Shown one piece after another: positions 1-64,000 of a stretch of 64,000 nt of DNA (position 1 is its first letter; every line of letters starts with the position of its first letter). The translations under genes and the position numbers were made by a program. Source of the DNA: Isoalcanivorax pacificus W11-5 (lineage in GTDB: Bacteria > Pseudomonadota > Gammaproteobacteria > Pseudomonadales > Alcanivoracaceae). Location of the stretch: positions 2,728,001 to 2,792,000 of the forward strand of contig NZ_CP004387.1 in the NCBI RefSeq assembly GCF_000299335.2, read 5' to 3'. The notes beneath the pieces are model-generated. The model saw nothing but the letters and a program-made list of their open reading frames with translations. It was not told the DNA's origin and ran no database searches.

Positions 1-1259
1 ACGAACAGGCTGGCCGGGTCGAGCGTATCGTCCACCACCAGACGGTCAGCCGGCGGCGCCAGCACGCTGAGCAGGTAACGATCGTCGCAGGGGCCGACAC
101 CATCCGGACAAATGTTGCCCGGCACAGTGGCCTGGCCGTTCCAGTACCCGGCAAACTCGGTTTCACCGCCGACAAAGTAGCGGAAGAACGACGCCATGAA
201 GAACAGACCCTGGGCTTTCTGTACTTCGGCCGTATCGCGGCCATTGCCGGCAGCGGCCGTGCCACAATGCGGATCATCCTGGTTGCGGTCCCAGATGCTC
301 CAGTCGTCCGGACGCGATTCCAGCGTTTCGTCGGCCCAGTAGGTGTTGTAGAAGTTGTGGTTGGCGCCCATCGGGATCAACTGAAACTTCGGATACGGAT
401 CGTTACTGACCGCGTAACGGGAGGTATCGAAGGCAAAGTTGCCCATCAGGTCTTCCACATCACCATCGCAGTAACCAGCCAGCGCAGTGAAGGCGACGTT
501 GGCTACCGTCAGGGTGTTGTAATCGGTCGGCGCCAGCGAGAACACCGCGACGATATTGTGCGGTTCCGGCCGGGTACGGTTATAGGTGACGGTCTTGTTC
601 ACCCCTTCGCCGCCGCGCGAGTGACCCATCAGGCCAATGGCGCTCATGTCCAGCTTGCCGACCAGATCGTCCATGCCGTAGCCGCCGGCAAGGTTGATCT
701 CGCGGAACTCGTCCAGATGACGCACCACCAGCTGCGCCCGCTGCAATGCACCGGAATCGCCATTGGTCGGGCCGCTGTCGTTGGCATTGATGTAGTTGGC
801 ATCGACGGAAATCACCGCGTAGCCATGACTGGCCAGGTTCTCGGACAGGTATTCATAACCCCGGTAGCTCGGGATCGGCGTCGGGCAGGTGTCCGGCGTG
901 TAGCCACGGTCGTAACAGGTGCCATGGCGGCCATGCAGCAACAGCACCACCGGCGCGCTGCCGTCCAGGTCTTCCGGATACTGGATATAGCCGTGCAGGG
1001 TGGTTTCGTAGGTGTGATCGCGCTTGTCGTCGTACACCTCCATGCGGCCGAAATCGTATTCATGTTCGGCCACGGTGTACGGACCCATTTCCGCCGGGTC
1101 CATGGCGACACCGCTGTAGACCGCATCCGGCGTTGTTTTTGGCGCTTCCCCGCCACGGTTCGATGATGAATCACCGCCACATCCTGTGAGGGCCAACACG
1201 CCAGCCAGGCAAAACGAGCCGAGCGTAGCGCGGGGTGAAAAAGACTGGATAAGCTCCAT
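1..1259 (-). CDS. Secreted lipoprotein, alpha/beta-hydrolase (esterase/chlorophyllase-like), 3' end cut by window edge
   Basis: About 419 codons read leftwards from an ATG at 1259 and run off base 1 without a stop. The N-terminus is a lipoprotein signal with lipobox LTGC, making Cys27 the lipidated residue, followed by a Gly/Ser linker. Residues 106-112 (LLLHGRHG) form a likely oxyanion-hole strand, and GHSRGG with Ser214 is the nucleophile elbow of serine hydrolases. This is therefore probably an outer-membrane-attached or periplasmic esterase or lipase; the substrate cannot be read from the sequence. The start has a strong GGGGAGAGGG ribosome site. The catalytic His lies beyond or near the missing end. 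It is separated from dnaE and probably transcribed alone. Confidence 0.85.
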   Translation of the reverse strand, partial: MELIQSFSPRATLGSFCLAGVLALTGCGGDSSSNRGGEAPKTTPDAVYSGVAMDPAEMGPYTVAEHEYDFGRMEVYDDKRDHTYETTLHGYIQYPEDLDGSAPVVLLLHGRHGTCYDRGYTPDTCPTPIPSYRGYEYLSENLASHGYAVISVDANYINANDSGPTNGDSGALQRAQLVVRHLDEFREINLAGGYGMDDLVGKLDMSAIGLMGHSRGGEGVNKTVTYNRTRPEPHNIVAVFSLAPTDYNTLTVANVAFTALAGYCDGDVEDLMGNFAFDTSRYAVSNDPYPKFQLIPMGANHNFYNTYWADETLESRPDDWSIWDRNQDDPHCGTAAAGNGRDTAEVQKAQGLFFMASFFRYFVGGETEFAGYWNGQATVPGNICPDGVGPCDDRYLLSVLAPPADRLVVDDTLDPASLF

Positions 1260-1333
1260 GTGTACCCTCTCCCCTGATTGCATAGTGAGTGAAATAGAAA
1301 ATATCCATGCAGGACGGCAGCGGAGAGAGCAAT

Positions 1334-1359
1334 CGCCATGCCAGAACACCGGCATGGCG
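1334..1359. repeat. Perfect 9-bp inverted repeat in the 5' leader of the lipoprotein hydrolase
   Basis: CGCCATGCC and GGCATGGCG are separated by 8 bases. The repeat sits about 75 bp upstream of the hydrolase start and downstream of its candidate promoter. There is no T-run on either side, so it looks more like an operator or mRNA stem-loop than a terminator. Confidence 0.5.
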
Positions 1360-1384
1360 GGAGAGATTCATCACTTTGTGAAAA

Positions 1385-1413
1385 ATATCCGGTATTTACG
1401 AGTATTTTTTCAA
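1385..1413 (-). promoter_or_regulatory. Candidate sigma-70 promoter for the lipoprotein hydrolase
   Basis: On the minus strand TTGAAA is followed after exactly 17 bases by GGATAT, inside an AT-rich stretch that stands out from the GC-rich surroundings. It lies about 130 bp upstream of the start at 1259. The remaining bases of the 1260-1581 gap hold this promoter, the 1334 repeat and the stem-loop after dnaE. Confidence 0.4.
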
Positions 1414-1520
1414 GCAAATAGAAAGGCAATAATACTGACACATCGCAATCCCCCGGCCCAATCGGGTGCAGCGCGCAATATTCAGGGGCAGCCCTGCGCG
1501 CATGCGCCAGGAGCGGGCAT

Positions 1521-1547
1521 GGCAGTGGTGCATGACGCACCACTGCC
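1521..1547 (-). terminator. Strong stem-loop after dnaE (no T-run)
   Basis: GGCAGTGGTGC pairs perfectly with GCACCACTGCC (11 bp, 5-base loop), 35 bases after the dnaE stop. There is no U-tract, so it may stabilise the 3' end or assist Rho-dependent termination rather than act as an intrinsic terminator. Confidence 0.5.
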
Positions 1548-1581
1548 GCTCAGGGAAGCAGGCAGGAGCAACAGGAAAGGA

Positions 1582-5082
<3,501 letters not shown>

Positions 5083-5104
5083 GGCGACGGTCCTCGATGA
5101 TGAA

Positions 5105-5196
5105 GGTCGGACGTCTGACGTCGGACGTCTGACGCAAAAAATAAAAAGAGGGTACTTTGGTTTTAGCGTCCGACGTCCGACGTCCGACGTCCGACC
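5105..5196. repeat. Large hairpin of tandem GACGTC-containing hexamers between rnhB and dnaE
   Basis: Two 31-base arms (5105-5135 and 5166-5196) are inverted copies of each other with only two mismatches. Each is built of tandem six-base units of the type GTCCGA / GTCGGA. The 30-base loop is A/T-rich. The right arm is read as the last ten codons of rnhB, whose TAA lies in the loop. The transcript could fold into a hairpin of about 29 paired bases between two co-transcribed genes. Confidence 0.85.
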
Positions 5197-5834
5197 GGCT
5201 CTCTATCCGCCAATCTCGCCACCGGCGCAAACGAACGGCGATGCTCCGGCAACGGCCCATGCGCCTCCAATGCTGCCAGATGCACGGGCGTCGGGTAACC
5301 CTTGTGGCGGTCGAAGCCGTATTGCGGGTAACGCGCGTGCAGCGCCACCATTTCGGCGTCGCGGGCCACCTTGGCCAGGATCGAGGCCGCGCTGATGGCC
5401 GGGATCAGGCCATCTCCCTTCACCACCGGCTCGCTCGGCAGGCCGAAATCCGGGCTGCGGTTGCCGTCCACCAGCACGGCGTGTGCGGCCTGCGACAGCC
5501 CGGCGACGGCGCGCTGCATGGCGAGCATGGTGGCCTGGTAGATATTCAGCCGGTCAATCTCGTCCGGCTCGGCACGGCCCAGTGACCAGCACAGGGCCTG
5601 CTCACGGATCTGTTCTGCCAGCGCTTCGCGGCGGCGTTCGGTCAGTTTTTTGCTGTCGGCCAGCCCGGCGATGGGCTGCGCCGGGTCCAGGATCACGGCT
5701 GCCGTGACCACCGCACCGACCAGCGGGCCCCGTCCGACCTCGTCTACCCCCGCCAGCAGCATGCCGGCGCGCCAGGCAAACCGGCTCGGCTGCCAGGGCA
5801 GCATGGTCGGGTACTCGGCGAACGGACGCGTCAC
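5163..5834 (-). CDS. rnhB: Ribonuclease HII
   Basis: RNase HII removes RNA primers and misincorporated ribonucleotides from RNA-DNA hybrids. The protein shows [11 protein letters not shown] (catalytic Asp-Glu), LVDGNR and [11 protein letters not shown] (further catalytic Asp). The longest frame begins with a GTG overlapping the lpxB stop (GTGA); an internal ATG at codon 11 gives a length closer to the E. coli protein and may be the true start. The normal fold ends near HRRSFAPV. The final ten residues ([10 protein letters not shown]) are encoded by the repeat arm at 5166-5196, so the repeat has extended or replaced the native C-terminus. Order lpxB-rnhB-dnaE is the standard one. Confidence 0.95.
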
Positions 5835-6985
5835 AGGGTGCCCTCCACCAGCGCCTTGACGGCCGCCGCCGCGTGGGTGCTGGCGTCACGCCGGAGTTGC
5901 ACATGGACGGCTTCGAAATCGTCTTTCAGCGCCGCCACGTCGTCCGGATGGTCAAACCAGTGCTGTACCGCACCGGCCAGCGCCTCCGGGTTCATGGCGT
6001 CCTGAATGAATTCCGGAATGCGCGGCTGGCTGGCGAGCAGGTTCGGCAGGCCGACATGGTCGAGCTTGACCAGCCTTGATGCGATGGCGTAGGTCAGGCC
6101 GCCCAGCCGGTAACCGATCACCATCGGTTTTTTCAATAACAGCCCTTCCAGCGTGGCGGTGCCAGAGGCCATCAGCACCACGTCGGCGGCCGCCATCACG
6201 GTACGGCTCTGGCCATCCACCAACTGGATGTCGGTGAGGCCGGCGGCGGCCAGCCCGGCAGTAATCTCGGCATGGCGGTCCGGTGTCGCAGCCGGTATCA
6301 CCACATGCAGCGCCGGTTGATCGGCACGCAACAGGCGCACTGCGGCCAGGAAGTCCGGCAGCAATTGCCGCACTTCCCCGCCCCGGCTGCCCGGCAGTAC
6401 CGCCAGCACACGCGCGTCATGCGGCAGGCCAAGCAGATCGCGGGCGCCGGCTACGTCCGGCGTCATCGGAATCATGTCCGCCAGCGGGTGGCCCACGAAC
6501 GCCACCGGCACATCGTGCTCCTGGTAAAAGCGCGCCTCGAACGGCAGCAGCGTCAGCATCAGGTCGATGCTGGCGCGGATACCCTTGATACGGCCCTGCC
6601 GCCAGGCCCACACCGAGGGGCTGACGTAATGCACGGTACGCAGACCACGGGCGTGCACCCGCTTGGCCACGGACAGGGTGAAGTCGGGGGAATCGATGCC
6701 GATCACCGCCAGCGGTTGCTCGGCGATCAGGGTGTCGACAAGCTGCCGGCGCAGGCGGAACAGCTCTGGCAGGCGCGGCAGCACTTCGGTGATGCCCATC
6801 ACCGACAGGCGCTCCATCGGAAACAGGGATTCGCCGCCCTCGGCCTGCATCTGCGGGCCGCAGACACCGATAAAGCGTGCATCGGGGTAATGCTCGCGCA
6901 GGGCACGGATCAGCCCGGCACCGAGAATGTCGCCGGAGAGTTCCCCGGCGATCAGGGCGAAAACGGGCTGCGTCCCTGCCTGCAT
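5831..6985 (-). CDS. lpxB: Lipid-A-disaccharide synthase
   Basis: This 384-residue GT19 glycosyltransferase joins UDP-2,3-diacylglucosamine and lipid X to make the lipid A disaccharide at the inner membrane. Visible family features are GELSGDILG near the N-terminus, [11 protein letters not shown] in the middle and the C-terminal donor-site motif MASGTATLE. It starts at an ATG five bases after lpxA and overlaps rnhB by four bases, so translation is probably coupled. Confidence 0.97.
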
Positions 6986-6990
6986 GGTGT

Positions 6991-7758
6991 TCAGCGGGTG
7001 ATGCCGCGTTCGGAAGCGCGCAGTGAGTCGATGAAAAGCTGCAGCTCGGGGCCCGCCTCAAGCTGGTCGAGCTTCTCCAGCGCCTGCTCCAGGGTCAGAC
7101 CCTGGCGGAACACGGTCTTGTAGGCCTGACGCAACTGGCTGATCACCTCGGCACTCCAGCCACGCCGGCGCATGCCTTCGAAGTTCATTGAGCGCGAGGC
7201 CGCCGGATTGCCACCGACCATGACATAGGCCGGAATATCCTTCACCACCAGGCTGCAACCGGCGGTCATGGCATAGGAACCAATGCGGCAGAACTGATGC
7301 ACGCCGGTCATGCCGCCGAGGATCACGCCATCGCCGATGTGCACGTGGCCGGCGATACCGGTGGTATTGGCGAAGATGTTGTCGTTGCCGATCATGCAGT
7401 CGTGCGCGACATGCACGCCGACCATCAGCAGGTTGTTGTGGCCGATACGGGTCAGGCCGTTGTCCTGCACGGTGCCACGGTGAATGGTCACATGCTCGCG
7501 AATGACATTGTTGTCACCGATTTCGAGCGCGGTCGGTTCACCCTTGTACTTCTTGTCCTGACAGGCTTCGCCCACGGAAGCGAACTGGAAAATGCGGTTG
7601 TCGCGGCCGATGGTGGTCGGCCCCTGGATGACGACGTGCGGTCCGATGACGGTGCCTGCACCGATCTTCACATCCGGACCGATAACGGTGTAAGGCCCTA
7701 CTTGCACATCGCTGGCCAACTCGGCACGGGCATCAATAATGGCGGTGGTATGTATCAT
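6991..7758 (-). CDS. lpxA: UDP-N-acetylglucosamine acyltransferase
   Basis: First enzyme of lipid A synthesis, adding a 3-hydroxyacyl chain from ACP to UDP-GlcNAc. The 255-residue protein is a left-handed beta-helix of hexapeptide repeats over about residues 1-185 (for example VGPYTVIGPDVKIG), with the catalytic His in HVAHDCMIGN. A helical C-terminal domain follows. The length fits the family. It lies between fabZ and lpxB in the conserved order. Confidence 0.97.
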   Translation of the reverse strand: MIHTTAIIDARAELASDVQVGPYTVIGPDVKIGAGTVIGPHVVIQGPTTIGRDNRIFQFASVGEACQDKKYKGEPTALEIGDNNVIREHVTIHRGTVQDNGLTRIGHNNLLMVGVHVAHDCMIGNDNIFANTTGIAGHVHIGDGVILGGMTGVHQFCRIGSYAMTAGCSLVVKDIPAYVMVGGNPAASRSMNFEGMRRRGWSAEVISQLRQAYKTVFRQGLTLEQALEKLDQLEAGPELQLFIDSLRASERGITR

Positions 7759-7861
7759 TGTTGTCGGATATCCGCAGTCTGCTTGTCAGAAGGTGGAGAA
7801 GCGCTCCAGCGGGCGACCAGGCAACGGTTGTTCACTCGATGGCACCCGGGGCCCCGGCCCA

Positions 7862-7886
7862 GGCACGCGGCGGTCGCACGCGTGCC
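7862..7886. repeat. 8-bp stem-loop in the fabZ-lpxA gap
   Basis: GGCACGCG and CGCGTGCC flank a 9-base loop in the 169-bp spacer between fabZ and lpxA. No T-run is present. The rest of this spacer shows nothing else recognisable. Confidence 0.35.
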
Positions 7887-7927
7887 CAGAGTATACGTCA
7901 GCCTTCCGACGCGTGCCCGGCCCTGTG

Positions 7928-8365
7928 TCAGAGTTTTTGCTCAGCCACCAGGGTTTCGGCCGTTGCGACCAGCTTGCCGTCAACATGTGCTTCGCAACCG
8001 AATTTGAGGATATTGCGACGCACTGCCAGCAACCGTGCGGACAGCATCAACTGGTCACCCGGCACCACCGGCCGCTTGAACCGTGCATTGTCGGTGCCAC
8101 ACAGCAGGTAATTATAGCCGTCGGCGGGACGCTTGCCGGCGGTAATGAAGCCCAGCACCCCGGCAGCCTGTGTCATCGCTTCGATGATCAGTACGCCCGG
8201 CATCACCGGTTCATGCGGAAAATGGCCATTGAAAAAAGGCTCATTGCAGGTGACGTTCTTCAGCGCCAGCACCCGTTCACCCGGCACCAGCTCGATCACC
8301 CGGTCCACCAGCAGGAACGGGTAACGTTGTGGAAGGTATTCCTTGATTTCGTTGATGTTCATCAT
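7928..8365 (-). CDS. fabZ: 3-hydroxyacyl-ACP dehydratase
   Basis: FabZ dehydrates 3-hydroxyacyl-ACP in fatty-acid elongation, competing with LpxA and LpxD for the same substrates. The hot-dog fold has the catalytic His and Glu in [13 protein letters not shown] and [12 protein letters not shown] chose the ATG at 8365 because [17 protein letters not shown] matches the usual N-terminus; a GTG at 8407 would add 14 residues of non-family sequence. The product is 145 residues. Confidence 0.96.
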
Positions 8366-8422
8366 AAGCGCGCTGCCCGGAACGGGGGGCCGTCCGGAAC
8401 CTTTCACAAGCCCAATGAGAAG

Positions 8423-8443
8423 AAGCGGCGTCCGGTGCCGCTT
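8423..8443 (-). terminator. Attenuator-like hairpin between lpxD and fabZ
   Basis: AAGCGGC and GCCGCTT pair across a 7-base loop, followed on the minus strand by pyrimidine-rich CTTCTCATT. It could be a weak attenuator separating lpxD from fabZ, or chance. Confidence 0.3.
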
Positions 8444-8473
8444 CGCGAGGGGGCCGGGGGTGGCTGGTCAGGC

Positions 8474-9493
8474 TTAACCCCGGCCGGCATCCTGCTCCAG
8501 CTTGCGCACGCGACGGTACAGTTCATCCAGATGCCTGAATCGTGCCGTGTTGCGACGCCAGCGGTCCTGCCGGTCAGCCGGCAGTGCAGAGCCATAGGTT
8601 CCCGGTTCGGTGAGAGAGCGGGACACCAGCGTCATGCCCAGCACCACCACCCGGTCGCCAATCTCCAGATGGCCGGCAATGCCCACAGCGCCCCCGATCA
8701 TGCAGTAACTGCCGATACGGGTGCTGCCGGACACACCCACCTTGCCCGCCATCGCAGTGTGGTCACCCACCACCACGTTGTGAGCCAGATGTACCTGATC
8801 ATCGAGAATCACGCCGTTGCCGATGACGGTGTCTTCGATAGCGCCACGATCAATGGTCACGTTGGCGCCGATATCCACATCCGCACCGATCCGCACACCG
8901 CCTACCTGGGCTACCTTGTTCCAGCGGCCTTCATTGAATGCAAAACCGAAACCGTCGGAACCGATCACCGAACCGGCGTGTATGATAGTGCGTGGGCCGA
9001 TGATGACACCATGGTAAATTGTAACATTCGGGTAAATGCGCGCCTGCTCGCCCACTTCCGACCCGTCGCCGATCACCGCATTGGCCATCACCACCGCGCC
9101 AGCCTTCAGCCGTACGCCGGCGCCGATCACCGCATTCGGACCAATCGACACATTGTCCTCGATCACCGCATCCGCAGCGATCACGGCGCGCGGATGTACT
9201 TCGCGCAGCGGCGCCGGTGTCGTGTCGAAGTGATGGCTGATGCGCGCGAAGGCCTGGTACGGGTCAGCAACCACCAGCGCCGCCACCGGGCAGTCTTCCG
9301 CCTGATCCGCCGTGCACAGCACGGCGGCGGCAGCGGTCTGCTCCAGGTACGCGCGGTAACGCGGATTGGCCAGGAAGGTAAGCTGCTGTGCGGTGGCGCC
9401 GCGCAACGTGCCGAGGCCACTGATTTCAGTGGCCCCGTCACCGCGCAGTTCTGCACCCAGCTCTTCGGCGAGCTGTGCCAGTGTCAGCACCAC
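8474..9493 (-). CDS. lpxD: UDP-3-O-(3-hydroxyacyl)glucosamine N-acyltransferase
   Basis: Third lipid A enzyme, transferring the N-linked 3-hydroxyacyl chain. The 339-residue protein has the N-terminal uridine-binding domain (about 1-100), a left-handed beta-helix of hexapeptide repeats (about 105-290) containing the catalytic His in HLAHNVVVGDH, and a C-terminal helix. The start is one of two adjacent GTG codons just after the skp stop, with only a weak ribosome site, suggesting coupling to skp. Confidence 0.96.
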   Translation of the reverse strand: MVLTLAQLAEELGAELRGDGATEISGLGTLRGATAQQLTFLANPRYRAYLEQTAAAAVLCTADQAEDCPVAALVVADPYQAFARISHHFDTTPAPLREVHPRAVIAADAVIEDNVSIGPNAVIGAGVRLKAGAVVMANAVIGDGSEVGEQARIYPNVTIYHGVIIGPRTIIHAGSVIGSDGFGFAFNEGRWNKVAQVGGVRIGADVDIGANVTIDRGAIEDTVIGNGVILDDQVHLAHNVVVGDHTAMAGKVGVSGSTRIGSYCMIGGAVGIAGHLEIGDRVVVLGMTLVSRSLTEPGTYGSALPADRQDRWRRNTARFRHLDELYRRVRKLEQDAGRG

Positions 9494-9496
9494 CGT

Positions 9497-9994
9497 TTAT
9501 TTCATCCGGTTGATGCGCTGGGTTACCTGGGCAGTGATGTCCAGGTCCGGTTTCACAAACACCACGGCCTGTGCACTGATCACCATGTCCAGGCCCATTT
9601 CGTTGGAGATTTCTTCAATCGCCTTGAGGACCTTCGGTTCCATCTGCTCGATCAGTGCCTGGCGGTCGGAATTGACACGGCGCTGCAGGGACTGCTGCAG
9701 GGACTGGAATTCAAAGCCCTTGGTTTCGCGCTCGTCGGTCAGGCGGTTGCGCTCTTCGCTGCTCATGGTCATGCCGTCACGCTGCAGGCGCTCTTCCACC
9801 TTGGTGATGTCGTCACGCAGTTTGCGCAGCCGCTGGCTATCCGCTTCCAGGGAGGATTCCAGCGTGGCGTTGCGGCTTTTCACTTCCTCGGTCTCGATGA
9901 TCGCCTGCATCGGGTCGACCACGGCGATCTTGTCCGCCAGCGCGAGCATCGGGACCATCAGGACAGCGAACAGCACGGTTTTCATTGTTTTCAT
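9497..9994 (-). CDS. skp: Periplasmic chaperone Skp/OmpH
   Basis: Skp holds unfolded outer-membrane proteins on the way to BamA. The 165-residue product begins with a cleavable signal peptide (KTVLFAVLMVPMLALA) and is then almost entirely long charged coiled-coil, as in the tentacles of Skp, ending in NRMK. The ATG at 9994 is chosen because it is preceded by AGGAG at good spacing and opens directly on the signal peptide. It lies downstream of bamA after a hairpin-rich spacer. Confidence 0.94.
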   Translation of the reverse strand: MKTMKTVLFAVLMVPMLALADKIAVVDPMQAIIETEEVKSRNATLESSLEADSQRLRKLRDDITKVEERLQRDGMTMSSEERNRLTDERETKGFEFQSLQQSLQRRVNSDRQALIEQMEPKVLKAIEEISNEMGLDMVISAQAVVFVKPDLDITAQVTQRINRMK

Positions 9995-10018
9995 ACATCT
10001 GCTCCTAAATTGGGGTGT

Positions 10019-10160
10019 TGAAAAAGCCACACAGGGGCTTTTTCATGCCGCCTTGGCGGCACAGGTCCGCAAGGGCGGACACGAAAAACCAATCGCTTGT
10101 CGCGCTTGATTTTGCCGACGGCCTGACTACGCCGTCAGCACAGGCTGTTTCAACAGCCTG
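10019..10160. repeat. Cluster of five consecutive hairpins in the bamA-skp spacer
   Basis: In 142 bases there are five perfect inverted repeats: 10019-10045 (TGAAAAAGCC/GGCTTTTTCA, terminator-like in both directions), 10047-10060 (GCCGCC/GGCGGC), 10065-10080 (GTCCGC/GCGGAC), 10117-10136 (GACGGC/GCCGTC) and 10141-10160 (CAGGCTG/CAGCCTG). The last abuts the bamA stop. The density suggests a REP-like element or an mRNA-processing and stability region that sets skp relative to bamA. Confidence 0.8.
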
Positions 10161-12530
10161 TTAGAAAACCTGGCCCAGCGAGAACTGGAAAAACTCTGTG
10201 TCGTCGCCGGATTGCCGGTTCAACGGCCGGGCAAAGTTGAAGCTGAGCGGGCCGATGGCCGTCAGCCAGGTCAGGCCGATGCCGGTAGCATACCGTATTT
10301 CACCGGCATCGAACTCATACATGTTGTTGATGGTTTCGGTCTGGAATACCTGGCCGCCATCGACAAAAAAGAAGGTACGCACGTTGCGGCTTTCCGGCGC
10401 GAACGGCGTCGGGAAAATCAGCTCCAGGCTGCCTTCCACCAGCAGGTTGCCGCCGAGCGGGTCCGGGTCCGGATCGCGGGTACAGTTGGCCGGGTTCTGG
10501 TTGCAGATATCGACATAGGTGAGCGCGTCGGAACGCGGACCCAGGCTGCGCGATTCATACCCCCGCACAGAACCGATACCGCCAGAGTAGTAGTTCTCGA
10601 AGAACGGCAGTGCCTGGTTGTCGCCGTAGCCGTCGCCATAACCGACATCCGCGCGGGTACGCAGCGTCCAGCGGCGGCTGATCGGGAAGTAGCGTTCACC
10701 GTCCCAGGACAGCTTGTAGAAGGTGTAGTCACTGCCGGGCACCGCCACTTCCAGACCGACGGTCTGCGACCAGCCACGGTCCGGCATGATGCCCCGGTTG
10801 AGGGTGCTGGTGCGCAGCGAGATATTGCCCTTGTACAGGTTGAACCTGTTGCCTTCGGATTCCAGGAAACGGTAGATATCGACGGCAACGAAATCACCCA
10901 CGGTGATGTCCACGTTGTCGTAGCCGAAACCGAAATCCAGGCGTGAGTATTCGGAAATCGGATAGCCATAATTGACCGAGGCCCCGATACGGTCGGCGGC
11001 GTAGGACGCCACGTCCACCTCGCTGAAATCAATCTTCGAGTAGTACAGGCTGAAACCCCGGCTGACGCCATCCAGCGTGTAGTACGGATTGAAGTGCGAG
11101 AAGCTGTAGCTGTCACGAATGTCGCTGCGCGACAGCGCGAACGATACCCGGTTGCCGGTGCCCATGAAGTTGTTCTGGCTGATGCTGGCACCGAAAATGA
11201 AACCGCTGGCCTCGGAATAACCGACGTTGGCGCCGATGGAACCGGAGGGCTGCTCTTCCACGGTGTAGTTCACGTCCACCAGGTCTTCGGCGCCCACCAC
11301 GCGCGGGGTGTCCGCCTCCACCAGGGCAAAATACCCCAGCCGTTGCAGACGCTCGCGGGACAGGTCGATCAGCGCCGTGTTGGCGGGTGCGCCCTCGAAC
11401 TGACGCAGCTCGCGGCGCAGCACTTCATCCTGGGTCTTGATGTTGCCACTGAAATTGACACGGCGAACATATACCTTGCGGCCCGGATCGACATAGAAGG
11501 TGATATCCACCGTCTCGTCATCCTCGTTCACTTCCGGGAAATCGTTCACCTGGGCAAAGGTATAGCCTTCGTTGCCGAGGCGGCGGGTCAGCAGTTCGCC
11601 GGTCTGGGTCGCCATCTGCTGCGAGAACACTTCACCGGGGCGGATCACCAGCAGCGGTCGCAGGTCTTCCTCGTCCACCACCAGGTCGCCGGCCAGCTTC
11701 ACTTCACCGACGCGGTAACGCTTGCCTTCGTCCACATTGATGGTGATGTACACCTGGCTGCGGTCCGGGGTGACCGCCACCTGGGTGGATTCCATGGAAA
11801 AGTTGATGTAACCGCGGTCCAGGTAATAGGAACGCAACCGCTCCAGGTCACCGGAGAGGCGCTCACGGGAATAACGGTGCTTGCTGCCGAACGGCCACCA
11901 GCCACGTGGCCGCAGCTCGAACGCGCCACGCAGTTCATCATCGCTGAACACGGTATTGCCGACGATATTGATGTCGCGAATGCTGGCCGGGCTGCCTTCG
12001 TAGATATTGATATGCAGCGCCACCCGGTTACGCGGCAACGGCACGGCCTCGGTGTCCACCTGCGCATCATAGCGCCCCTGCGCCACGTACTGGCGCTGCA
12101 GCTCGCCGGTGATCGCTTCCAGCGTCGAGCGGCGGAACACTTCGCCTTCGGCCAGGCCGGCGTCACGCAGACCTTTGCGCAAATTGTCCTCGTCGATGGA
12201 TTTATTGCCCTTGATCTCCAGGCTCGAAATCGATGGCCGCTCAGACACCACGACGACGAGCTGGTCGCCATCACGGCCGATCTGCACATCCTCGAAATCA
12301 CCGGAGCCGTACAGACGGCGCACCGCCTCCGCGACGTCGCGGGTACTGACCAGATCACCGGACTGGATCGGCAGCGCCGCATAGACGCGCTCCACCGGCA
12401 ACCGTTGCAGACCCTCCACCCGGATATCGCTGACACGGAATGGCTCATTGGCCGAGGCACCACCTGCAAACAACAGCAGGCTGACAATGAAACAGCAGGA
12501 CCAGGCTCGCAAAACACCCCCGATTATCAT
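10161..12530 (-). CDS. bamA: Outer-membrane assembly factor BamA
   Basis: BamA is the core of the BAM complex that inserts beta-barrels into the outer membrane. After a signal peptide ending near GGASA come five POTRA domains (about residues 30-420), then a 16-strand barrel with the loop-6 motif VRGYES and a terminal Phe (SLGQVF), as expected for an outer-membrane barrel. The ATG at 12530 overlaps the rseP stop (ATGA). The resulting 789-residue length is typical. Confidence 0.97.
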   Translation of the reverse strand: MIIGGVLRAWSCCFIVSLLLFAGGASANEPFRVSDIRVEGLQRLPVERVYAALPIQSGDLVSTRDVAEAVRRLYGSGDFEDVQIGRDGDQLVVVVSERPSISSLEIKGNKSIDEDNLRKGLRDAGLAEGEVFRRSTLEAITGELQRQYVAQGRYDAQVDTEAVPLPRNRVALHINIYEGSPASIRDINIVGNTVFSDDELRGAFELRPRGWWPFGSKHRYSRERLSGDLERLRSYYLDRGYINFSMESTQVAVTPDRSQVYITINVDEGKRYRVGEVKLAGDLVVDEEDLRPLLVIRPGEVFSQQMATQTGELLTRRLGNEGYTFAQVNDFPEVNEDDETVDITFYVDPGRKVYVRRVNFSGNIKTQDEVLRRELRQFEGAPANTALIDLSRERLQRLGYFALVEADTPRVVGAEDLVDVNYTVEEQPSGSIGANVGYSEASGFIFGASISQNNFMGTGNRVSFALSRSDIRDSYSFSHFNPYYTLDGVSRGFSLYYSKIDFSEVDVASYAADRIGASVNYGYPISEYSRLDFGFGYDNVDITVGDFVAVDIYRFLESEGNRFNLYKGNISLRTSTLNRGIMPDRGWSQTVGLEVAVPGSDYTFYKLSWDGERYFPISRRWTLRTRADVGYGDGYGDNQALPFFENYYSGGIGSVRGYESRSLGPRSDALTYVDICNQNPANCTRDPDPDPLGGNLLVEGSLELIFPTPFAPESRNVRTFFFVDGGQVFQTETINNMYEFDAGEIRYATGIGLTWLTAIGPLSFNFARPLNRQSGDDTEFFQFSLGQVF

Positions 12531-13846
12531 GCAAACTGCCGCATCAGGTCGTTGAACACCGCGACACACATCAGCCCGAACACCAGCATCATGCCGACGC
12601 TCTGGGCCACCATCAAAAACCGTTCGGGCAACGCTTTGCCACGAATCATCTCGATCAGCCCGAACATGATCCAGCCGCCATCCAGCATCGGGATCGGCAG
12701 CAGGTTGATCACCCCCAGGCTGATACTGAAGAACGCCAGGAACATCAGGAATGTGGCCAGGCCAATGGCAGCGGTTTCACCGGCTGCCTGGGCAATGGTG
12801 ATCGGCCCGCCCAGCGTCTTCACGGACAGCTCGCCGGTGAGCATCTTGCCCACTGCGGCGAAGATCATACTGGTCTGCTGCCACAGGCGCGAGGCCGCCG
12901 CCGGAATCGCTTCCAGCGGGCCGTAATGAATTTCGCGCAGGCCACCGGCACGGACGCCGGCCTGGCCGATCTCGCCGTTGTCGGTCTGTACCCCTTTCGG
13001 CGTCAGCGTCAGCGCCACTTCGCTACCGTCACGCTGTACCGTCAGCGCCAGCGGCCGGGCGGGGGCGGCCTGTACCGCCTCGACCCATTCCGTCCAGCCG
13101 GCAATGGGCTGGCCGTCCACACGCAGCACCCGGTCGCCTTCGCGCAGGCCGGCCACTGCAGCGGCACTGTCGTCGCTGACCTTGCCCACGATTGCCGGGA
13201 TCGGCTGCGGCGTCACACCCAGCACCGGCAGCAGTGGCTGTTCCGGATCGGCAGACCAGGCGGCCATCGGCAGGCCCACGGTGCGCTCGATACCGTCGCT
13301 GCCGCGTACCGTCAGCGGCACACTGCCGCGCTCGCCCACATGGCCGAGCATAGCCATGCCGAACTGCTCCCAGGTCTGCACCGTGCGCTGATCCAGCCGC
13401 ACCAGTTCGTCGCCGGGCCGCAGGTCGGCACTGGCAGCAGGTGAGCCCTCGGCCACCTCGCCCACCACCGGCGGCACGCCGCTCTGGCCGCCCATCAGCA
13501 CGACCCAGTAGATCAGGATGGCCAGCAGCAGGTTGGCGGCGGGGCCGGCGGCATAGGTAATGACCCGTTGCCAGGCGGGCTTGGCGGAGAATTCTTCATG
13601 TTCTTCGCCGGGCTGTATCTCGCAGTCACGGCGATCCAGCGGCTTGACGTAGCCACCAAGAGGAATAGCAGAGAGGACAAAATCGGTGCCGCCCTTGCTG
13701 CGCCAGCTGAACAGGCGCGGGCCGAAACCGATCGAGAAGGTCAGCACGCGCACGCCGAAGGCGCGCATGCTCAGGTAATGCCCGTATTCATGAATCGCCA
13801 CGATGATCAGGATCGTGACCGCAAACGCCAGCAGTGTCATCAGCAT
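12527..13846 (-). CDS. rseP: Site-2 intramembrane metalloprotease RseP
   Basis: RseP cleaves membrane-anchored anti-sigma factors (RseA type) and remnant signal peptides. The zinc site is HEYGH at about residue 18 in the first membrane helix and the third ligand region is MLDGG in the NLLPIPMLDGG segment near residue 390. Two PDZ domains lie between them (about 115-290). The length of 439 residues is typical. It sits between dxr and bamA, linking envelope-stress signalling to BAM. Confidence 0.97.
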   Translation of the reverse strand: MLMTLLAFAVTILIIVAIHEYGHYLSMRAFGVRVLTFSIGFGPRLFSWRSKGGTDFVLSAIPLGGYVKPLDRRDCEIQPGEEHEEFSAKPAWQRVITYAAGPAANLLLAILIYWVVLMGGQSGVPPVVGEVAEGSPAASADLRPGDELVRLDQRTVQTWEQFGMAMLGHVGERGSVPLTVRGSDGIERTVGLPMAAWSADPEQPLLPVLGVTPQPIPAIVGKVSDDSAAAVAGLREGDRVLRVDGQPIAGWTEWVEAVQAAPARPLALTVQRDGSEVALTLTPKGVQTDNGEIGQAGVRAGGLREIHYGPLEAIPAAASRLWQQTSMIFAAVGKMLTGELSVKTLGGPITIAQAAGETAAIGLATFLMFLAFFSISLGVINLLPIPMLDGGWIMFGLIEMIRGKALPERFLMVAQSVGMMLVFGLMCVAVFNDLMRQFA

Positions 13847-13892
13847 GCCGATACCCGATTTGTCATTGTCACGCCTGTCCCTGCCCTGCTGC

Positions 13893-15086
<1,194 letters not shown>

Positions 15087-15089
15087 GGG

Positions 15090-15911
15090 TTACAGCCCTC
15101 CGGGCAGGTCCGCCCAGGTCAGGGCCGCCAGCGCCACCGGCAGGGCCGCCGTGACACTGTCGATCCGGTCCAGCATGCCGCCATGGCCCGGCAGCATGGT
15201 GCCGCTGTCCTTTACGCCGCGCTGGCGCTTGACCATGCTCTCGAACAGGTCACCCAGCACGGAAGCCAGCACGGTCAGGCCGGCCACGAGCAGTACCTTG
15301 TAGAGGGTGCCGGTAACCGGGAACAGGTGCGGCACAATGGCCGCCACGGCCAGCGCCAGCAGCAGGCCGCCCACCAGCCCTTCCACCGTCTTGCCGGGGC
15401 TGACCTTCGGCGCCAGCTTGTGGCGGCCCAACGCGCGGCCAGCAAAATAGGCACCGGTGTCCGCCGCCCAGACCCACACCAGCAGATAGAGCAGCGCCCA
15501 GGGACCGGCCAGGCCCAGCGCACCGACGCTCTGCACATGCACCACGGCTGCCCAGGACGGCACCAGCAGCAGGTAGCCCATCAGCACCATCACCGGCGCC
15601 CGCGCCCAGGCGGCGGCGGTGGCCGGGAACGTCACCACCAGCACCAGGGCCAGCAGCCACCACAGCGGCATCCAGGCGTACAGCCACAACGGCTGGGTCC
15701 CTTCCGCCAGCGCCATCAGGGCCGCCAGCGAGACGACCCACAGCACCCGCAATGGCAGCGTCAGGCGGCCGATCAACGCGGACCATTCCCAGCCGGCGGC
15801 GAGGAAGAAGGCGCCGGCCACCAGGGCAAACGCGGTCCGTTCGAGCAGGAACACTGCGCCGAGCACGATCGGCAGCAGTATCAGTGCGGTGATGACCCGC
15901 AATTTCAGCAT
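15090..15911 (-). CDS. cdsA: Phosphatidate cytidylyltransferase
   Basis: CdsA makes CDP-diacylglycerol, the precursor of all bacterial phospholipids. The 273-residue polytopic membrane protein has several hydrophobic helices from the N-terminus and the family signature in its last third (SPGKTVEGLVGG, then LFESMVKRQRGVKDSG and GMLDRIDS). Its ATG overlaps the uppS stop by seven bases with GAGGA upstream, so the two are translationally coupled. Confidence 0.97.
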   Translation of the reverse strand: MLKLRVITALILLPIVLGAVFLLERTAFALVAGAFFLAAGWEWSALIGRLTLPLRVLWVVSLAALMALAEGTQPLWLYAWMPLWWLLALVLVVTFPATAAAWARAPVMVLMGYLLLVPSWAAVVHVQSVGALGLAGPWALLYLLVWVWAADTGAYFAGRALGRHKLAPKVSPGKTVEGLVGGLLLALAVAAIVPHLFPVTGTLYKVLLVAGLTVLASVLGDLFESMVKRQRGVKDSGTMLPGHGGMLDRIDSVTAALPVALAALTWADLPGGL

Positions 15912-16699
15912 GTTGTGTCCTCGTCCGGGCCGGCCACCTGTTCCCCGCTGCGACCGAAACGGCGTTGCCGGCCGGCGTAGTCCCGCAGGGCTTCGGCCAG
16001 CGCCTGTTCATTGAAATCCGGCCACAGCAACGGGCTGAAGAACAGCTCGCTGTAGGCCGCCTGCCAGAGCAGGAAGTTGCTCAGGCGGCATTCGCCGCCG
16101 GTACGGATCAGCAGGTCCGGTGGCGGCAGGTCGCCCAGCGCCAGGTAACCCTGCACAGCGTGTTCGTCGATACCGGCCGCCGCCAGGCGGCCTGCTGCCA
16201 CGTCTTCCGCCAGGCGCCGTGCGGCCTGGGTGACATCCCACTGGCCACCGTAGTTGACCGCAATGGCCAGTACCATGCCTTTATTGTCAGCGGTGAGTTG
16301 CTCGGCGGCGGCCATGCCCTGTTGCAATGGCGCACTGAACGCGCTGCGCTCACCAATGAAGCGCAGGCGGATGCGGTGTTCGTGCAGTTCGCGGACCCGG
16401 TCACCCAGCGCCTCCATGAACAGGCCCATCAGGTGACGGACTTCGTCTTCCGGCCGGCGCCAGTTTTCCGAGCTGAAGGCAAACAGGGTCAGCACTTCCA
16501 CACCCCGGCGGGCGCAGCCACTGATCACCGATTGCACAGCCCGTTCGCCGGCGCGGTGGCCTTCGTGGCCGGGCAGGCCACGGCGGCGCGCCCAGCGGTT
16601 GTTGCCGTCCATGATGATCGCCACGTGGCGCGGTACGCCGGACGCCTTCACGGAATCAACGTCCGGGGCCTTTGATCGGTTGTCCTGCATGGTGCTCAT
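15905..16699 (-). CDS. uppS: Undecaprenyl diphosphate synthase
   Basis: Cis-prenyltransferase that makes the C55 lipid carrier for peptidoglycan and O-antigen; UppP, also in this window, recycles it. Family motifs are IIMDGNNRWARRRG with the catalytic Asp, GHRAG, and the C-terminal RTGGECRLSNFLLWQ and SELFF. The first 22 residues before the conserved core are variable. The gene is separated from frr by a clear intrinsic terminator at 16726-16753, so it may start its own transcript. Confidence 0.97.
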   Translation of the reverse strand: MSTMQDNRSKAPDVDSVKASGVPRHVAIIMDGNNRWARRRGLPGHEGHRAGERAVQSVISGCARRGVEVLTLFAFSSENWRRPEDEVRHLMGLFMEALGDRVRELHEHRIRLRFIGERSAFSAPLQQGMAAAEQLTADNKGMVLAIAVNYGGQWDVTQAARRLAEDVAAGRLAAAGIDEHAVQGYLALGDLPPPDLLIRTGGECRLSNFLLWQAAYSELFFSPLLWPDFNEQALAEALRDYAGRQRRFGRSGEQVAGPDEDTTC

Positions 16700-16725
16700 C
16701 CTGGCGCTGCCATATCGCAGGCCCT

Positions 16726-16753
16726 AAACAAAACCGGGCTGACTGCAGCCCGG
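16726..16753 (-). terminator. Intrinsic terminator after frr
   Basis: On the minus strand CCGGGCTG pairs with CAGCCCGG across a 4-base loop and is followed by TTTTGTTT, 55 bases after the frr stop. A second 7-bp GC hairpin lies at 16784-16800. This separates pyrH-frr from uppS onwards. Confidence 0.8.
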
Positions 16754-16807
16754 CAAGTACTGATGTCTGTCGATGGCCTGGCCCGGGCGGCGTCCGCCCG
16801 CAGCAGG

Positions 16808-17365
16808 TTACATCGACATCAAGTCTTCTTCTTTGGTTTTCAGCAACTTGTCCACTTCACCCACCATACGGTCGGTGAGCTGCTGGATCGCTTCCTCACC
16901 CCGGCGGGCGTCGTCTTCGGAGACTTCCTTCTCCTTGAGCAGATCCTTGAGGTCGCCGTTGGCATCGCGGCGGATGTTACGGATCGACACCTTGGCCTGC
17001 TCGCCTTCGCTACGTACCACTTTCACCAGATCACGCCGGGTTTCCTCGGTCAGCGGCGGCAGCGGCAGGCGGATCACCGTACCGGCGGTGGACGGGTTCA
17101 GACCCAGGTCGGATTTCAGGATGGCGCGCTCGATGTCCGGCACCAGCTGTTTGTCGAACGGCGACACCAGCAGGGTGCGGCCTTCTTCCACGGAGATGTT
17201 GGCCAGTTGCGACAGCGGCGTGTCCGAGCCGTAGTACGACACGCTGATGGTGTCCAGCAGGCTCGGGTGGGCACGCCCGGTACGCACGCGCTTGAGGGCC
17301 GTTTCCAGCGCCTCGATGCTTTTCTTCATGCGGCTTTCGGCATCTTTCTTGATATCGTCGATCAC
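16808..17365 (-). CDS. frr: Ribosome recycling factor
   Basis: RRF splits post-termination ribosomes together with EF-G. From the GTG at 17365 the product is 185 residues, exactly the family size, beginning [13 protein letters not shown] and ending with the helical [17 protein letters not shown] lies seven bases upstream of the GTG; the longer in-frame extension upstream is GC-rich and not family-like. Standard pyrH-frr order. Confidence 0.97.
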
Positions 17366-17384
17366 CGTGCATTCCTCGCTTGTT

Positions 17385-17436
17385 CTGATGTTGAAAACCC
17401 CGTCACAGGGCTTTGTTGCCGCCCGCAGGCGGCCCG
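17385..17436. repeat. Hairpin element between pyrH and frr resembling the bamA-skp spacer
   Basis: GTTGAAAA..CCCC, GTCACAGGGCTTTG and then GCCGCCCGCAGGCGGC repeat the order of elements found at 10017-10060 (GTTGAAAAAGCC, CACAGGGGCTTTTT, GCCGCC..GGCGGC). Two copies of one short extragenic element therefore seem to lie in separate operon spacers. Confidence 0.5.
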
Positions 17437-18189
17437 TCATGCGCTTTCGGTACGGCCGGCTTCCACCAGCGTGCCTTCGCTGCCACCGAGCATCAGGTTC
17501 AGCAGCGCGCCCTGCTTGTTCATGTTGAACACCCGCAGCGGCATGTTGTGATCCTGGCACAGGCAGATGGCGGTCAGGTCCATCACGCCCAGCTTGCTGG
17601 CCAGCACATCGTCATAGGTCAGGCGATCATACTTGATTGCGTTCGGGTTTTTCACCGGGTCGCTGTCGTAGACGCCGTCCACCTTGGTGGCCTTGAGCAC
17701 CACGTCGGCATTGATCTCGATCCCGCGCAGGCAGGCGGCGGAATCGGTGGTAAAGAAGGGGTTGCCGGTGCCGGCGCAGAAAATCACCACCTCACCGTTC
17801 TTCAGATAGCGGATCGCGTTGCGATGATCGTAATGCTCGACCACACCACTCATCGGGATCGCCGACATCAGCCGGGTGCGGATATTGGAACGCTCCAGGG
17901 CATCACGCAGCGCCAGGCCATTCATGACCGTGGCCAGCATGCCCATGTGGTCACCGGCGACCCGGTCCAGGCCGGCGGTCTGCAATGCTGCGCCACGGAA
18001 CAGGTTGCCGCCGCCAATCACCAGACCCACCTGGACACCGATGCCGACCAGCTGGCCGATCTCCAGCGACATGGCGTCCAGCACCGCCGGATCGATACCG
18101 AAGCCTTCGTTGCCCGCCAGCGCCTCGCCACTGAGTTTCAGCAGGATGCGCTTGTAACGCGGCGACCGGTCTTTACTTGTACTGGACAT
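17437..18189 (-). CDS. pyrH: UMP kinase
   Basis: Phosphorylates UMP to UDP; bacterial PyrH is a hexameric amino-acid-kinase-fold enzyme. Motifs seen are [11 protein letters not shown] near the N-terminus, GGGNLFRG and the C-terminal acceptor region around [13 protein letters not shown]. The ATG at 18189 is preceded by GGAGA at good spacing and gives 250 residues; an upstream ATG pair would add nine unlikely residues. It lies downstream of the tsf terminator, so it probably has its own promoter. Confidence 0.96.
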
Positions 18190-18386
18190 GTCAGATTCTC
18201 CACCGCTCTTCATCATTCAGGGCCTGAACCATCTGTCATCGGGATGCCGCTCGGACCACGTCATGCCGGGATTGTTCACCGGCGTCGCCCCGAGCCTGGT
18301 CACCGCATACTGCGTCGCGGTGAATAATGCGCCATTGCGGCACACAGTGCCATGCCTGCCCGGCATACAAGCCCGGGTGGCAGGTA

Positions 18387-18418
18387 CAAAAACGCCTCGC
18401 CGGCATACCGGCAAGGCG
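18387..18418 (-). terminator. Intrinsic terminator after tsf
   Basis: On the minus strand GCCTTGCCGG pairs with CCGGCGAGGC (one G-U pair, 4-base loop), followed by GTTTTTG. It lies 25 bases after the tsf stop and ends the rpsB-tsf transcript. Confidence 0.85.
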
Positions 18419-18442
18419 CTTTGCGGAGTGCACTGCAAAAAA

Positions 18443-19324
18443 TCAGCTCTTGTTGACCTGAGCCATGACCTCGGCAGCGAAATCGGTTTCTTCTTTCTCG
18501 ATGCCTTCGCCCACCACCAGGCGCACGAAAGACACGATGTCGGCACCGGCCGCTTTCGCCAGTTTGCCAACGGTGACATCCGGGTTCTTGACGAACGGCT
18601 GCTCGACCAGGCTCACCTCTTTGAGGAATTTCTGGATACGGCCACCGACCATCTTCTCGACGATCTCTTCCGGCTTGCCCGCCATGTCCGGCTGCGCACG
18701 AATGATGCTCTTCTCGCGCTCCAGCTCGGCTTCCGGCAGTTCTTCCGGGCGCACCACGCTCGGCGCCACGGCGGCGACGTGCATGGCCACGTCTTTGCCC
18801 AGCTCTTCGTCACCGGCGGTCAGGTCGACCAGCACGCCGATTTTGCCACCGTGCACATAGGCGCCCACGCGGCCACTGCTTTTCAGCACGGCAGCACGAC
18901 GTACCTGGATGTTCTCGCCGATTTTCTGGATCAGCGCTTCACGGGCGGTTTCGACGGTGCTGCCGTCGGCCAGTTGCAGCGCGGCGATGCTGGCAACGTC
19001 CGCTTCTTCAGCCGCCAGTGCGGCGTCGGCCACTTTGCCGGCGAAGGTCAGGAAGTTGTCGTCGCGGGCGACGAAATCGGTTTCGGAGTTGATTTCCACC
19101 AGCACACCGGTCTTGCCGTCGGCGGAGATCGCCACAGCCACGGTGCCTTCGGCGGCGGTGCGGCCGGCTTTCTTGGCGGCCTTGGCCTGACCTGATTTAC
19201 GCAGGTCATCAATGGCCCGTTCGATATCGCCCTCGGCTTCGACCAGTGCCTTTTTGCACTCCATCATGCCGAGGCCAGTGCGTTCACGCAGTTCTTTTAC
19301 CAGAGCAGCAGTTACAGCAGCCAT
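18443..19324 (-). CDS. tsf: Elongation factor Ts
   Basis: Guanine-nucleotide exchange factor for EF-Tu. The 293-residue protein starts with the UBA-like domain containing [16 protein letters not shown], followed by the core with [10 protein letters not shown] that contacts EF-Tu, and a C-terminal module. GAGGTTGG precedes the ATG at 19324. It follows rpsB after a 116-bp spacer with a long hairpin. Confidence 0.98.
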
Positions 19325-19395
19325 GATCCAACCTCATAGTCAGCGGATCCGGTCGGCCGGATACGGCACGGGCCGGCCGGATCGGAAAATTGAAT

Positions 19396-19422
19396 GCGGG
19401 GCACCGTGTTCACGGGCCCCGC
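19396..19422 (-). terminator. Attenuator-type hairpin between rpsB and tsf
   Basis: GCGGGGC and CCGTG pair with CACGG and GCCCCGC around a 2-base loop (one bulged base), followed on the minus strand by ATTCAATTTTCC. A partial terminator in the rpsB-tsf gap is known in enteric bacteria and would explain unequal S2 and EF-Ts output; here this is inferred from structure only. Confidence 0.55.
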
Positions 19423-19440
19423 GTTCAGGCGGGGGCTTGC

Positions 19441-20190
19441 TTAGCTGGCAGCTTCGTCGACTTCCACGAAGCCGTCGCTGTCAGCGGCGCCCGGCGCCTG
19501 GGTAGCCGCGTATTCACGGCCTTCGAGGATTGCGTCGGCAACCGCCTGCACGTACAGCTGGATGGCGCGAATGGCGTCATCGTTGCCCGGGATGATGTAG
19601 TCCACACCGTCCGGGTTGCTGTTGGTGTCGACCACGGCGATCACCGGAATACCCAGCTTGCGGGCTTCCTGAACGGCGATGTCTTCGTGGTCCACGTCGA
19701 TCACGAACAGGGCATCCGGCAGACCGCCCATGTCCTTGATACCACCGATGGAGCGTTCCAGCTTGTCCATCTCGCGGCGGCGCATCAGCGCTTCTTTCTT
19801 GGTCAGCTTGTCGAAGGTGCCGTCGGCAGCCTGGGCTTCCAGGTCGCGGTAGCGCTTGATCGACTGGCGGATGGTCTTCCAGTTGGTCAGCATGCCGCCG
19901 AGCCAGCGGTGGTCGACATACGGCATGCCGCAACGGGTGGCTTCTTCAGCAATCACTTTCTGTGCGGCACGCTTGGTGCCTACAAACAGGATCTTGTTAT
20001 TGCTGGAGGCCAGTCTGTTCACGAACGTCAGGGCGTCGGTGAACAACGGCAGGGTCTTTTCCAGGTTGACGATGTGAATCTTGTTGCGCGCGCCAAAAAT
20101 GAAGGGCTTCATCTTCGGGTTCCAGAAACGGGTCTGGTGACCAAAGTGAACGCCCGCCTTGAGCATGTCGCGCATGGTGACGTTAGGCAT
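19441..20190 (-). CDS. rpsB: 30S ribosomal protein S2
   Basis: The 249-residue S2 begins [21 protein letters not shown], a near-invariant N-terminus that fixes the ATG at 20190, with CCGGAG upstream. Conserved [12 protein letters not shown] and the C-terminal [15 protein letters not shown] are present. A 160-base leader separates it from the promoter at 20351-20379; in other bacteria this leader carries S2 autoregulatory structure, but I do not recognise a specific motif here. Confidence 0.98.
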
Positions 20191-20350
20191 CTGTGTTCTC
20201 CGGTTCGGGTTGGGCCTCCATGTTCCCTCATGACCCAACCCCACGAATTGCGGGGGCACCCAGGGCCATGTGACGGAACATGTGTGGATTTCCCTTGGCT
20301 CACCCCCAACGGGTACAATGCGTACCCCTGCGGCCGGCCAGGGCGCGCGC

Positions 20351-20379
20351 TTTATACCACGATCATGCGGGCGCAACAA
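20351..20379 (-). promoter_or_regulatory. Sigma-70 promoter of rpsB-tsf
   Basis: TTGTTG and TATAAA on the minus strand are separated by exactly 17 bases, about 160 bp upstream of rpsB in the divergent rpsB-map region. Confidence 0.65.
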
Positions 20380-20462
20380 TCGGCGCGGCGCTGAAACCTG
20401 ACTGACCCGGCCCGACAGCATCCGGCCAACCCCCTGATCTAGCAGGAGTTCTTCCCAGCATC

Positions 20463-21239
20463 ATGACCGTGACCCTGAAAACCCCGGAAGATATCGAGAA
20501 GATGCGCGAAGCCGGCCGCCTGGCGGGCGAAGTGCTGGACATGATCGGCCAGCACGTCCGTCCCGGCGTCACCACCGAGGAGCTGGACCGCATCTGCCAT
20601 GACTATATGGTGAACACCCAGCAGGTGATCCCCGCCTGCCTCGGCTACCGGGGCTTCCCGAAGTCCGTCTGCACCTCGGTCAACCACGTCATCTGCCACG
20701 GCATCCCGAATGACAAGAAGGTGCTGAAGAAAGGCGACATCATCAATATCGACGTCACCGTCATCAAGGACGGCTGGCACGGCGATACCAGCAAGATGTT
20801 CTTCGTCGGCGAGCCGTCGGTGCTGGCCCAGCGGCTGGTGGACGTCACCCGCGAGTGCATGATGAAGGGCATCGAGATGGTCCGCCCCGGCGTGCGCCTG
20901 GGCGACATCGGCCACGCCATCCAGCAGCACGCCGAATCGCACCGCTTCTCGGTGGTGCGCGAGTACTGCGGCCACGGCATCGGCAAGGTCTTCCACGAGG
21001 AGCCGCAGGTGCTGCACTATGGCAAGCCCGGCACTGGCATGGTTCTTGAAGAAGGCATGGTGTTCACCATCGAGCCGATGATCAACGCCGGCAAGCCGCA
21101 CACCAAGCTGCTGCCGGACGGCTGGACGGTGGTGACCAAGGACCACAAGCTGTCTGCCCAGTGGGAGCACACCCTGGCCGTCACCCGTGACGGCTTCGAC
21201 GTGCTGACCCGGCGCCGGGAAGAGACTGACCTGGGCTGA
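20463..21239 (+). CDS. map: Methionine aminopeptidase, type I
   Basis: Removes the initiator methionine from new proteins. The 258-residue pita-bread fold protein shows all metal ligands: Asp in INIDVTVIKDGWHGDTSKM (two Asp), His in CGHGIGKVFHEEP, Glu in GMVFTIEPM and the C-terminal Glu in WEHTLAVT. It is divergent from rpsB, as in many gammaproteobacteria. The AGGAG upstream is rather far (14 bases) from the ATG. Confidence 0.97.
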   Translation: MTVTLKTPEDIEKMREAGRLAGEVLDMIGQHVRPGVTTEELDRICHDYMVNTQQVIPACLGYRGFPKSVCTSVNHVICHGIPNDKKVLKKGDIINIDVTVIKDGWHGDTSKMFFVGEPSVLAQRLVDVTRECMMKGIEMVRPGVRLGDIGHAIQQHAESHRFSVVREYCGHGIGKVFHEEPQVLHYGKPGTGMVLEEGMVFTIEPMINAGKPHTKLLPDGWTVVTKDHKLSAQWEHTLAVTRDGFDVLTRRREETDLG

Positions 21240-21293
21240 TCCCCGGACCGGACGGCGCGGCCACACCGTTGCGTGACGAACCAGAGCGACTTC

Positions 21294-24002
21294 ATGACCT
21301 TCGAACCCGATTTCACCCCGGCCGAGGCGCTGGCCGCCCTGCGCAACAGCAAAGTGCCCGGCAAACAGGCCCGCGAACTGCTGGCCGCCGGCCAGGCCCG
21401 GCTTGACGCGGCCTTCCCCGCCACGCCGATCCGCAAGCTGGTGCGTGGCCGCGCCGCACTGGTCGACCGCGTGCTGCAGGCCGCCTGGCAACTGTTCGGG
21501 CTGGCAGACCAGGAAGGCCAGGCGCTGCTGGCCGTGGGGGGCTATGGTCGCGGCGAGTTGCACCCGCACTCCGACGTGGATCTGCTGATCCTGCTCGATG
21601 GCAGCCCGGCACAGTCGCTGTGCGGCCAGCTGGAAGGCTTTATCGCCTTCCTCTGGGACACCGGCCTGGAGATCGGCCACAGCGTGCGCACGCTGGAGGA
21701 ATGCCTGCTGCTGGCGCGGGACGACATCACCGTCGCCACCAACGTGATGGAATCCCGCACGCTGGCCGGCGACGACCGCCTGCGCGAGCAACTGGCCGAG
21801 CGTACCGGCCCGGAGCACATCTGGCCGACACCGGCGTTCTTCGCCGCCAAGTGGCATGAACAGACCAGCCGTCATCGCAAGCACAACGACACCGAATACA
21901 ACCTGGAACCGGACATCAAGAATGCGCCCGGTGGCCTGCGCGATCTGCAGATGGTCGGCTGGGTGGCGAAGCGGCATTTCTACCCGCGCGATAAAGCCAG
22001 CAACCTGGAAAAGCTGGTCGCACTGGATTTCCTGACCGAACGGGAATATGCCGCCCTGCGCCGCTGCGAGGATTTCCTGTTCGAGGTGCGCTGGGCATTG
22101 CACACCCTCAGCGGCCGCAACGAAAACCGCTTGCTGTTCGACTATCAGCGCCAGGTCGCCGCCCTGCTCGGCCATGAGGACTCCAACGCCAACCTGGCGG
22201 TGGAACTGTTCATGAAGGAGTTCTACCGCGTGGCACTGGCGCTCTCGGTGCTCAACGAGATGCTGCTGCAACTGTTCGACGAAGCGATTCTGCAGGCGGA
22301 CAAGCCGCATGAGGTACGCCCGCTGAACCGCCGCTTCCAGATCCATAACGATTACCTGGAAGTGACGCACGAAAACGTCTTCACCGAACACCCGTCTGCC
22401 CTGCTGGAAATGTTCGTGGTACTGGCCCAGCACCCGGAGCTCAAAGGCGTGCGCGCCACCACCATGCGTGACTGCATCGACAAGCGCCGGCTGATCGACG
22501 ACGCCTACCGCAACGACCCGCAGCACACCGCGCTGTTCATGCAACTGATCCGTTCGCCGCACAAGCTCTGGTCGCAACTGCGGCGCATGAAGCGCTACGG
22601 CATTCTCGGCCGCTACCTGCCCGAGTTCGGCCGCATCATCGGCATGATGCAGTACGACCTGTTTCATATTTATACGGTGGACGCGCACACCCTGCTGGTG
22701 GTGAAGAACATGCGCCGCCTGCGCTATGAAGAGACACGCGAGAAATTCCCGCTCGCCTGCGATGTGTTCTATCGGCTGCCGAAACCGGAGTTGCTGTACA
22801 TTGCCGGCCTGTACCACGACATTGCCAAGGGGCGCGGCGGCGACCACTCCGAGCTGGGCGCCGATGACGCCATTGCCTTCTGCCAGCGCCACGGTCTGAC
22901 CAACTGGGACGCCAAGCTGGTTGCCTGGCTGGTGCGCAGCCACCTGGTCATGTCGGTGACCGCGCAGCGCAAGGACATCGCCGACCCGGACGTGGTGATG
23001 GAGTTTGCCCGCCAGGTGGGCGACCTGGTGCACCTGGACTATCTCTATGTGCTGACCGTCTCGGACATCAACGCCACCAACCCGGCACTGTGGAATTCCT
23101 GGCGCGATTCACTGCTGCGCCAGCTCTACACGGAAACCAAGCGCGCCCTGCGCCGTGGCCTGAACAACCCGATCGACAAGCAGGACTGGATCGACGACAC
23201 CCGCGATGAAGCGATGAAACTGCTGGAACAGCGGCAGATTCCGGTGGAGAACATCGAGAAACTGTGGTCCGGCATCGGCGACGAATACTTCCTGCGCGAG
23301 AATGCCCGCGACATCGCCTGGCACACCGAAGCCATGCTCACCCGCGACAACCCGGACGAGCCGCTGGTGCTGGTACGCGAAAGCAGCGGCGGCCAGTACG
23401 AAGGCGGCACGCAGATCTTCGTCTACACGCCGGACACCGAGAACCTGTTCGCCGCCACCGTGAATGCGCTGGACCAGTTGAACCTGACCATCATGGATGC
23501 GCGCATCATCACCTCCGCCGACAGCTTCAGCCTCGACACCTACATTGTGCTCGATGAACACGGCACGCCGATCGGCAACGATTATCCGCGCCTGCAGGCG
23601 ATCCGCGACACCCTGACCCAGGCGCTGCGCGACCCGAGCCAGTTCGGCAATATCGTGCAGCGGCGCATGCCGCGCCGGCACAAGCATTTTCGCGTGCCGA
23701 CACAGGTGATCATCAGCAACGACATTGTCAACGACCGCACCGTGGTCGACGTGCAGACGCTGGACCGCCCCGGCCTGCTGGCCCGCATCGGCCGCATGTT
23801 CATGGAATTTGACCTGCTGTTGCAGAATGCACGCATCGCCACCCTTGGCGAGCGGGTGGAAGACGTGTTCTTCATCACGCAAAAGGACGGCGGCCCGGTC
23901 ACCGACCCGGACCTGTGCCAGCGCCTGCAACAGCGTTTGAAGGAAGAGCTGGATGACACCAGCCGCGATCAGGTGACGCCGTCCGGCGGCCTCTCGATCT
24001 GA
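21294..24002 (+). CDS. glnD: Bifunctional uridylyltransferase/uridylyl-removing enzyme (PII regulator)
   Basis: GlnD senses glutamine and modifies PII proteins, controlling NtrC activity and glutamine synthetase. The roughly 902-residue protein has the nucleotidyltransferase motif GGYGRGELHPHSDVDLLIL near residue 80, an HD hydrolase domain with YHDIAKGRGGDHSELG (about residue 510) and two C-terminal ACT domains (about 705-890). The ATG at 21294 is preferred; an in-frame GTG at 21273 would add seven residues but has no ribosome site. It is the upstream sensor that could feed the sigma-54/NtrC-type sites described here. Confidence 0.97.
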   Translation: MTFEPDFTPAEALAALRNSKVPGKQARELLAAGQARLDAAFPATPIRKLVRGRAALVDRVLQAAWQLFGLADQEGQALLAVGGYGRGELHPHSDVDLLILLDGSPAQSLCGQLEGFIAFLWDTGLEIGHSVRTLEECLLLARDDITVATNVMESRTLAGDDRLREQLAERTGPEHIWPTPAFFAAKWHEQTSRHRKHNDTEYNLEPDIKNAPGGLRDLQMVGWVAKRHFYPRDKASNLEKLVALDFLTEREYAALRRCEDFLFEVRWALHTLSGRNENRLLFDYQRQVAALLGHEDSNANLAVELFMKEFYRVALALSVLNEMLLQLFDEAILQADKPHEVRPLNRRFQIHNDYLEVTHENVFTEHPSALLEMFVVLAQHPELKGVRATTMRDCIDKRRLIDDAYRNDPQHTALFMQLIRSPHKLWSQLRRMKRYGILGRYLPEFGRIIGMMQYDLFHIYTVDAHTLLVVKNMRRLRYEETREKFPLACDVFYRLPKPELLYIAGLYHDIAKGRGGDHSELGADDAIAFCQRHGLTNWDAKLVAWLVRSHLVMSVTAQRKDIADPDVVMEFARQVGDLVHLDYLYVLTVSDINATNPALWNSWRDSLLRQLYTETKRALRRGLNNPIDKQDWIDDTRDEAMKLLEQRQIPVENIEKLWSGIGDEYFLRENARDIAWHTEAMLTRDNPDEPLVLVRESSGGQYEGGTQIFVYTPDTENLFAATVNALDQLNLTIMDARIITSADSFSLDTYIVLDEHGTPIGNDYPRLQAIRDTLTQALRDPSQFGNIVQRRMPRRHKHFRVPTQVIISNDIVNDRTVVDVQTLDRPGLLARIGRMFMEFDLLLQNARIATLGERVEDVFFITQKDGGPVTDPDLCQRLQQRLKEELDDTSRDQVTPSGGLSI

Positions 24003-24030
24003 TCACGCGCGAACAATAATGAGTGACCTG

Positions 24031-25209
24031 ATGAACCCTGATCTGAATCGACTGCACCCGTATCCGTTCGAGAAACTCGCCAAACTGTTCCAGGGGCTGG
24101 ACACGCCGTCACTGCCTCACATTGCGCTGTCCATCGGCGAACCCCAGCATCCCGCGCCGGCCATCGTGCAGCAGGCCCTGAAAGACCACACCGCCGCGCT
24201 GTCGCGCTACCCGACCACCGCCGGGCTGCCGGAACTGAATGCCGCCATTCGCGGCTGGCTGGAACGCCGCTTCCACCTGCCGGCACTGGAGGCCGGGCAG
24301 GTGCTGCCGGTGTCCGGCACCCGCGAGGCACTGTTCGCCTTTGCCCAGGCCATGCTCGATCGCAGCCGCGCACCGCTGGTGCTGATGCCCAACCCCTTCT
24401 ACCAGATCTACGAAGGCGCGACGCTGCTGGCCGGCGGCGAGCCGGTGTACCTGCCCTGCATCGCCGAGAACGGCCTGCAACCGGATTTCGATGCCGTCAG
24501 CGCCGACACCTGGCAGCGTTGCCAGTTGCTGTATATCTGCTCGCCCGGCAACCCCACCGGCGCGCTGCTGGATATCCCGACGATGCAGGCACTCATCCGC
24601 CTCGCGGACGAACACGATTTCATCATCGCCTCGGACGAGTGCTACTCGGAAATCTATGCCGACACGCCGCCGCCGGGGCTGCTGGAAGCCTGCGCCGACA
24701 TGGGCCGCACCGACTACGCCCGTTGCGTGGTGTTCCATTCACTGTCGAAACGCTCCAACCTGCCCGGCATGCGCTCCGGGTTTGTCGCCGGCGATGCCGC
24801 GTTGCTGGCCGGCTTCCTGCGCTACCGCACCTACCACGGCTGCGCCATGTCGATTCATCACCAGCTTGCCAGCATCGTGGCCTGGAACGACGAAGCCCAC
24901 GTGATCGAGAACCGCCGCCTGTACCAGCAGAAATTCGCCGCCGTGCTCGACGTTCTCGGCGATGTGATGGACGTGCAGGCGCCGCAGGCCGGCTTTTATC
25001 TGTGGCCGCGCACCCCGGGCAGCGATGAAGACTTCGCCCGCGAACTGAAACGCACACAGAACGTCACCGTGCTGCCCGGCAGCTATCTCTCGCGGGAAGT
25101 GAACGGCCTCAATCCCGGCGCGGGCCGCGTGCGCATGGCGCTGGTGGCCACGCTGGATGAATGCATCGAAGGTGCCGAACGTATCCGCACCTTCCTGCAA
25201 CGCGCCTGA
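24031..25209 (+). CDS. dapC: Succinyldiaminopimelate transaminase
   Basis: PLP-dependent class I/II aminotransferase making N-succinyl-LL-2,6-diaminopimelate for lysine and peptidoglycan synthesis. The PLP Lys is in SLSKRSNLPGMRSGF; SPGNPTGALL and SDECYSE are the usual cofactor-site segments. The start at 24031 (MNPDLNRLHPYPFEKL) aligns with the known Pseudomonas-type N-terminus; an ATG at 24019 adds four residues. It heads the dapC-arsC-like-dapD-dapE run. Confidence 0.95.
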   Translation: MNPDLNRLHPYPFEKLAKLFQGLDTPSLPHIALSIGEPQHPAPAIVQQALKDHTAALSRYPTTAGLPELNAAIRGWLERRFHLPALEAGQVLPVSGTREALFAFAQAMLDRSRAPLVLMPNPFYQIYEGATLLAGGEPVYLPCIAENGLQPDFDAVSADTWQRCQLLYICSPGNPTGALLDIPTMQALIRLADEHDFIIASDECYSEIYADTPPPGLLEACADMGRTDYARCVVFHSLSKRSNLPGMRSGFVAGDAALLAGFLRYRTYHGCAMSIHHQLASIVAWNDEAHVIENRRLYQQKFAAVLDVLGDVMDVQAPQAGFYLWPRTPGSDEDFARELKRTQNVTVLPGSYLSREVNGLNPGAGRVRMALVATLDECIEGAERIRTFLQRA

Positions 25210-25230
25210 ACAGAACAGGGGGACACACTG

Positions 25231-25590
25231 ATGCGAGTGACCGTGTACGGCATCAAGGCCTGCGACACCATGAAAAAAGCCTTCACCTGGCTCGACCAGC
25301 ATGGCATCGAGTACGACTTCCACGACTATAAAAAGGCCGGCGCCTCCGCCGCGCAGGTCAAGGCGTGGATCAAACAGCTCGGCTGGGAACAGGTCATCAA
25401 CCGCCGTGGCACCACCTGGCGCAAACTGCCGGAAGCCGAGCGCGAGACCATGACCGCCGCGGGCGCGGCGGCCGCTGCCGTGGCCAACCCCTCGATGATC
25501 CGCCGCCCGCTGGTGGAATTCGACGGCAAGGTACTGCTGCTCGGCTTCGACCCGGAAGAATGGGCCGATCGGCTGCACGCCCGGAATTGA
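25231..25590 (+). CDS. ArsC/Spx-family thioredoxin-fold protein (YffB-like)
   Basis: The 119-residue protein has the ArsC/Spx fold with a single N-terminal Cys in GIKACDTMKKA, instead of a CXXC pair, and the family segment NRRGTTWRKL. The same gene lies beside dap genes in many gammaproteobacteria. The exact function is unknown; a glutathione-dependent thiol reductase has been proposed for the YffB group. GGGGGA lies seven bases before the ATG. Confidence 0.88.
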   Translation: MRVTVYGIKACDTMKKAFTWLDQHGIEYDFHDYKKAGASAAQVKAWIKQLGWEQVINRRGTTWRKLPEAERETMTAAGAAAAAVANPSMIRRPLVEFDGKVLLLGFDPEEWADRLHARN

Positions 25591-25663
25591 TCAGCCTCGC
25601 AGGCTGCGGCTCGCGGCCCCAACTGGCATAATGGCGCCCAACCGAACCGACCAAGGGAAGATT

Positions 25664-27912
<2,249 letters not shown>

Positions 27913-28036
27913 TCTGCGTACCAGCCCACCGCTGTTATTTCCACCGGCCTCGACAGTTGAGGGCGGCTGGAAATAGTGGTGAGCCGGCCACGAAGTGTAT
28001 GATAACTCCCCTGTGTTACCGCAGAGTGTGGGAGTG

Positions 28037-28393
28037 ATGCCCAAGTCGCCCAAGGAAATGTCCTTCAAAGCCCGGCAACGCGATCAACTGCAACGGCAGA
28101 TCGACGAGTTCCTGTCGCGGGGCGGCCATATCCGTCAGGTCCCCAACGGGGCCTCGGGCGCCCCCGCTGGCGGCGACTGGCGGCATCAGCATTTTGCCCC
28201 GCGCCAGGCACCGGCCGGCGACACCTCGCCCCCACCCCGCGTGCCACTCCATCATGTGATTGCCACGATCGAAGCACGCAAGCAGGCGCGCCGCCAGAAA
28301 TCCACCCGCATCAAGGCCCGTCGCGCCCCCCGCCGCAAGCTGATCTATGACGATTTCGGCGAGCCGCTGCGGTGGCAGTGGGTCGATGAATAG
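28037..28393 (+). CDS. Small basic protein of unknown function with a FLSRGGHIRQVP motif
   Basis: About 118 residues with many Arg, Lys and Gln. Residues 8-36 form a charged helix ending in FLSRGGHIRQVPNG. A short helix plus RGG-hydrophobic turn of this type recalls, from memory, the C-terminal part of SutA, the Pseudomonas RNA-polymerase-binding regulator; this is a weak resemblance. The middle is low-complexity Ala/Pro and the C-terminus is acidic-aromatic (DDFGEPLRWQWVDE). The Shine-Dalgarno GGAG is unusually close to the ATG. I do not assign a function. Confidence 0.6.
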   Translation: MPKSPKEMSFKARQRDQLQRQIDEFLSRGGHIRQVPNGASGAPAGGDWRHQHFAPRQAPAGDTSPPPRVPLHHVIATIEARKQARRQKSTRIKARRAPRRKLIYDDFGEPLRWQWVDE

Positions 28394-28411
28394 CACCGCC
28401 GGGGGCGGTGC
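28393..28411 (+). terminator. GC-rich hairpin at the stop codon of the small basic protein
   Basis: GCACCGCC and GGCGGTGC pair perfectly around a 3-base loop and overlap the stop codon. There is no T-run. The following 200 bases before the aldehyde dehydrogenase show no further recognised element. Confidence 0.4.
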
Positions 28412-28615
28412 AGCGGCGCGCTGCGAGCCGACACCCACCCCTCGCAGGTTGGCGTTGAACAGAGCGACGCCCACCCTCCCAACGTCACCTTGCCCACCTC
28501 CATCCCCGCGACCGCCGCTCTGCTCGCCGCCCGCAGCCAGTAGCCCGCCGCCTTCTTTTATGTTCACATTCGTGCTCTGAGATTCGCCTTGCCCGAATAA
28601 AAAAGGACTGCCGCC

Positions 28616-30208
28616 ATGAATGCCGTCGAGACACCCACGCCCAAGCGCGTGGAGGATATCAACCCGGCCACCGGGGAATGCTTCTTCCACATCGAGGAAA
28701 CCGATCTGCGCCGCATGCCGGACATGATGGCCGCCGCACGCCGTGCCCAGGCCCAGTGGGCCGCGAAGAGCTTCAAACAGCGCGCCGGGCATATCCAGCG
28801 CATGCGCCGTTATATCGTCGAGCACGCCGAAGCGCTGTCGCTGACCGTGAGCCAGAGCAACGGCAAGACCCGCACCGACGCGCTCGCCACCGAGGTACTG
28901 CCCTGCGCGCTGGCCTGCAACTGGTATGCGAACAACGCCGCTAAAGTGCTCAAGCCGACAATGCGGGGCGGCGGCAACCTGCTGTTCTTCAACAAGCGCA
29001 CGCAGATGATGCATGTGCCGCTGGGCGTGGTGGGCATCATCAGCCCCTGGAACTACCCACTGTCGATCCCGTTCGGCGAGATCGTCATGGGCCTGATGGC
29101 CGGCAACGCTGTCCTGCTGAAAGTCGCCGCCGCCACGCCCGCCGTGGGCAAGGCCATTGAAGAGATCGTCGCCGCCGGCGACTTGCCGGAAGGGCTGTTC
29201 CAGCATGTGGTCGGCTCCGGCAGCCCGGTGGCCACGGCATTCTTCAGCCACGGCATCAACAAGCTGTTCTTCACCGGCTCGGTGAATGCCGGCAAGCAAC
29301 TGATGGCGCAGGCGGCACAGACGCTGACGCCGCTCTCCCTGGAACTGGGCGGCAACGACGCCATGATCGTGCTGGAAGACGCCGACCTGGAACGGGCCGC
29401 CAACGGCGCCGCCTGGGGCGGCTACCAGAATGCCGGGCAGTCCTGTGGCGGTGTCGAGCGCATTTATGTGGTGGCCTCGGTGTACGACGAATTCGTGCGC
29501 CTGCTGGCAGCGAAAACCCGCGCCCTGCGGCACGGCGCCGGCCACGACAATTTCAATATCGACATGGGCAGCCTGACCACCGCCGGGCAGCTGCGCACCG
29601 TGCAGCAACACCTGGAAGATGCTCTCGCCAAGGGGGCAAAGATCGCCGCACAATCGCAACCGGCCGGCCCGCAGCATGGCCAGTTCCACCCGGCCACGCT
29701 GCTCACCGATGTCACTGACGACATGCTGACCATGCGCGACGAGACGTTCGGCCCGCTGCTGGCGGTATGCAAGGTGGCCAACGAAGAAGAAGCGCTGGCT
29801 CGCGCCAATGACTCCCATCTGGCGCTGACGTCGTCGGTCTGGACGCGCAATACCCGTCGCGGGCGCGCGCTCGCGGCACGGCTGGAAACCGGCGTCACCA
29901 CTGTCAACGATCACCTCTACACCCACGGCCTGTCGGAAACACCCTGGGGAGGCTGGAAGGAATCGGGCATCGGCCGCACCCACGGCCCGGAAGGGCTGCA
30001 CGAAATGACGCAGGTGAAAGTCGTCAACTGGGACATCCTGCCCGCCAGGCGCAATCTGTGGTGGTATCCGTTTGACGAGGCCACGTTCAAGGCGCTGCTC
30101 AACGCGCTGCGCTTCGTCTTCCCGCGCGGCGCCGGTGAATGGCTCACCAGCTCACTGAAACTGACGCCCTATCTGCTGCGCAAGATGTTCACACGCTGGC
30201 GCACCTGA
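28616..30208 (+). CDS. NAD(P)-dependent aldehyde dehydrogenase family protein
   Basis: The 530-residue protein belongs to the aldehyde dehydrogenase superfamily. The N-terminal half shows ISPWNYPL (cofactor-site segment), then LSLELGGNDAMIV with the general-base Glu, and NAGQSCGGVERIYV with the catalytic Cys. The last 40 or so residues (rich in W, F and R) extend past the usual C-terminus and look like a membrane-associating tail. In alkane degraders such enzymes oxidise fatty aldehydes, but the substrate here is unknown. AGGA precedes the ATG; it appears monocistronic. Confidence 0.92.
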   Translation: MNAVETPTPKRVEDINPATGECFFHIEETDLRRMPDMMAAARRAQAQWAAKSFKQRAGHIQRMRRYIVEHAEALSLTVSQSNGKTRTDALATEVLPCALACNWYANNAAKVLKPTMRGGGNLLFFNKRTQMMHVPLGVVGIISPWNYPLSIPFGEIVMGLMAGNAVLLKVAAATPAVGKAIEEIVAAGDLPEGLFQHVVGSGSPVATAFFSHGINKLFFTGSVNAGKQLMAQAAQTLTPLSLELGGNDAMIVLEDADLERAANGAAWGGYQNAGQSCGGVERIYVVASVYDEFVRLLAAKTRALRHGAGHDNFNIDMGSLTTAGQLRTVQQHLEDALAKGAKIAAQSQPAGPQHGQFHPATLLTDVTDDMLTMRDETFGPLLAVCKVANEEEALARANDSHLALTSSVWTRNTRRGRALAARLETGVTTVNDHLYTHGLSETPWGGWKESGIGRTHGPEGLHEMTQVKVVNWDILPARRNLWWYPFDEATFKALLNALRFVFPRGAGEWLTSSLKLTPYLLRKMFTRWRT

Positions 30209-30218
30209 GCGCCCGCAC

Positions 30219-30247
30219 CACACTGCCCCTGAACGCGGGGCAGTGTG
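30219..30247 (+). terminator. Stem-loop after the aldehyde dehydrogenase gene
   Basis: CACACTGCCCC pairs perfectly with GGGGCAGTGTG (11 bp, 7-base loop) ten bases after the stop. There is no long T-run downstream. The rest of the 30248-30574 gap is AT-richer and holds the amidase promoter region. Confidence 0.6.
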
Positions 30248-30430
30248 CTCGCCCCGCAACACGCCCCGTTTTATCGCACACCCTCGCCTCATAAAGAGGC
30301 CCACCCCGTACACCTGCCCGATACTGGATCAGCCCGGTCACCCGTGGCGGCCCGCCAGATAGCACTTCGCCATTAAAAAATCCTTATTCATCAACAACAA
30401 GGATGCATGCAAATATACCCGCAAAAGAAC

Positions 30431-30446
30431 TGGCACGATTTCTGCC
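30431..30446 (+). promoter_or_regulatory. Candidate sigma-54 promoter of the amidase gene
   Basis: TGGCACG-N4-CTGCC matches the -24/-12 consensus TGGCACG-N4-TTGCW at all but two positions, with GG and GC correctly spaced. It lies about 130 bp upstream of the amidase ATG, within an AT-rich non-coding stretch. Sigma-54 control would fit an amidase that releases ammonia. Confidence 0.55.
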
Positions 30447-30574
30447 TTTACCCTGATGCGGCGCTCAGGGATGTGGCCTCACTGCGGCCCGCCGCTATTC
30501 AGTAGGGAGCTATCAATCTGTCCACCGGCACGCGCGCTGCGCGCCGATATGACATCGGTACAGAGATCATCGCC

Positions 30575-32254
30575 ATGTTCAAATTAAAGCTGCTTGCCGG
30601 CTCGGTCTTCCTGGCCTCCGCGATCACCGGCTGTGGGGGTTCATCGTCCAGCTCCGGCGGCCCGTCCACGCCACCGGAACCGGTTCCGTTCTCGTTCGTT
30701 GAAGCCACCGTGGAAAGCCTGCATACCTCGCTGCGCACTGGCGGTATCACCTGTGAAGGCGTGGTACAGGGTTACATCGACCGTATCGAAGCCTACGACA
30801 AGCCGGGCACCACCGTGGAAATGCGCAGTGTCATCAACATCAACCCGCAGGCGATCTTCGAAGCCCGGCAAATGGACCTCGAGATGGCCGCCACCGGCAT
30901 CGACAAGCCGCTGTTCTGTGTGCCGATCCTGCCGAAAGACAATTTCAACACCGTGCAGATGCCCACCAGCGGCGGCGCCACCGCCTTTGCCTACAACCGT
31001 CCGACCGAAGATGCCTATACCGTACGCAAACTGCGCGAAGCCGGCGCCATCGTGCTCGGCAAGGCCAACATGGATGAGTTCGCGTTCGGCTTCACCGGCG
31101 AGAGCTCCCTCGGCGGCCGGGTGAAAAACGCCTATGACCTGACCAAGAGCGCCGGCGGTTCATCCACCGGCACCGGGGCGTCCATCGCCGCCAGCTTCGC
31201 CATTGCCGGCACCGGCAGTGACACCGGCGGCTCCATCCGTGTGCCGTCCAGCGTCGGCGGCCTGGTCGGCATCCGGCCGAGCCTGCGCCTGGTGAGCCAG
31301 GACGGCATCATGCCGCTGGCCAGCTTCCAGGATACTGGCGGCCCGATGTGCCGTACCGTGCAGGACTGCGCCCTGATGATGGATGCGATGGTGGGCTTTG
31401 ATGCCTCCGCGCACTCCGGCCAGCGCGAGAGCTTCGAGATCGACGCGCCGCTGATCACGTCCGAAGAGCAGTACAAGGAAATTACCGGCATCCCGGAGAC
31501 CTACACCGCATTCCTGGAGGCCGATGGCCTGCGCGGCAAGCGTATCGGCGTAGTACGTGAGCTGTTCGGCAGCAACACCAGCGTCAACACGGTGATGCAG
31601 GAGGCACTGGACAAAATGGAAGCCGCCGGCGCGATCCTGGAAGAAGTCTCGATCCCGGAAGTCAGCGCAGTGCTGGGCAACTATGCCAGCCTGTCCAGCT
31701 ACCAGTTCAAGCGCGACTTGGAAGCCTACCTGAATGCCTGGCCGACCAGCATGGATGGCCACATCACCAGCTACCAGGCCCTGATCGACAGTGCAGGTTA
31801 TCTGCCCGGCAACGCCAGCGGCCTGACCTACCGCGACCGCGATCTGGACAACCTGTCAGAAAGCGAGCAGGAGTTCTATGACCGCAACACCATCGAACGT
31901 CCGGTGTTTGTGCGTGAACGCGTCATGCTGGCGCTGGAGAACAAGGACATCAACGGCGACAGCCTCGGCGAACCGTTCGATGTGCTGATTTACCCGGCAA
32001 TGACCGGCATCCACACCGGCAGCGGCAGCGTCAGCGCAGGCAGCAACAACCGCCTGAGCCCGTTCTCCATGTTCCCGGCCCTGACCATGCCGGCCGGCAT
32101 GGCCACCGATCTGGACCCGGCCATGCCGGTGGGTCTGGAACTGCTGGGGCGGGAATTCGATGAGGAAATGCTGATCGAGGTGGCCTACGGCTATCAGGAA
32201 GTCGCACACCCGCGTGTCGCCCCGACCCACACACCGGAACTGCCGCAGCAGTAA
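30575..32254 (+). CDS. Lipoprotein amidase (amidase signature family)
   Basis: A 559-residue secreted enzyme with the lipobox ITGC, Cys20 lipidated, and a Ser-rich linker before the amidase domain. The Ser-cisSer-Lys triad is visible: Lys in PILPKDN, the cis-Ser in GGSSTGTGAS and the nucleophile Ser in GSDTGGSIRVPSSVGG. It is thus anchored outside the cytoplasm and hydrolyses a carboxamide, releasing ammonia; the substrate is unknown. A sigma-54-like promoter lies upstream and a strong bidirectional terminator follows. Homology places it near GatA-like amidases, but the export signal rules out a tRNA-amidation role. Confidence 0.92.
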   Translation: MFKLKLLAGSVFLASAITGCGGSSSSSGGPSTPPEPVPFSFVEATVESLHTSLRTGGITCEGVVQGYIDRIEAYDKPGTTVEMRSVININPQAIFEARQMDLEMAATGIDKPLFCVPILPKDNFNTVQMPTSGGATAFAYNRPTEDAYTVRKLREAGAIVLGKANMDEFAFGFTGESSLGGRVKNAYDLTKSAGGSSTGTGASIAASFAIAGTGSDTGGSIRVPSSVGGLVGIRPSLRLVSQDGIMPLASFQDTGGPMCRTVQDCALMMDAMVGFDASAHSGQRESFEIDAPLITSEEQYKEITGIPETYTAFLEADGLRGKRIGVVRELFGSNTSVNTVMQEALDKMEAAGAILEEVSIPEVSAVLGNYASLSSYQFKRDLEAYLNAWPTSMDGHITSYQALIDSAGYLPGNASGLTYRDRDLDNLSESEQEFYDRNTIERPVFVRERVMLALENKDINGDSLGEPFDVLIYPAMTGIHTGSGSVSAGSNNRLSPFSMFPALTMPAGMATDLDPAMPVGLELLGREFDEEMLIEVAYGYQEVAHPRVAPTHTPELPQQ

Positions 32255-32266
32255 CCGGCGCACAAC

Positions 32267-32300
32267 AAAAAACGCCGCGCGCTTGCCCGGCGTTTTTTTT
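32267..32300. terminator. Bidirectional intrinsic terminator
   Basis: AAAAAACGCCG pairs with CGGCGTTTTTT around a 10-base loop with A and T runs on both sides. It serves the convergent amidase (plus) and the 32317 gene (minus). Confidence 0.9.
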
Positions 32301-32316
32301 CATCCTGATGCATCCC

Positions 32317-32709
32317 TCAGCGACGCTGCACCTGCCCGCGATAGACCAGTGTCACGCCGGTTCGCACTGCGGTATCGGCACCTGACGCTACCGGTTCCGC
32401 CGTGTGTGCCTTCGGCGCATCCGGAATCACCTGGCCACGATAGCGCCGCTGCCCGGTGGGCGCCGCCGGCGCGCTGAGCAATTCGTCCTGCCCTTCCAGA
32501 TCAATCAGCGCCAGCCTCAGTTCCGCATATACCCGTTGCAGCGCCTGATTGCGTGAACGGCCTGCGAACTGCGCCAGTATTTCGCGCAGTGCGTCGTCCG
32601 TCAGATGCAATTTCTCCCCGAACTCCGACTGGATCAGACGGCGGCACTGGTTCACCAACCGCAGGATGCGATACTGCATCAGCCAGTTACTGTCTGAGAC
32701 TGCCTCCAT
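32317..32709 (-). CDS. Unrecognised 131-residue protein with two YRGQV motifs
   Basis: The N-terminal 75 residues are predicted mostly helical (LMQYRILRLVNQCRRLI and following), rich in Arg, Leu and Gln, and the C-terminal half is low-complexity with two copies of YRGQV (about residues 88 and 126). No family is recognised with confidence. The ATG at 32709 is preferred because GGTGGGGG lies just upstream and the longer extension is not protein-like. The upstream region has both a sigma-54-like site and a TACAAT -10 box, so it may be nitrogen or stress regulated. Confidence 0.65.
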   Translation of the reverse strand: MEAVSDSNWLMQYRILRLVNQCRRLIQSEFGEKLHLTDDALREILAQFAGRSRNQALQRVYAELRLALIDLEGQDELLSAPAAPTGQRRYRGQVIPDAPKAHTAEPVASGADTAVRTGVTLVYRGQVQRR

Positions 32710-32764
32710 AACGACCCCCACCTCGATGGCGGGCCCATACTGCACAGGCCCATGCGAACAGCCA

Positions 32765-32780
32765 CGCAGATTCCGTGCCA
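32765..32780 (-). promoter_or_regulatory. Candidate sigma-54 promoter upstream of the 32317-32709 gene
   Basis: TGGCACG-N4-CTGC on the minus strand, with -24 GG and -12 GC at correct spacing, about 55 bases upstream of the ATG at 32709. A possible sigma-70 -10 box (TACAAT, 32823-32828) lies further upstream. Confidence 0.45.
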
Positions 32781-32890
32781 GAGTGCACAAAATCATGACC
32801 GACCGGTAATCAGAAGGGCTGCATTGTAGAAACCGGGGCCGGAAAGTGAACATTCATTGTGCAACAAAAGACGTCATGCACCAGGCTGGA

Positions 32891-33730
32891 TCACGCTTCG
32901 GGCAATCGAATCTCGTGGGGAGACAGGATGATCAGCCGCTGCCGGTAGAGCATGCCGATAGCCTGGCGGAACGCGTTCTTGCTCAGCCCGGTGGCCGCGC
33001 GGATGGCCTCGGGGCTGCTCTTGTCGCCCAGCGGCATGACGCCACCGGCCTGTTGCAGCCGCGCCAGCACATCCGCCGCCGCACCTTCCAGCCGTACCAC
33101 ACCAACCGGTGTCAGTGACAGGTCCAGCCGGCCGTCCTCGCGCACACGCCGCACGTAGCCGGCGACCCGTTCCCCCAGCCGCAACGGACGCGGCAGATCG
33201 CTGCTGTAGAGCAGGCCCCAGAAACGATGATTGACCACCGCCTTGAAGCCCAGCGTGGTGCGGTCTGAAATCACCAGTGTCACTTCATCGCCGGCACGCA
33301 GGTCTTCCGCTTCGTCGCGGATAAAATCATCCAGCCGGGTCGAGGCGGCCACGCGGCCGCGCGCATCGCGAAACACCATGGCCAGCACATGCTTGCCGGC
33401 TTCCGGCGGGAACCGCTGCTCGCCGTGCGGCAGCAGCAGGTCCTTGGGCATGCCCCAGTCAAGAAAGGCACCCACGGCTGACAGGCTGACCACGCGCAGC
33501 CAGCCCACCTCGCCCACCTGCGCCAGCGGCGCACGCGGTGTCGCCACCAGGCGGCCGTCGGCATCGACAAAGATGAACAGCGACAGGGTGTCGCCGACAC
33601 GGCAGTCCGCCGGCGCGTGTTGCGGCAGGATCAGGATTTCACCGTCATCGCCACCGTCCACATAGAAGCCGGCGCGGCCACGCCGCACCACGGTCAGATC
33701 GTTGAAACGCCCGGTGGCGACCGTTGTCAT
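32891..33730 (-). CDS. CvfB-like S1-domain RNA-binding protein
   Basis: The 279-residue protein matches the CvfB/YitL architecture: tandem S1-type OB folds (about 1-70, 75-135 and 140-210; for example VGAFLDWGMPKDLLLP) and a C-terminal winged helix (about 220-279, with ATGLSKNAFRQAIGMLYRQ). In Staphylococcus this family affects virulence gene expression through RNA binding; its role here is unknown. The start codon is four bases after the DUF2058 gene, implying coupling. Confidence 0.88.
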   Translation of the reverse strand: MTTVATGRFNDLTVVRRGRAGFYVDGGDDGEILILPQHAPADCRVGDTLSLFIFVDADGRLVATPRAPLAQVGEVGWLRVVSLSAVGAFLDWGMPKDLLLPHGEQRFPPEAGKHVLAMVFRDARGRVAASTRLDDFIRDEAEDLRAGDEVTLVISDRTTLGFKAVVNHRFWGLLYSSDLPRPLRLGERVAGYVRRVREDGRLDLSLTPVGVVRLEGAAADVLARLQQAGGVMPLGDKSSPEAIRAATGLSKNAFRQAIGMLYRQRLIILSPHEIRLPEA

Positions 33731-33734
33731 CGGG

Positions 33735-34268
33735 TTACCACATCAGGTCGTCAGGGATCGGATAATCCGCGTAGGGATCATCCTCGGCCGCCACGCTGCT
33801 GTCGCGGGTGTGCAATACCACCACCGCTTCCGGCAGCCGCGCCTGGATCTTCTGCGCCACCACCGCCGGCACCACCTCATAGCCGTTGTCCAGCCGCACC
33901 ACGGCAAGCTGGCCACGGGCGAGCTGGTTCACCATCGGCGGCAGCACGTAGATTTTCTGGATTTTCTTCTGGTCAGTGAACTGGTACGGCGCATCGCCCT
34001 TGGCACGGGCGACACGATGTTCGGTGACCAGTTGCCGCACCTGGGCCACCAGCGCCCGCTGCCGCGCTTCGTCCTCGCGCTGCTGGTTGAGCTGGCGCGA
34101 GCGCTCGGCCTGCTCGGCCTGCTGCTGACGCACGCGGGCGGCGGCATCCTCCACCGATTCGCCCTGCTCGCGGCGCTTGTTCTCCTGGCGTTTCTGATGG
34201 TCGGCCTGGCGCGCACGCTTCTTGTCGGCGAGCCCGGCCTTGAGCAACTGGTCCTTGAGGGAAGCCAT
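33735..34268 (-). CDS. DUF2058 family protein (YaiL-like)
   Basis: The 177-residue soluble protein has the family N-terminus MASLKDQLLKAGLADKKRA, a long charged coiled coil (about 20-90) and a compact C-terminal domain with KKIQKIYVLPPMVNQLARG. This family is nucleolin-like or translation-associated by some descriptions, but no function is established. It is co-transcribed with the CvfB-like gene. Confidence 0.88.
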   Translation of the reverse strand: MASLKDQLLKAGLADKKRARQADHQKRQENKRREQGESVEDAAARVRQQQAEQAERSRQLNQQREDEARQRALVAQVRQLVTEHRVARAKGDAPYQFTDQKKIQKIYVLPPMVNQLARGQLAVVRLDNGYEVVPAVVAQKIQARLPEAVVVLHTRDSSVAAEDDPYADYPIPDDLMW

Positions 34269-34378
34269 GGGATCTATCCAGCACTGTTTGCGATGCCGGT
34301 ATTCTGGGCGACGCGGCCGCCAAGTGCCAGCGCAACACCGCCTGCCTGCTTGCGCCGCATCCCTCCCCGGGTGAAGGG

Positions 34379-35245
34379 TCAGAGGGCCGCGAGCGCTTCT
34401 TCGGTGGGGGCGTACCAGTATGAACTGTTGACCGGTGTACTGAACTCGGTCAGGCGGTCCTGCACCTTGTCGTCGTTCATGGCGAACATGCGGCGCAGCA
34501 GGTAGTCGAGCCGCGACTGTTCACAGCAGAACGCGACGAAATAACTGCCGTGCTCCAGGGTGCCTCCGTAGGGGACGCTGCGACGCCAGATTTTCTGCGG
34601 CACACCGTCGCGGTCGACATCGGTGCGGCCCACGTGGGAATCGTTCGGCATCCGTTCTTCGTCGAACTCCACCGCGTCGGCCTTGGTGCGGCCGAAGACA
34701 TTTTCCTGTTCACTGACCGGCAGTTGCTCGAACGCTGCCAGGTTATGCACCCATTTCTGCGTCAGCACAAAACTGCCACCGGCGCCCGGCTGGCCGTCCG
34801 GCACCAGCGCCGCCAGCCTGGCCTTGTCGCCGGCCGGGTTGCCGATGCCGTCGACAAAACCGGTCAGGTCACGCAGGTCATGGTACACAAACGCGCTGAT
34901 TTCCAGTTGCTGCCGGAACGCCTGCCCCAGCGTCTGGTGTGCGGCACGGGCCACATCGAACACCGTGCTGCGGTCCACCGCCTGCACCCACACCAGCAGA
35001 TCGGCCTGGGTCTCGTTGATGCGTCCATCCAGTGAAAAGGCATCGAAATCGACATCGCCGCCCAACTGGCGCCACAGCGCCGGGCCAAATGCCAGGGTGA
35101 CCACCGCGTTGTCCCGGTACTGCGTGCGCAGCGCCAGCAGCGACTCAATCGCCTGCCTTACCGTGTCACTGTCCTGGCTGATGTACTCAAGAAAAACCTG
35201 TTCGCGAAAACGCTTGTCGAAAATCCCCGGCTGGAAGGTGCTCAC
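34379..35245 (-). CDS. DyP-type haem peroxidase
   Basis: The 288-residue protein has the DyP hallmark GFVDGIGNP (GXXDG motif with the distal Asp) and the C-terminal Arg region RRSVPYGG that binds haem and peroxide. No signal peptide is present, so it is cytoplasmic, nearest to the YfeX/B-type group. The start is a GTG with GGGGAG upstream. It lies 79 bases after the allophanate hydrolase stop, possibly as the last gene of the guanidine operon; a functional link is not obvious. Confidence 0.92.
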   Translation of the reverse strand: MSTFQPGIFDKRFREQVFLEYISQDSDTVRQAIESLLALRTQYRDNAVVTLAFGPALWRQLGGDVDFDAFSLDGRINETQADLLVWVQAVDRSTVFDVARAAHQTLGQAFRQQLEISAFVYHDLRDLTGFVDGIGNPAGDKARLAALVPDGQPGAGGSFVLTQKWVHNLAAFEQLPVSEQENVFGRTKADAVEFDEERMPNDSHVGRTDVDRDGVPQKIWRRSVPYGGTLEHGSYFVAFCCEQSRLDYLLRRMFAMNDDKVQDRLTEFSTPVNSSYWYAPTEEALAAL

Positions 35246-35324
35246 CCGTTGTGCTCCCCTGATCTGGACGGCGACAACAATAACAACGGCGGGCAGGCAT
35301 CGCCAGCCTCACGGGAGCACGCCC

Positions 35325-37103
35325 TCACAACGATGCCAGGTAACTGCGCCAGCCGCCGAAAGCGGTGATGTCGGTGGCCGTTTCCAGCCCCTGCGGTTCG
35401 CAGATAAAACCACTGACCCGGCGCCCGTCCGCCAGCGCTACCTTGCCGATGCCGAGCGGCGCCGGAATACCCGCCACAAAACTGCCCAGCGCGGCCTCCG
35501 GCACCGACCAGATTTCCACCTCGATGGCTGCACCACCGTCACTGACGCGCGCCATGCCCGGCCGCAACGGCGGGCCGCCGGCCAGCGCGTACAATCGATA
35601 GCATGGCGCTGTGTGCGTGCTTTCCAGCAGGAAGGCACCGCGCTCGGTCAATTGCGTATTGAGCGGCAGCCCGGACAGATGCGCACCACAGACCAGCAGC
35701 GGAATCCGGCCCGGCGGTGAGGGCACCGGGCCAGCCTGCCAATGGCGGCCCGTGGCACCACAGGGCAGGTCAGCCTGTGCCAGCCACTGGTGCGCCAGCG
35801 CCAGCAGATACTCATCACTGAAGGCCGGGCCGATCAGCGTGACACCAAAGGGCAGGCCGTCGTCCGTGAACGCGGCGGGCACCGCCATGGCGGCCATGTC
35901 GAGCAGGTTGACGAAATTGGTGTAATACCCCAGTTCGGTATTGCGTTGCACCGGCGCCGCCTGCACGGCATCAATGCGAAAGTGCGCGCCCGCAGACGGC
36001 ACCAGCATGACGTCGACATCGCGCATGACGCGCTGCGCCTGCGCACGCAGGCTTTGCAGGCGGTACATGGCATCAAAGGTGTCCACCGCAGACGGCAGCG
36101 CGCCGCGCTCGATGATCTCCCGCGTGACCGGCAACAGGGCATCCGGCTGTCGGGTCATCAAGGTACGGATGGCGTGGTAGCGCTCGGCCAGCCAGGGGCC
36201 GTCGTACAGCAGGCTGGCCGTTTCCGCAAACGGCGCGAAATCGATCTCTACCAGCTCGGCCCCGAGCGCTGCAAAGCGCGCCACGGTGTCGTCAAACAGC
36301 CGCGCATAATGCTGCGGCGCATCACCAAAGAAACGACGTTGTGCGGGCAAGGGCACGCCGAGGCGATAGCCGGTCAGCGGACCGGACACGGGCGGGCCGG
36401 CACGGCTGAACGGGTCCTTGCAGTCGACACCGTCCAGCACCGCCATGATGCACCGTGCGTCATCCGGGTTGAGTGCAAACAACGACGGACAGTCCAGCGA
36501 CCGGCAGGCGGGCACGATACCGTGTGTGGACCAGCGTCCGCGCGTGGGTTTGACTCCGATGAGGTTGTTGAACGCGGCGGGCACACGACCGGAACCGGCA
36601 GTGTCGGTGCCGAGCGAAAAAGTCACCTCGCCCAGGGCCACGGCCACGGCGGAACCGGCGCTGGAACCACCGCTGATATACGCGGGGTCAAACGCATTGC
36701 GGCAGGCGCCCCAGGGCGAGCGGGTGCCCACCAGTCCGGTGGCGAACTGATCCAGCGTGGTCTTGCCGAGCGGCACGGCGCCGGCCTGGATCAGCCGCGC
36801 CACCACCGTGGCACTGGTGCCGGGTGTGGAGGCAAACGCCTCGCAACCGGCGGTGGTCGGCACACCGGCCAGATCGATATTGTCCTTGATCGCAAACGGC
36901 ACGCCGTACAGCGGCAGCGTGTCCGGCGAGTGGCCGGCCAGGCGCGCCAGCAACGGTGCCAGTGCTTCATCATCGAGTACCGTGACCCAGGCGTTGTGCG
37001 CCGCGTGCGCCTGGATACGCGCCCGCAGTTGCGTCACCAGATCCGCCGGGGTCAGCACTCCGTCGCGGTAGGCGGCATGCAGTGCCGCAATCGACAGATC
37101 CAT
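35325..37103 (-). CDS. atzF: Allophanate hydrolase
   Basis: Splits allophanate into two CO2 and two NH3, the last step after carboxyguanidine deimination. The 592-residue protein has an amidase-signature domain (about 1-440) with Lys in AIKDNIDLAG, the cis-Ser in SGGSSAGSAVAVALG and nucleophilic Ser in GTDTAGSGRVPAA, followed by the smaller AtzF C-terminal domain (about 460-592). Its ATG overlaps the carboxylase stop by one base (TGATG), with GGAGG upstream, so the two are coupled. Confidence 0.95.
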   Translation of the reverse strand: MDLSIAALHAAYRDGVLTPADLVTQLRARIQAHAAHNAWVTVLDDEALAPLLARLAGHSPDTLPLYGVPFAIKDNIDLAGVPTTAGCEAFASTPGTSATVVARLIQAGAVPLGKTTLDQFATGLVGTRSPWGACRNAFDPAYISGGSSAGSAVAVALGEVTFSLGTDTAGSGRVPAAFNNLIGVKPTRGRWSTHGIVPACRSLDCPSLFALNPDDARCIMAVLDGVDCKDPFSRAGPPVSGPLTGYRLGVPLPAQRRFFGDAPQHYARLFDDTVARFAALGAELVEIDFAPFAETASLLYDGPWLAERYHAIRTLMTRQPDALLPVTREIIERGALPSAVDTFDAMYRLQSLRAQAQRVMRDVDVMLVPSAGAHFRIDAVQAAPVQRNTELGYYTNFVNLLDMAAMAVPAAFTDDGLPFGVTLIGPAFSDEYLLALAHQWLAQADLPCGATGRHWQAGPVPSPPGRIPLLVCGAHLSGLPLNTQLTERGAFLLESTHTAPCYRLYALAGGPPLRPGMARVSDGGAAIEVEIWSVPEAALGSFVAGIPAPLGIGKVALADGRRVSGFICEPQGLETATDITAFGGWRSYLASL

Positions 37104-40100
37104 CACTGCACCTCCCCGGCCAGCACCAGCATCGCCTGTCCTGGCGTCACCGACGCCCCCGGCGATACCAGCACCCGGCTGATGCGACCCGCCACCGGCG
37201 CTGTGACCGGAATTTCCATCTTCATGGATTCAATCACCGCCACCGTCTCGCCGGCGCTCACTGCTGCCCCTTCTTCGACAGTCACCTGCCAGATGCTGCC
37301 GGGCACATGACTGTTGATGGCGCGCTCTCCATCAGCCAGCACCAGCGCATCCACCGGCGCGGCCTCCGGCTCGGTGAGACTGACCACATCCTGTCCGGCC
37401 TCGGCCCAGCGCTGGCGTTCTTCCGCGAAGGCCTGGCGCTGATGTGTGCGGAAGGTGTCAATCTCTGCCGCGTTCCTGGACAGGAAGCGGTTGTAGTCAC
37501 GCAGGCTGAAGGTCTCTTCCTCGATCTTCAGCCCGGCGCGGCCGCGCGGAAAATCCTCACGCCATTGCATCAGTTCATCGTGGCTGACTTCGTAGAAGCG
37601 CAACTGGTCGAAGAAACGCAGCAGCCATGGCTGGCCTTGCCGGAATTCGGCGGTCTGCTTCCAGGTGTTCCACATCTGCACGGTGCGGCCCACAAACTGG
37701 TAGCCCCCCGGCCCTTCCATGCCGTACACGCACAGGTAGGCACCACCAATGCCGACCGCATTTTCCGGAGTCCAGGTGCGGGCCGGATTGTATTTGGTGG
37801 TCACCAGGCGATGACGCGGGTCCAGCGGCGTGGCCACCGGCGCGCCCAGGTACACATCGCCCAGGCCCATGACCAGGTAGCTGGCATCAAACACGATGCG
37901 CTTTACCGCCTCGATATCCGCCAGCCCGTTGATGCGACGAATGAATTCCAGATTGCTCGGGCACCAGGGGGCATCCTTGCGCACGGACTGCATGTACTTC
38001 TCGATGGCCAGCCGGCACTGTTCGTCATCCCACGACAATGGCAGGTGCACGATGCGCGTCGGCACCGTCATGTCGTCGATGCAGTCCAGGGCGCGCTCTG
38101 CCTCGCACAGGGCATCCAGCAGCTTTTCGCGCGGCAGGTGCAGGTTGTCGTAATTCACCTGCAGCGAGCGAATGCCCGGTGTCAGTTGCAGCACGCCCGG
38201 CAGCTGCGCCTGCTGCAGCCACTGCATCAGTGCGTGGACACGAAAACGCAGGTTCAGGTCGAGCACCTGCTCCCCGTATTCCACCAGAATGTTGTCATCA
38301 CCGGAGACACGGTAGACCACACCCACCGGGTGCACGTCCGGGCCGAGCTGGCGCAGTACCGGCGTGACCGGCCTGGCGGCCTGGATCCTCGGCGGTGTCA
38401 CTGGCGACAAGGTCTCCACCTGCTGACGTTGCAGGCGTTCCAGTTGCTCGGCGTCTTCCTGCGAGACCGGTACAAAGCGCACGGTGTCACCCGGCCGCAA
38501 CTGGCCCATTTGCCACAGATCGGCGCGGATGATCGTCACCGGGCAGACAAAACCGCCCAGGCTGGGGCCGTCCGGTCCGAGAATCACCGGCATGTCGCCG
38601 GTGAAATCCACCGCACCGATGGCGTAGGCGTTATCGTGAATATTCGACGGGTGCAGGCCGGCTTCGCCGCCGTCGGCACGCGCCCATTGCGGTGTCGGAC
38701 CGATCAGGCGCACGCCGGTGCGGCTGGAGTTGTAATGCACCTGCCAGTCCGTCCCGAGCAGCATGTCGATATCGTCCGGCGTAAAGAAATCCGGTGCGCC
38801 ATGCGGGCCGTAGATGACGCGCAGGGTCCAGTGGTGCGTCAGCGCCGGACGCAGTGCATCGGGCAGGCTGGCGCGCACCACGGCCGGGCTGTCCTGCTGG
38901 CAATGCAGGACATCACCGGGGCGCAACGCACGGCCGCCGTGGCCACCAAAACCGCCCAGCGTGAAGGTGCTGGCACTGCCCAGATAATCCGGCACGGCCA
39001 GGCCCCCGGCCACACACACATACGTGCGGCTGCCGGCACCCTGCACCGCACCGAGCGCCAGCACGCCGCCTGCCGGGACCGGCACCACTTGCCAGCAGGG
39101 CAGCGGCGCACCGTCCAGCATGGCCTGCATGTCGGCGCCGGCCAGGACGATGCTGGCCGCCTGCCGGAATTTCAGCGTCGCGCCGGTCATGGTCATTTCC
39201 AGCCCCGGCGCGCCCGGTGCGTTGCCCAGCAACGCGTTACCCAGGCGCAGCGCCATGTCGTCAAACGGACCCGACGGCGGCACGCCGATATGCCAGTAAC
39301 CGACGCGGCCCGGCCAGTCCTGCACGGTGCTCTGGGTGCCGGCCTCCAGCACTTCGATGCCACGCGCAGCGAAGCGGAAATCGTTCAGGCAGGCGGTACT
39401 TTGCCGGCCTTCGGAAAAGACCGCGTCGTCCAGTATCGCGCGCAAATAGGCAAGGTTGGTTTCCAGGCCGGCCAGCGCCGTGTCGTTCAGTGCCGCCAGC
39501 AGGGCGCGGCGGGCGCTGTCGCGGTCCGCACGATGCACGATCACTTTCGCCAGCATCGGGTCGTACAGTGCCGGCACCTCGGTGCCCGCTTCGACCCAGG
39601 TATCGCACCGCACGCCCGCCGGCCACTGCACGGCCGTCAGCCGGCCAGCGCTGGGCTGGAATCCGCGCGCGGGGTCTTCCGCGTAGACACGCACCTGGAT
39701 TGCGTGGCCCGCCGGCCGATGCACATACTGCCGCACGAAATCCCGCTCGCCGGCCGCCAGCCGGATCATCCAGCCGACCAGATCGACACCGGTGATCTCT
39801 TCGGTGACGCCGTGCTCCACCTGCAGGCGGGTATTTACTTCGAGGAAATAAAACGCCTGCTGTTGATCGTCATAGATAAATTCCACCGTGCCGGCGGAAC
39901 GGTAGCGCATGCGCTCACCCAGCCGCACCGCAGTGGTCATCATGGCGTCGCGTACCCGCACGGGCAGGTTCGGTGCCGGCGCTTCCTCCACCACTTTCTG
40001 GTTGCGGCGCTGCAACGAGCAGTCGCGCTCCCCCAGCGCCACGACGTGCCCGTCACCGTCACCGAAGATCTGCACTTCGATATGCCGGGCGCGCTGCACG

Positions 40101-40702
40101 AATTTTTCCAGGAACAGGCCGTCGTTGCTGAAATTGTTGCGGCTCAGACGCTGCACCGACGCAAACGCATCCTGCAGTTGCGCCGCATCGAAACAGCGCT
40201 GCATGCCGATGCCGCCCCCACCCGCCGTGCTCTTGAGCATCACCGGGTAACCGATACGTTCGGCCTCGCGCAGGGCAGCCTGCACATCGTCGAGCAGACC
40301 GGAGCCCGGCAGCAACGGCACGTCGCTGCTTTCCGCCAGGGCGCGCGCCGTATGCTTCAGGCCGAAGGCTTCGATCTGTTCCGGCGCCGGGCCGATAAAC
40401 ACGATACCGGCCGCTTCGCAGGCCGCAGCGAAGGTCAGGTTTTCGCTGAGGAATCCGTAGCCGGGATGAATCGCCTGGGCGCCACTGTCGCGGGCGGCGG
40501 CGATGACCTTGTCGATATTCAGGTAGGTGTCGCCGGCACCGCCTTCGCCCAGGCAGATCGCCTGGTCGGCCTGCTGCACATGCAACGAACCGGCATCGGC
40601 GCGGGAGTACAGGGCCACCGACTGGATCCCCAATTCCTTCAGGGTGCGGATGATGCGGCAGGCAATGGCGCCGCGGTTGGCAATCAGCACTTTACTGAAC
40701 AT
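37103..40702 (-). CDS. uca: Biotin-dependent urea/guanidine carboxylase
   Basis: The 1199-residue multidomain enzyme carries an N-terminal biotin carboxylase (FSKVLIANRGAIACR at the start), a central KipI/KipA-like carboxyltransferase region (about 460-1060) and a C-terminal biotinyl domain with the lysine in VIESMKMEIPV. In urea carboxylase it makes allophanate; in clusters with ykkC riboswitches and DUF1989 partners the physiological substrate is guanidine, giving carboxyguanidine. The context here (riboswitch, two deiminase subunits, AtzF) makes guanidine the best inference. The ATG at 40702 is chosen over a GTG two codons earlier. Confidence 0.94.
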   Translation of the reverse strand: MFSKVLIANRGAIACRIIRTLKELGIQSVALYSRADAGSLHVQQADQAICLGEGGAGDTYLNIDKVIAAARDSGAQAIHPGYGFLSENLTFAAACEAAGIVFIGPAPEQIEAFGLKHTARALAESSDVPLLPGSGLLDDVQAALREAERIGYPVMLKSTAGGGGIGMQRCFDAAQLQDAFASVQRLSRNNFSNDGLFLEKFVQRARHIEVQIFGDGDGHVVALGERDCSLQRRNQKVVEEAPAPNLPVRVRDAMMTTAVRLGERMRYRSAGTVEFIYDDQQQAFYFLEVNTRLQVEHGVTEEITGVDLVGWMIRLAAGERDFVRQYVHRPAGHAIQVRVYAEDPARGFQPSAGRLTAVQWPAGVRCDTWVEAGTEVPALYDPMLAKVIVHRADRDSARRALLAALNDTALAGLETNLAYLRAILDDAVFSEGRQSTACLNDFRFAARGIEVLEAGTQSTVQDWPGRVGYWHIGVPPSGPFDDMALRLGNALLGNAPGAPGLEMTMTGATLKFRQAASIVLAGADMQAMLDGAPLPCWQVVPVPAGGVLALGAVQGAGSRTYVCVAGGLAVPDYLGSASTFTLGGFGGHGGRALRPGDVLHCQQDSPAVVRASLPDALRPALTHHWTLRVIYGPHGAPDFFTPDDIDMLLGTDWQVHYNSSRTGVRLIGPTPQWARADGGEAGLHPSNIHDNAYAIGAVDFTGDMPVILGPDGPSLGGFVCPVTIIRADLWQMGQLRPGDTVRFVPVSQEDAEQLERLQRQQVETLSPVTPPRIQAARPVTPVLRQLGPDVHPVGVVYRVSGDDNILVEYGEQVLDLNLRFRVHALMQWLQQAQLPGVLQLTPGIRSLQVNYDNLHLPREKLLDALCEAERALDCIDDMTVPTRIVHLPLSWDDEQCRLAIEKYMQSVRKDAPWCPSNLEFIRRINGLADIEAVKRIVFDASYLVMGLGDVYLGAPVATPLDPRHRLVTTKYNPARTWTPENAVGIGGAYLCVYGMEGPGGYQFVGRTVQMWNTWKQTAEFRQGQPWLLRFFDQLRFYEVSHDELMQWREDFPRGRAGLKIEEETFSLRDYNRFLSRNAAEIDTFRTHQRQAFAEERQRWAEAGQDVVSLTEPEAAPVDALVLADGERAINSHVPGSIWQVTVEEGAAVSAGETVAVIESMKMEIPVTAPVAGRISRVLVSPGASVTPGQAMLVLAGEVQ

Positions 40703-40782
40703 GGTCACTGTTCCGTGACGGGCGCAGGTCGTCCTGCGGTGGTTCCGGCACGCCGGGCCGTCCCGGCGGCGTTGATGGTGTG

Positions 40783-41427
40783 TTACTCCGCCGCCCAGAC
40801 CAGCATTTCAATCGGCGTCGGGTTGTAGGCGTTGCAGGGGTTGTTCAGTTGCGGGCAGTTGGACACCAGCACCAGCACATCCATCAGCGCGCGCAACTCG
40901 ACGTATTTGCCGGCGCCACTGATGCCATCGGCAAAGGTCAGGCCGCCGTCCGGCGTCACCGGCACGTTCATGAAGAAGTTGATGTTGTGGGTGATGTCGC
41001 GCTTGCCCAGGCCGTATTGCGGATGCTCGCTCACGGCCAGCAGGTAGCTGTCGCGGCAGGCGTGCATGCCTTTCTTTTCCCGCGCGTAGCGCACCGTGTT
41101 GCTCTCGGTGGCGCAGGCGCCGCCGAGCGTGTCGTGGCGGCCGCAGGTGTCGGCGATGATCTCCAGCATCGGGTTGGCCTGGGACGACATCAGGCGTGTG
41201 CCGGCGCTCAGGTAGAGGCTCTTTTGGGCCTGGAGGGTGTTCATGGCGCTGTAGTGCTCGGCCGGGTCCCGGGCATTGAAGAACAGCGTGTCCGCCGCCT
41301 GATTGCCTTCCAGGTCATGAATGCGCAGCACTTCGCCGCTTTTCACTTCATACAGCCAGTAATCGCCGGCACCCACCACTTCACGGTAACGGGCCTGTGC
41401 CGGGTCGCGATGACTTTCACGCAGCAT
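40783..41427 (-). CDS. Carboxyguanidine deiminase subunit (DUF1989, urea amidolyase-associated)
   Basis: One of two related DUF1989 proteins in this operon, 214 residues. It has the motif [18 protein letters not shown], and CRDSYL, which supply the Cys-His metal-site type residues, and ends with the conserved [17 protein letters not shown]. Together with the next gene it corresponds to the CgdA/CgdB pair that converts carboxyguanidine to allophanate and ammonia; I cannot say which is A or B. Start ATG overlaps the preceding stop (TGATG) with GGAGG upstream. Confidence 0.88.
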
Positions 41428-42149
41428 CAGTGGTGTCCTCCGCAGCATTGGCCCGCGTACAGGGCCGTGTTGATCAGGCCACGGCGGTTTTCGTCACTGC
41501 CGGGTTCCGCCAGCGGCGGTACGCCCTGCAGTAATTCGAAACGCACCGGGCTGGCCGGATAGGCCGGTGACAGGTCCAGGGGGTGCGGGCAGGTGTGCAG
41601 GATCACCAGGGTGTCCATGTCAAAGCGCAGCGAGATCGTCTCGCCGGCTTTCGAAGCGCCGGCGATGTGCGTCAGGTGTCCGTCCACGTCCGGCACCACC
41701 TTGCTGAACAGGTTCAGGTTGGCCACGATGTCGCGCCGGTCCAGCCCGTATTTGGCCAGTTCGATCAGAAAACCGTCGCGGCCGTTGCGGTGCATGCCGT
41801 TGCGGGCCGTCTGGTAATCCAGTGCGCCCCAGCGTTCGGCCACGGTCTGCCTGTCGCAGGTCCCGCAGACGCTGTCGTGCCAGCCGAGACTGTCCTCGAC
41901 GATGGTGCAAAAGATCCGCCCCATGTCGGAATACAGCGCATGCCCTTTGCTCAGCAGGAAGGTGTGCTGGCATTTGAGCGTGTCGGGAATGTTCAGACGC
42001 TCCAGCAGGTTGTAGGGGTTGAACAGCAGCATGCCCACATTCGCGCCGCCGTGGACATCCGTCAGGCGCAGTGTATGGCCACGCCCCACTTGCAGGGACC
42101 AGTGGCACCCGGCGCCGAGGGTATCCTGATCCAGTATTGTCTCGCTCAT
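41427..42149 (-). CDS. Carboxyguanidine deiminase subunit (DUF1989, urea amidolyase-associated)
   Basis: The 240-residue partner of the preceding DUF1989 protein. It shows [44 protein letters not shown] and [18 protein letters not shown], matching the other urea amidolyase-associated subunit. The Cys-rich C-terminus ends CCGGHH, which could bind metal. It lies between the ABC ATPase and the second subunit, with TGATG overlaps on both sides. Confidence 0.88.
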
Positions 42150-42958
42150 CACACAGCTCCCCTGGCGGTGGCATTTTCAGACAGGAACTGGCCGGTGGCG
42201 TGCACCGAGCGGGTGACGTCTGACAGCGTCCCGGCATCGCGCCGGCCGATCGGCAGATCAAAGGTGATGGTGGCGCCGTAGGCGCCGGGCACCTGCGGGT
42301 CCAGGCGCACCTTGTCGAACACCAGCAGGCGCGTGCCGAGGGAAAAACCTTCTTTCAGGTCGTGCGTCACCATGAACACGGTGAGGCGGTTTTCTTTCCA
42401 CAAGCGCAGCACCAGTTCGTGCATGTCGGCACGAATGCCGGGGTCAAGCGCTCCAAAGGGTTCATCCAGCAACAGCACGCGCGGTTTCATGATCAGCGCC
42501 TGGGCAATGGCCAGCCGTTGCTGCATGCCGCCCGACAAGGCGCTGGGGTACTTGTCCAGCGCGTCTTGCAGGCCGACCTGCGTGAGCATGTCCTCGGCTG
42601 CCGTACGGATCGCCTTGCGCCGCGCGCCCCAGGTGCGTCCCAGGAAACGGCTCTGCTGCAGTTCCGGGCCGAGCATCACGTTGTGCAGCACAGACAAGTG
42701 CGGAAACACCGAGTAGCGCTGGAAGACGATGCCCCGCTCCTGCCCTGGCTCGCGCGGCATCGGCCTGCCATCCATCAGCAGTTCGCCACTGCTCGGCTGT
42801 TCGTCACCGAGCAGCATGCGCAGGAAGGTGGTCTTGCCGCAGCCGGAGGTGCCGACCAGTGTGCAGAATTCGCCCTCTTCCACGTTCAGGTTGAGTTTTT
42901 CCAGCACCACGGTGTCGCCGTAGCGTTTCCAGAGTTGGCGTACTTCGATCAGGCTCAT
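42149..42958 (-). CDS. ABC transporter ATP-binding protein (guanidine uptake)
   Basis: The 269-residue ATPase has Walker A GTSGCGKTT, Q-loop region QRYSVFPHLS, signature LSGGMQQRLAIAQAL and Walker B VLLLDEPFGALD, followed by the H-loop MVTHDLKE. It belongs to the nitrate/sulfonate/taurine subfamily. The ATG at 42958 overlaps the permease stop (ATGA). Together with the permease and the binding protein at 46793 it forms the uptake system, probably for guanidine; the substrate is inferred from context. Confidence 0.93.
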   Translation of the reverse strand: MSLIEVRQLWKRYGDTVVLEKLNLNVEEGEFCTLVGTSGCGKTTFLRMLLGDEQPSSGELLMDGRPMPREPGQERGIVFQRYSVFPHLSVLHNVMLGPELQQSRFLGRTWGARRKAIRTAAEDMLTQVGLQDALDKYPSALSGGMQQRLAIAQALIMKPRVLLLDEPFGALDPGIRADMHELVLRLWKENRLTVFMVTHDLKEGFSLGTRLLVFDKVRLDPQVPGAYGATITFDLPIGRRDAGTLSDVTRSVHATGQFLSENATARGAV

Positions 42959-43770
42959 GCGTTGCGCTCCTGTCCGGCGTGGAACCAGGGGAACATCAGC
43001 TGCGAGGCCCTGCGCAGGCCCAGGTCCATCACCCAGGCCAGCAGCGTGATCCAGAGCACGTACGGCAGGATCACATCCATCGACAGATAGCGGCGCACCA
43101 GGAAGATGCGATAGCCCAGCCCGTCGGTGGCCGCGATGGCTTCGGCGGCAATCAGAAACAGCCAGGCCGACCCCAGGCACAGGCGGACCACCGCCAGCAG
43201 GCGCGGCAACACCTGCGGCAGCACCACACGCAACATCAGGTGCCAGCTGCTGCCGCCGAGTGTCTGCAACTTGATCGCCTGCTCCGAGGGCAGATCCAGC
43301 ACGCGCTGTGTCATGTCGCGGATCATCACCGGCGCCGTGCCGATCACGATCAGCACCACTTTCGACAGCTCGCCCAGGCCAAACACAATGAACAGGATCG
43401 GCAGGATCGCCAGCGGCGGCACCATCGACACCACCGCGACCACCGGCCCGGCGAAAGCGCGCGCCAAGGGCAAGGTGCCGAGCAGTACGCCGGCCAGCAA
43501 CGCCATGGAGGCCGAAATGCCGATGCCGATCAGCAACCGTTTCAGGCTCGCGGCGGTATCGCCCCAGAAGATGTATTCCCCGGAGCGGCGGTCCTCCACA
43601 AACGCCAGGCGCTGCATGGCATCGACCATGCTCTGCAGGGTCGGCAGCAGTTTATCGTTCGGGTTTTCTGCCAGCCGCGCGTCTGAGGCCGTCATGTACA
43701 ACAGCAGCAGCACAATGAAGGGCAGCAGGGCCAGCAACACGGCCAGCGGGCGTTCAGGGCGCAGGTTCAT
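42955..43770 (-). CDS. ABC transporter permease (guanidine uptake)
   Basis: A 271-residue TauC/SsuC-type inner-membrane permease with about six hydrophobic helices and the EAA-like loop around QTLGGSSWHLMLRVVLPQV. The start at 43770 is preferred because its ATG overlaps the stop of a 25-codon leader ORF (TGATG), which carries the strong ribosome site; an upstream in-frame start at 43779 is possible. It is the first structural gene of the riboswitch-controlled operon. Confidence 0.9.
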   Translation of the reverse strand: MNLRPERPLAVLLALLPFIVLLLLYMTASDARLAENPNDKLLPTLQSMVDAMQRLAFVEDRRSGEYIFWGDTAASLKRLLIGIGISASMALLAGVLLGTLPLARAFAGPVVAVVSMVPPLAILPILFIVFGLGELSKVVLIVIGTAPVMIRDMTQRVLDLPSEQAIKLQTLGGSSWHLMLRVVLPQVLPRLLAVVRLCLGSAWLFLIAAEAIAATDGLGYRIFLVRRYLSMDVILPYVLWITLLAWVMDLGLRRASQLMFPWFHAGQERNA

Positions 43771-43847
43771 CAGGCGCATGGGCGCGCCCCCCGGTGCAAT
43801 GACGCACCTGTGTCGGGAAAACTGCTGCACGGGAAGTGTGTGGACAT
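43770..43847 (-). CDS. 25-codon leader ORF coupled to the permease
   Basis: ATG at 43847 is preceded by GGAGGAGAGGC, a near-ideal Shine-Dalgarno, and runs 25 codons to a TGA overlapping the permease ATG (TGATG). The peptide (MSTHFPC... ending RPCA) has no recognised domain. The riboswitch targets this ribosome site, so the permease and the coupled downstream genes are probably opened by translation of the leader. It might instead be a spurious reading and the strong site may serve the permease indirectly; nucleotide spacing favours the coupling model. Confidence 0.5.
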   Translation of the reverse strand: MSTHFPCSSFPDTGASLHRGARPCA

Positions 43848-43858
43848 GCCTCTCCTCC
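43848..43858 (-). promoter_or_regulatory. Ribosome binding site of the leader ORF, target of the riboswitch
   Basis: GGAGGAGAGGC lies directly before the ATG. It is the exact complement of GCCTCTCCTCC inside the aptamer (43958-43968), and the neighbouring CGCCGTGTAA (43865-43874) is the exact complement of TTACACGGCG (43941-43950). Confidence 0.8.
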
Positions 43859-43920
43859 TCGGTTTTACACGGCGACCGGAATGCAGGTACAGCGTGGAAA
43901 ATCGTTCTGCGATCTTCCCT

Positions 43921-44019
43921 GGTCTCCCGGGCTTTTATCCCGCCGTGTAACCCCTCTGGAGGAGAGGCCGGTGACTCTCGGACCAGTCACTGCGTCGGCA
44001 GCCGGAACCCTAGTCACCC
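43921..44019 (-). ncRNA. Guanidine-I (ykkC) riboswitch
   Basis: The minus-strand leader carries the conserved guanidine-I core: CTAGGGTTCCG, then CTGGTCCGAGAG, ACACGG and GGGATAAAAGCCCGGGAGA. The 5' arm GGTGACT pairs with AGTCACC to form P1. In the absence of ligand the aptamer strand 43958-43968 can pair with the downstream Shine-Dalgarno and strand 43941-43950 with the adjacent segment, hiding the ribosome site. Guanidine binding would favour the aptamer fold and free it, so the switch is a translational ON switch. It fits the carboxylase/deiminase/allophanate hydrolase operon it precedes. Confidence 0.95.
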
Positions 44020-44076
44020 TGATGCTGTACGAGGCGTACCGGAACAAACCCGGTGCGCCGCATTCAGGCAGGATAT

Positions 44077-44092
44077 TGCAGGTTCCATGCCA
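44077..44092 (-). promoter_or_regulatory. Candidate sigma-54 promoter of the guanidine operon
   Basis: TGGCATG-N4-CTGCA on the minus strand has GG and GC at the correct -24/-12 spacing. The predicted transcript start (about 44066) would give a 47-base lead before the riboswitch aptamer. Confidence 0.6.
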
Positions 44093-44143
44093 GCCGGACA
44101 GGGCGGTATCACACGGTACAGGTCGCGCTGCTGTAACGTGCGG

Positions 44144-44160
44144 CGCACTGTTCGGGTGCA
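44144..44160 (-). promoter_or_regulatory. NtrC-like binding site upstream of the sigma-54 promoter
   Basis: TGCACC-N5-AGTGCG matches the NtrC dyad (TGCACY-N5-RGTGCA) at 11 of 12 positions, centred about 85 bases upstream of the predicted start. One half-site also takes part in a 7-bp inverted repeat (44155-44179, GGTGCAG/CTGCACC), which might instead act as a hairpin after the MetX-like gene. Confidence 0.4.
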
Positions 44161-44183
44161 GGGCGGATATTTCTGCACCGCAA

Positions 44184-45197
44184 TCAGGCAGCGTCATGCA
44201 GCAACACCTCCAGCGCGCCCAGGATCTGTTGCATGGCGTCAGCGGAGCGGCCGGGGCCGCCCCCGCAGTGGCCCCAGTCCGTTTCCAGCAGCTGATACCG
44301 GGCGTCGGGCATCAGCGCAGCGTCCAGGGCAATGTCATCGGGGACAAAATACATGTCCGTGCTGGCCGGCATGATCAGCGTCGGCGCACGGATGGCACGC
44401 AGTGCGGCCGCATAGTTGCCGGCAAACACCGGGTTGTCGCTGATGTCGCCGCTGTACCAGGTGTCCATCACCGCCAGCAGATCGTGGGCATCCTGTTGCA
44501 GGTGATCCTGTTCCCACCAGCTCAGCAACGCCTCGCGGGAACCAAAACCGAGTTCGCGCCAGAGTTGCCGGCGCCAGAACGGTGCAGCATACGCCCAGCT
44601 TGCATAGACACGCGCAAACGCGCGCAACCCGGCGCGCGGCACATCGCCGCGTCGATAACGCGGATCTGCTTTCAGTGCCGAGGACACGCCGGCAAGAAAC
44701 TGCTGGTTCAGCGGATGGCAGCGCGCGCTCGCGCACCAGGCCGCCACCCGCTGCACACGCTCCGGATACAGGCATCCCCACTGCAGGCTCTGCATGCCGC
44801 CCATCGACCAGCCCGCCACCAGCGCGAGCCGGTAGTCACCCGCCAGTTCACTGAGCATCAGGTGCTGCGCGCGCACCGCGTCATACAGGCTGACGCCCGG
44901 CCACTGGTCACCGCGTTGCGACGGCGGCGCGTTTGACGGCGAGGTGGATTCTCCATTGCCGAACAGCGCCGGGATGAGGATGGTGTAACGCGGGTTCGAC
45001 AGCGGGCCTTTTTCCGTCAGCGGACGGTTGCCCGCACAACGGCCGCCGTAATAGGTGGGCAAGAGCACCAGTTCGGTGCCCGCTGCCCCGATGTCGCCCC
45101 GCTGCTGGTAGCGAATGCGTGCATCGCGCAGCACGTTGCCGTTCTGCAACGACAAATCACCGAGCAGGAAGTCCCTCGTAACCCATTGAGTGCTCAT
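44184..45197 (-). CDS. MetX-like alpha/beta-hydrolase (homoserine acyltransferase superfamily)
   Basis: The 337-residue protein has the nucleophile elbow GWSMGGMQ, a catalytic Asp in PASTDMYFVPDD and His in ETDWGHCGGG, and the family segment LFGNGESTSPSNA. It is related to homoserine O-acetyl/succinyltransferases but is shorter and divergent, so a role in methionine synthesis is unlikely. Its position between the guanidine operon and glnT suggests a part in nitrogen compound metabolism. The ATG at 45197 is preferred over an upstream start. Substrate unknown. Confidence 0.8.
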   Translation of the reverse strand: MSTQWVTRDFLLGDLSLQNGNVLRDARIRYQQRGDIGAAGTELVLLPTYYGGRCAGNRPLTEKGPLSNPRYTILIPALFGNGESTSPSNAPPSQRGDQWPGVSLYDAVRAQHLMLSELAGDYRLALVAGWSMGGMQSLQWGCLYPERVQRVAAWCASARCHPLNQQFLAGVSSALKADPRYRRGDVPRAGLRAFARVYASWAYAAPFWRRQLWRELGFGSREALLSWWEQDHLQQDAHDLLAVMDTWYSGDISDNPVFAGNYAAALRAIRAPTLIMPASTDMYFVPDDIALDAALMPDARYQLLETDWGHCGGGPGRSADAMQQILGALEVLLHDAA

Positions 45198-45235
45198 TAT
45201 TTTCTGCTGCCTCTTCGCATCAGGCCAGCCGTTAT

Positions 45236-45257
45236 ATATGCATGCTGGCATGTATAT
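45236..45257. promoter_or_regulatory. Near-palindromic site in the divergent MetX-like/glnT promoter region
   Basis: ATATGCATG and CATGTATAT around CTGG form an inverted repeat with one mismatch, midway between the two divergent starts. It is a plausible operator, for example for the TetR protein encoded at 47936. The right half also gives TGGCATG-N4-TTGAA, a sigma-54-like match lacking the essential -12 GC. Confidence 0.45.
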
Positions 45258-45340
45258 TGAATGCATCCGGACAAGGCGGATGGAAGAACCGTGCCAACCC
45301 CGAACCACCGCCGCACATCCATCTTGAGGAGAGCAGTCCG

Positions 45341-46699
45341 ATGAGCAGCAGCCCCGTTTCAGATTCCCTTCGGCAAACCCTGGAAGCCGACGGAGTGAAA
45401 TACGCCATGGCCGGCTATGTGGATATTCACGGCTGTATCAAAGGCAAATTCGTTCCGCTGAAACATCTGGGCAACATGCTTGGCGGCTCTGAGCTGTACA
45501 CCGGTGCGGCACTGGATGGCGTGCCGCAGGACATCAGTGACAATGAAGTGTCGGCGGTGCCCGATCCGGCCTCGGTGATGCAGTGCCCCTGGCAACCGGA
45601 GCTGGCCTGGTTCGCCAGCAATCTGCATCTCGACGGCGCGCCGTTCGAAGCCTGCTCACGCAACATCCTGCGCCGGCAGCTCGATAACGCCGCGAAGATG
45701 GGCTACACCTTCAACCTCGGCATCGAGACGGAATTCTTCCTGTTCAGGGATAACGGCGACGGCACCTTCGGCCCGATCAGCGACCGCGATGCCGGCGAAA
45801 AACCCTGCTACGACCCACGCACCCTGATCGACAACCTGCCGATCATGGACGAACTGGTCAGCGCCATGAACACACTCGGCTGGGACGTGTATTCGTTCGA
45901 TCACGAAGACGCCAACGGCCAGTTCGAAACCGATTTCACCTATGCCGATGCACTGACCATGGCCGACCGGCTGACGTTCTTCCGGCTGATGGCGGTGGAA
46001 ATCGCGCGCAAGCACGGCGCGTTCGCCAGCTTTATGCCGAAGCCGTTCGCCAACCGCACCGGCAGTGGTGCCCACTACAATATGTCACTGGCGGATATCG
46101 ACACCGGCCGCAATCTGTTCGCCCCGGACGGCGATGACCTGCACGACTGCGGCATCTCGAAGCTCGCCTATCACTTCACCGCCGGCGTGCTGCGCCATGC
46201 GCGCGCCATCAGCGCCGTGATCGCGCCCACCGTGAACAGCTACAAGCGGCTGGTGCGCCAGGGTTCCATGTCCGGCTCCACCTGGGCGCCGGTGTTTGTC
46301 TGCTACGGCAACAACAATCGCACCAACATGATCCGTGTCCCCGGGGCCGGCAGCCGCATTGAATGCCGCGCGGCGGACATCAGTTGCAACCCCTACCTGG
46401 GCGCCGCGCTGATCCTTGCCGCCGGCCTGGAAGGCGTACGCGAACAGCTCGACCCAGGCGCGCCGCGCAGGGAGAACATGTACCGCTACAGCGACGAGCA
46501 GATCGCGGAGATGGGCGTGCAGTTCCTGCCGCGCACGCTGGGCGAGGCGGTGGAGGCCTTCGAGGCCGATCCGCTGGCACGCGAGGTGTTCGGCGACGCC
46601 ATGTTCAAGGCGTTCGTGGACTTCAAGCAGGCCGAATGGGAGAGCTACCACAGCGCTGTGTCGGACTGGGAAATCAAGCGCTACCTGAAGATGTTCTGA
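45341..46699 (+). CDS. glnT: Type III glutamine synthetase family protein
   Basis: The 452-residue ligase has the beta-grasp N-terminal domain and the catalytic domain with GIETEFFLF, MPKPFANRTGSGAHYNMSL and NNRTNMIRVPGAGSRIECR. It is a GlnT-type enzyme rather than the main GlnA. In this cluster it may capture the ammonia released from guanidine and allophanate or act on a related amine. The ATG at 45341 has GAGGAG upstream at nine bases; the upstream extension is not family-like. Confidence 0.9.
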   Translation: MSSSPVSDSLRQTLEADGVKYAMAGYVDIHGCIKGKFVPLKHLGNMLGGSELYTGAALDGVPQDISDNEVSAVPDPASVMQCPWQPELAWFASNLHLDGAPFEACSRNILRRQLDNAAKMGYTFNLGIETEFFLFRDNGDGTFGPISDRDAGEKPCYDPRTLIDNLPIMDELVSAMNTLGWDVYSFDHEDANGQFETDFTYADALTMADRLTFFRLMAVEIARKHGAFASFMPKPFANRTGSGAHYNMSLADIDTGRNLFAPDGDDLHDCGISKLAYHFTAGVLRHARAISAVIAPTVNSYKRLVRQGSMSGSTWAPVFVCYGNNNRTNMIRVPGAGSRIECRAADISCNPYLGAALILAAGLEGVREQLDPGAPRRENMYRYSDEQIAEMGVQFLPRTLGEAVEAFEADPLAREVFGDAMFKAFVDFKQAEWESYHSAVSDWEIKRYLKMF

Positions 46700-46792
46700 G
46701 CCGCCGGCCCGGTGGCGCAGAAATTGCAGTTCACCGGGCGAGCGATCTGTTGATCCATGACTTGCGCAGCACTGACACCCTGGAGGTTCACC

Positions 46793-47869
46793 ATGCGACA
46801 CCCTTCCCGCACCCGTGCCCTGCTCTGCGGCCTGCTGGCCACCATGCTGGTGGCCCTGTCACCGGCAGCCGTGGCCGCCGAGAAAAAAAGCTTCCGCATT
46901 GCCTGGAGCATTTACGCCGGCTGGGTCCCCTGGCAGTACATCAAGGAATCCGGCCTGATGAAGAAATGGGCCGACAAGTACGGCATCGAGGTCGAGATCG
47001 TACAGATCAATGACTATATCGAATCCATCAACCAGTACACGGCCGGTGAATTCGATGGTGTGACGCTGACCAGCATGGATGCGCTGTCGATACCCGCTGC
47101 CAGCGGCGTCGACACTACTGCCCTGCTGATCGGTGACTATTCCAACGGCAACGACGGCATCGTATCAAAAACCGCCACCTCGATTGAGGCACTCAAAGGC
47201 ACCAGCATTCACCTGGTGGAACTGTCCGTGTCGCATTACCTGCTGGCCCGTGCACTGGACGACGCCGGCCTGCGCGAGCGCGACGTCACTCTCGTCAACA
47301 CCTCCGACGCTGACATCGTCTCCGCCTTCCAGACCCGCGACGTCACCACCGTGGTGACCTGGAACCCGCTGCTGGACGAAGTCGCGTCCATGCCCGGCTC
47401 GCATCGGCTGGTGGACTCCCGCAGCATCCCGGGCCACATCAAGGACCTGACCGTGGTCAACACCGACACGCTGCGCGACAACCCGGCCCTGGGCAAGGCA
47501 CTGGCGGGCGCCTGGTATGAGATGATGGCGGACCTCGGGGCCGACACCGACACCGGTATCGAAATGCGCGAGTTCCTGGGCACCGTCTCCGGCACCGACC
47601 GGGCTGGCTACGAAGCACAGCTGGCCGGCATGTACATGTTCTGGAAACCGGCCGATGCCCTCACGTTCTACAGCAGCGAACAGGCGTTCGAGGCAATGGA
47701 CAGCGTACGCCACTTCTCCTTTGACCATGGCCTGCTGGGCGAAGGCGCCAGCGATGCGGACTTTGTCGGCATCAGCTTCCCGGGTGGCAAGGTGCTGGGC
47801 GACAGTGGCAACATCAAGCTGCGCTTCGACACCACCTATACGCAGATGGCCGCCGACGGCAAGCTCTGA
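46793..47869 (+). CDS. ABC transporter periplasmic binding protein (urea/guanidine carboxylase region type)
   Basis: A 358-residue secreted protein with a signal peptide (LLCGLLATMLVALSPAAVA) and an SsuA/NMT1-like fold beginning SFRIAWSIYAGWVPWQYI. It is the binding protein for the permease and ATPase at 42149-43770, which are on the opposite strand about 3 kb away. The name of the family found beside urea carboxylases fits. GGAGG lies six bases before the ATG. The substrate is inferred, not shown. Confidence 0.87.
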   Translation: MRHPSRTRALLCGLLATMLVALSPAAVAAEKKSFRIAWSIYAGWVPWQYIKESGLMKKWADKYGIEVEIVQINDYIESINQYTAGEFDGVTLTSMDALSIPAASGVDTTALLIGDYSNGNDGIVSKTATSIEALKGTSIHLVELSVSHYLLARALDDAGLRERDVTLVNTSDADIVSAFQTRDVTTVVTWNPLLDEVASMPGSHRLVDSRSIPGHIKDLTVVNTDTLRDNPALGKALAGAWYEMMADLGADTDTGIEMREFLGTVSGTDRAGYEAQLAGMYMFWKPADALTFYSSEQAFEAMDSVRHFSFDHGLLGEGASDADFVGISFPGGKVLGDSGNIKLRFDTTYTQMAADGKL

Positions 47870-47935
47870 TCCGGCGCGCGTACCGGCACCGGCCGGTACG
47901 CGCTTCCCCCCTCCCAGCACCGGAATCCCTGCGGC

Positions 47936-48592
47936 ATGCGCAAGACCCGCGAAGACACGGAAAAGACCCGGCTCGGCGTCATCGCCGCCGCACTGAAACT
48001 GTTCAGCAGCAACGGCTATTCACGTACCACACTGAACATGATCGCCACCGAAGCCGGCTTCAGCCGCGGGCCGATCTACTGGCACTTCCGCAACAAGGAC
48101 GAACTGTTTGAAGCAGTGCTGCAGTATTCGCAGGAGCCGCTGCAACAGCTGGTCGAACAGGCGCTGGCCAGCGCAGATCCGGTGGCCGGCATTACCCTGT
48201 TTATCGATGAATGGTTCCGGTTGCTGGTGGAGGATCGCTGGTACCGGCAGTCGTTCGAAATCCTGCTCAACAAGACCGAACTGACCGACAGCATGGCCGC
48301 CACCATTCGACGCGAGCGGCAACTGACCCGCAGCATGGTGGAGATGCTCTCAAGGCGGCTGGCAGAGGCCGCCGACGCCGGCCAGTTGACGCTGACCGAC
48401 ACGGCGGAGGACGTGGCCCTGCTGCTCTACAGTACCCTGATGGGCATCACGCAGAGCTGGCTGTTTTCGCCACGGTTGTTTTCGCTGGCACAGCAGACGC
48501 CGTTCTTCCGGCGCAGGTTACTGGCGCTGGCGGGGGTGACACCCGGCGCTAGAACCGCAGCGCAAGCGCCAGATAAGGCCCACCGATCGTAA
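47936..48592 (+). CDS. TetR/AcrR family transcriptional regulator
   Basis: The 218-residue protein has an N-terminal helix-turn-helix (about 13-59, FSSNGYSRTTLNMIATEAGFSRG then IYWHFRNKDELF), typical of AcrR-type repressors, and a ligand-binding C-terminal half. It lies 66 bases after the binding-protein gene and may control the divergent glnT/MetX-like region or the transporter. Its 3' end overlaps the convergent outer-membrane gene by 44 bases. Confidence 0.92.
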   Translation: MRKTREDTEKTRLGVIAAALKLFSSNGYSRTTLNMIATEAGFSRGPIYWHFRNKDELFEAVLQYSQEPLQQLVEQALASADPVAGITLFIDEWFRLLVEDRWYRQSFEILLNKTELTDSMAATIRRERQLTRSMVEMLSRRLAEAADAGQLTLTDTAEDVALLLYSTLMGITQSWLFSPRLFSLAQQTPFFRRRLLALAGVTPGARTAAQAPDKAHRS

Positions 48593-49289
48593 TGTCGCTG
48601 TCCAGGTCGCTGACGTCATCCAGCTCCAGGTCCATGCGGCTGTAGCCCAGCTCCACCCCCAGCAGGAAATCCGAGGCCCAGCCGACATGCAGGGTGCTGT
48701 CCTGCAGCTTGCTGCCGTCATAGCTGATGGCGTTCACTTCCGCGCCGACATAGAAGCCGGTCAGCGGCAGGTCCGCCTGTGCGGCGACATGCAGCATGGG
48801 AATGGTTTTCTCGGCCTTTTCATGCCCTCGCTGGGCGCCGGACGCAATGGTGAACTCGCCATCCAGGCGGCGCACGTTCAGGCCCAGGTCCAGGTTCAGC
48901 CAGTTGTCCAGCGGGCTGTAATAGAGCGTGAGGTCGGTCATGTCGAGATCGAAGTCGGAACGCACGGTGTTGCCGGCGACGAAGGTGCCACCACCAAAAC
49001 TGAAGCCGCGCGTCAGTGTGTTGCGCTGGTCATCGGAGATCGCCATATGGCGCAGGCGCACGTTCGGCACCAGTGGCACCGGGTGTTCCAGGCCAATATA
49101 GAAGACGTTTTCGCGGGTCTTGTCGAAATCCAGGTCCCTTTCCAGGTCCACCTTGTCGCTGCCGGTGGCGATATCGCCACTGATTTCGGCATTCCAGGTG
49201 TAGGCACCGGCATAGATATCGATCAACGGGGCGCTGAAGGCGACGGGAGAGGCGGACATCAGGGCAGCGGCAACCAGTGACTTGCGCAT
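48549..49289 (-). CDS. Outer-membrane beta-barrel protein (TIGR04219-like)
   Basis: The 246-residue protein has a cleavable signal peptide (SLVAAALMSASPVAFSAP) and alternating strands ending in the C-terminal Phe (YLALALRF) that BamA recognises. It resembles the group of small barrels with a Gly-Gly-like pattern; no transport or enzymatic role is known. It overlaps the TetR gene tail to tail. An 8-bp hairpin (49317-49337, GGCCTGGC/GCCAGGCC) lies in its 5' leader. Confidence 0.82.
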   Translation of the reverse strand: MRKSLVAAALMSASPVAFSAPLIDIYAGAYTWNAEISGDIATGSDKVDLERDLDFDKTRENVFYIGLEHPVPLVPNVRLRHMAISDDQRNTLTRGFSFGGGTFVAGNTVRSDFDLDMTDLTLYYSPLDNWLNLDLGLNVRRLDGEFTIASGAQRGHEKAEKTIPMLHVAAQADLPLTGFYVGAEVNAISYDGSKLQDSTLHVGWASDFLLGVELGYSRMDLELDDVSDLDSDITIGGPYLALALRF

Positions 49290-49609
49290 CGAACAGCTCC
49301 TTGCAACGGGGATAATGGCCTGGCCGCGCGCCAGGCCCCTGCCCGGGCAGTATTACACCTGTGCCAGCACTGACAAAGCCTTGAATGTAAATGGTTTGTC
49401 ACAGCACCACGCCACGCGCGCGCCGACCCGCCGGCTGCAGGCGGCTGCGGTCACGAGGCGGCGGCGGATAAAAATGACCTGACAGTCACAATACCTCTGC
49501 CCTGCCCGGCTGTCGGCAGGTTACATCCTGAAATATGCCCCGCCTGTTCCCCGTGCGGACGTTTGATTACACTTTCGCTACCTTTCAGAGCCTGTTCCCG
49601 ACAAAAACT
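49290..49609. other. Divergent promoter region between the outer-membrane protein and plsB
   Basis: About 320 bases without a gene. It holds a GGCCTGGC/GCCAGGCC hairpin at 49317-49337 and an AT-richer stretch around 49330-49400 that could carry a promoter for the minus-strand gene (TTGTCA and TAATAC, spacing 15). No clear promoter for plsB is seen; TACACT near 49567 is a weak candidate. Confidence 0.4.
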
Positions 49610-52111
49610 ATGACTTTCTGGTTTGGTCTAGATCGCCTGTTCTTCTTCCTCGCCCGCCTCTTCCTCAACTGGTGTACCCGCACCACCAGTCTGCATCGGG
49701 AGCCGGCCGACCTGGGCCTGGACCCGAACCGGCCGGTGTTCTACGTGCTGCGCGAGGCGTCCCTGGCGGATCTGCTATTGCTCGACCGGGAAACCCGGCG
49801 GCTCGGCCTGCCCAGCCCGCTGTCACCGCTGGCGCTGCCGGATCGCACGCTGCGGCGCAGCTATTTCTATATGTACAAGCGCAAGGCGCTGGTCGGCCGC
49901 GAGCGCGTCGGCGGCAACAACCGCCGCCTGATACAACTGGTGGAATCGCTGGGCGCCCACCCGGACCAGGATGTGCAACTGGTGCCGGTATCGCTGTTCT
50001 GGGGCCGCCGCCCGGAAAAGGAAAACTCGCTGTGGAAGATCATCTTCGCGGAGAACTGGTCGCCACCGGGCTTCATCAAGAAATTCTTCATCATCCTGAC
50101 CCAGGGCCGGCAGCTGTTCATCAACATCAGCCAGCCCATGTCGCTGCGGCAGCTGGTGGATGAAAGCGCCAGCCCGGAACGCACCGTGCGCAAGGCCCAA
50201 CGTATCGTGCGCGTGCACTTCCGCCGCCAGCGCGAGGCCGTCATCGGCCCCGACCTGTCGCACCGGCGCACGCTGGTGAACAGCCTGGTGGAAAGCACAC
50301 CGGTGCGCGAAGTGATCAGCCAGACTGCCGCAGAAAGCGGCGAGGCCTACGAGAAACTCGAGGCCCGCGCCCGCAGCTACGCAATGGAGATCGCGGCGGA
50401 TTACTCGCACACCGTGATCCGCTTCCTGGAGATCGTGCTGGAGTGGGTCTGGAACCGCCTCTACAGCGGCCTGCGCGCCTACAACCTGCACCGGCTGCAA
50501 GCGGTAGCGCAGGATCACGAGATCATCTACGTCCCCTGCCACCGCAGCCATGCCGACTACCTGCTGCTGTCCTACCTGCTCTACAAGAACGGCCTGGTGC
50601 CGCCGCATATCGCCGCCGGCATCAACCTGAACCTGCCGGTGATCGGGACTATTCTGCGCCGTGGCGGAGCCTTCTTCATGCGCCGCAGCTTCAAGGACAA
50701 CCCGATCTACGCGGCAGTGTTCAACGAATACATGCACGTCACCCTCAGCCGCGGCTATTCCATCGAGTATTTTGTCGAGGGTGGCCGCAGCCGTTCCGGG
50801 CGCATGCTCAACCCGCGCCCCGGCATGCTGAAGATGACCGTGGAGAGTTTTATCCGCGACAGCCAGAAACCGATTGCGCTGGTGCCGGTGTATATCGGCT
50901 ACGAGAAGCTGATTGAAGGCAGCACCTATATCGGTGAACTGCACGGCAAGAAGAAACAGAAAGAGAGCATCTTCGGCTTCCTGAAGTCACTCTCGGTGCT
51001 GCGCAGCCACTTCGGCGAGGTGCACGTGAACTTCGGCGAGCCACTGCTGCTGAAATCCTTCCTGGATGAACAGGCCCCCGCCTGGCAGCAGACCGACCTG
51101 AACCAGCCGTTCCCGGCACCGATGAAACAGGCCATCAATGCACTCGGCAACGAGGTGGTGACCCGCATCAATGCCGTGGCCGTCGCCAACCCGGTGAACC
51201 TGCTGAGCCTGGCCCTGCTGGCAACGCCGAAACACACCATGGACGAAGTACAGCTCACGCGCCAGCTGGAGCTGTACATCACCCTGTTGCAACAGGCGCC
51301 CTACAGCAGCGGCGCCCAGATCGCCAACAGCGATGCGGCAGACATCATCGAATACGGCATGAAGAACGATTTTATCCATCGTATCGAACATGCCATGGGT
51401 GACCTGATCGGCACCGACAACATCACCGCATTGCAGATGGCCTATGTGCGCAATAACAGCCTGCACCTGTTCGTGCTGCCGGGGCTGGTCTGCTCGCTGC
51501 TGAAAGATGCGCGCAGCATCCGTCGTGACCAGCTGAAACAGCTCGTGCATCTGCTTTACCCCTTCTTCCAGGGCGAATACTTCCTGCACTGGGACAACGA
51601 TGAAGACCTGTTCAATGCCGTCGATGACATCCTGCGTGTCCTGGCTGACCAGGGGCTGGTGCTGATGGAAGACGACCAGCTGCGCGGCGCGCCGCTGCAC
51701 TCCATGGAATCGGAACTGCTCAATCATCTGGCGCAGACGGTGGCGCAGGCGCTGGAGCGCTTCTATCTGACGATTCGCATCCTGGTGCAGCACGGCAGCG
51801 ACCGGCTGACCCCCGAAGCGCTGGAAGAACTGGCGCAGCAGACCGCCCAGCGGCTGTCGCTGCTGTATGAATTCAACTCGCCGGAATTTTTCGACCGGGT
51901 GGTGCTGCGCAACTTCATCTCGCAACTGCGCGCGTACAGCCTGGTCAGCACCAACGACGCCGGCCTGCTGACGTTCGACGACCGCCTGCGCGCCCTGGAT
52001 GGCGAGGCACGCCGTATGCTCAGCCCGACCCTGCGCCAGGCCATCGTGCGCCTGACGCAACTGTGCCAGGCCACAGGCCAGGACACCGCAACGGTCGCGC
52101 CGGACGCCTGA
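49610..52111 (+). CDS. plsB: Glycerol-3-phosphate acyltransferase
   Basis: Membrane enzyme that acylates glycerol-3-phosphate at sn-1, opening phospholipid synthesis. From ATG 49610 it is 833 residues, near the E. coli size. The acyltransferase blocks are clear: HRSHADYLLLSYLL (HX4D), GGAFFMRR, FVEGGRSRSGR and IALVPVYIGYE. The N-terminus has hydrophobic segments. An earlier in-frame ATG at 49535 is less likely. Tandem terminators follow. Confidence 0.95.
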   Translation: MTFWFGLDRLFFFLARLFLNWCTRTTSLHREPADLGLDPNRPVFYVLREASLADLLLLDRETRRLGLPSPLSPLALPDRTLRRSYFYMYKRKALVGRERVGGNNRRLIQLVESLGAHPDQDVQLVPVSLFWGRRPEKENSLWKIIFAENWSPPGFIKKFFIILTQGRQLFINISQPMSLRQLVDESASPERTVRKAQRIVRVHFRRQREAVIGPDLSHRRTLVNSLVESTPVREVISQTAAESGEAYEKLEARARSYAMEIAADYSHTVIRFLEIVLEWVWNRLYSGLRAYNLHRLQAVAQDHEIIYVPCHRSHADYLLLSYLLYKNGLVPPHIAAGINLNLPVIGTILRRGGAFFMRRSFKDNPIYAAVFNEYMHVTLSRGYSIEYFVEGGRSRSGRMLNPRPGMLKMTVESFIRDSQKPIALVPVYIGYEKLIEGSTYIGELHGKKKQKESIFGFLKSLSVLRSHFGEVHVNFGEPLLLKSFLDEQAPAWQQTDLNQPFPAPMKQAINALGNEVVTRINAVAVANPVNLLSLALLATPKHTMDEVQLTRQLELYITLLQQAPYSSGAQIANSDAADIIEYGMKNDFIHRIEHAMGDLIGTDNITALQMAYVRNNSLHLFVLPGLVCSLLKDARSIRRDQLKQLVHLLYPFFQGEYFLHWDNDEDLFNAVDDILRVLADQGLVLMEDDQLRGAPLHSMESELLNHLAQTVAQALERFYLTIRILVQHGSDRLTPEALEELAQQTAQRLSLLYEFNSPEFFDRVVLRNFISQLRAYSLVSTNDAGLLTFDDRLRALDGEARRMLSPTLRQAIVRLTQLCQATGQDTATVAPDA

Positions 52112-52119
52112 ATCGCCCC

Positions 52120-52144
52120 GCCCCACCTGCCGGTGGGGCATTTT
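52120..52144 (+). terminator. Intrinsic terminator of plsB
   Basis: GCCCCACC pairs with GGTGGGGC around a 4-base loop, followed by ATTTT, eight bases after the stop. Confidence 0.85.
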
Positions 52145-52156
52145 CCTACAGCACAA

Positions 52157-52189
52157 CGGCGGGATCACTGACAGCACCCGCCGATTTTT
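52157..52189 (+). terminator. Second tandem terminator after plsB
   Basis: CGGCGGG and CCCGCCG flank a 13-base loop and are followed by ATTTTT. Confidence 0.7.
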
Positions 52190-52283
52190 CCTGACGGCCC
52201 CTCCGCACGGATGCCGCACACTGCTCGCACAAAACCAGCGGAACGGCCTGTCTTCAGAGGGTAGTTTCGCCAAACTTGCGGGA

Positions 52284-52679
52284 GTGAACCGTGGCTTGGA
52301 CGTGGTGGGTTTCGCCTTTGGCTCTACCCACCCTACCCGACAATGGGAGCGACCACGTATTATCCAGCTATTCCGGGTGATCGACTGGCTGATGGCCCTG
52401 CCGCCCTTGCTGAACCAGCAACTGCGCAGGGAAGTGGCCAACCAAGGAGGAGCGACCGTGAAATTTCTCAGTGTGTTTGAACGACATGCCATTGATGAGG
52501 CGGCCAAAAAGGCACGTATCGAGGGTGAAAGTGCCCTACTGAGCCGATTGCTGACGCGGCGTTTCGGACCATTGCCCACAGAAGTCCAGGCCCGTCTGGC
52601 CACCGCCAGCACAACGCAACTCGAACACTGGGCCGACCGGGTATTCGATGCCGGATCGCTGGAAGATGTCTTCCAGTAA
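52284..52679 (+). pseudogene. Remnant of an Rpn/YhgA-type gene with a DUF4351 C-terminus
   Basis: Only the last part of the family is present: a segment DWLMALPPLL, a short charged helix and the C-terminal DUF4351-like block (ESALLSRLLTRRFGPLP and LEHWADRVFDAGSLEDVFQ). The N-terminal nuclease domain is missing; the upstream reading frame instead runs through a 7-bp palindromic repeat (52304-52332, GGTGGGT/ACCCACC) that looks like an interspersed element. A GTG at 52458 with AAGGAGG would give an isolated 73-residue product. Confidence 0.7.
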
Positions 52680-52684
52680 GCCCG

Positions 52685-53404
52685 TCAGCCCGTCACATAG
52701 ACATCAAACCGCACCGTCTTCCCCGCCAGCTGGTGAGAGGGCTTTCTGCCCGGCAGCAGCGGTGCGCGCAACGGCCGCTTGACCACCACCCGTTTGCCCG
52801 CCGCCGTCAGCGCCGCTGTCAGCAGCGCTGCCTCACCGGCCTCATCGTCGATGGGGGAAAGTTGCTGCAGCCACGCCAGATCTTTTTTGATCGCAGCGGA
52901 TTTTTCCCGTTCGGGAAACATCGGGTCCAGATACACCACCTGTGCCACCGCCGGATGCGTCACCAGCCAGTCGAGACTGTCGGCATTCACCAGTGTCATG
53001 CGCTGCGCCAGCGCACCGGCACGCCGCAGCCCATCCGACAACATGGCGTGCAGCACCGGCTGCCGCTCCAGCAGCACGACCTGCCAGCCCGCCGCCGCCA
53101 GCACCGCCGCATCGCGTCCGAGACCGGCGGTGGCGTCTATCACCACACCGTTTTCCGGCATGTTGCCGGCCGCACGCACCAGTTTTTCATGACGCACGCG
53201 GTCGGCGGCAACGCGGTAGCCGGTCTTGCCGCCTGCAAAATCCACGCACAGGGGCGTTTCCGGCCCACCCGGATGCCACAGCGACAGCGCACCATCGCGA
53301 TGGCCCAGCACCAGGTCACAGCCGGTGGCCAGCGCGGCGGCATCGCTGGCCACCGGCAAACCGGGCAGGCCTGGCGGTGCATCCGGCAGCAGGCCGAGGC
53401 TCAT
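52685..53404 (-). CDS. rsmJ: 16S rRNA (guanine1516-N2)-methyltransferase
   Basis: SAM-dependent methyltransferase of small-subunit rRNA. The 239-residue protein has the SAM-binding region VIDATAGLGRDAAVLA and DPMFPERE, and a C-terminal segment VKRPLRAPLLPGRKPSH, all of which match RsmJ. The ATG at 53404 starts five bases after the uppP stop. It is the last gene of the yoaA-tsaB-thioesterase-uppP-rsmJ run. Confidence 0.94.
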   Translation of the reverse strand: MSLGLLPDAPPGLPGLPVASDAAALATGCDLVLGHRDGALSLWHPGGPETPLCVDFAGGKTGYRVAADRVRHEKLVRAAGNMPENGVVIDATAGLGRDAAVLAAAGWQVVLLERQPVLHAMLSDGLRRAGALAQRMTLVNADSLDWLVTHPAVAQVVYLDPMFPEREKSAAIKKDLAWLQQLSPIDDEAGEAALLTAALTAAGKRVVVKRPLRAPLLPGRKPSHQLAGKTVRFDVYVTG

Positions 53405-53408
53405 GGCG

Positions 53409-54206
53409 TCAGGTGAACCACAACAGCAGCACGGCACCCAGGAGCAGCCGGTACACCGCGAACGGCATCATGCCGACACGGCTCACCAGACGCACAAAGA
53501 AGGCGATGGTGAGGTAGGCCACCAGTGCGGACAGCACGCAGGCCACGCCCAGCTGAATCAGGCTGTAGGCATGCTCCAGCCCGACCAGGTCACGGCTCAT
53601 CAGGACCAGCGCACCCAGAATCACCGGAATCGAGAGCAGAAAGGAAAAATGCGCCGCGTCTTCACGCTTCAACCCGACCAGCAATGCGGCCGTGATGGTG
53701 ATGCCGCTGCGAGACGTCCCGGGGATCAGCGCCAGCGCCTGCGCCACACCAATGATCGTCGCCAGCCCCAGGCCGATGCCCATCAGGCCGATCCGCTGCC
53801 GGCCGCGCGCGTCGGCAAACCAGAGCAGTGCGCCGAACAGCACGGTGGTGATGCCGATCACCGTCACAGAGCGTGTGTACTGTTCGATCAGATCCTTGAA
53901 CAGCAGGCCGCACACCACCGCCGGCAAGGTCGCCCAGACGATCAGCAGCCCCAGGCGCAGGTCCTCGTTCACGCGCCGCTGTGTCACGCCCTGCCAGGCA
54001 CCGCCGACCATGGCGGTCAGTTGCCGGCGGTAATACCACACCACCGCGACCAGCGTGCCCAGGTGCACCGCCACATCAAACGCCAGCCCCTGATCCTGCC
54101 AGCCGAGCAGTTGCGCCGGCAGGATCAGATGCGCGGAACTGGAGACAGGCAGGAATTCGGTCAGCCCCTGAATCAATGCCAGGACCAGTGTCTGCAACCA
54201 GTCCAT
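53409..54206 (-). CDS. uppP: Undecaprenyl-diphosphatase
   Basis: Recycles undecaprenyl pyrophosphate to the monophosphate, completing the carrier cycle begun by UppS. The 265-residue polytopic membrane protein carries the two catalytic blocks LIQGLTEFLPVSSSAHL near the N-terminus and PGTSRSGITI. The ATG at 54206 overlaps the thioesterase stop (TGATG). Confidence 0.96.
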   Translation of the reverse strand: MDWLQTLVLALIQGLTEFLPVSSSAHLILPAQLLGWQDQGLAFDVAVHLGTLVAVVWYYRRQLTAMVGGAWQGVTQRRVNEDLRLGLLIVWATLPAVVCGLLFKDLIEQYTRSVTVIGITTVLFGALLWFADARGRQRIGLMGIGLGLATIIGVAQALALIPGTSRSGITITAALLVGLKREDAAHFSFLLSIPVILGALVLMSRDLVGLEHAYSLIQLGVACVLSALVAYLTIAFFVRLVSRVGMMPFAVYRLLLGAVLLLWFT

Positions 54207-54646
54207 CAGAGCGCATCCTTGACGGTGACGGCATAGCCCTCGACAAACTCCGGCGGCATGCGACGCGGTTTGCCGGAATCCACCGCCACGCACACCCAAC
54301 GCGTATGGCCGCGCACCAGCGTCACGCCATCGCTTTCACGAACGATCTGGTAACGGCGCGTCATGCTGATGCGGAAATCGTTCTGCACAATCCAGGTGCC
54401 CAGCAGCAACCTGTCACCGGCAAACGCGGGGCTGAGATACTCCAGCTCAGTATGGCGTGCCACAAAGCCGCGATTGAGACGGCTATAGGTTTCCCAGCCC
54501 AGGCCCAGCGCCTCGGTATGGTCCCAGGCCACCTTTTCCATCCACTGCACGTAGGCCGCGTTGTTGGCGTGGCCCATGCGATCAATGCTGTCGTCTTCCA
54601 CCATCATCGACAGCGTGTGCGGTCGGGGTAAATCCCATTCGATCAT
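54206..54646 (-). CDS. Acyl-CoA thioesterase, YbgC/FadM hot-dog family
   Basis: The 146-residue hot-dog protein has the active-site segment SIDRMGHANNAAYVQW (Asp22, GHANN) and the usual length of this family. It would hydrolyse acyl-CoA or acyl-ACP thioesters; the specific substrate is unknown. ATG overlaps the tsaB stop (ATGA). Confidence 0.85.
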   Translation of the reverse strand: MIEWDLPRPHTLSMMVEDDSIDRMGHANNAAYVQWMEKVAWDHTEALGLGWETYSRLNRGFVARHTELEYLSPAFAGDRLLLGTWIVQNDFRISMTRRYQIVRESDGVTLVRGHTRWVCVAVDSGKPRRMPPEFVEGYAVTVKDAL

Positions 54647-55323
54647 CGGTTAGCTCCCTGAATCACCTGGTCACGCAGATACACGGGCCGTGCCTGCGCG
54701 GCGTCTACCCCTTCCCCTGCGGCAAAACCCGGTGCCGCCAGCCGAACAATGGTGGCTGCGCGCGGATAACCGTCCGGCAGCCATTCTCCTAATGCGGGCA
54801 GTGCCTGCTGCAGGGCGGCGCGGTGCACCTCCCCCGAGCCGGTGCCGGTGCGTACCTGCTGCGGTAGCGGTGGCAAGGTCAGCGGGCTGGCGAGGCAATC
54901 TTCCACCAGCGCATGCAAACGGTCGTTGTCACCCTGCCGTTCGTACACTGCCAGGTACAGTTCGTTCATGCGCGCATCGAACGCCGTCAGCAATGGGCCG
55001 CGGGCGCCACGATCAAACGCCGCCAGCGCTGCCGACGCCAGCGTCGAGATACCCAGCACCGGCCGGTCAATGGCAAACGCCAACCCCTGCGCCACGGCTA
55101 CGGCCACGCGCACGCCGGTAAAGGCGCCCGGTCCGCGCCCAAACGCCACACCATCAAGCTGCGCCGCCGTCAGGCCCGCTTCCGCCAGCAACGCCTCCAC
55201 CATCGGCAGCACCAGTTCGGTCTGCCGGCGCGGCGCCATCTCAAAACGCTCCAGCAGGTCGCCGTCCTGCCACAGGGCCACCGAGCAACTTTCGGTGGCG
55301 GTTTCAATGCCGATCAGTTTCAT
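54643..55323 (-). CDS. tsaB: tRNA threonylcarbamoyl adenosine biosynthesis protein TsaB
   Basis: TsaB scaffolds the TsaD/TsaE complex for N6-threonylcarbamoyl-adenosine at position 37 of ANN-decoding tRNAs. The 226-residue ASKHA-fold protein starts MKLIGIETATESCSVAL and has VAFGRGPGAFTGVRV, both TsaB hallmarks. The ATG at 55323 has AGGA six bases upstream and overlaps the end of yoaA by 20 bases. Confidence 0.95.
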   Translation of the reverse strand: MKLIGIETATESCSVALWQDGDLLERFEMAPRRQTELVLPMVEALLAEAGLTAAQLDGVAFGRGPGAFTGVRVAVAVAQGLAFAIDRPVLGISTLASAALAAFDRGARGPLLTAFDARMNELYLAVYERQGDNDRLHALVEDCLASPLTLPPLPQQVRTGTGSGEVHRAALQQALPALGEWLPDGYPRAATIVRLAAPGFAAGEGVDAAQARPVYLRDQVIQGANR

Positions 55324-57274
55324 CTGAATCCTGTCTCTGTTCGGGAAGTGCCGGCGAGGTCTGCTCAAGCATGCGGAAGAAACGCTGGACGACCTCCAGT
55401 TTGCGGGTGCGGGTCATGCCCGGCAAGCTGTCGAGAAACAGCTTGCCGTAGCTGCGATTGACGATGCGCGGGTCGGCCACCACCAGCAGGCCGCGATCCT
55501 GCGGATCACGAATCAGCCGGCCGGCGCCCTGCCGCAATGTCAGCACGGCCTGCGGCAACTGGAAATCACGAAACGGCTGCCCACCCTGTTTACGAATATT
55601 GTCGATGCGTGCGGCGGCCACCGGATCGCCCGGCGAACCGAACGGCAGCTTGTCGATGATCACACAACTGAGCGCGTCGCCGCGTACATCAATGCCTTCC
55701 CAGAAACTGGCCGCGCCCAGCAGGACAGCGTTGCCAAGCCCGCGAAACTGTTCCAGCAGTTGCCGCCGCCCGGCCTCACCCTGCACCAGCAGCGGGAAGG
55801 GCAGCCGGTCACGCAGCAGCGCTGCGGCTTCACGCAGCGCGCGGTGGCTGGTGAACAGGAAAAACGTGCGCCCTTTCGCCGCCTCGATCACCGGCAGCAT
55901 GGTGTCCACCACCGCGCGCGTATAGTCCGGTGACTCCGGCATCGGCAGATTTTCCGGAACGTACAAGACGGCCTGGCGCCGAAAATCGAACGGGCTCGCC
56001 AGCCGCAGCGTGCGCGCCTGGTCCAGCCCGAGCCGGTCCAGGAAATGAGAAAAATTGCCCGCCACCGACAGCGTGGCCGAGGTGAAGACCCAGGCGCACT
56101 GATGCCGGGCGCGGTGGGCACCGAAGGCTTCGGCCACGGCCAGCGGCGTTGCGTGCAGCATGAAGGTGCGGCGGAAATTCTCGAACCAGTAAACCTGGGC
56201 AGGATCTTCGGCCCGGGTCAGGCGTCCCAGGCTGTTCAGCAGTTCGCGGCTGCGGCGGACGCAGTTATCCATGCCCCGGCTGGCCTTCTGCAACGGCGCC
56301 ACCATCGCATCGAGTTCCTCCAGCCGCGCCAGCAGCCCGTCCACGGCCTCCTGGACCGCCTTGAGGTGCGCGACGTCCTGCCAGGGGGCACGACGGCCCT
56401 CATCCCCCAGGGCCAGCCGCAGATCGGCTGTGGCGCGCTCCAGCGCCGCTGTGAGGCTGTTCAGTGCCTGCAGGTCGGCGGCGGTATGGCCGGCCTCGCT
56501 GAGCACGTCGCGGCCCAGCTCGGTGATCTGGCGGGCGCTGAGTGATTCACCAAAGAACGTCGCCGCCACATCCGGCAATTGATGTGCTTCGTCGAAGATC
56601 ACGGCATTGGCGCTCGGCAGCAGATCAGACACGCCTTCGCCTTTCAACGCCGCGTCGGCAAAAAACAGGTGATGATTGACCACCACCAGGTCTGCTTCCT
56701 GGGCACGCTGGCGCGCCTGGATGACGGGACACTCGCTGTAGTTGGGGCAGTCCTGTCCCAGACAGTTGTCCGCCGTGCTGGTCACCCAGGGCCAGACCGG
56801 GGCGTCTTCCGGCAGCTCCTGCAACTCGGCGAGATCACCGGTGGCCGTCCGTCCGGCCCAGCGCGCCACCACCTGCAGTTGTTCCGCCGTCTCACGCGCC
56901 AGGAAGCGGCCTTCCTCAATGTGCAGGGCCAGCCGATACGGGCAGAGATAATTGGCGCGGCCTTTCAGCAGCGCCACACGCCGGCGCACACCGAGTGCCT
57001 TGAGCACTACCGGCACATCCTTGAAGAACAACTGGTCCTGCAGGCTCTTGGTGCCGGTGGAAATGATGGTCGGGCCTTCGGAGAGCAGCGCGGGCACCAG
57101 ATAGGCCAGCGTCTTGCCGGTGCCGGTTTCCGCTTCCACCACCAGCGCCTCGTGCGCCGCCAGGGCCGATTCCACGGCGGTGGCCATCTCCAGTTGCGGC
57201 GCGCGAGCAAGGAAGCCAGGGATGAACGCTTCAAAGCGTTCGCCCTGCTGGAGAATGTCGCGAACCTGACTCAA
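55304..57274 (-). CDS. yoaA: ATP-dependent DNA helicase, YoaA/DinG (XPD-like) family
   Basis: An iron-sulfur superfamily 2 helicase, 656 residues from a TTG start at 57274 supported by AGGAG seven bases upstream. Walker A is VEAETGTGKTLAY, the Fe-S cysteines are in LCPYRLAL and CLGQDCPNYSECPV, and Walker B is FDEAHQL. C-terminal motifs include SFWEGIDVRG and QGAGRLIRDPQDRG. It likely repairs replication-fork damage; it belongs to YoaA rather than full-length DinG by length. It heads the tsaB operon. Confidence 0.93.
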   Translation of the reverse strand: MSQVRDILQQGERFEAFIPGFLARAPQLEMATAVESALAAHEALVVEAETGTGKTLAYLVPALLSEGPTIISTGTKSLQDQLFFKDVPVVLKALGVRRRVALLKGRANYLCPYRLALHIEEGRFLARETAEQLQVVARWAGRTATGDLAELQELPEDAPVWPWVTSTADNCLGQDCPNYSECPVIQARQRAQEADLVVVNHHLFFADAALKGEGVSDLLPSANAVIFDEAHQLPDVAATFFGESLSARQITELGRDVLSEAGHTAADLQALNSLTAALERATADLRLALGDEGRRAPWQDVAHLKAVQEAVDGLLARLEELDAMVAPLQKASRGMDNCVRRSRELLNSLGRLTRAEDPAQVYWFENFRRTFMLHATPLAVAEAFGAHRARHQCAWVFTSATLSVAGNFSHFLDRLGLDQARTLRLASPFDFRRQAVLYVPENLPMPESPDYTRAVVDTMLPVIEAAKGRTFFLFTSHRALREAAALLRDRLPFPLLVQGEAGRRQLLEQFRGLGNAVLLGAASFWEGIDVRGDALSCVIIDKLPFGSPGDPVAAARIDNIRKQGGQPFRDFQLPQAVLTLRQGAGRLIRDPQDRGLLVVADPRIVNRSYGKLFLDSLPGMTRTRKLEVVQRFFRMLEQTSPALPEQRQDSDETDRH

Positions 57275-57348
57275 TACCCTGCTCCTGCCATGGTGATGAC
57301 GGCGACAACGGCCAGGCCGGCCACGACGGCATCGAAAAATCAGCGCAG

Positions 57349-57377
57349 AGAATAGCGGATGCCGGTTATTGACCCAA
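57349..57377 (-). promoter_or_regulatory. Candidate sigma-70 promoter of yoaA-tsaB-uppP-rsmJ
   Basis: TTGGGT and TATTCT on the minus strand are 17 bases apart, about 75 bases upstream of the TTG start, in the divergent region with mobA. Confidence 0.4.
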
Positions 57378-57403
57378 GCACGGCGCTGCCGGAAAGTCGC
57401 GTC

Positions 57404-57985
57404 ATGAGCCATTACACACTGATCATTCTCGCTGGCGGCGCCGGCCGGCGCATGGGCGGGGCCGACAAGGGGTTGCTGCCGTGGCACGGCCAGCCGGTGG
57501 TACAGCATCTGTTGCAGCGCTTCAACGACGCCTCGCAACACCTGCTGGTCGTCAATCGCCACCTTGCCGAGTACCGTGCGCTGGCCGCCCCGTTCGGGGC
57601 GCAGGTCTTACAGGACCAGAGCGAGGCGCTGCTCGGCCCGCTGGCCGGCCTGCAGGCCGCCCTGTCCGCCGCGCGCTGTGCGCAATGTGTGCTGCTGCCC
57701 TGCGACATGCCACGGCTGCCGGCTACTTTGCCCCGGCAACTCTGCGCAGCACGCCTCGATACGGCGGACATTGCCGTGCTGCATGACGGCCAGCGGCTGC
57801 AACCCTTGTGCATGGCGCTCGACAGCGGCTACTGGCAACAGAATCTGGACAGCTGGCTCAATGACAGGGATCGCAGTGTGCACGGCTGGCTGCGCGACAA
57901 GCCGATACGGCCGGTGCAATGCAATGAGGCAGCCAGGGACGCCTTCGCAAATCTGAATTATCCGGATGAATGGACATCCGGCTAA
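57404..57985 (+). CDS. mobA: Molybdenum cofactor guanylyltransferase
   Basis: Attaches GMP to molybdopterin to form the bis-MGD cofactor. The 193-residue protein has the nucleotide-binding LAGGAGRRMGGADKG and LLPCDMPRLPATL. The ATG at 57404 (MSHYTLIIL) is chosen over an earlier one. It is divergent from yoaA. Confidence 0.94.
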   Translation: MSHYTLIILAGGAGRRMGGADKGLLPWHGQPVVQHLLQRFNDASQHLLVVNRHLAEYRALAAPFGAQVLQDQSEALLGPLAGLQAALSAARCAQCVLLPCDMPRLPATLPRQLCAARLDTADIAVLHDGQRLQPLCMALDSGYWQQNLDSWLNDRDRSVHGWLRDKPIRPVQCNEAARDAFANLNYPDEWTSG

Positions 57986-58140
57986 AAATGTTACCAATCG
58001 AAACACCCGGATCGGCGTAACCGCCTTGTACCCTATCGGCACCGCGCCGGATTCCTTTCTGCAGCGTGCCGTATCATCGGCCCGCTTAAAACCCCGTCAC
58101 GGAATCCGGCCCAGGCCTGGAGATTAAAACGCCCCCATAA

Positions 58141-58166
58141 AAAAACCCCGCCGAAGCGGGGTTTTT
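58141..58166. terminator. Bidirectional terminator between mobA and the AlgP-like gene
   Basis: AAAAACCCCGC pairs with GCGGGGTTTTT around CGAA, with an A-run on one side and a T-run on the other; it serves both convergent genes. The preceding 155 bases after mobA show nothing else recognised. Confidence 0.9.
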
Positions 58167-58192
58167 CATTCATCGATGGCAGACACCATCAA

Positions 58193-58981
58193 TCAGTTGG
58201 CCGCTGCCTTCTTCGGCGGACGACCACGACGTGCTGCTTTCTTGCGGGCCGGTGCTTTCTTGGCCTTGGCTTTACGGACGGTGGTCTTGCGAGCCGGGGC
58301 CTTGCGGGCAGCTGCCTTGCGCGGCGCTTTCTTCTTCGGCGCGGCCTTCTTGGCTTTCGCCTTGGCCTTGCGAGCGGCTTTCTTCTCGGCAGCCTTGGCT
58401 TTGGCGGCCGCTTTCTTGGCGGCAGCCTTGGCTTTGGCAGCGGCTTTCTTGGCAGCAGCCTTGGCTTTCACAGCGGCTTTCTTGGCTGCGGCCTTGGCTT
58501 TCTTGGCGGCTTTACGCTCCTGGTCGCGTACCTTGGTGCCGTAGTTACGCTCTGCAGTGCGCAGTTTCTTGGTTTCGCGGGCAACCAGTTTCTTGGCGGC
58601 CTGCTCTTCACCACGTACCAGTTTGATCTGGTCACGGGCTTCTTTCACTTTCAGGCGCTGGGCGCTGACCTTGTCGCGGGCCGGTGCCACGGCTTTCTTG
58701 GCGGCGGCGGTGCCGGTACGGGCCTTGTCACGCTTGGTTTTCAGGTCGGACTGGAGTTTTGCCAGTTTGCCGGTTTCGGTATCCAGTTTCTTGCGGGCCT
58801 GCTCCTGTTTGGTGCTGGCCTGGGCGACCTTCTTCTGGGCCTGGTCGAGGACTTTCTGCTGGAGTTTTACTTTTGCTTCGGCGTTGACGATGGACTTCGG
58901 CACTGCTGCTTTTCTTGCTGCCGGTGCCTTGCGGGCTACCGCCTTTTTACGCGGTGCGGCCTTTCTCTTTGCACGAGCCAT
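58193..58981 (-). CDS. AlgP-like histone-H1-like nucleoid protein with C-terminal AT-hook
   Basis: A 262-residue, highly basic protein. The N-terminal 140 residues are a coiled coil (KVLDQAQKKVAQ and beyond), then about 100 residues of Lys/Ala-Pro-rich repeats (KAAAKKAA-type units, about 155-250). The last 12 residues (RRGRPPKK) form an AT-hook that binds the minor groove of AT-rich DNA. It resembles Pseudomonas AlgP/AlgR3. Role in chromosome packing or gene control is inferred. The repeat number is likely variable. Confidence 0.88.
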   Translation of the reverse strand: MARAKRKAAPRKKAVARKAPAARKAAVPKSIVNAEAKVKLQQKVLDQAQKKVAQASTKQEQARKKLDTETGKLAKLQSDLKTKRDKARTGTAAAKKAVAPARDKVSAQRLKVKEARDQIKLVRGEEQAAKKLVARETKKLRTAERNYGTKVRDQERKAAKKAKAAAKKAAVKAKAAAKKAAAKAKAAAKKAAAKAKAAEKKAARKAKAKAKKAAPKKKAPRKAAARKAPARKTTVRKAKAKKAPARKKAARRGRPPKKAAAN

Positions 58982-59345
58982 GATTGATCTCCTAAACCAT
59001 CACATTGTTTTGGGTACTGCAACGGCTGAAAAGTAGCATAAAAAAAAATCAGTTGGTACATAATTTAGCCAACATTTTTTGAGCAAATGGAAAAAAATCG
59101 GTCGATTACCCCCTTTTGGGGTTTGAAGCGGGGTCATCGGGGGATAAACCAAAGGTAATAAAAGAAACAGCAGCGCGTTTTTTGAAACCCCGATTACCTC
59201 CCCCGATTAACCCCCTCCCGGTTTATTAACGCCGCACTGCAACGATGCCATCATCGCTGACTGGATCCCCTGCCACCGCGTCGGCACCTGCATTTTTTAT
59301 ATGTTGTCGTCGCCGATCACAGGTATCAGGCGGTCGCCGGGCACA
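58982..59345. other. AT-rich leader of the AlgP-like gene with repeated GATTA/C-run motifs
   Basis: About 360 bases without a gene, markedly AT-richer than the surroundings in 59030-59100. Copies of CGATTAC or CGATTAA followed by a C-run occur at 59103, 59191 and 59205, and an inverted relative (ATCGGGGGATAAACC) at 59137. A GTTGG/CCAAC pair with a 12-base gap lies at 59053-59074. These could be sites for the AT-hook protein or for a regulator. Confidence 0.45.
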
Positions 59346-59368
59346 AAAAATGGCCAGGAGCCATTTTT
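59346..59368. terminator. Bidirectional terminator
   Basis: AAAAATGGC pairs with GCCATTTTT around CAGGA. A further 6-bp hairpin (CGTCGC/GCGACG) follows at 59371-59386. Confidence 0.75.
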
Positions 59369-59420
59369 GACGTCGCGCCAGCGACGGCCCGAAGGATGGC
59401 GGCCATGGATGGCACGCCAC

Positions 59421-59444
59421 AAAAAAGGCGGCCTCGGCCGCCTT
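59421..59444 (-). terminator. Terminator of minCDE
   Basis: On the minus strand AAGGCGGC pairs with GCCGCCTT around a 4-base loop and is followed by TTTT, about 35 bases after the minE stop. Confidence 0.88.
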
Positions 59445-59479
59445 GTCTTGTCCCGGAGGGGACATCTCCCCCCCGCCAC

Positions 59480-59734
59480 CTATTCCTTTTCCGGCAGCGT
59501 GATATTCAGCTCCAGGATTTCACAGCCAGACTCACGATCCACCTGCACCATCACCGCTTCCGGGTCCACCGGCACATATTTGCGTACCACGGCCAGCAGT
59601 TCCTCCTGCAATTGAGGCAGGTAATCCGGCCCGCCACGCACGGACCGTTCACGGGCCACGATGATCTGCAGACGTTCCTTGGCGACCGAGGCGGTGTTCT
59701 GCTTTTTCGGCAGCAGATAACTGAAGATGCTCAT
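59480..59734 (-). CDS. minE: Cell division topological specificity factor MinE
   Basis: Drives MinCD oscillation and places the Z ring at mid-cell. The 84-residue protein has the short amphipathic N-terminus (SIFSYLLPKK), the MinD-binding helix ASVAKERLQIIVARER and the dimer domain. ATG overlaps the minD stop (ATGA). Confidence 0.97.
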   Translation of the reverse strand: MSIFSYLLPKKQNTASVAKERLQIIVARERSVRGGPDYLPQLQEELLAVVRKYVPVDPEAVMVQVDRESGCEILELNITLPEKE

Positions 59735-60552
59735 CCCTGACCTCCGAACAGGCGGCCCAGCAGGCCTTTTTTGGACACGGTGAGGAAGCGATGCGGCACC
59801 TGCTCACCCAGAAAACGCGCGACGGCATCCAGATAGGCCTGCCCGGCATCCGACTCGATATCCAGAATCACCGGGGTGCCGGCGTTGGAGGCGTTGAGCA
59901 CCGCCTGGGATTCCGGGATCACACCCAGCAGGTCGATGGCGAGGATTTCCTGAACGTCTTCCACCGACAGCATTTCGCCACGGCTGACCCGGTCTGCGGA
60001 ATAACGGGTCAACAACAGCCGTGCGGGAATGTCGCCACCGCCCTGTTCGGCACGGCGCGTCTTGCTGGCCAGAATCCCGAGAATGCGATCCGAGTCACGC
60101 ACGCTGGAGACTTCCGGGTTGGTCACCACCACGGCTTCATCGGCAAAGTAGGCCGCCATCAGCGCGCCTTTCTCGATACCCGCCGGGCTGTCGCAGATGA
60201 TGTAGTCCATGGCCATGTCTTCGCTGAGTGCCGTCAGCACCCGCTCCACACCGTCCTGGGTCAGTGCATCCTTATCCCGGGTCTGCGACGCGGGCAAAAT
60301 ATAGAGATTCTCGACGCGCTTGTCCTTGATCAGCGCCTGGCGGATGTTGGCATCACCGCTGATCACATTGACCAGGTCGTAGACCACACGCCGTTCGCAG
60401 CCCATGATCAGGTCCAGGTTGCGCAGACCGACATCAAAGTCGATGACCGCTGTCTTGAAGCCCCGCAGCGCGAGACCGGTGGCAAGCGCCGCGCTGGTGG
60501 TAGTCTTGCCCACGCCTCCTTTGCCGGAGGTCACAACAATGATCTTGGTCAC
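59731..60552 (-). CDS. minD: Septum-site-determining protein MinD
   Basis: Membrane-associated ATPase of the Min system. The 273-residue protein has the deviant Walker A GKGGVGKTTT, the switch region DSPAGIEKGA and the C-terminal membrane-targeting amphipathic helix ending KKGLLGRLFGG. It starts at a GTG with GAGGAGAAAG upstream. Confidence 0.98.
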   Translation of the reverse strand: MTKIIVVTSGKGGVGKTTTSAALATGLALRGFKTAVIDFDVGLRNLDLIMGCERRVVYDLVNVISGDANIRQALIKDKRVENLYILPASQTRDKDALTQDGVERVLTALSEDMAMDYIICDSPAGIEKGALMAAYFADEAVVVTNPEVSSVRDSDRILGILASKTRRAEQGGGDIPARLLLTRYSADRVSRGEMLSVEDVQEILAIDLLGVIPESQAVLNASNAGTPVILDIESDAGQAYLDAVARFLGEQVPHRFLTVSKKGLLGRLFGGQG

Positions 60553-60641
60553 GCTTCTTTCTCCTCAGTGCTTGCCATGCCGGCGGCGCGATGGCCGCCT
60601 GCGAGTTGAATAGGGAACGGCGGGCCTCCCGGCCCGGCCTG

Positions 60642-61373
60642 TCAACGGGGCTTGAGCGGCGAAAACTGCATTGCTTCCCCGTCCAGCGAAATATGTACCG
60701 CCTGATTGCGCCAACTCTCTGGCAGGTCCTCCGCCACCCGGTAATGCCCGGCGATGGACACCAGCTCAGCATTGAGCTGCTGGCAGAACACGCGCGCGGA
60801 GGTGTCGCCGCGCACACCGGCCAGCGCACGACCGCGCAGGTTGCTGTAGACATGGATATGCCCTTCAGCGAGCAATTCAGCGCCGGTGCCCACCGGCGCC
60901 AGCACAATCAGGTCACCCCGGCTGTAGATCTGTTGTCCGGAACGGACGGGCTGGTCGATCACCAGCGTTTCCCCCCGCGAGGCGGCCGCCGGCTCGGCCT
61001 CGGGTTTGTCCGCACGCTTCTCCGCACGCGGCACGTTACCGCCACGCTGGCTGCCCAGTGTCACCATACCCAGCCCCAGCGCACGGATGTCCTGCTCCGA
61101 GATGGCACTGGAGGCCGCCACCGCCACCAGGTTCATGTCGCGGGCGCGCAACGCTTCCAGCACCAGCGCCAGCTCCACCACCGAGGCTTCCACCTGCGGC
61201 GGCAGGTCCAGCACGATGGGCACATCGCGCAGCCAGTCGGGGGATTCCTCAAGGCTTTTGTCGAGCTGGGCGTGCAGCGCATCCAGCGCCAGCGTTTTCA
61301 GATGCAGGACCGTCATCATGAGCATGCGGCCGCGGAATTCGAGGACGGTATTTTCTTCCACTACTGCTGTCAT
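60642..61373 (-). CDS. minC: Septum formation inhibitor MinC
   Basis: Inhibits FtsZ polymerisation at the poles. The 243-residue protein has the N-terminal domain (about 1-110), a charged linker (PRAEKRADKPEAEPA) and the beta-helical C-terminal domain with VRSGQQIYSRGDLIVL and GRALAGVRGD. The ATG at 61373 is preferred to the GTG one codon upstream. First gene of minCDE, with 90 bases to minD. Confidence 0.96.
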   Translation of the reverse strand: MTAVVEENTVLEFRGRMLMMTVLHLKTLALDALHAQLDKSLEESPDWLRDVPIVLDLPPQVEASVVELALVLEALRARDMNLVAVAASSAISEQDIRALGLGMVTLGSQRGGNVPRAEKRADKPEAEPAAASRGETLVIDQPVRSGQQIYSRGDLIVLAPVGTGAELLAEGHIHVYSNLRGRALAGVRGDTSARVFCQQLNAELVSIAGHYRVAEDLPESWRNQAVHISLDGEAMQFSPLKPR

Positions 61374-61666
61374 CACTGACCTGTGTCGGGTGAGTTGTCA
61401 CGCCAGAGAGCCTCATGCTCACGGCGATCTGTCGCATAAGAGGCGGCTTACGGAATGGAACGCAAGCCTAGAGCAAAGGTTCCATCGGGAAAAGCGCAAG
61501 CGCGCCACGGCAGGGCTGTTTTTTTGCCCGCCACAGCCACTCGGGCGAGTTTCACGCGGTTGAAATCAATAACATGACCGGCATGCCGATGGCGGACGAA
61601 ATGTGCGGCGCGGAATGTAAAACTGTTCACGGCCGTGACCGGCTGCCCTGATTGCCCCGCAACAAC
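61374..61666. other. minC upstream region
   Basis: About 290 bases without a gene, bounded by the adk terminator. It must contain the minCDE promoter; the best but weak match on the minus strand is TTTTCC and TAGGCT at a spacing of 17 (about 61470-61500). No other element is recognised. Confidence 0.35.
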
Positions 61667-61693
61667 AAAAAACCCCGGCCGGAGCCGGGGTTT
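61667..61693 (-). terminator. Terminator of adk
   Basis: AAACCCCGGC pairs with GCCGGGGTTT around a 4-base loop, followed on the minus strand by TTTTTT, about 25 bases after the adk stop. Confidence 0.9.
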
Positions 61694-61716
61694 CAGTCGC
61701 CTGCTACGCGGTGTTT

Positions 61717-62400
<684 letters not shown>

Positions 62401-62463
62401 TCAGGTGCCCCGAAGGGGCCGTGTGGCGACAGCCGGCGGGCACCCGGACCTCGAAAACGCGCC

Positions 62464-62492
62464 ACTTTACCCTGCCGGCCCGAAGGCCACAA
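62464..62492 (-). promoter_or_regulatory. Candidate sigma-70 promoter of adk
   Basis: TTGTGG and TAAAGT on the minus strand are 17 bases apart, about 85 bases upstream of the adk ATG. Confidence 0.5.
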
Positions 62493-62535
62493 GCGCAGGG
62501 GATTAGCCATTGGTGGCACAATGCCCCGCCCGGAA

Positions 62536-62551
62536 TGCAACCTTGGTGCCA
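62536..62551 (-). promoter_or_regulatory. Sigma-54-like site upstream of adk
   Basis: TGGCAC-N5-TTGCA on the minus strand is a full match to the -24 and -12 core elements, in the non-coding gap between ccmI and adk. It lies about 160 bases upstream of the adk start and would read through the sigma-70 site. Confidence 0.45.
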
Positions 62552-62574
62552 GGCGGAAGCAGGGGTTTTGCCGG

Positions 62575-63588
62575 TTATCGCAACTGCAAGGTGACGGTTT
62601 CACCCGGCGTAAAGGGACGCGGCGGGGCGGCCAGCATAGCCTGGTCGACGCCGGCGGCAGCCGACGGGCTGTAGCGCGCGCCGACCACCACGGCCGTATC
62701 CGCCTCGGGGAACGGTTGCAGCCAGTCGCCCTGGCGGAGACGCACCGTCACCGGGAATTGCTCCGCCAGCACCCGCCGCGCCGCCAGTGGCTGGCCACTC
62801 CCCCCCTCCGGCTGGAGGAACACGAACAGCGAACCACCCGGCGGCACCTCCGCTGCAGCCACCGTCACACTGACCTCGGCAAACCGGCCCGCCTGCGCCT
62901 GCTGGGCGTCGGCAAACGCCAGGCTGCGGCGCAGTACATCGCCGGCCTCGCTGTCAGCGTGGCGCGACAGCAACTGGCGCCAGGCATCCGCCGCCAATGC
63001 ATAGTCACGGCTCTGGCTGGCCGCCATGCCCAGCAGCATCCAGGCGCCGTCGTGTTCCGGCTGCACCGCGAGCACGCCATCCAGCACCTCGCGGGCTTCA
63101 TCGGTCAGTTGGCCCTCGGCTTCGTCCACCAGACTCTGCGCCAGCAGCAGGCGAGCCGGTATCAGGTCCGGATCAGATGCCAGCGCCTTGCGTGCCGACA
63201 GCACGGACATGGCTGGCGCCTGCAATTCACCGTACAGCAATCCCAGCGCATACCAGCCGTCCGCCGTCGGCGTCATCGCCAGCTGCCGCTGCAGGACGCG
63301 GGTCAGTGCCGCCGGCGACACCGTTTCATCCAGCCCCTGCGGCGGGTGCCCGGCCGCCAGTTCCCGGGCCGCCGGCCGCAGCGTGTGATAATCCGCCACC
63401 CACTCCAGCGTATCGCGCTGGAAACCGAACGCCAGATACACCAGGGCGCCCAGCACCGGCACCAGCAGACCCGCCGCCAGCCAGCCTGGCGACAGGCGTG
63501 CACCGGCACGGCGCGCTTCCCGTTGCCAGAGCCACAGCAGCCATAACGCTGTGCCCAGGGCCAGCACCACCAGCAGCACTATCATCAT
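62575..63588 (-). CDS. ccmI: Cytochrome c-type biogenesis protein CcmI (CycH)
   Basis: The 337-residue protein has two N-terminal membrane helices (about 2-21 and 36-56) and a periplasmic TPR region (about 95-230, with WYALGLLYGELQ and WMLLGMAASQSRDYALA) that binds apocytochrome c. The C-terminal part is a beta-rich domain, as in fused CcmI forms. It starts with ATG overlapping the ccmH stop (ATGA). Confidence 0.92.
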   Translation of the reverse strand: MMIVLLVVLALGTALWLLWLWQREARRAGARLSPGWLAAGLLVPVLGALVYLAFGFQRDTLEWVADYHTLRPAARELAAGHPPQGLDETVSPAALTRVLQRQLAMTPTADGWYALGLLYGELQAPAMSVLSARKALASDPDLIPARLLLAQSLVDEAEGQLTDEAREVLDGVLAVQPEHDGAWMLLGMAASQSRDYALAADAWRQLLSRHADSEAGDVLRRSLAFADAQQAQAGRFAEVSVTVAAAEVPPGGSLFVFLQPEGGSGQPLAARRVLAEQFPVTVRLRQGDWLQPFPEADTAVVVGARYSPSAAAGVDQAMLAAPPRPFTPGETVTLQLR

Positions 63589-64000
63589 TGTTCATTCTCC
63601 CGCTGGCGCTCATCCGGCTGCATGTCATCGTCATCCAGCGGTGCCTGGCTGGCGCGACGCAACTGGCGCCCGACCAGACCCCCGCCGATCAGCACCACCA
63701 CGACGGGCCCAAGCCACAGCAACAACGTATTGACGGCAAATGGTGGCCGGTAACTGACAAAATCACCGTAGCGGGCACGGAAAAACTCCACCACGTCGCG
63801 ATCACTCGCGCCGTCGCGAATCATCTCGGCGGTACGTGCACGCATGTCCGCCGCAATATCCGCATCGGAATCGGCGATGCTCTGGTTCTGGCACTTCGGG
63901 CAACGCAATTCCTGCGTCAGCGAGCGAAAGCGCGCTTCCTGCTCGGCACTGTCGAATTCGTACACATCAATCACTGCCGCCGCCGCCAGTGGCAGCAGCA
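63585..64000 (-). CDS. ccmH: Cytochrome c-type biogenesis protein CcmH, N-terminus cut by window edge
   Basis: The reading frame continues through an unfinished signal peptide (LLPLAAAAV) to the right edge, so the true start is beyond 64000. The core has the redox motif LRCPKCQNQ that handles apocytochrome c thiols, followed by a helical bundle and one membrane anchor (about VNTLLLWLGPVVVVLIGGG). An internal ATG at 63974 would lack the signal peptide and is not the real start. It precedes ccmI as in many ccm operons. Confidence 0.95.
   Translation of the reverse strand, partial: LLPLAAAAVIDVYEFDSAEQEARFRSLTQELRCPKCQNQSIADSDADIAADMRARTAEMIRDGASDRDVVEFFRARYGDFVSYRPPFAVNTLLLWLGPVVVVLIGGGLVGRQLRRASQAPLDDDDMQPDERQRENEQ

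Follow-up and report, generated by a model that had tools for sequence, protein, structure and literature searches.

Aptamer and Operon

The locus described here raises the question of how a guanidine-I aptamer could pass its state on to a permease gene that lies behind a short open reading frame (ORF) with a ribosome site of its own. The window, a 64,000-nucleotide stretch of the Isoalcanivorax pacificus W11-5 genome (NZ_CP004387.1), contains a full-length guanidine-I aptamer on the minus strand at 43922-44024; the cmscan match (44024-43922) spans model positions 1-107 of RF00442 and scores 92.7 bits against a cut-off of 63, confirming the class that a preliminary description of this DNA had read from the ykkC core. 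No second Rfam family was found in 43700-44300 at E values up to 0.5, and a different ykkC-type ligand class was rejected on this ground. Membership in the guanidine-I class is based on a score above the cut-off of the class model and on the guanidine transport and metabolism genes that follow in the same direction, and guanidine binding and response are predicted for this aptamer.

The operon behind the aptamer, all on the minus strand, begins with an ABC permease gene at 42955-43779, for which the nearest NCBIfam models are TauC and SsuC (both below cut-off) and which has in-frame ATG codons at 43779 and 43770. An ABC transporter ATPase is encoded at 42149-42958, its putative start placed at the onset of the family match within the ORF 42149-43180. 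It shares the sequence ATGA (42958-42955) with the permease stop, which suggests that coupling may continue down the operon. Next are the genes for the urea amidolyase associated proteins UAAP1 (TIGR03425, 41427-42152) and UAAP2 (TIGR03424, 40783-41448), both over cut-off, which we take to be the carboxyguanidine deaminase. A guanidine-II riboswitch (40724-40767, 35.8 bits, cut-off 32) separates UAAP2 from a gene of the urea carboxylase family (TIGR02712, over cut-off) at 37103-40702, whose product is, by context, a putative guanidine carboxylase.

Outside the riboswitch operon, the plus strand carries a type III glutamine synthetase gene (45242-46699) and, at 46757-47869, the gene for a transporter binding protein (TIGR03427). 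In most of the relatives parsed, a long first gene lies directly 3′ of the guanidine-I aptamer, whereas the binding protein gene of the window is divergent instead. The same two genes are also opposite the permease strand in Alcanivorax sp. 1008 (L051), whose permease is 77% identical.

Complementarity and Folding of the Leader

The aptamer is complementary to the leader that follows it in two places. The leader ORF's ribosome site, GGAGGAGAGGC (43848-43858, minus strand), is the exact complement, over 11 nt, of the anti-Shine-Dalgarno (anti-SD) strand GCCTCTCCTCC at 43958-43968, which comprises the P2 5′ strand and loop, and the conserved P2/P3 junction strand TTACACGGCG (43941-43950) is the exact complement, over 10 nt, of an anti-aptamer strand, or toehold, CGCCGTGTAA at 43865-43874. 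Both had been placed correctly in the preliminary description, and together they stand apart from chance: the duplex of the 28-nt aptamer strand with the downstream leader was calculated at -46.9 kcal/mol, which none of 1000 dinucleotide-preserving shuffles of the downstream sequence equalled (mean -25.5, best -43.5). Exact complementarity extends over 11 nt in the window and over no more than 9 in any shuffle. The 21 base pairs previously assigned to an alternative fold were all recovered in the free MFE structure of 44026-43740, with probabilities of 0.97-1.0. Folding of this region with and without the aptamer constraint, a check proposed at that stage, gave MFE values of -95.3 and -128.2, respectively, and the 43958/43848 helix, in which the ribosome site is masked in the predicted ligand-free state, belongs to the free fold.

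For a transcript ending at 43848, the full MFE was -86.5, versus -57.8 for the aptamer and the downstream part folded separately, such that the SD-masked fold is favoured by 28.7 kcal/mol once transcription reaches this position. The layout had been called bistable; however, with the masked fold ahead by about 29 kcal/mol there is no equilibrium bistability, and because ligand energy could, by our reasoning, hardly outweigh such a difference, guanidine would need to act kinetically, and in this model would have to prevail before transcription reaches 43865. In MFE folds of the growing transcript, pairing of the P2 strand within the aptamer lasts up to a 3′ end of 43858, the helix formed by CGCCGTGTAA has 7 pairs at a 3′ end of 43868 and 9 at 43864, and all 21 pairs are present at 43848. 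The toehold helix is accordingly the earliest part of the alternative helix and forms ahead of the SD helix, and the P2 strand complementary to the SD is released from the aptamer as transcription proceeds through the SD, as in a translational ON platform. The translational ON switch originally proposed fits both the sequence and the comparisons below; it is equilibrium bistability that had to be dropped. Masking in the window is not all-or-none in these predictions, with a paired probability of the SD of 0.76 in the complete leader and of 0.57 when the aptamer is left out; the corresponding means for the SD region over the 126 loci described below are 0.70 and 0.53.

Guanidine-I switches are usually transcriptional according to the available text of a review (PMC12186494), which speaks for a transcription attenuator like the textbook members of the class. 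At this locus such an attenuator is very improbable, however, since a scan detected no terminator-like site on the minus strand of 43700-44300, and the alternative helix precedes the leader ATG and not a U-run. The same interval contained no sigma-70-like promoter in the scan. Among the relatives, a lax script flagged 21 of 126 loci as having a terminator-like site and 6 of 126 as having a TTTTT run, counts that tip the balance neither way.

P2-SD Pairing in Related Loci

RF00442 searches covered two overlapping sets, with matches in 49 of 94 related genomes and in 111 of 390 genomes from the order, and 80 named permease loci were added; G275 (1 of 81 among the matches listed) and three sub-threshold rows were left out of the order-set matches. 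The resulting 231 records represent 204 distinct loci, and 35 records yielded no row, five of them having no start motif and the rest being duplicates or failures at a later part of the regular expression (L144 among the failures). Pairing was compared in 126 of the 204 loci, the window included, that have a start 40-130 nt past the aptamer and a distinct P2 region; parsing relied on motif regular expressions and simple SD scoring, and the loci are related and unevenly sampled.

Over these 126 loci, the duplex of P2 with its own SD averaged -17.7 compared to -14.8 for swapped partners, a difference reached in 0 of 5000 permutations, and the test should be conservative because the swaps include close relatives. 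The window pair, at -27.5, is the strongest of the 126. Own SDs paired more weakly with other parts of the aptamer (-13.5, -11.8, and -12.0) and with the linker (-9.9), although the lengths of these segments are unmatched. Across the 125 of 126 loci that could be anchored, each P2 position from 4 to 9 shows every one of the four Watson-Crick pairs, a count biased towards pairing because the pair types are drawn from the best duplexes. The SD region pairs with the P2-ACACGG strand at a probability above 0.5 in 85 of 126 loci, and joining aptamer and downstream leader gains at least 5 kcal/mol in all 126 leaders and at least 10 in 102. The second helix was better than 95% of its own shuffles in only 31.7% of the 126 loci. 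In the sister locus L009, the 11-nt SD helix is intact and the 10-nt helix has one mismatch, with a net insertion of 25 nt in the linker.

On average, then, the pairing is upheld by coordinated change in relatives, and some loci deviate, with L176 (rank 0.86) and L138 and L190 (both 0.91) favouring the SDs of others. The layout had been thought peculiar to this particular locus, which the recurrence of P2-SD pairing contradicts. The comparison suggests that a large proteobacterial group of guanidine-I switches may act on translation by means of an anti-SD integrated in the aptamer.

The Leader ORF and the Permease Start

The leader ORF of the window (43770-43847, minus strand) consists of 25 codons and a TGA, running from ATG 43847 to the stop at 43772-43770. 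As the preliminary description had it, this is a short ORF behind the aptamer with its own SD, whose GGAGG ends 6 nt 5′ of the ATG; translation of the leader is predicted from these features. The TGA ends 10 nt inside the permease gene as read from ATG 43779 and shares one base with the in-frame permease ATG at 43770 (TGATG). This overlap of leader stop and permease start was absent from the preliminary description, and we think that it is the most informative feature of the locus. A GGGCG at 43789-43785, 5′ of the permease start, has an unpaired probability of only 0.00-0.03 in the downstream fold, and permease translation may therefore depend on a ribosome that traverses the leader and opens this structure.

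Comparison of the window with L009 gave 14 identities in the leader frame, 15 in the permease frame, and 14 in the third frame; three frames so equally conserved carry no coding signal in this pair. The two peptides have 14 identical residues of 22-23, no better than the other frames. The leader of L009 is 3 nt longer than that of the window and in frame.

These comparisons bear on a reading in which the leader ORF is incidental, an SD-like stretch being masked while the permease starts independently, at 43779 or 43770 or at GTG 43830, and P2 being simply anti-SD-like. The equal conservation of the frames agrees with it, as do the general occurrence of ACCU in P2, the -14.8 that swapped pairs already reach, and a permease frame that stays open on the upstream side in the window, L009, and L094; the homology query, which began at 43779, would have missed an N-terminal extension of the permease. 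Against it, own pairs surpass swapped pairs, a second exact helix of 10 nt exists beside the first, and differences in leader length are multiples of three, both in L009 and in one further genus (g28, below). A start at the in-frame GTG 43830 is itself unlikely, since there is no SD-like stretch upstream of it and the permease frame of L033 is already closed at one codon upstream. Taken with these points, we regard an incidental leader as improbable.

Candidate Relay ORFs in Relatives

A permease starts within 900 nt of the aptamer in 31 of the 204 loci, which the script divided into 18 direct and 13 leader loci; on inspection by eye L073 was transferred from the direct to the leader class, which then had 14 members. 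Ten of them, the window included, have a leader stop that overlaps the permease start by 4 or 10 nt (L001, L009, L031, L033, L034, L036, L057, L094, L155, and L073), and in the other four (L085, L113, L135, and L136) the leader stops 40-49 nt short of the permease. An overlap is expected by chance at 0.16-0.38 per locus, as estimated by shuffling with random frame, a rate explained by the frequent presence of a TGA, in the frame concerned, among the first codons of permeases. These ten overlapping loci fall into at least four groups, comprising the coded genera g1 and g5, both within the window's family, the genus g33, which is placed in family f26, and Pseudomonas/Stutzerimonas, where L057, L073, and L094 were placed by record name and L155 (family f21) was taken as the same family; this is a count of groups and not of independent origins on a tree. 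Pairing of the SD with the P2 strand exceeded 0.5 in 8 of 13 leader loci, with values of 0.30 in L036 and 0.04 in L155.

When 398 genomes of G357's family were searched with a frame-blind pattern, nine matched, every one a member of genus g28, and all nine have a leader with an SD and the +10 overlap; two of the ORFs are 3 nt shorter. These nine are close relatives and non-independent; L116, which had no row, was read directly. Eight of the g28 leaders have 26 codons and include seven distinct, mutually similar sequences, whose variable columns number 8, 9, and 12 of 22 at the first, second, and third codon positions.

The similarity of the g28 leaders and the distribution of their variable columns might point to a peptide that itself regulates or acts, as an arrest peptide or a small protein. 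However, the excess at third positions is mild, the residues shared between window and sister are matched by the other frames, and no leader peptide is common to different genera, a result that equally suits an incidental leader. An acting peptide is hardly credible on this evidence, and the pattern as a whole fits an ORF that may be maintained for its end point rather than for its peptide.

The leader was also considered as a decayed start of a former first gene. When 13 leaders were compared with 150 first-gene starts (those of ORFs of at least 300 codons, whatever their product), none rose above its own 60 shuffles, and this origin was rejected; the nearest likeness was that of L031, with 5 of 60 shuffles at or above it, and a likeness noticed by eye in L113 failed.

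The overlap also bears on a reading in which the masking is the same and the output is transcription polarity, with Rho acting on an untranslated leader, leader translation protecting the RNA, and re-initiation playing a minor part. Translation of short leader ORFs can protect RNA from Rho, and this general knowledge, the missing intrinsic terminator on the minus strand, and the four leaders that stop short of the permease, which suit polarity better than tight re-initiation, are in its favour. Polarity does not, however, predict the overlap seen in 10 of 14 leaders and in 9 of 9 pattern matches, and in the ppe2 riboswitch of Mycobacterium tuberculosis mutants with a shifted stop argued against Rho, according to the available text of that study (PMC11260477). 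We regard Rho polarity as unlikely here, though it is the most probable of the alternatives.

A Predicted Translational ON Switch Acting through a Relay ORF

The reading to which we give a probability of about 0.62 is that this guanidine-I riboswitch is a translational ON switch that acts through the leader as a relay ORF. Its aptamer, complementarity, ORF, and overlap are present in the window, and all recur in relatives; ligand response, kinetic order, leader translation, and re-initiation are the steps that we infer. When guanidine is absent, CGCCGTGTAA (43874-43865) would invade the conserved ACACGG strand of the aptamer during transcription, after which the leader SD would pair with the P2 5′ strand to complete a 21-pair helix in which the SD is hidden. 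Were guanidine bound within roughly 57 nt, the distance from the aptamer end to 43865, the core would withstand this invasion and the SD would stay open. Ribosomes could then translate the 25-codon leader, unfold the hairpin that covers the start of the permease, stop at the overlapping TGA, and re-initiate on the permease, with the ATPase, UAAP1, UAAP2, and, behind the guanidine-II switch, the carboxylase to follow. The result is an explicit kinetic model, with a toehold on the ACACGG strand ahead of the SD.

For the order and its neighbours, a more tentative generalization, to which we would give slightly less than even odds, is that P2 carries an anti-SD and its loop coevolves with whichever SD is masked, and that where the usual first gene is missing this SD drives a relay ORF of free sequence whose stop/start overlap passes ribosomes on to the permease. 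ORFs of this kind would be exchangeable adaptors linking a riboswitch to new genes, in at least four groups for this one riboswitch class and perhaps of separate origins. If the relay holds, an aptamer bound to one SD could serve another gene without redesign, the peptide would be free while the overlap is constrained, and permease starts assigned by homology only may conceal leaders of this type.

Relation to Known Systems

Like other members of the RF00442 class, the window has a full-length aptamer over cut-off before an operon for guanidine import and carboxylation; it differs from the class, as presented in the available text of the review (PMC12186494), in that its switch appears to act on translation, through an anti-SD that forms part of the aptamer and a relay ORF behind it. 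The same text describes Raoultella-type operons in which an importer and the carboxyguanidine deaminase follow a guanidine-I riboswitch and the carboxylase follows a guanidine-II riboswitch, an arrangement shared by the window, and in that text no relay ORF is mentioned for them. In Alcanivorax, a guanidine-I riboswitch before a urtA-type binding-protein gene has been described (PMC9788540, available text); riboswitch class and probably bacterial family are those of the window, but the binding-protein gene comes first there, and leader and permease come first here.

The closest parallel in mechanism is the B12 riboswitch of M. tuberculosis ppe2, an OFF switch for which the available text of the study (PMC11260477) gives experimental support for termination-reinitiation through an upstream ORF, uPPE2, with a 4-nt AUGA overlap that passes translation on to the operon. 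There, as in the window, an aptamer acts through a short ORF, a stop/start overlap serves as the relay, and aptamer and expression platform overlap. Ligand and aptamer are different, however, the genes are unrelated, and the OFF switch rests on experiment whereas the ON switch of the window is predicted. The aptamer class is therefore known, as is the principle of a riboswitch relayed by an upstream ORF, for which cases besides ppe2 may exist; new here would be the guanidine-I version of the relay, as a predicted ON switch. A literature search of titles and abstract openings, covering few subscription journals, returned among the matches listed no description of a guanidine-I relay ORF or of a coevolving P2 anti-SD.

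Other Riboswitch and RNA Matches

Three guanidine-I copies were found in each of two 8.8 kb stretches of Pseudomonas type (L113 and L124), with binding-protein genes behind two of the copies and a leader plus permease behind the third. In one genome of the order, two weak neighbouring guanidine-I matches below threshold (38.3 and 35.4 bits) are located at G231:C1:3264113-3264333 on the minus strand; they are the only ones in that genome and possibly represent a split or decayed aptamer. A second guanidine-II riboswitch is present elsewhere in the genome of the window (G000:C1:1311915-1311963), and the window itself also contains a t44 RNA (RF00127) at 20304-20209 on the minus strand, with a score of 70.1 bits.
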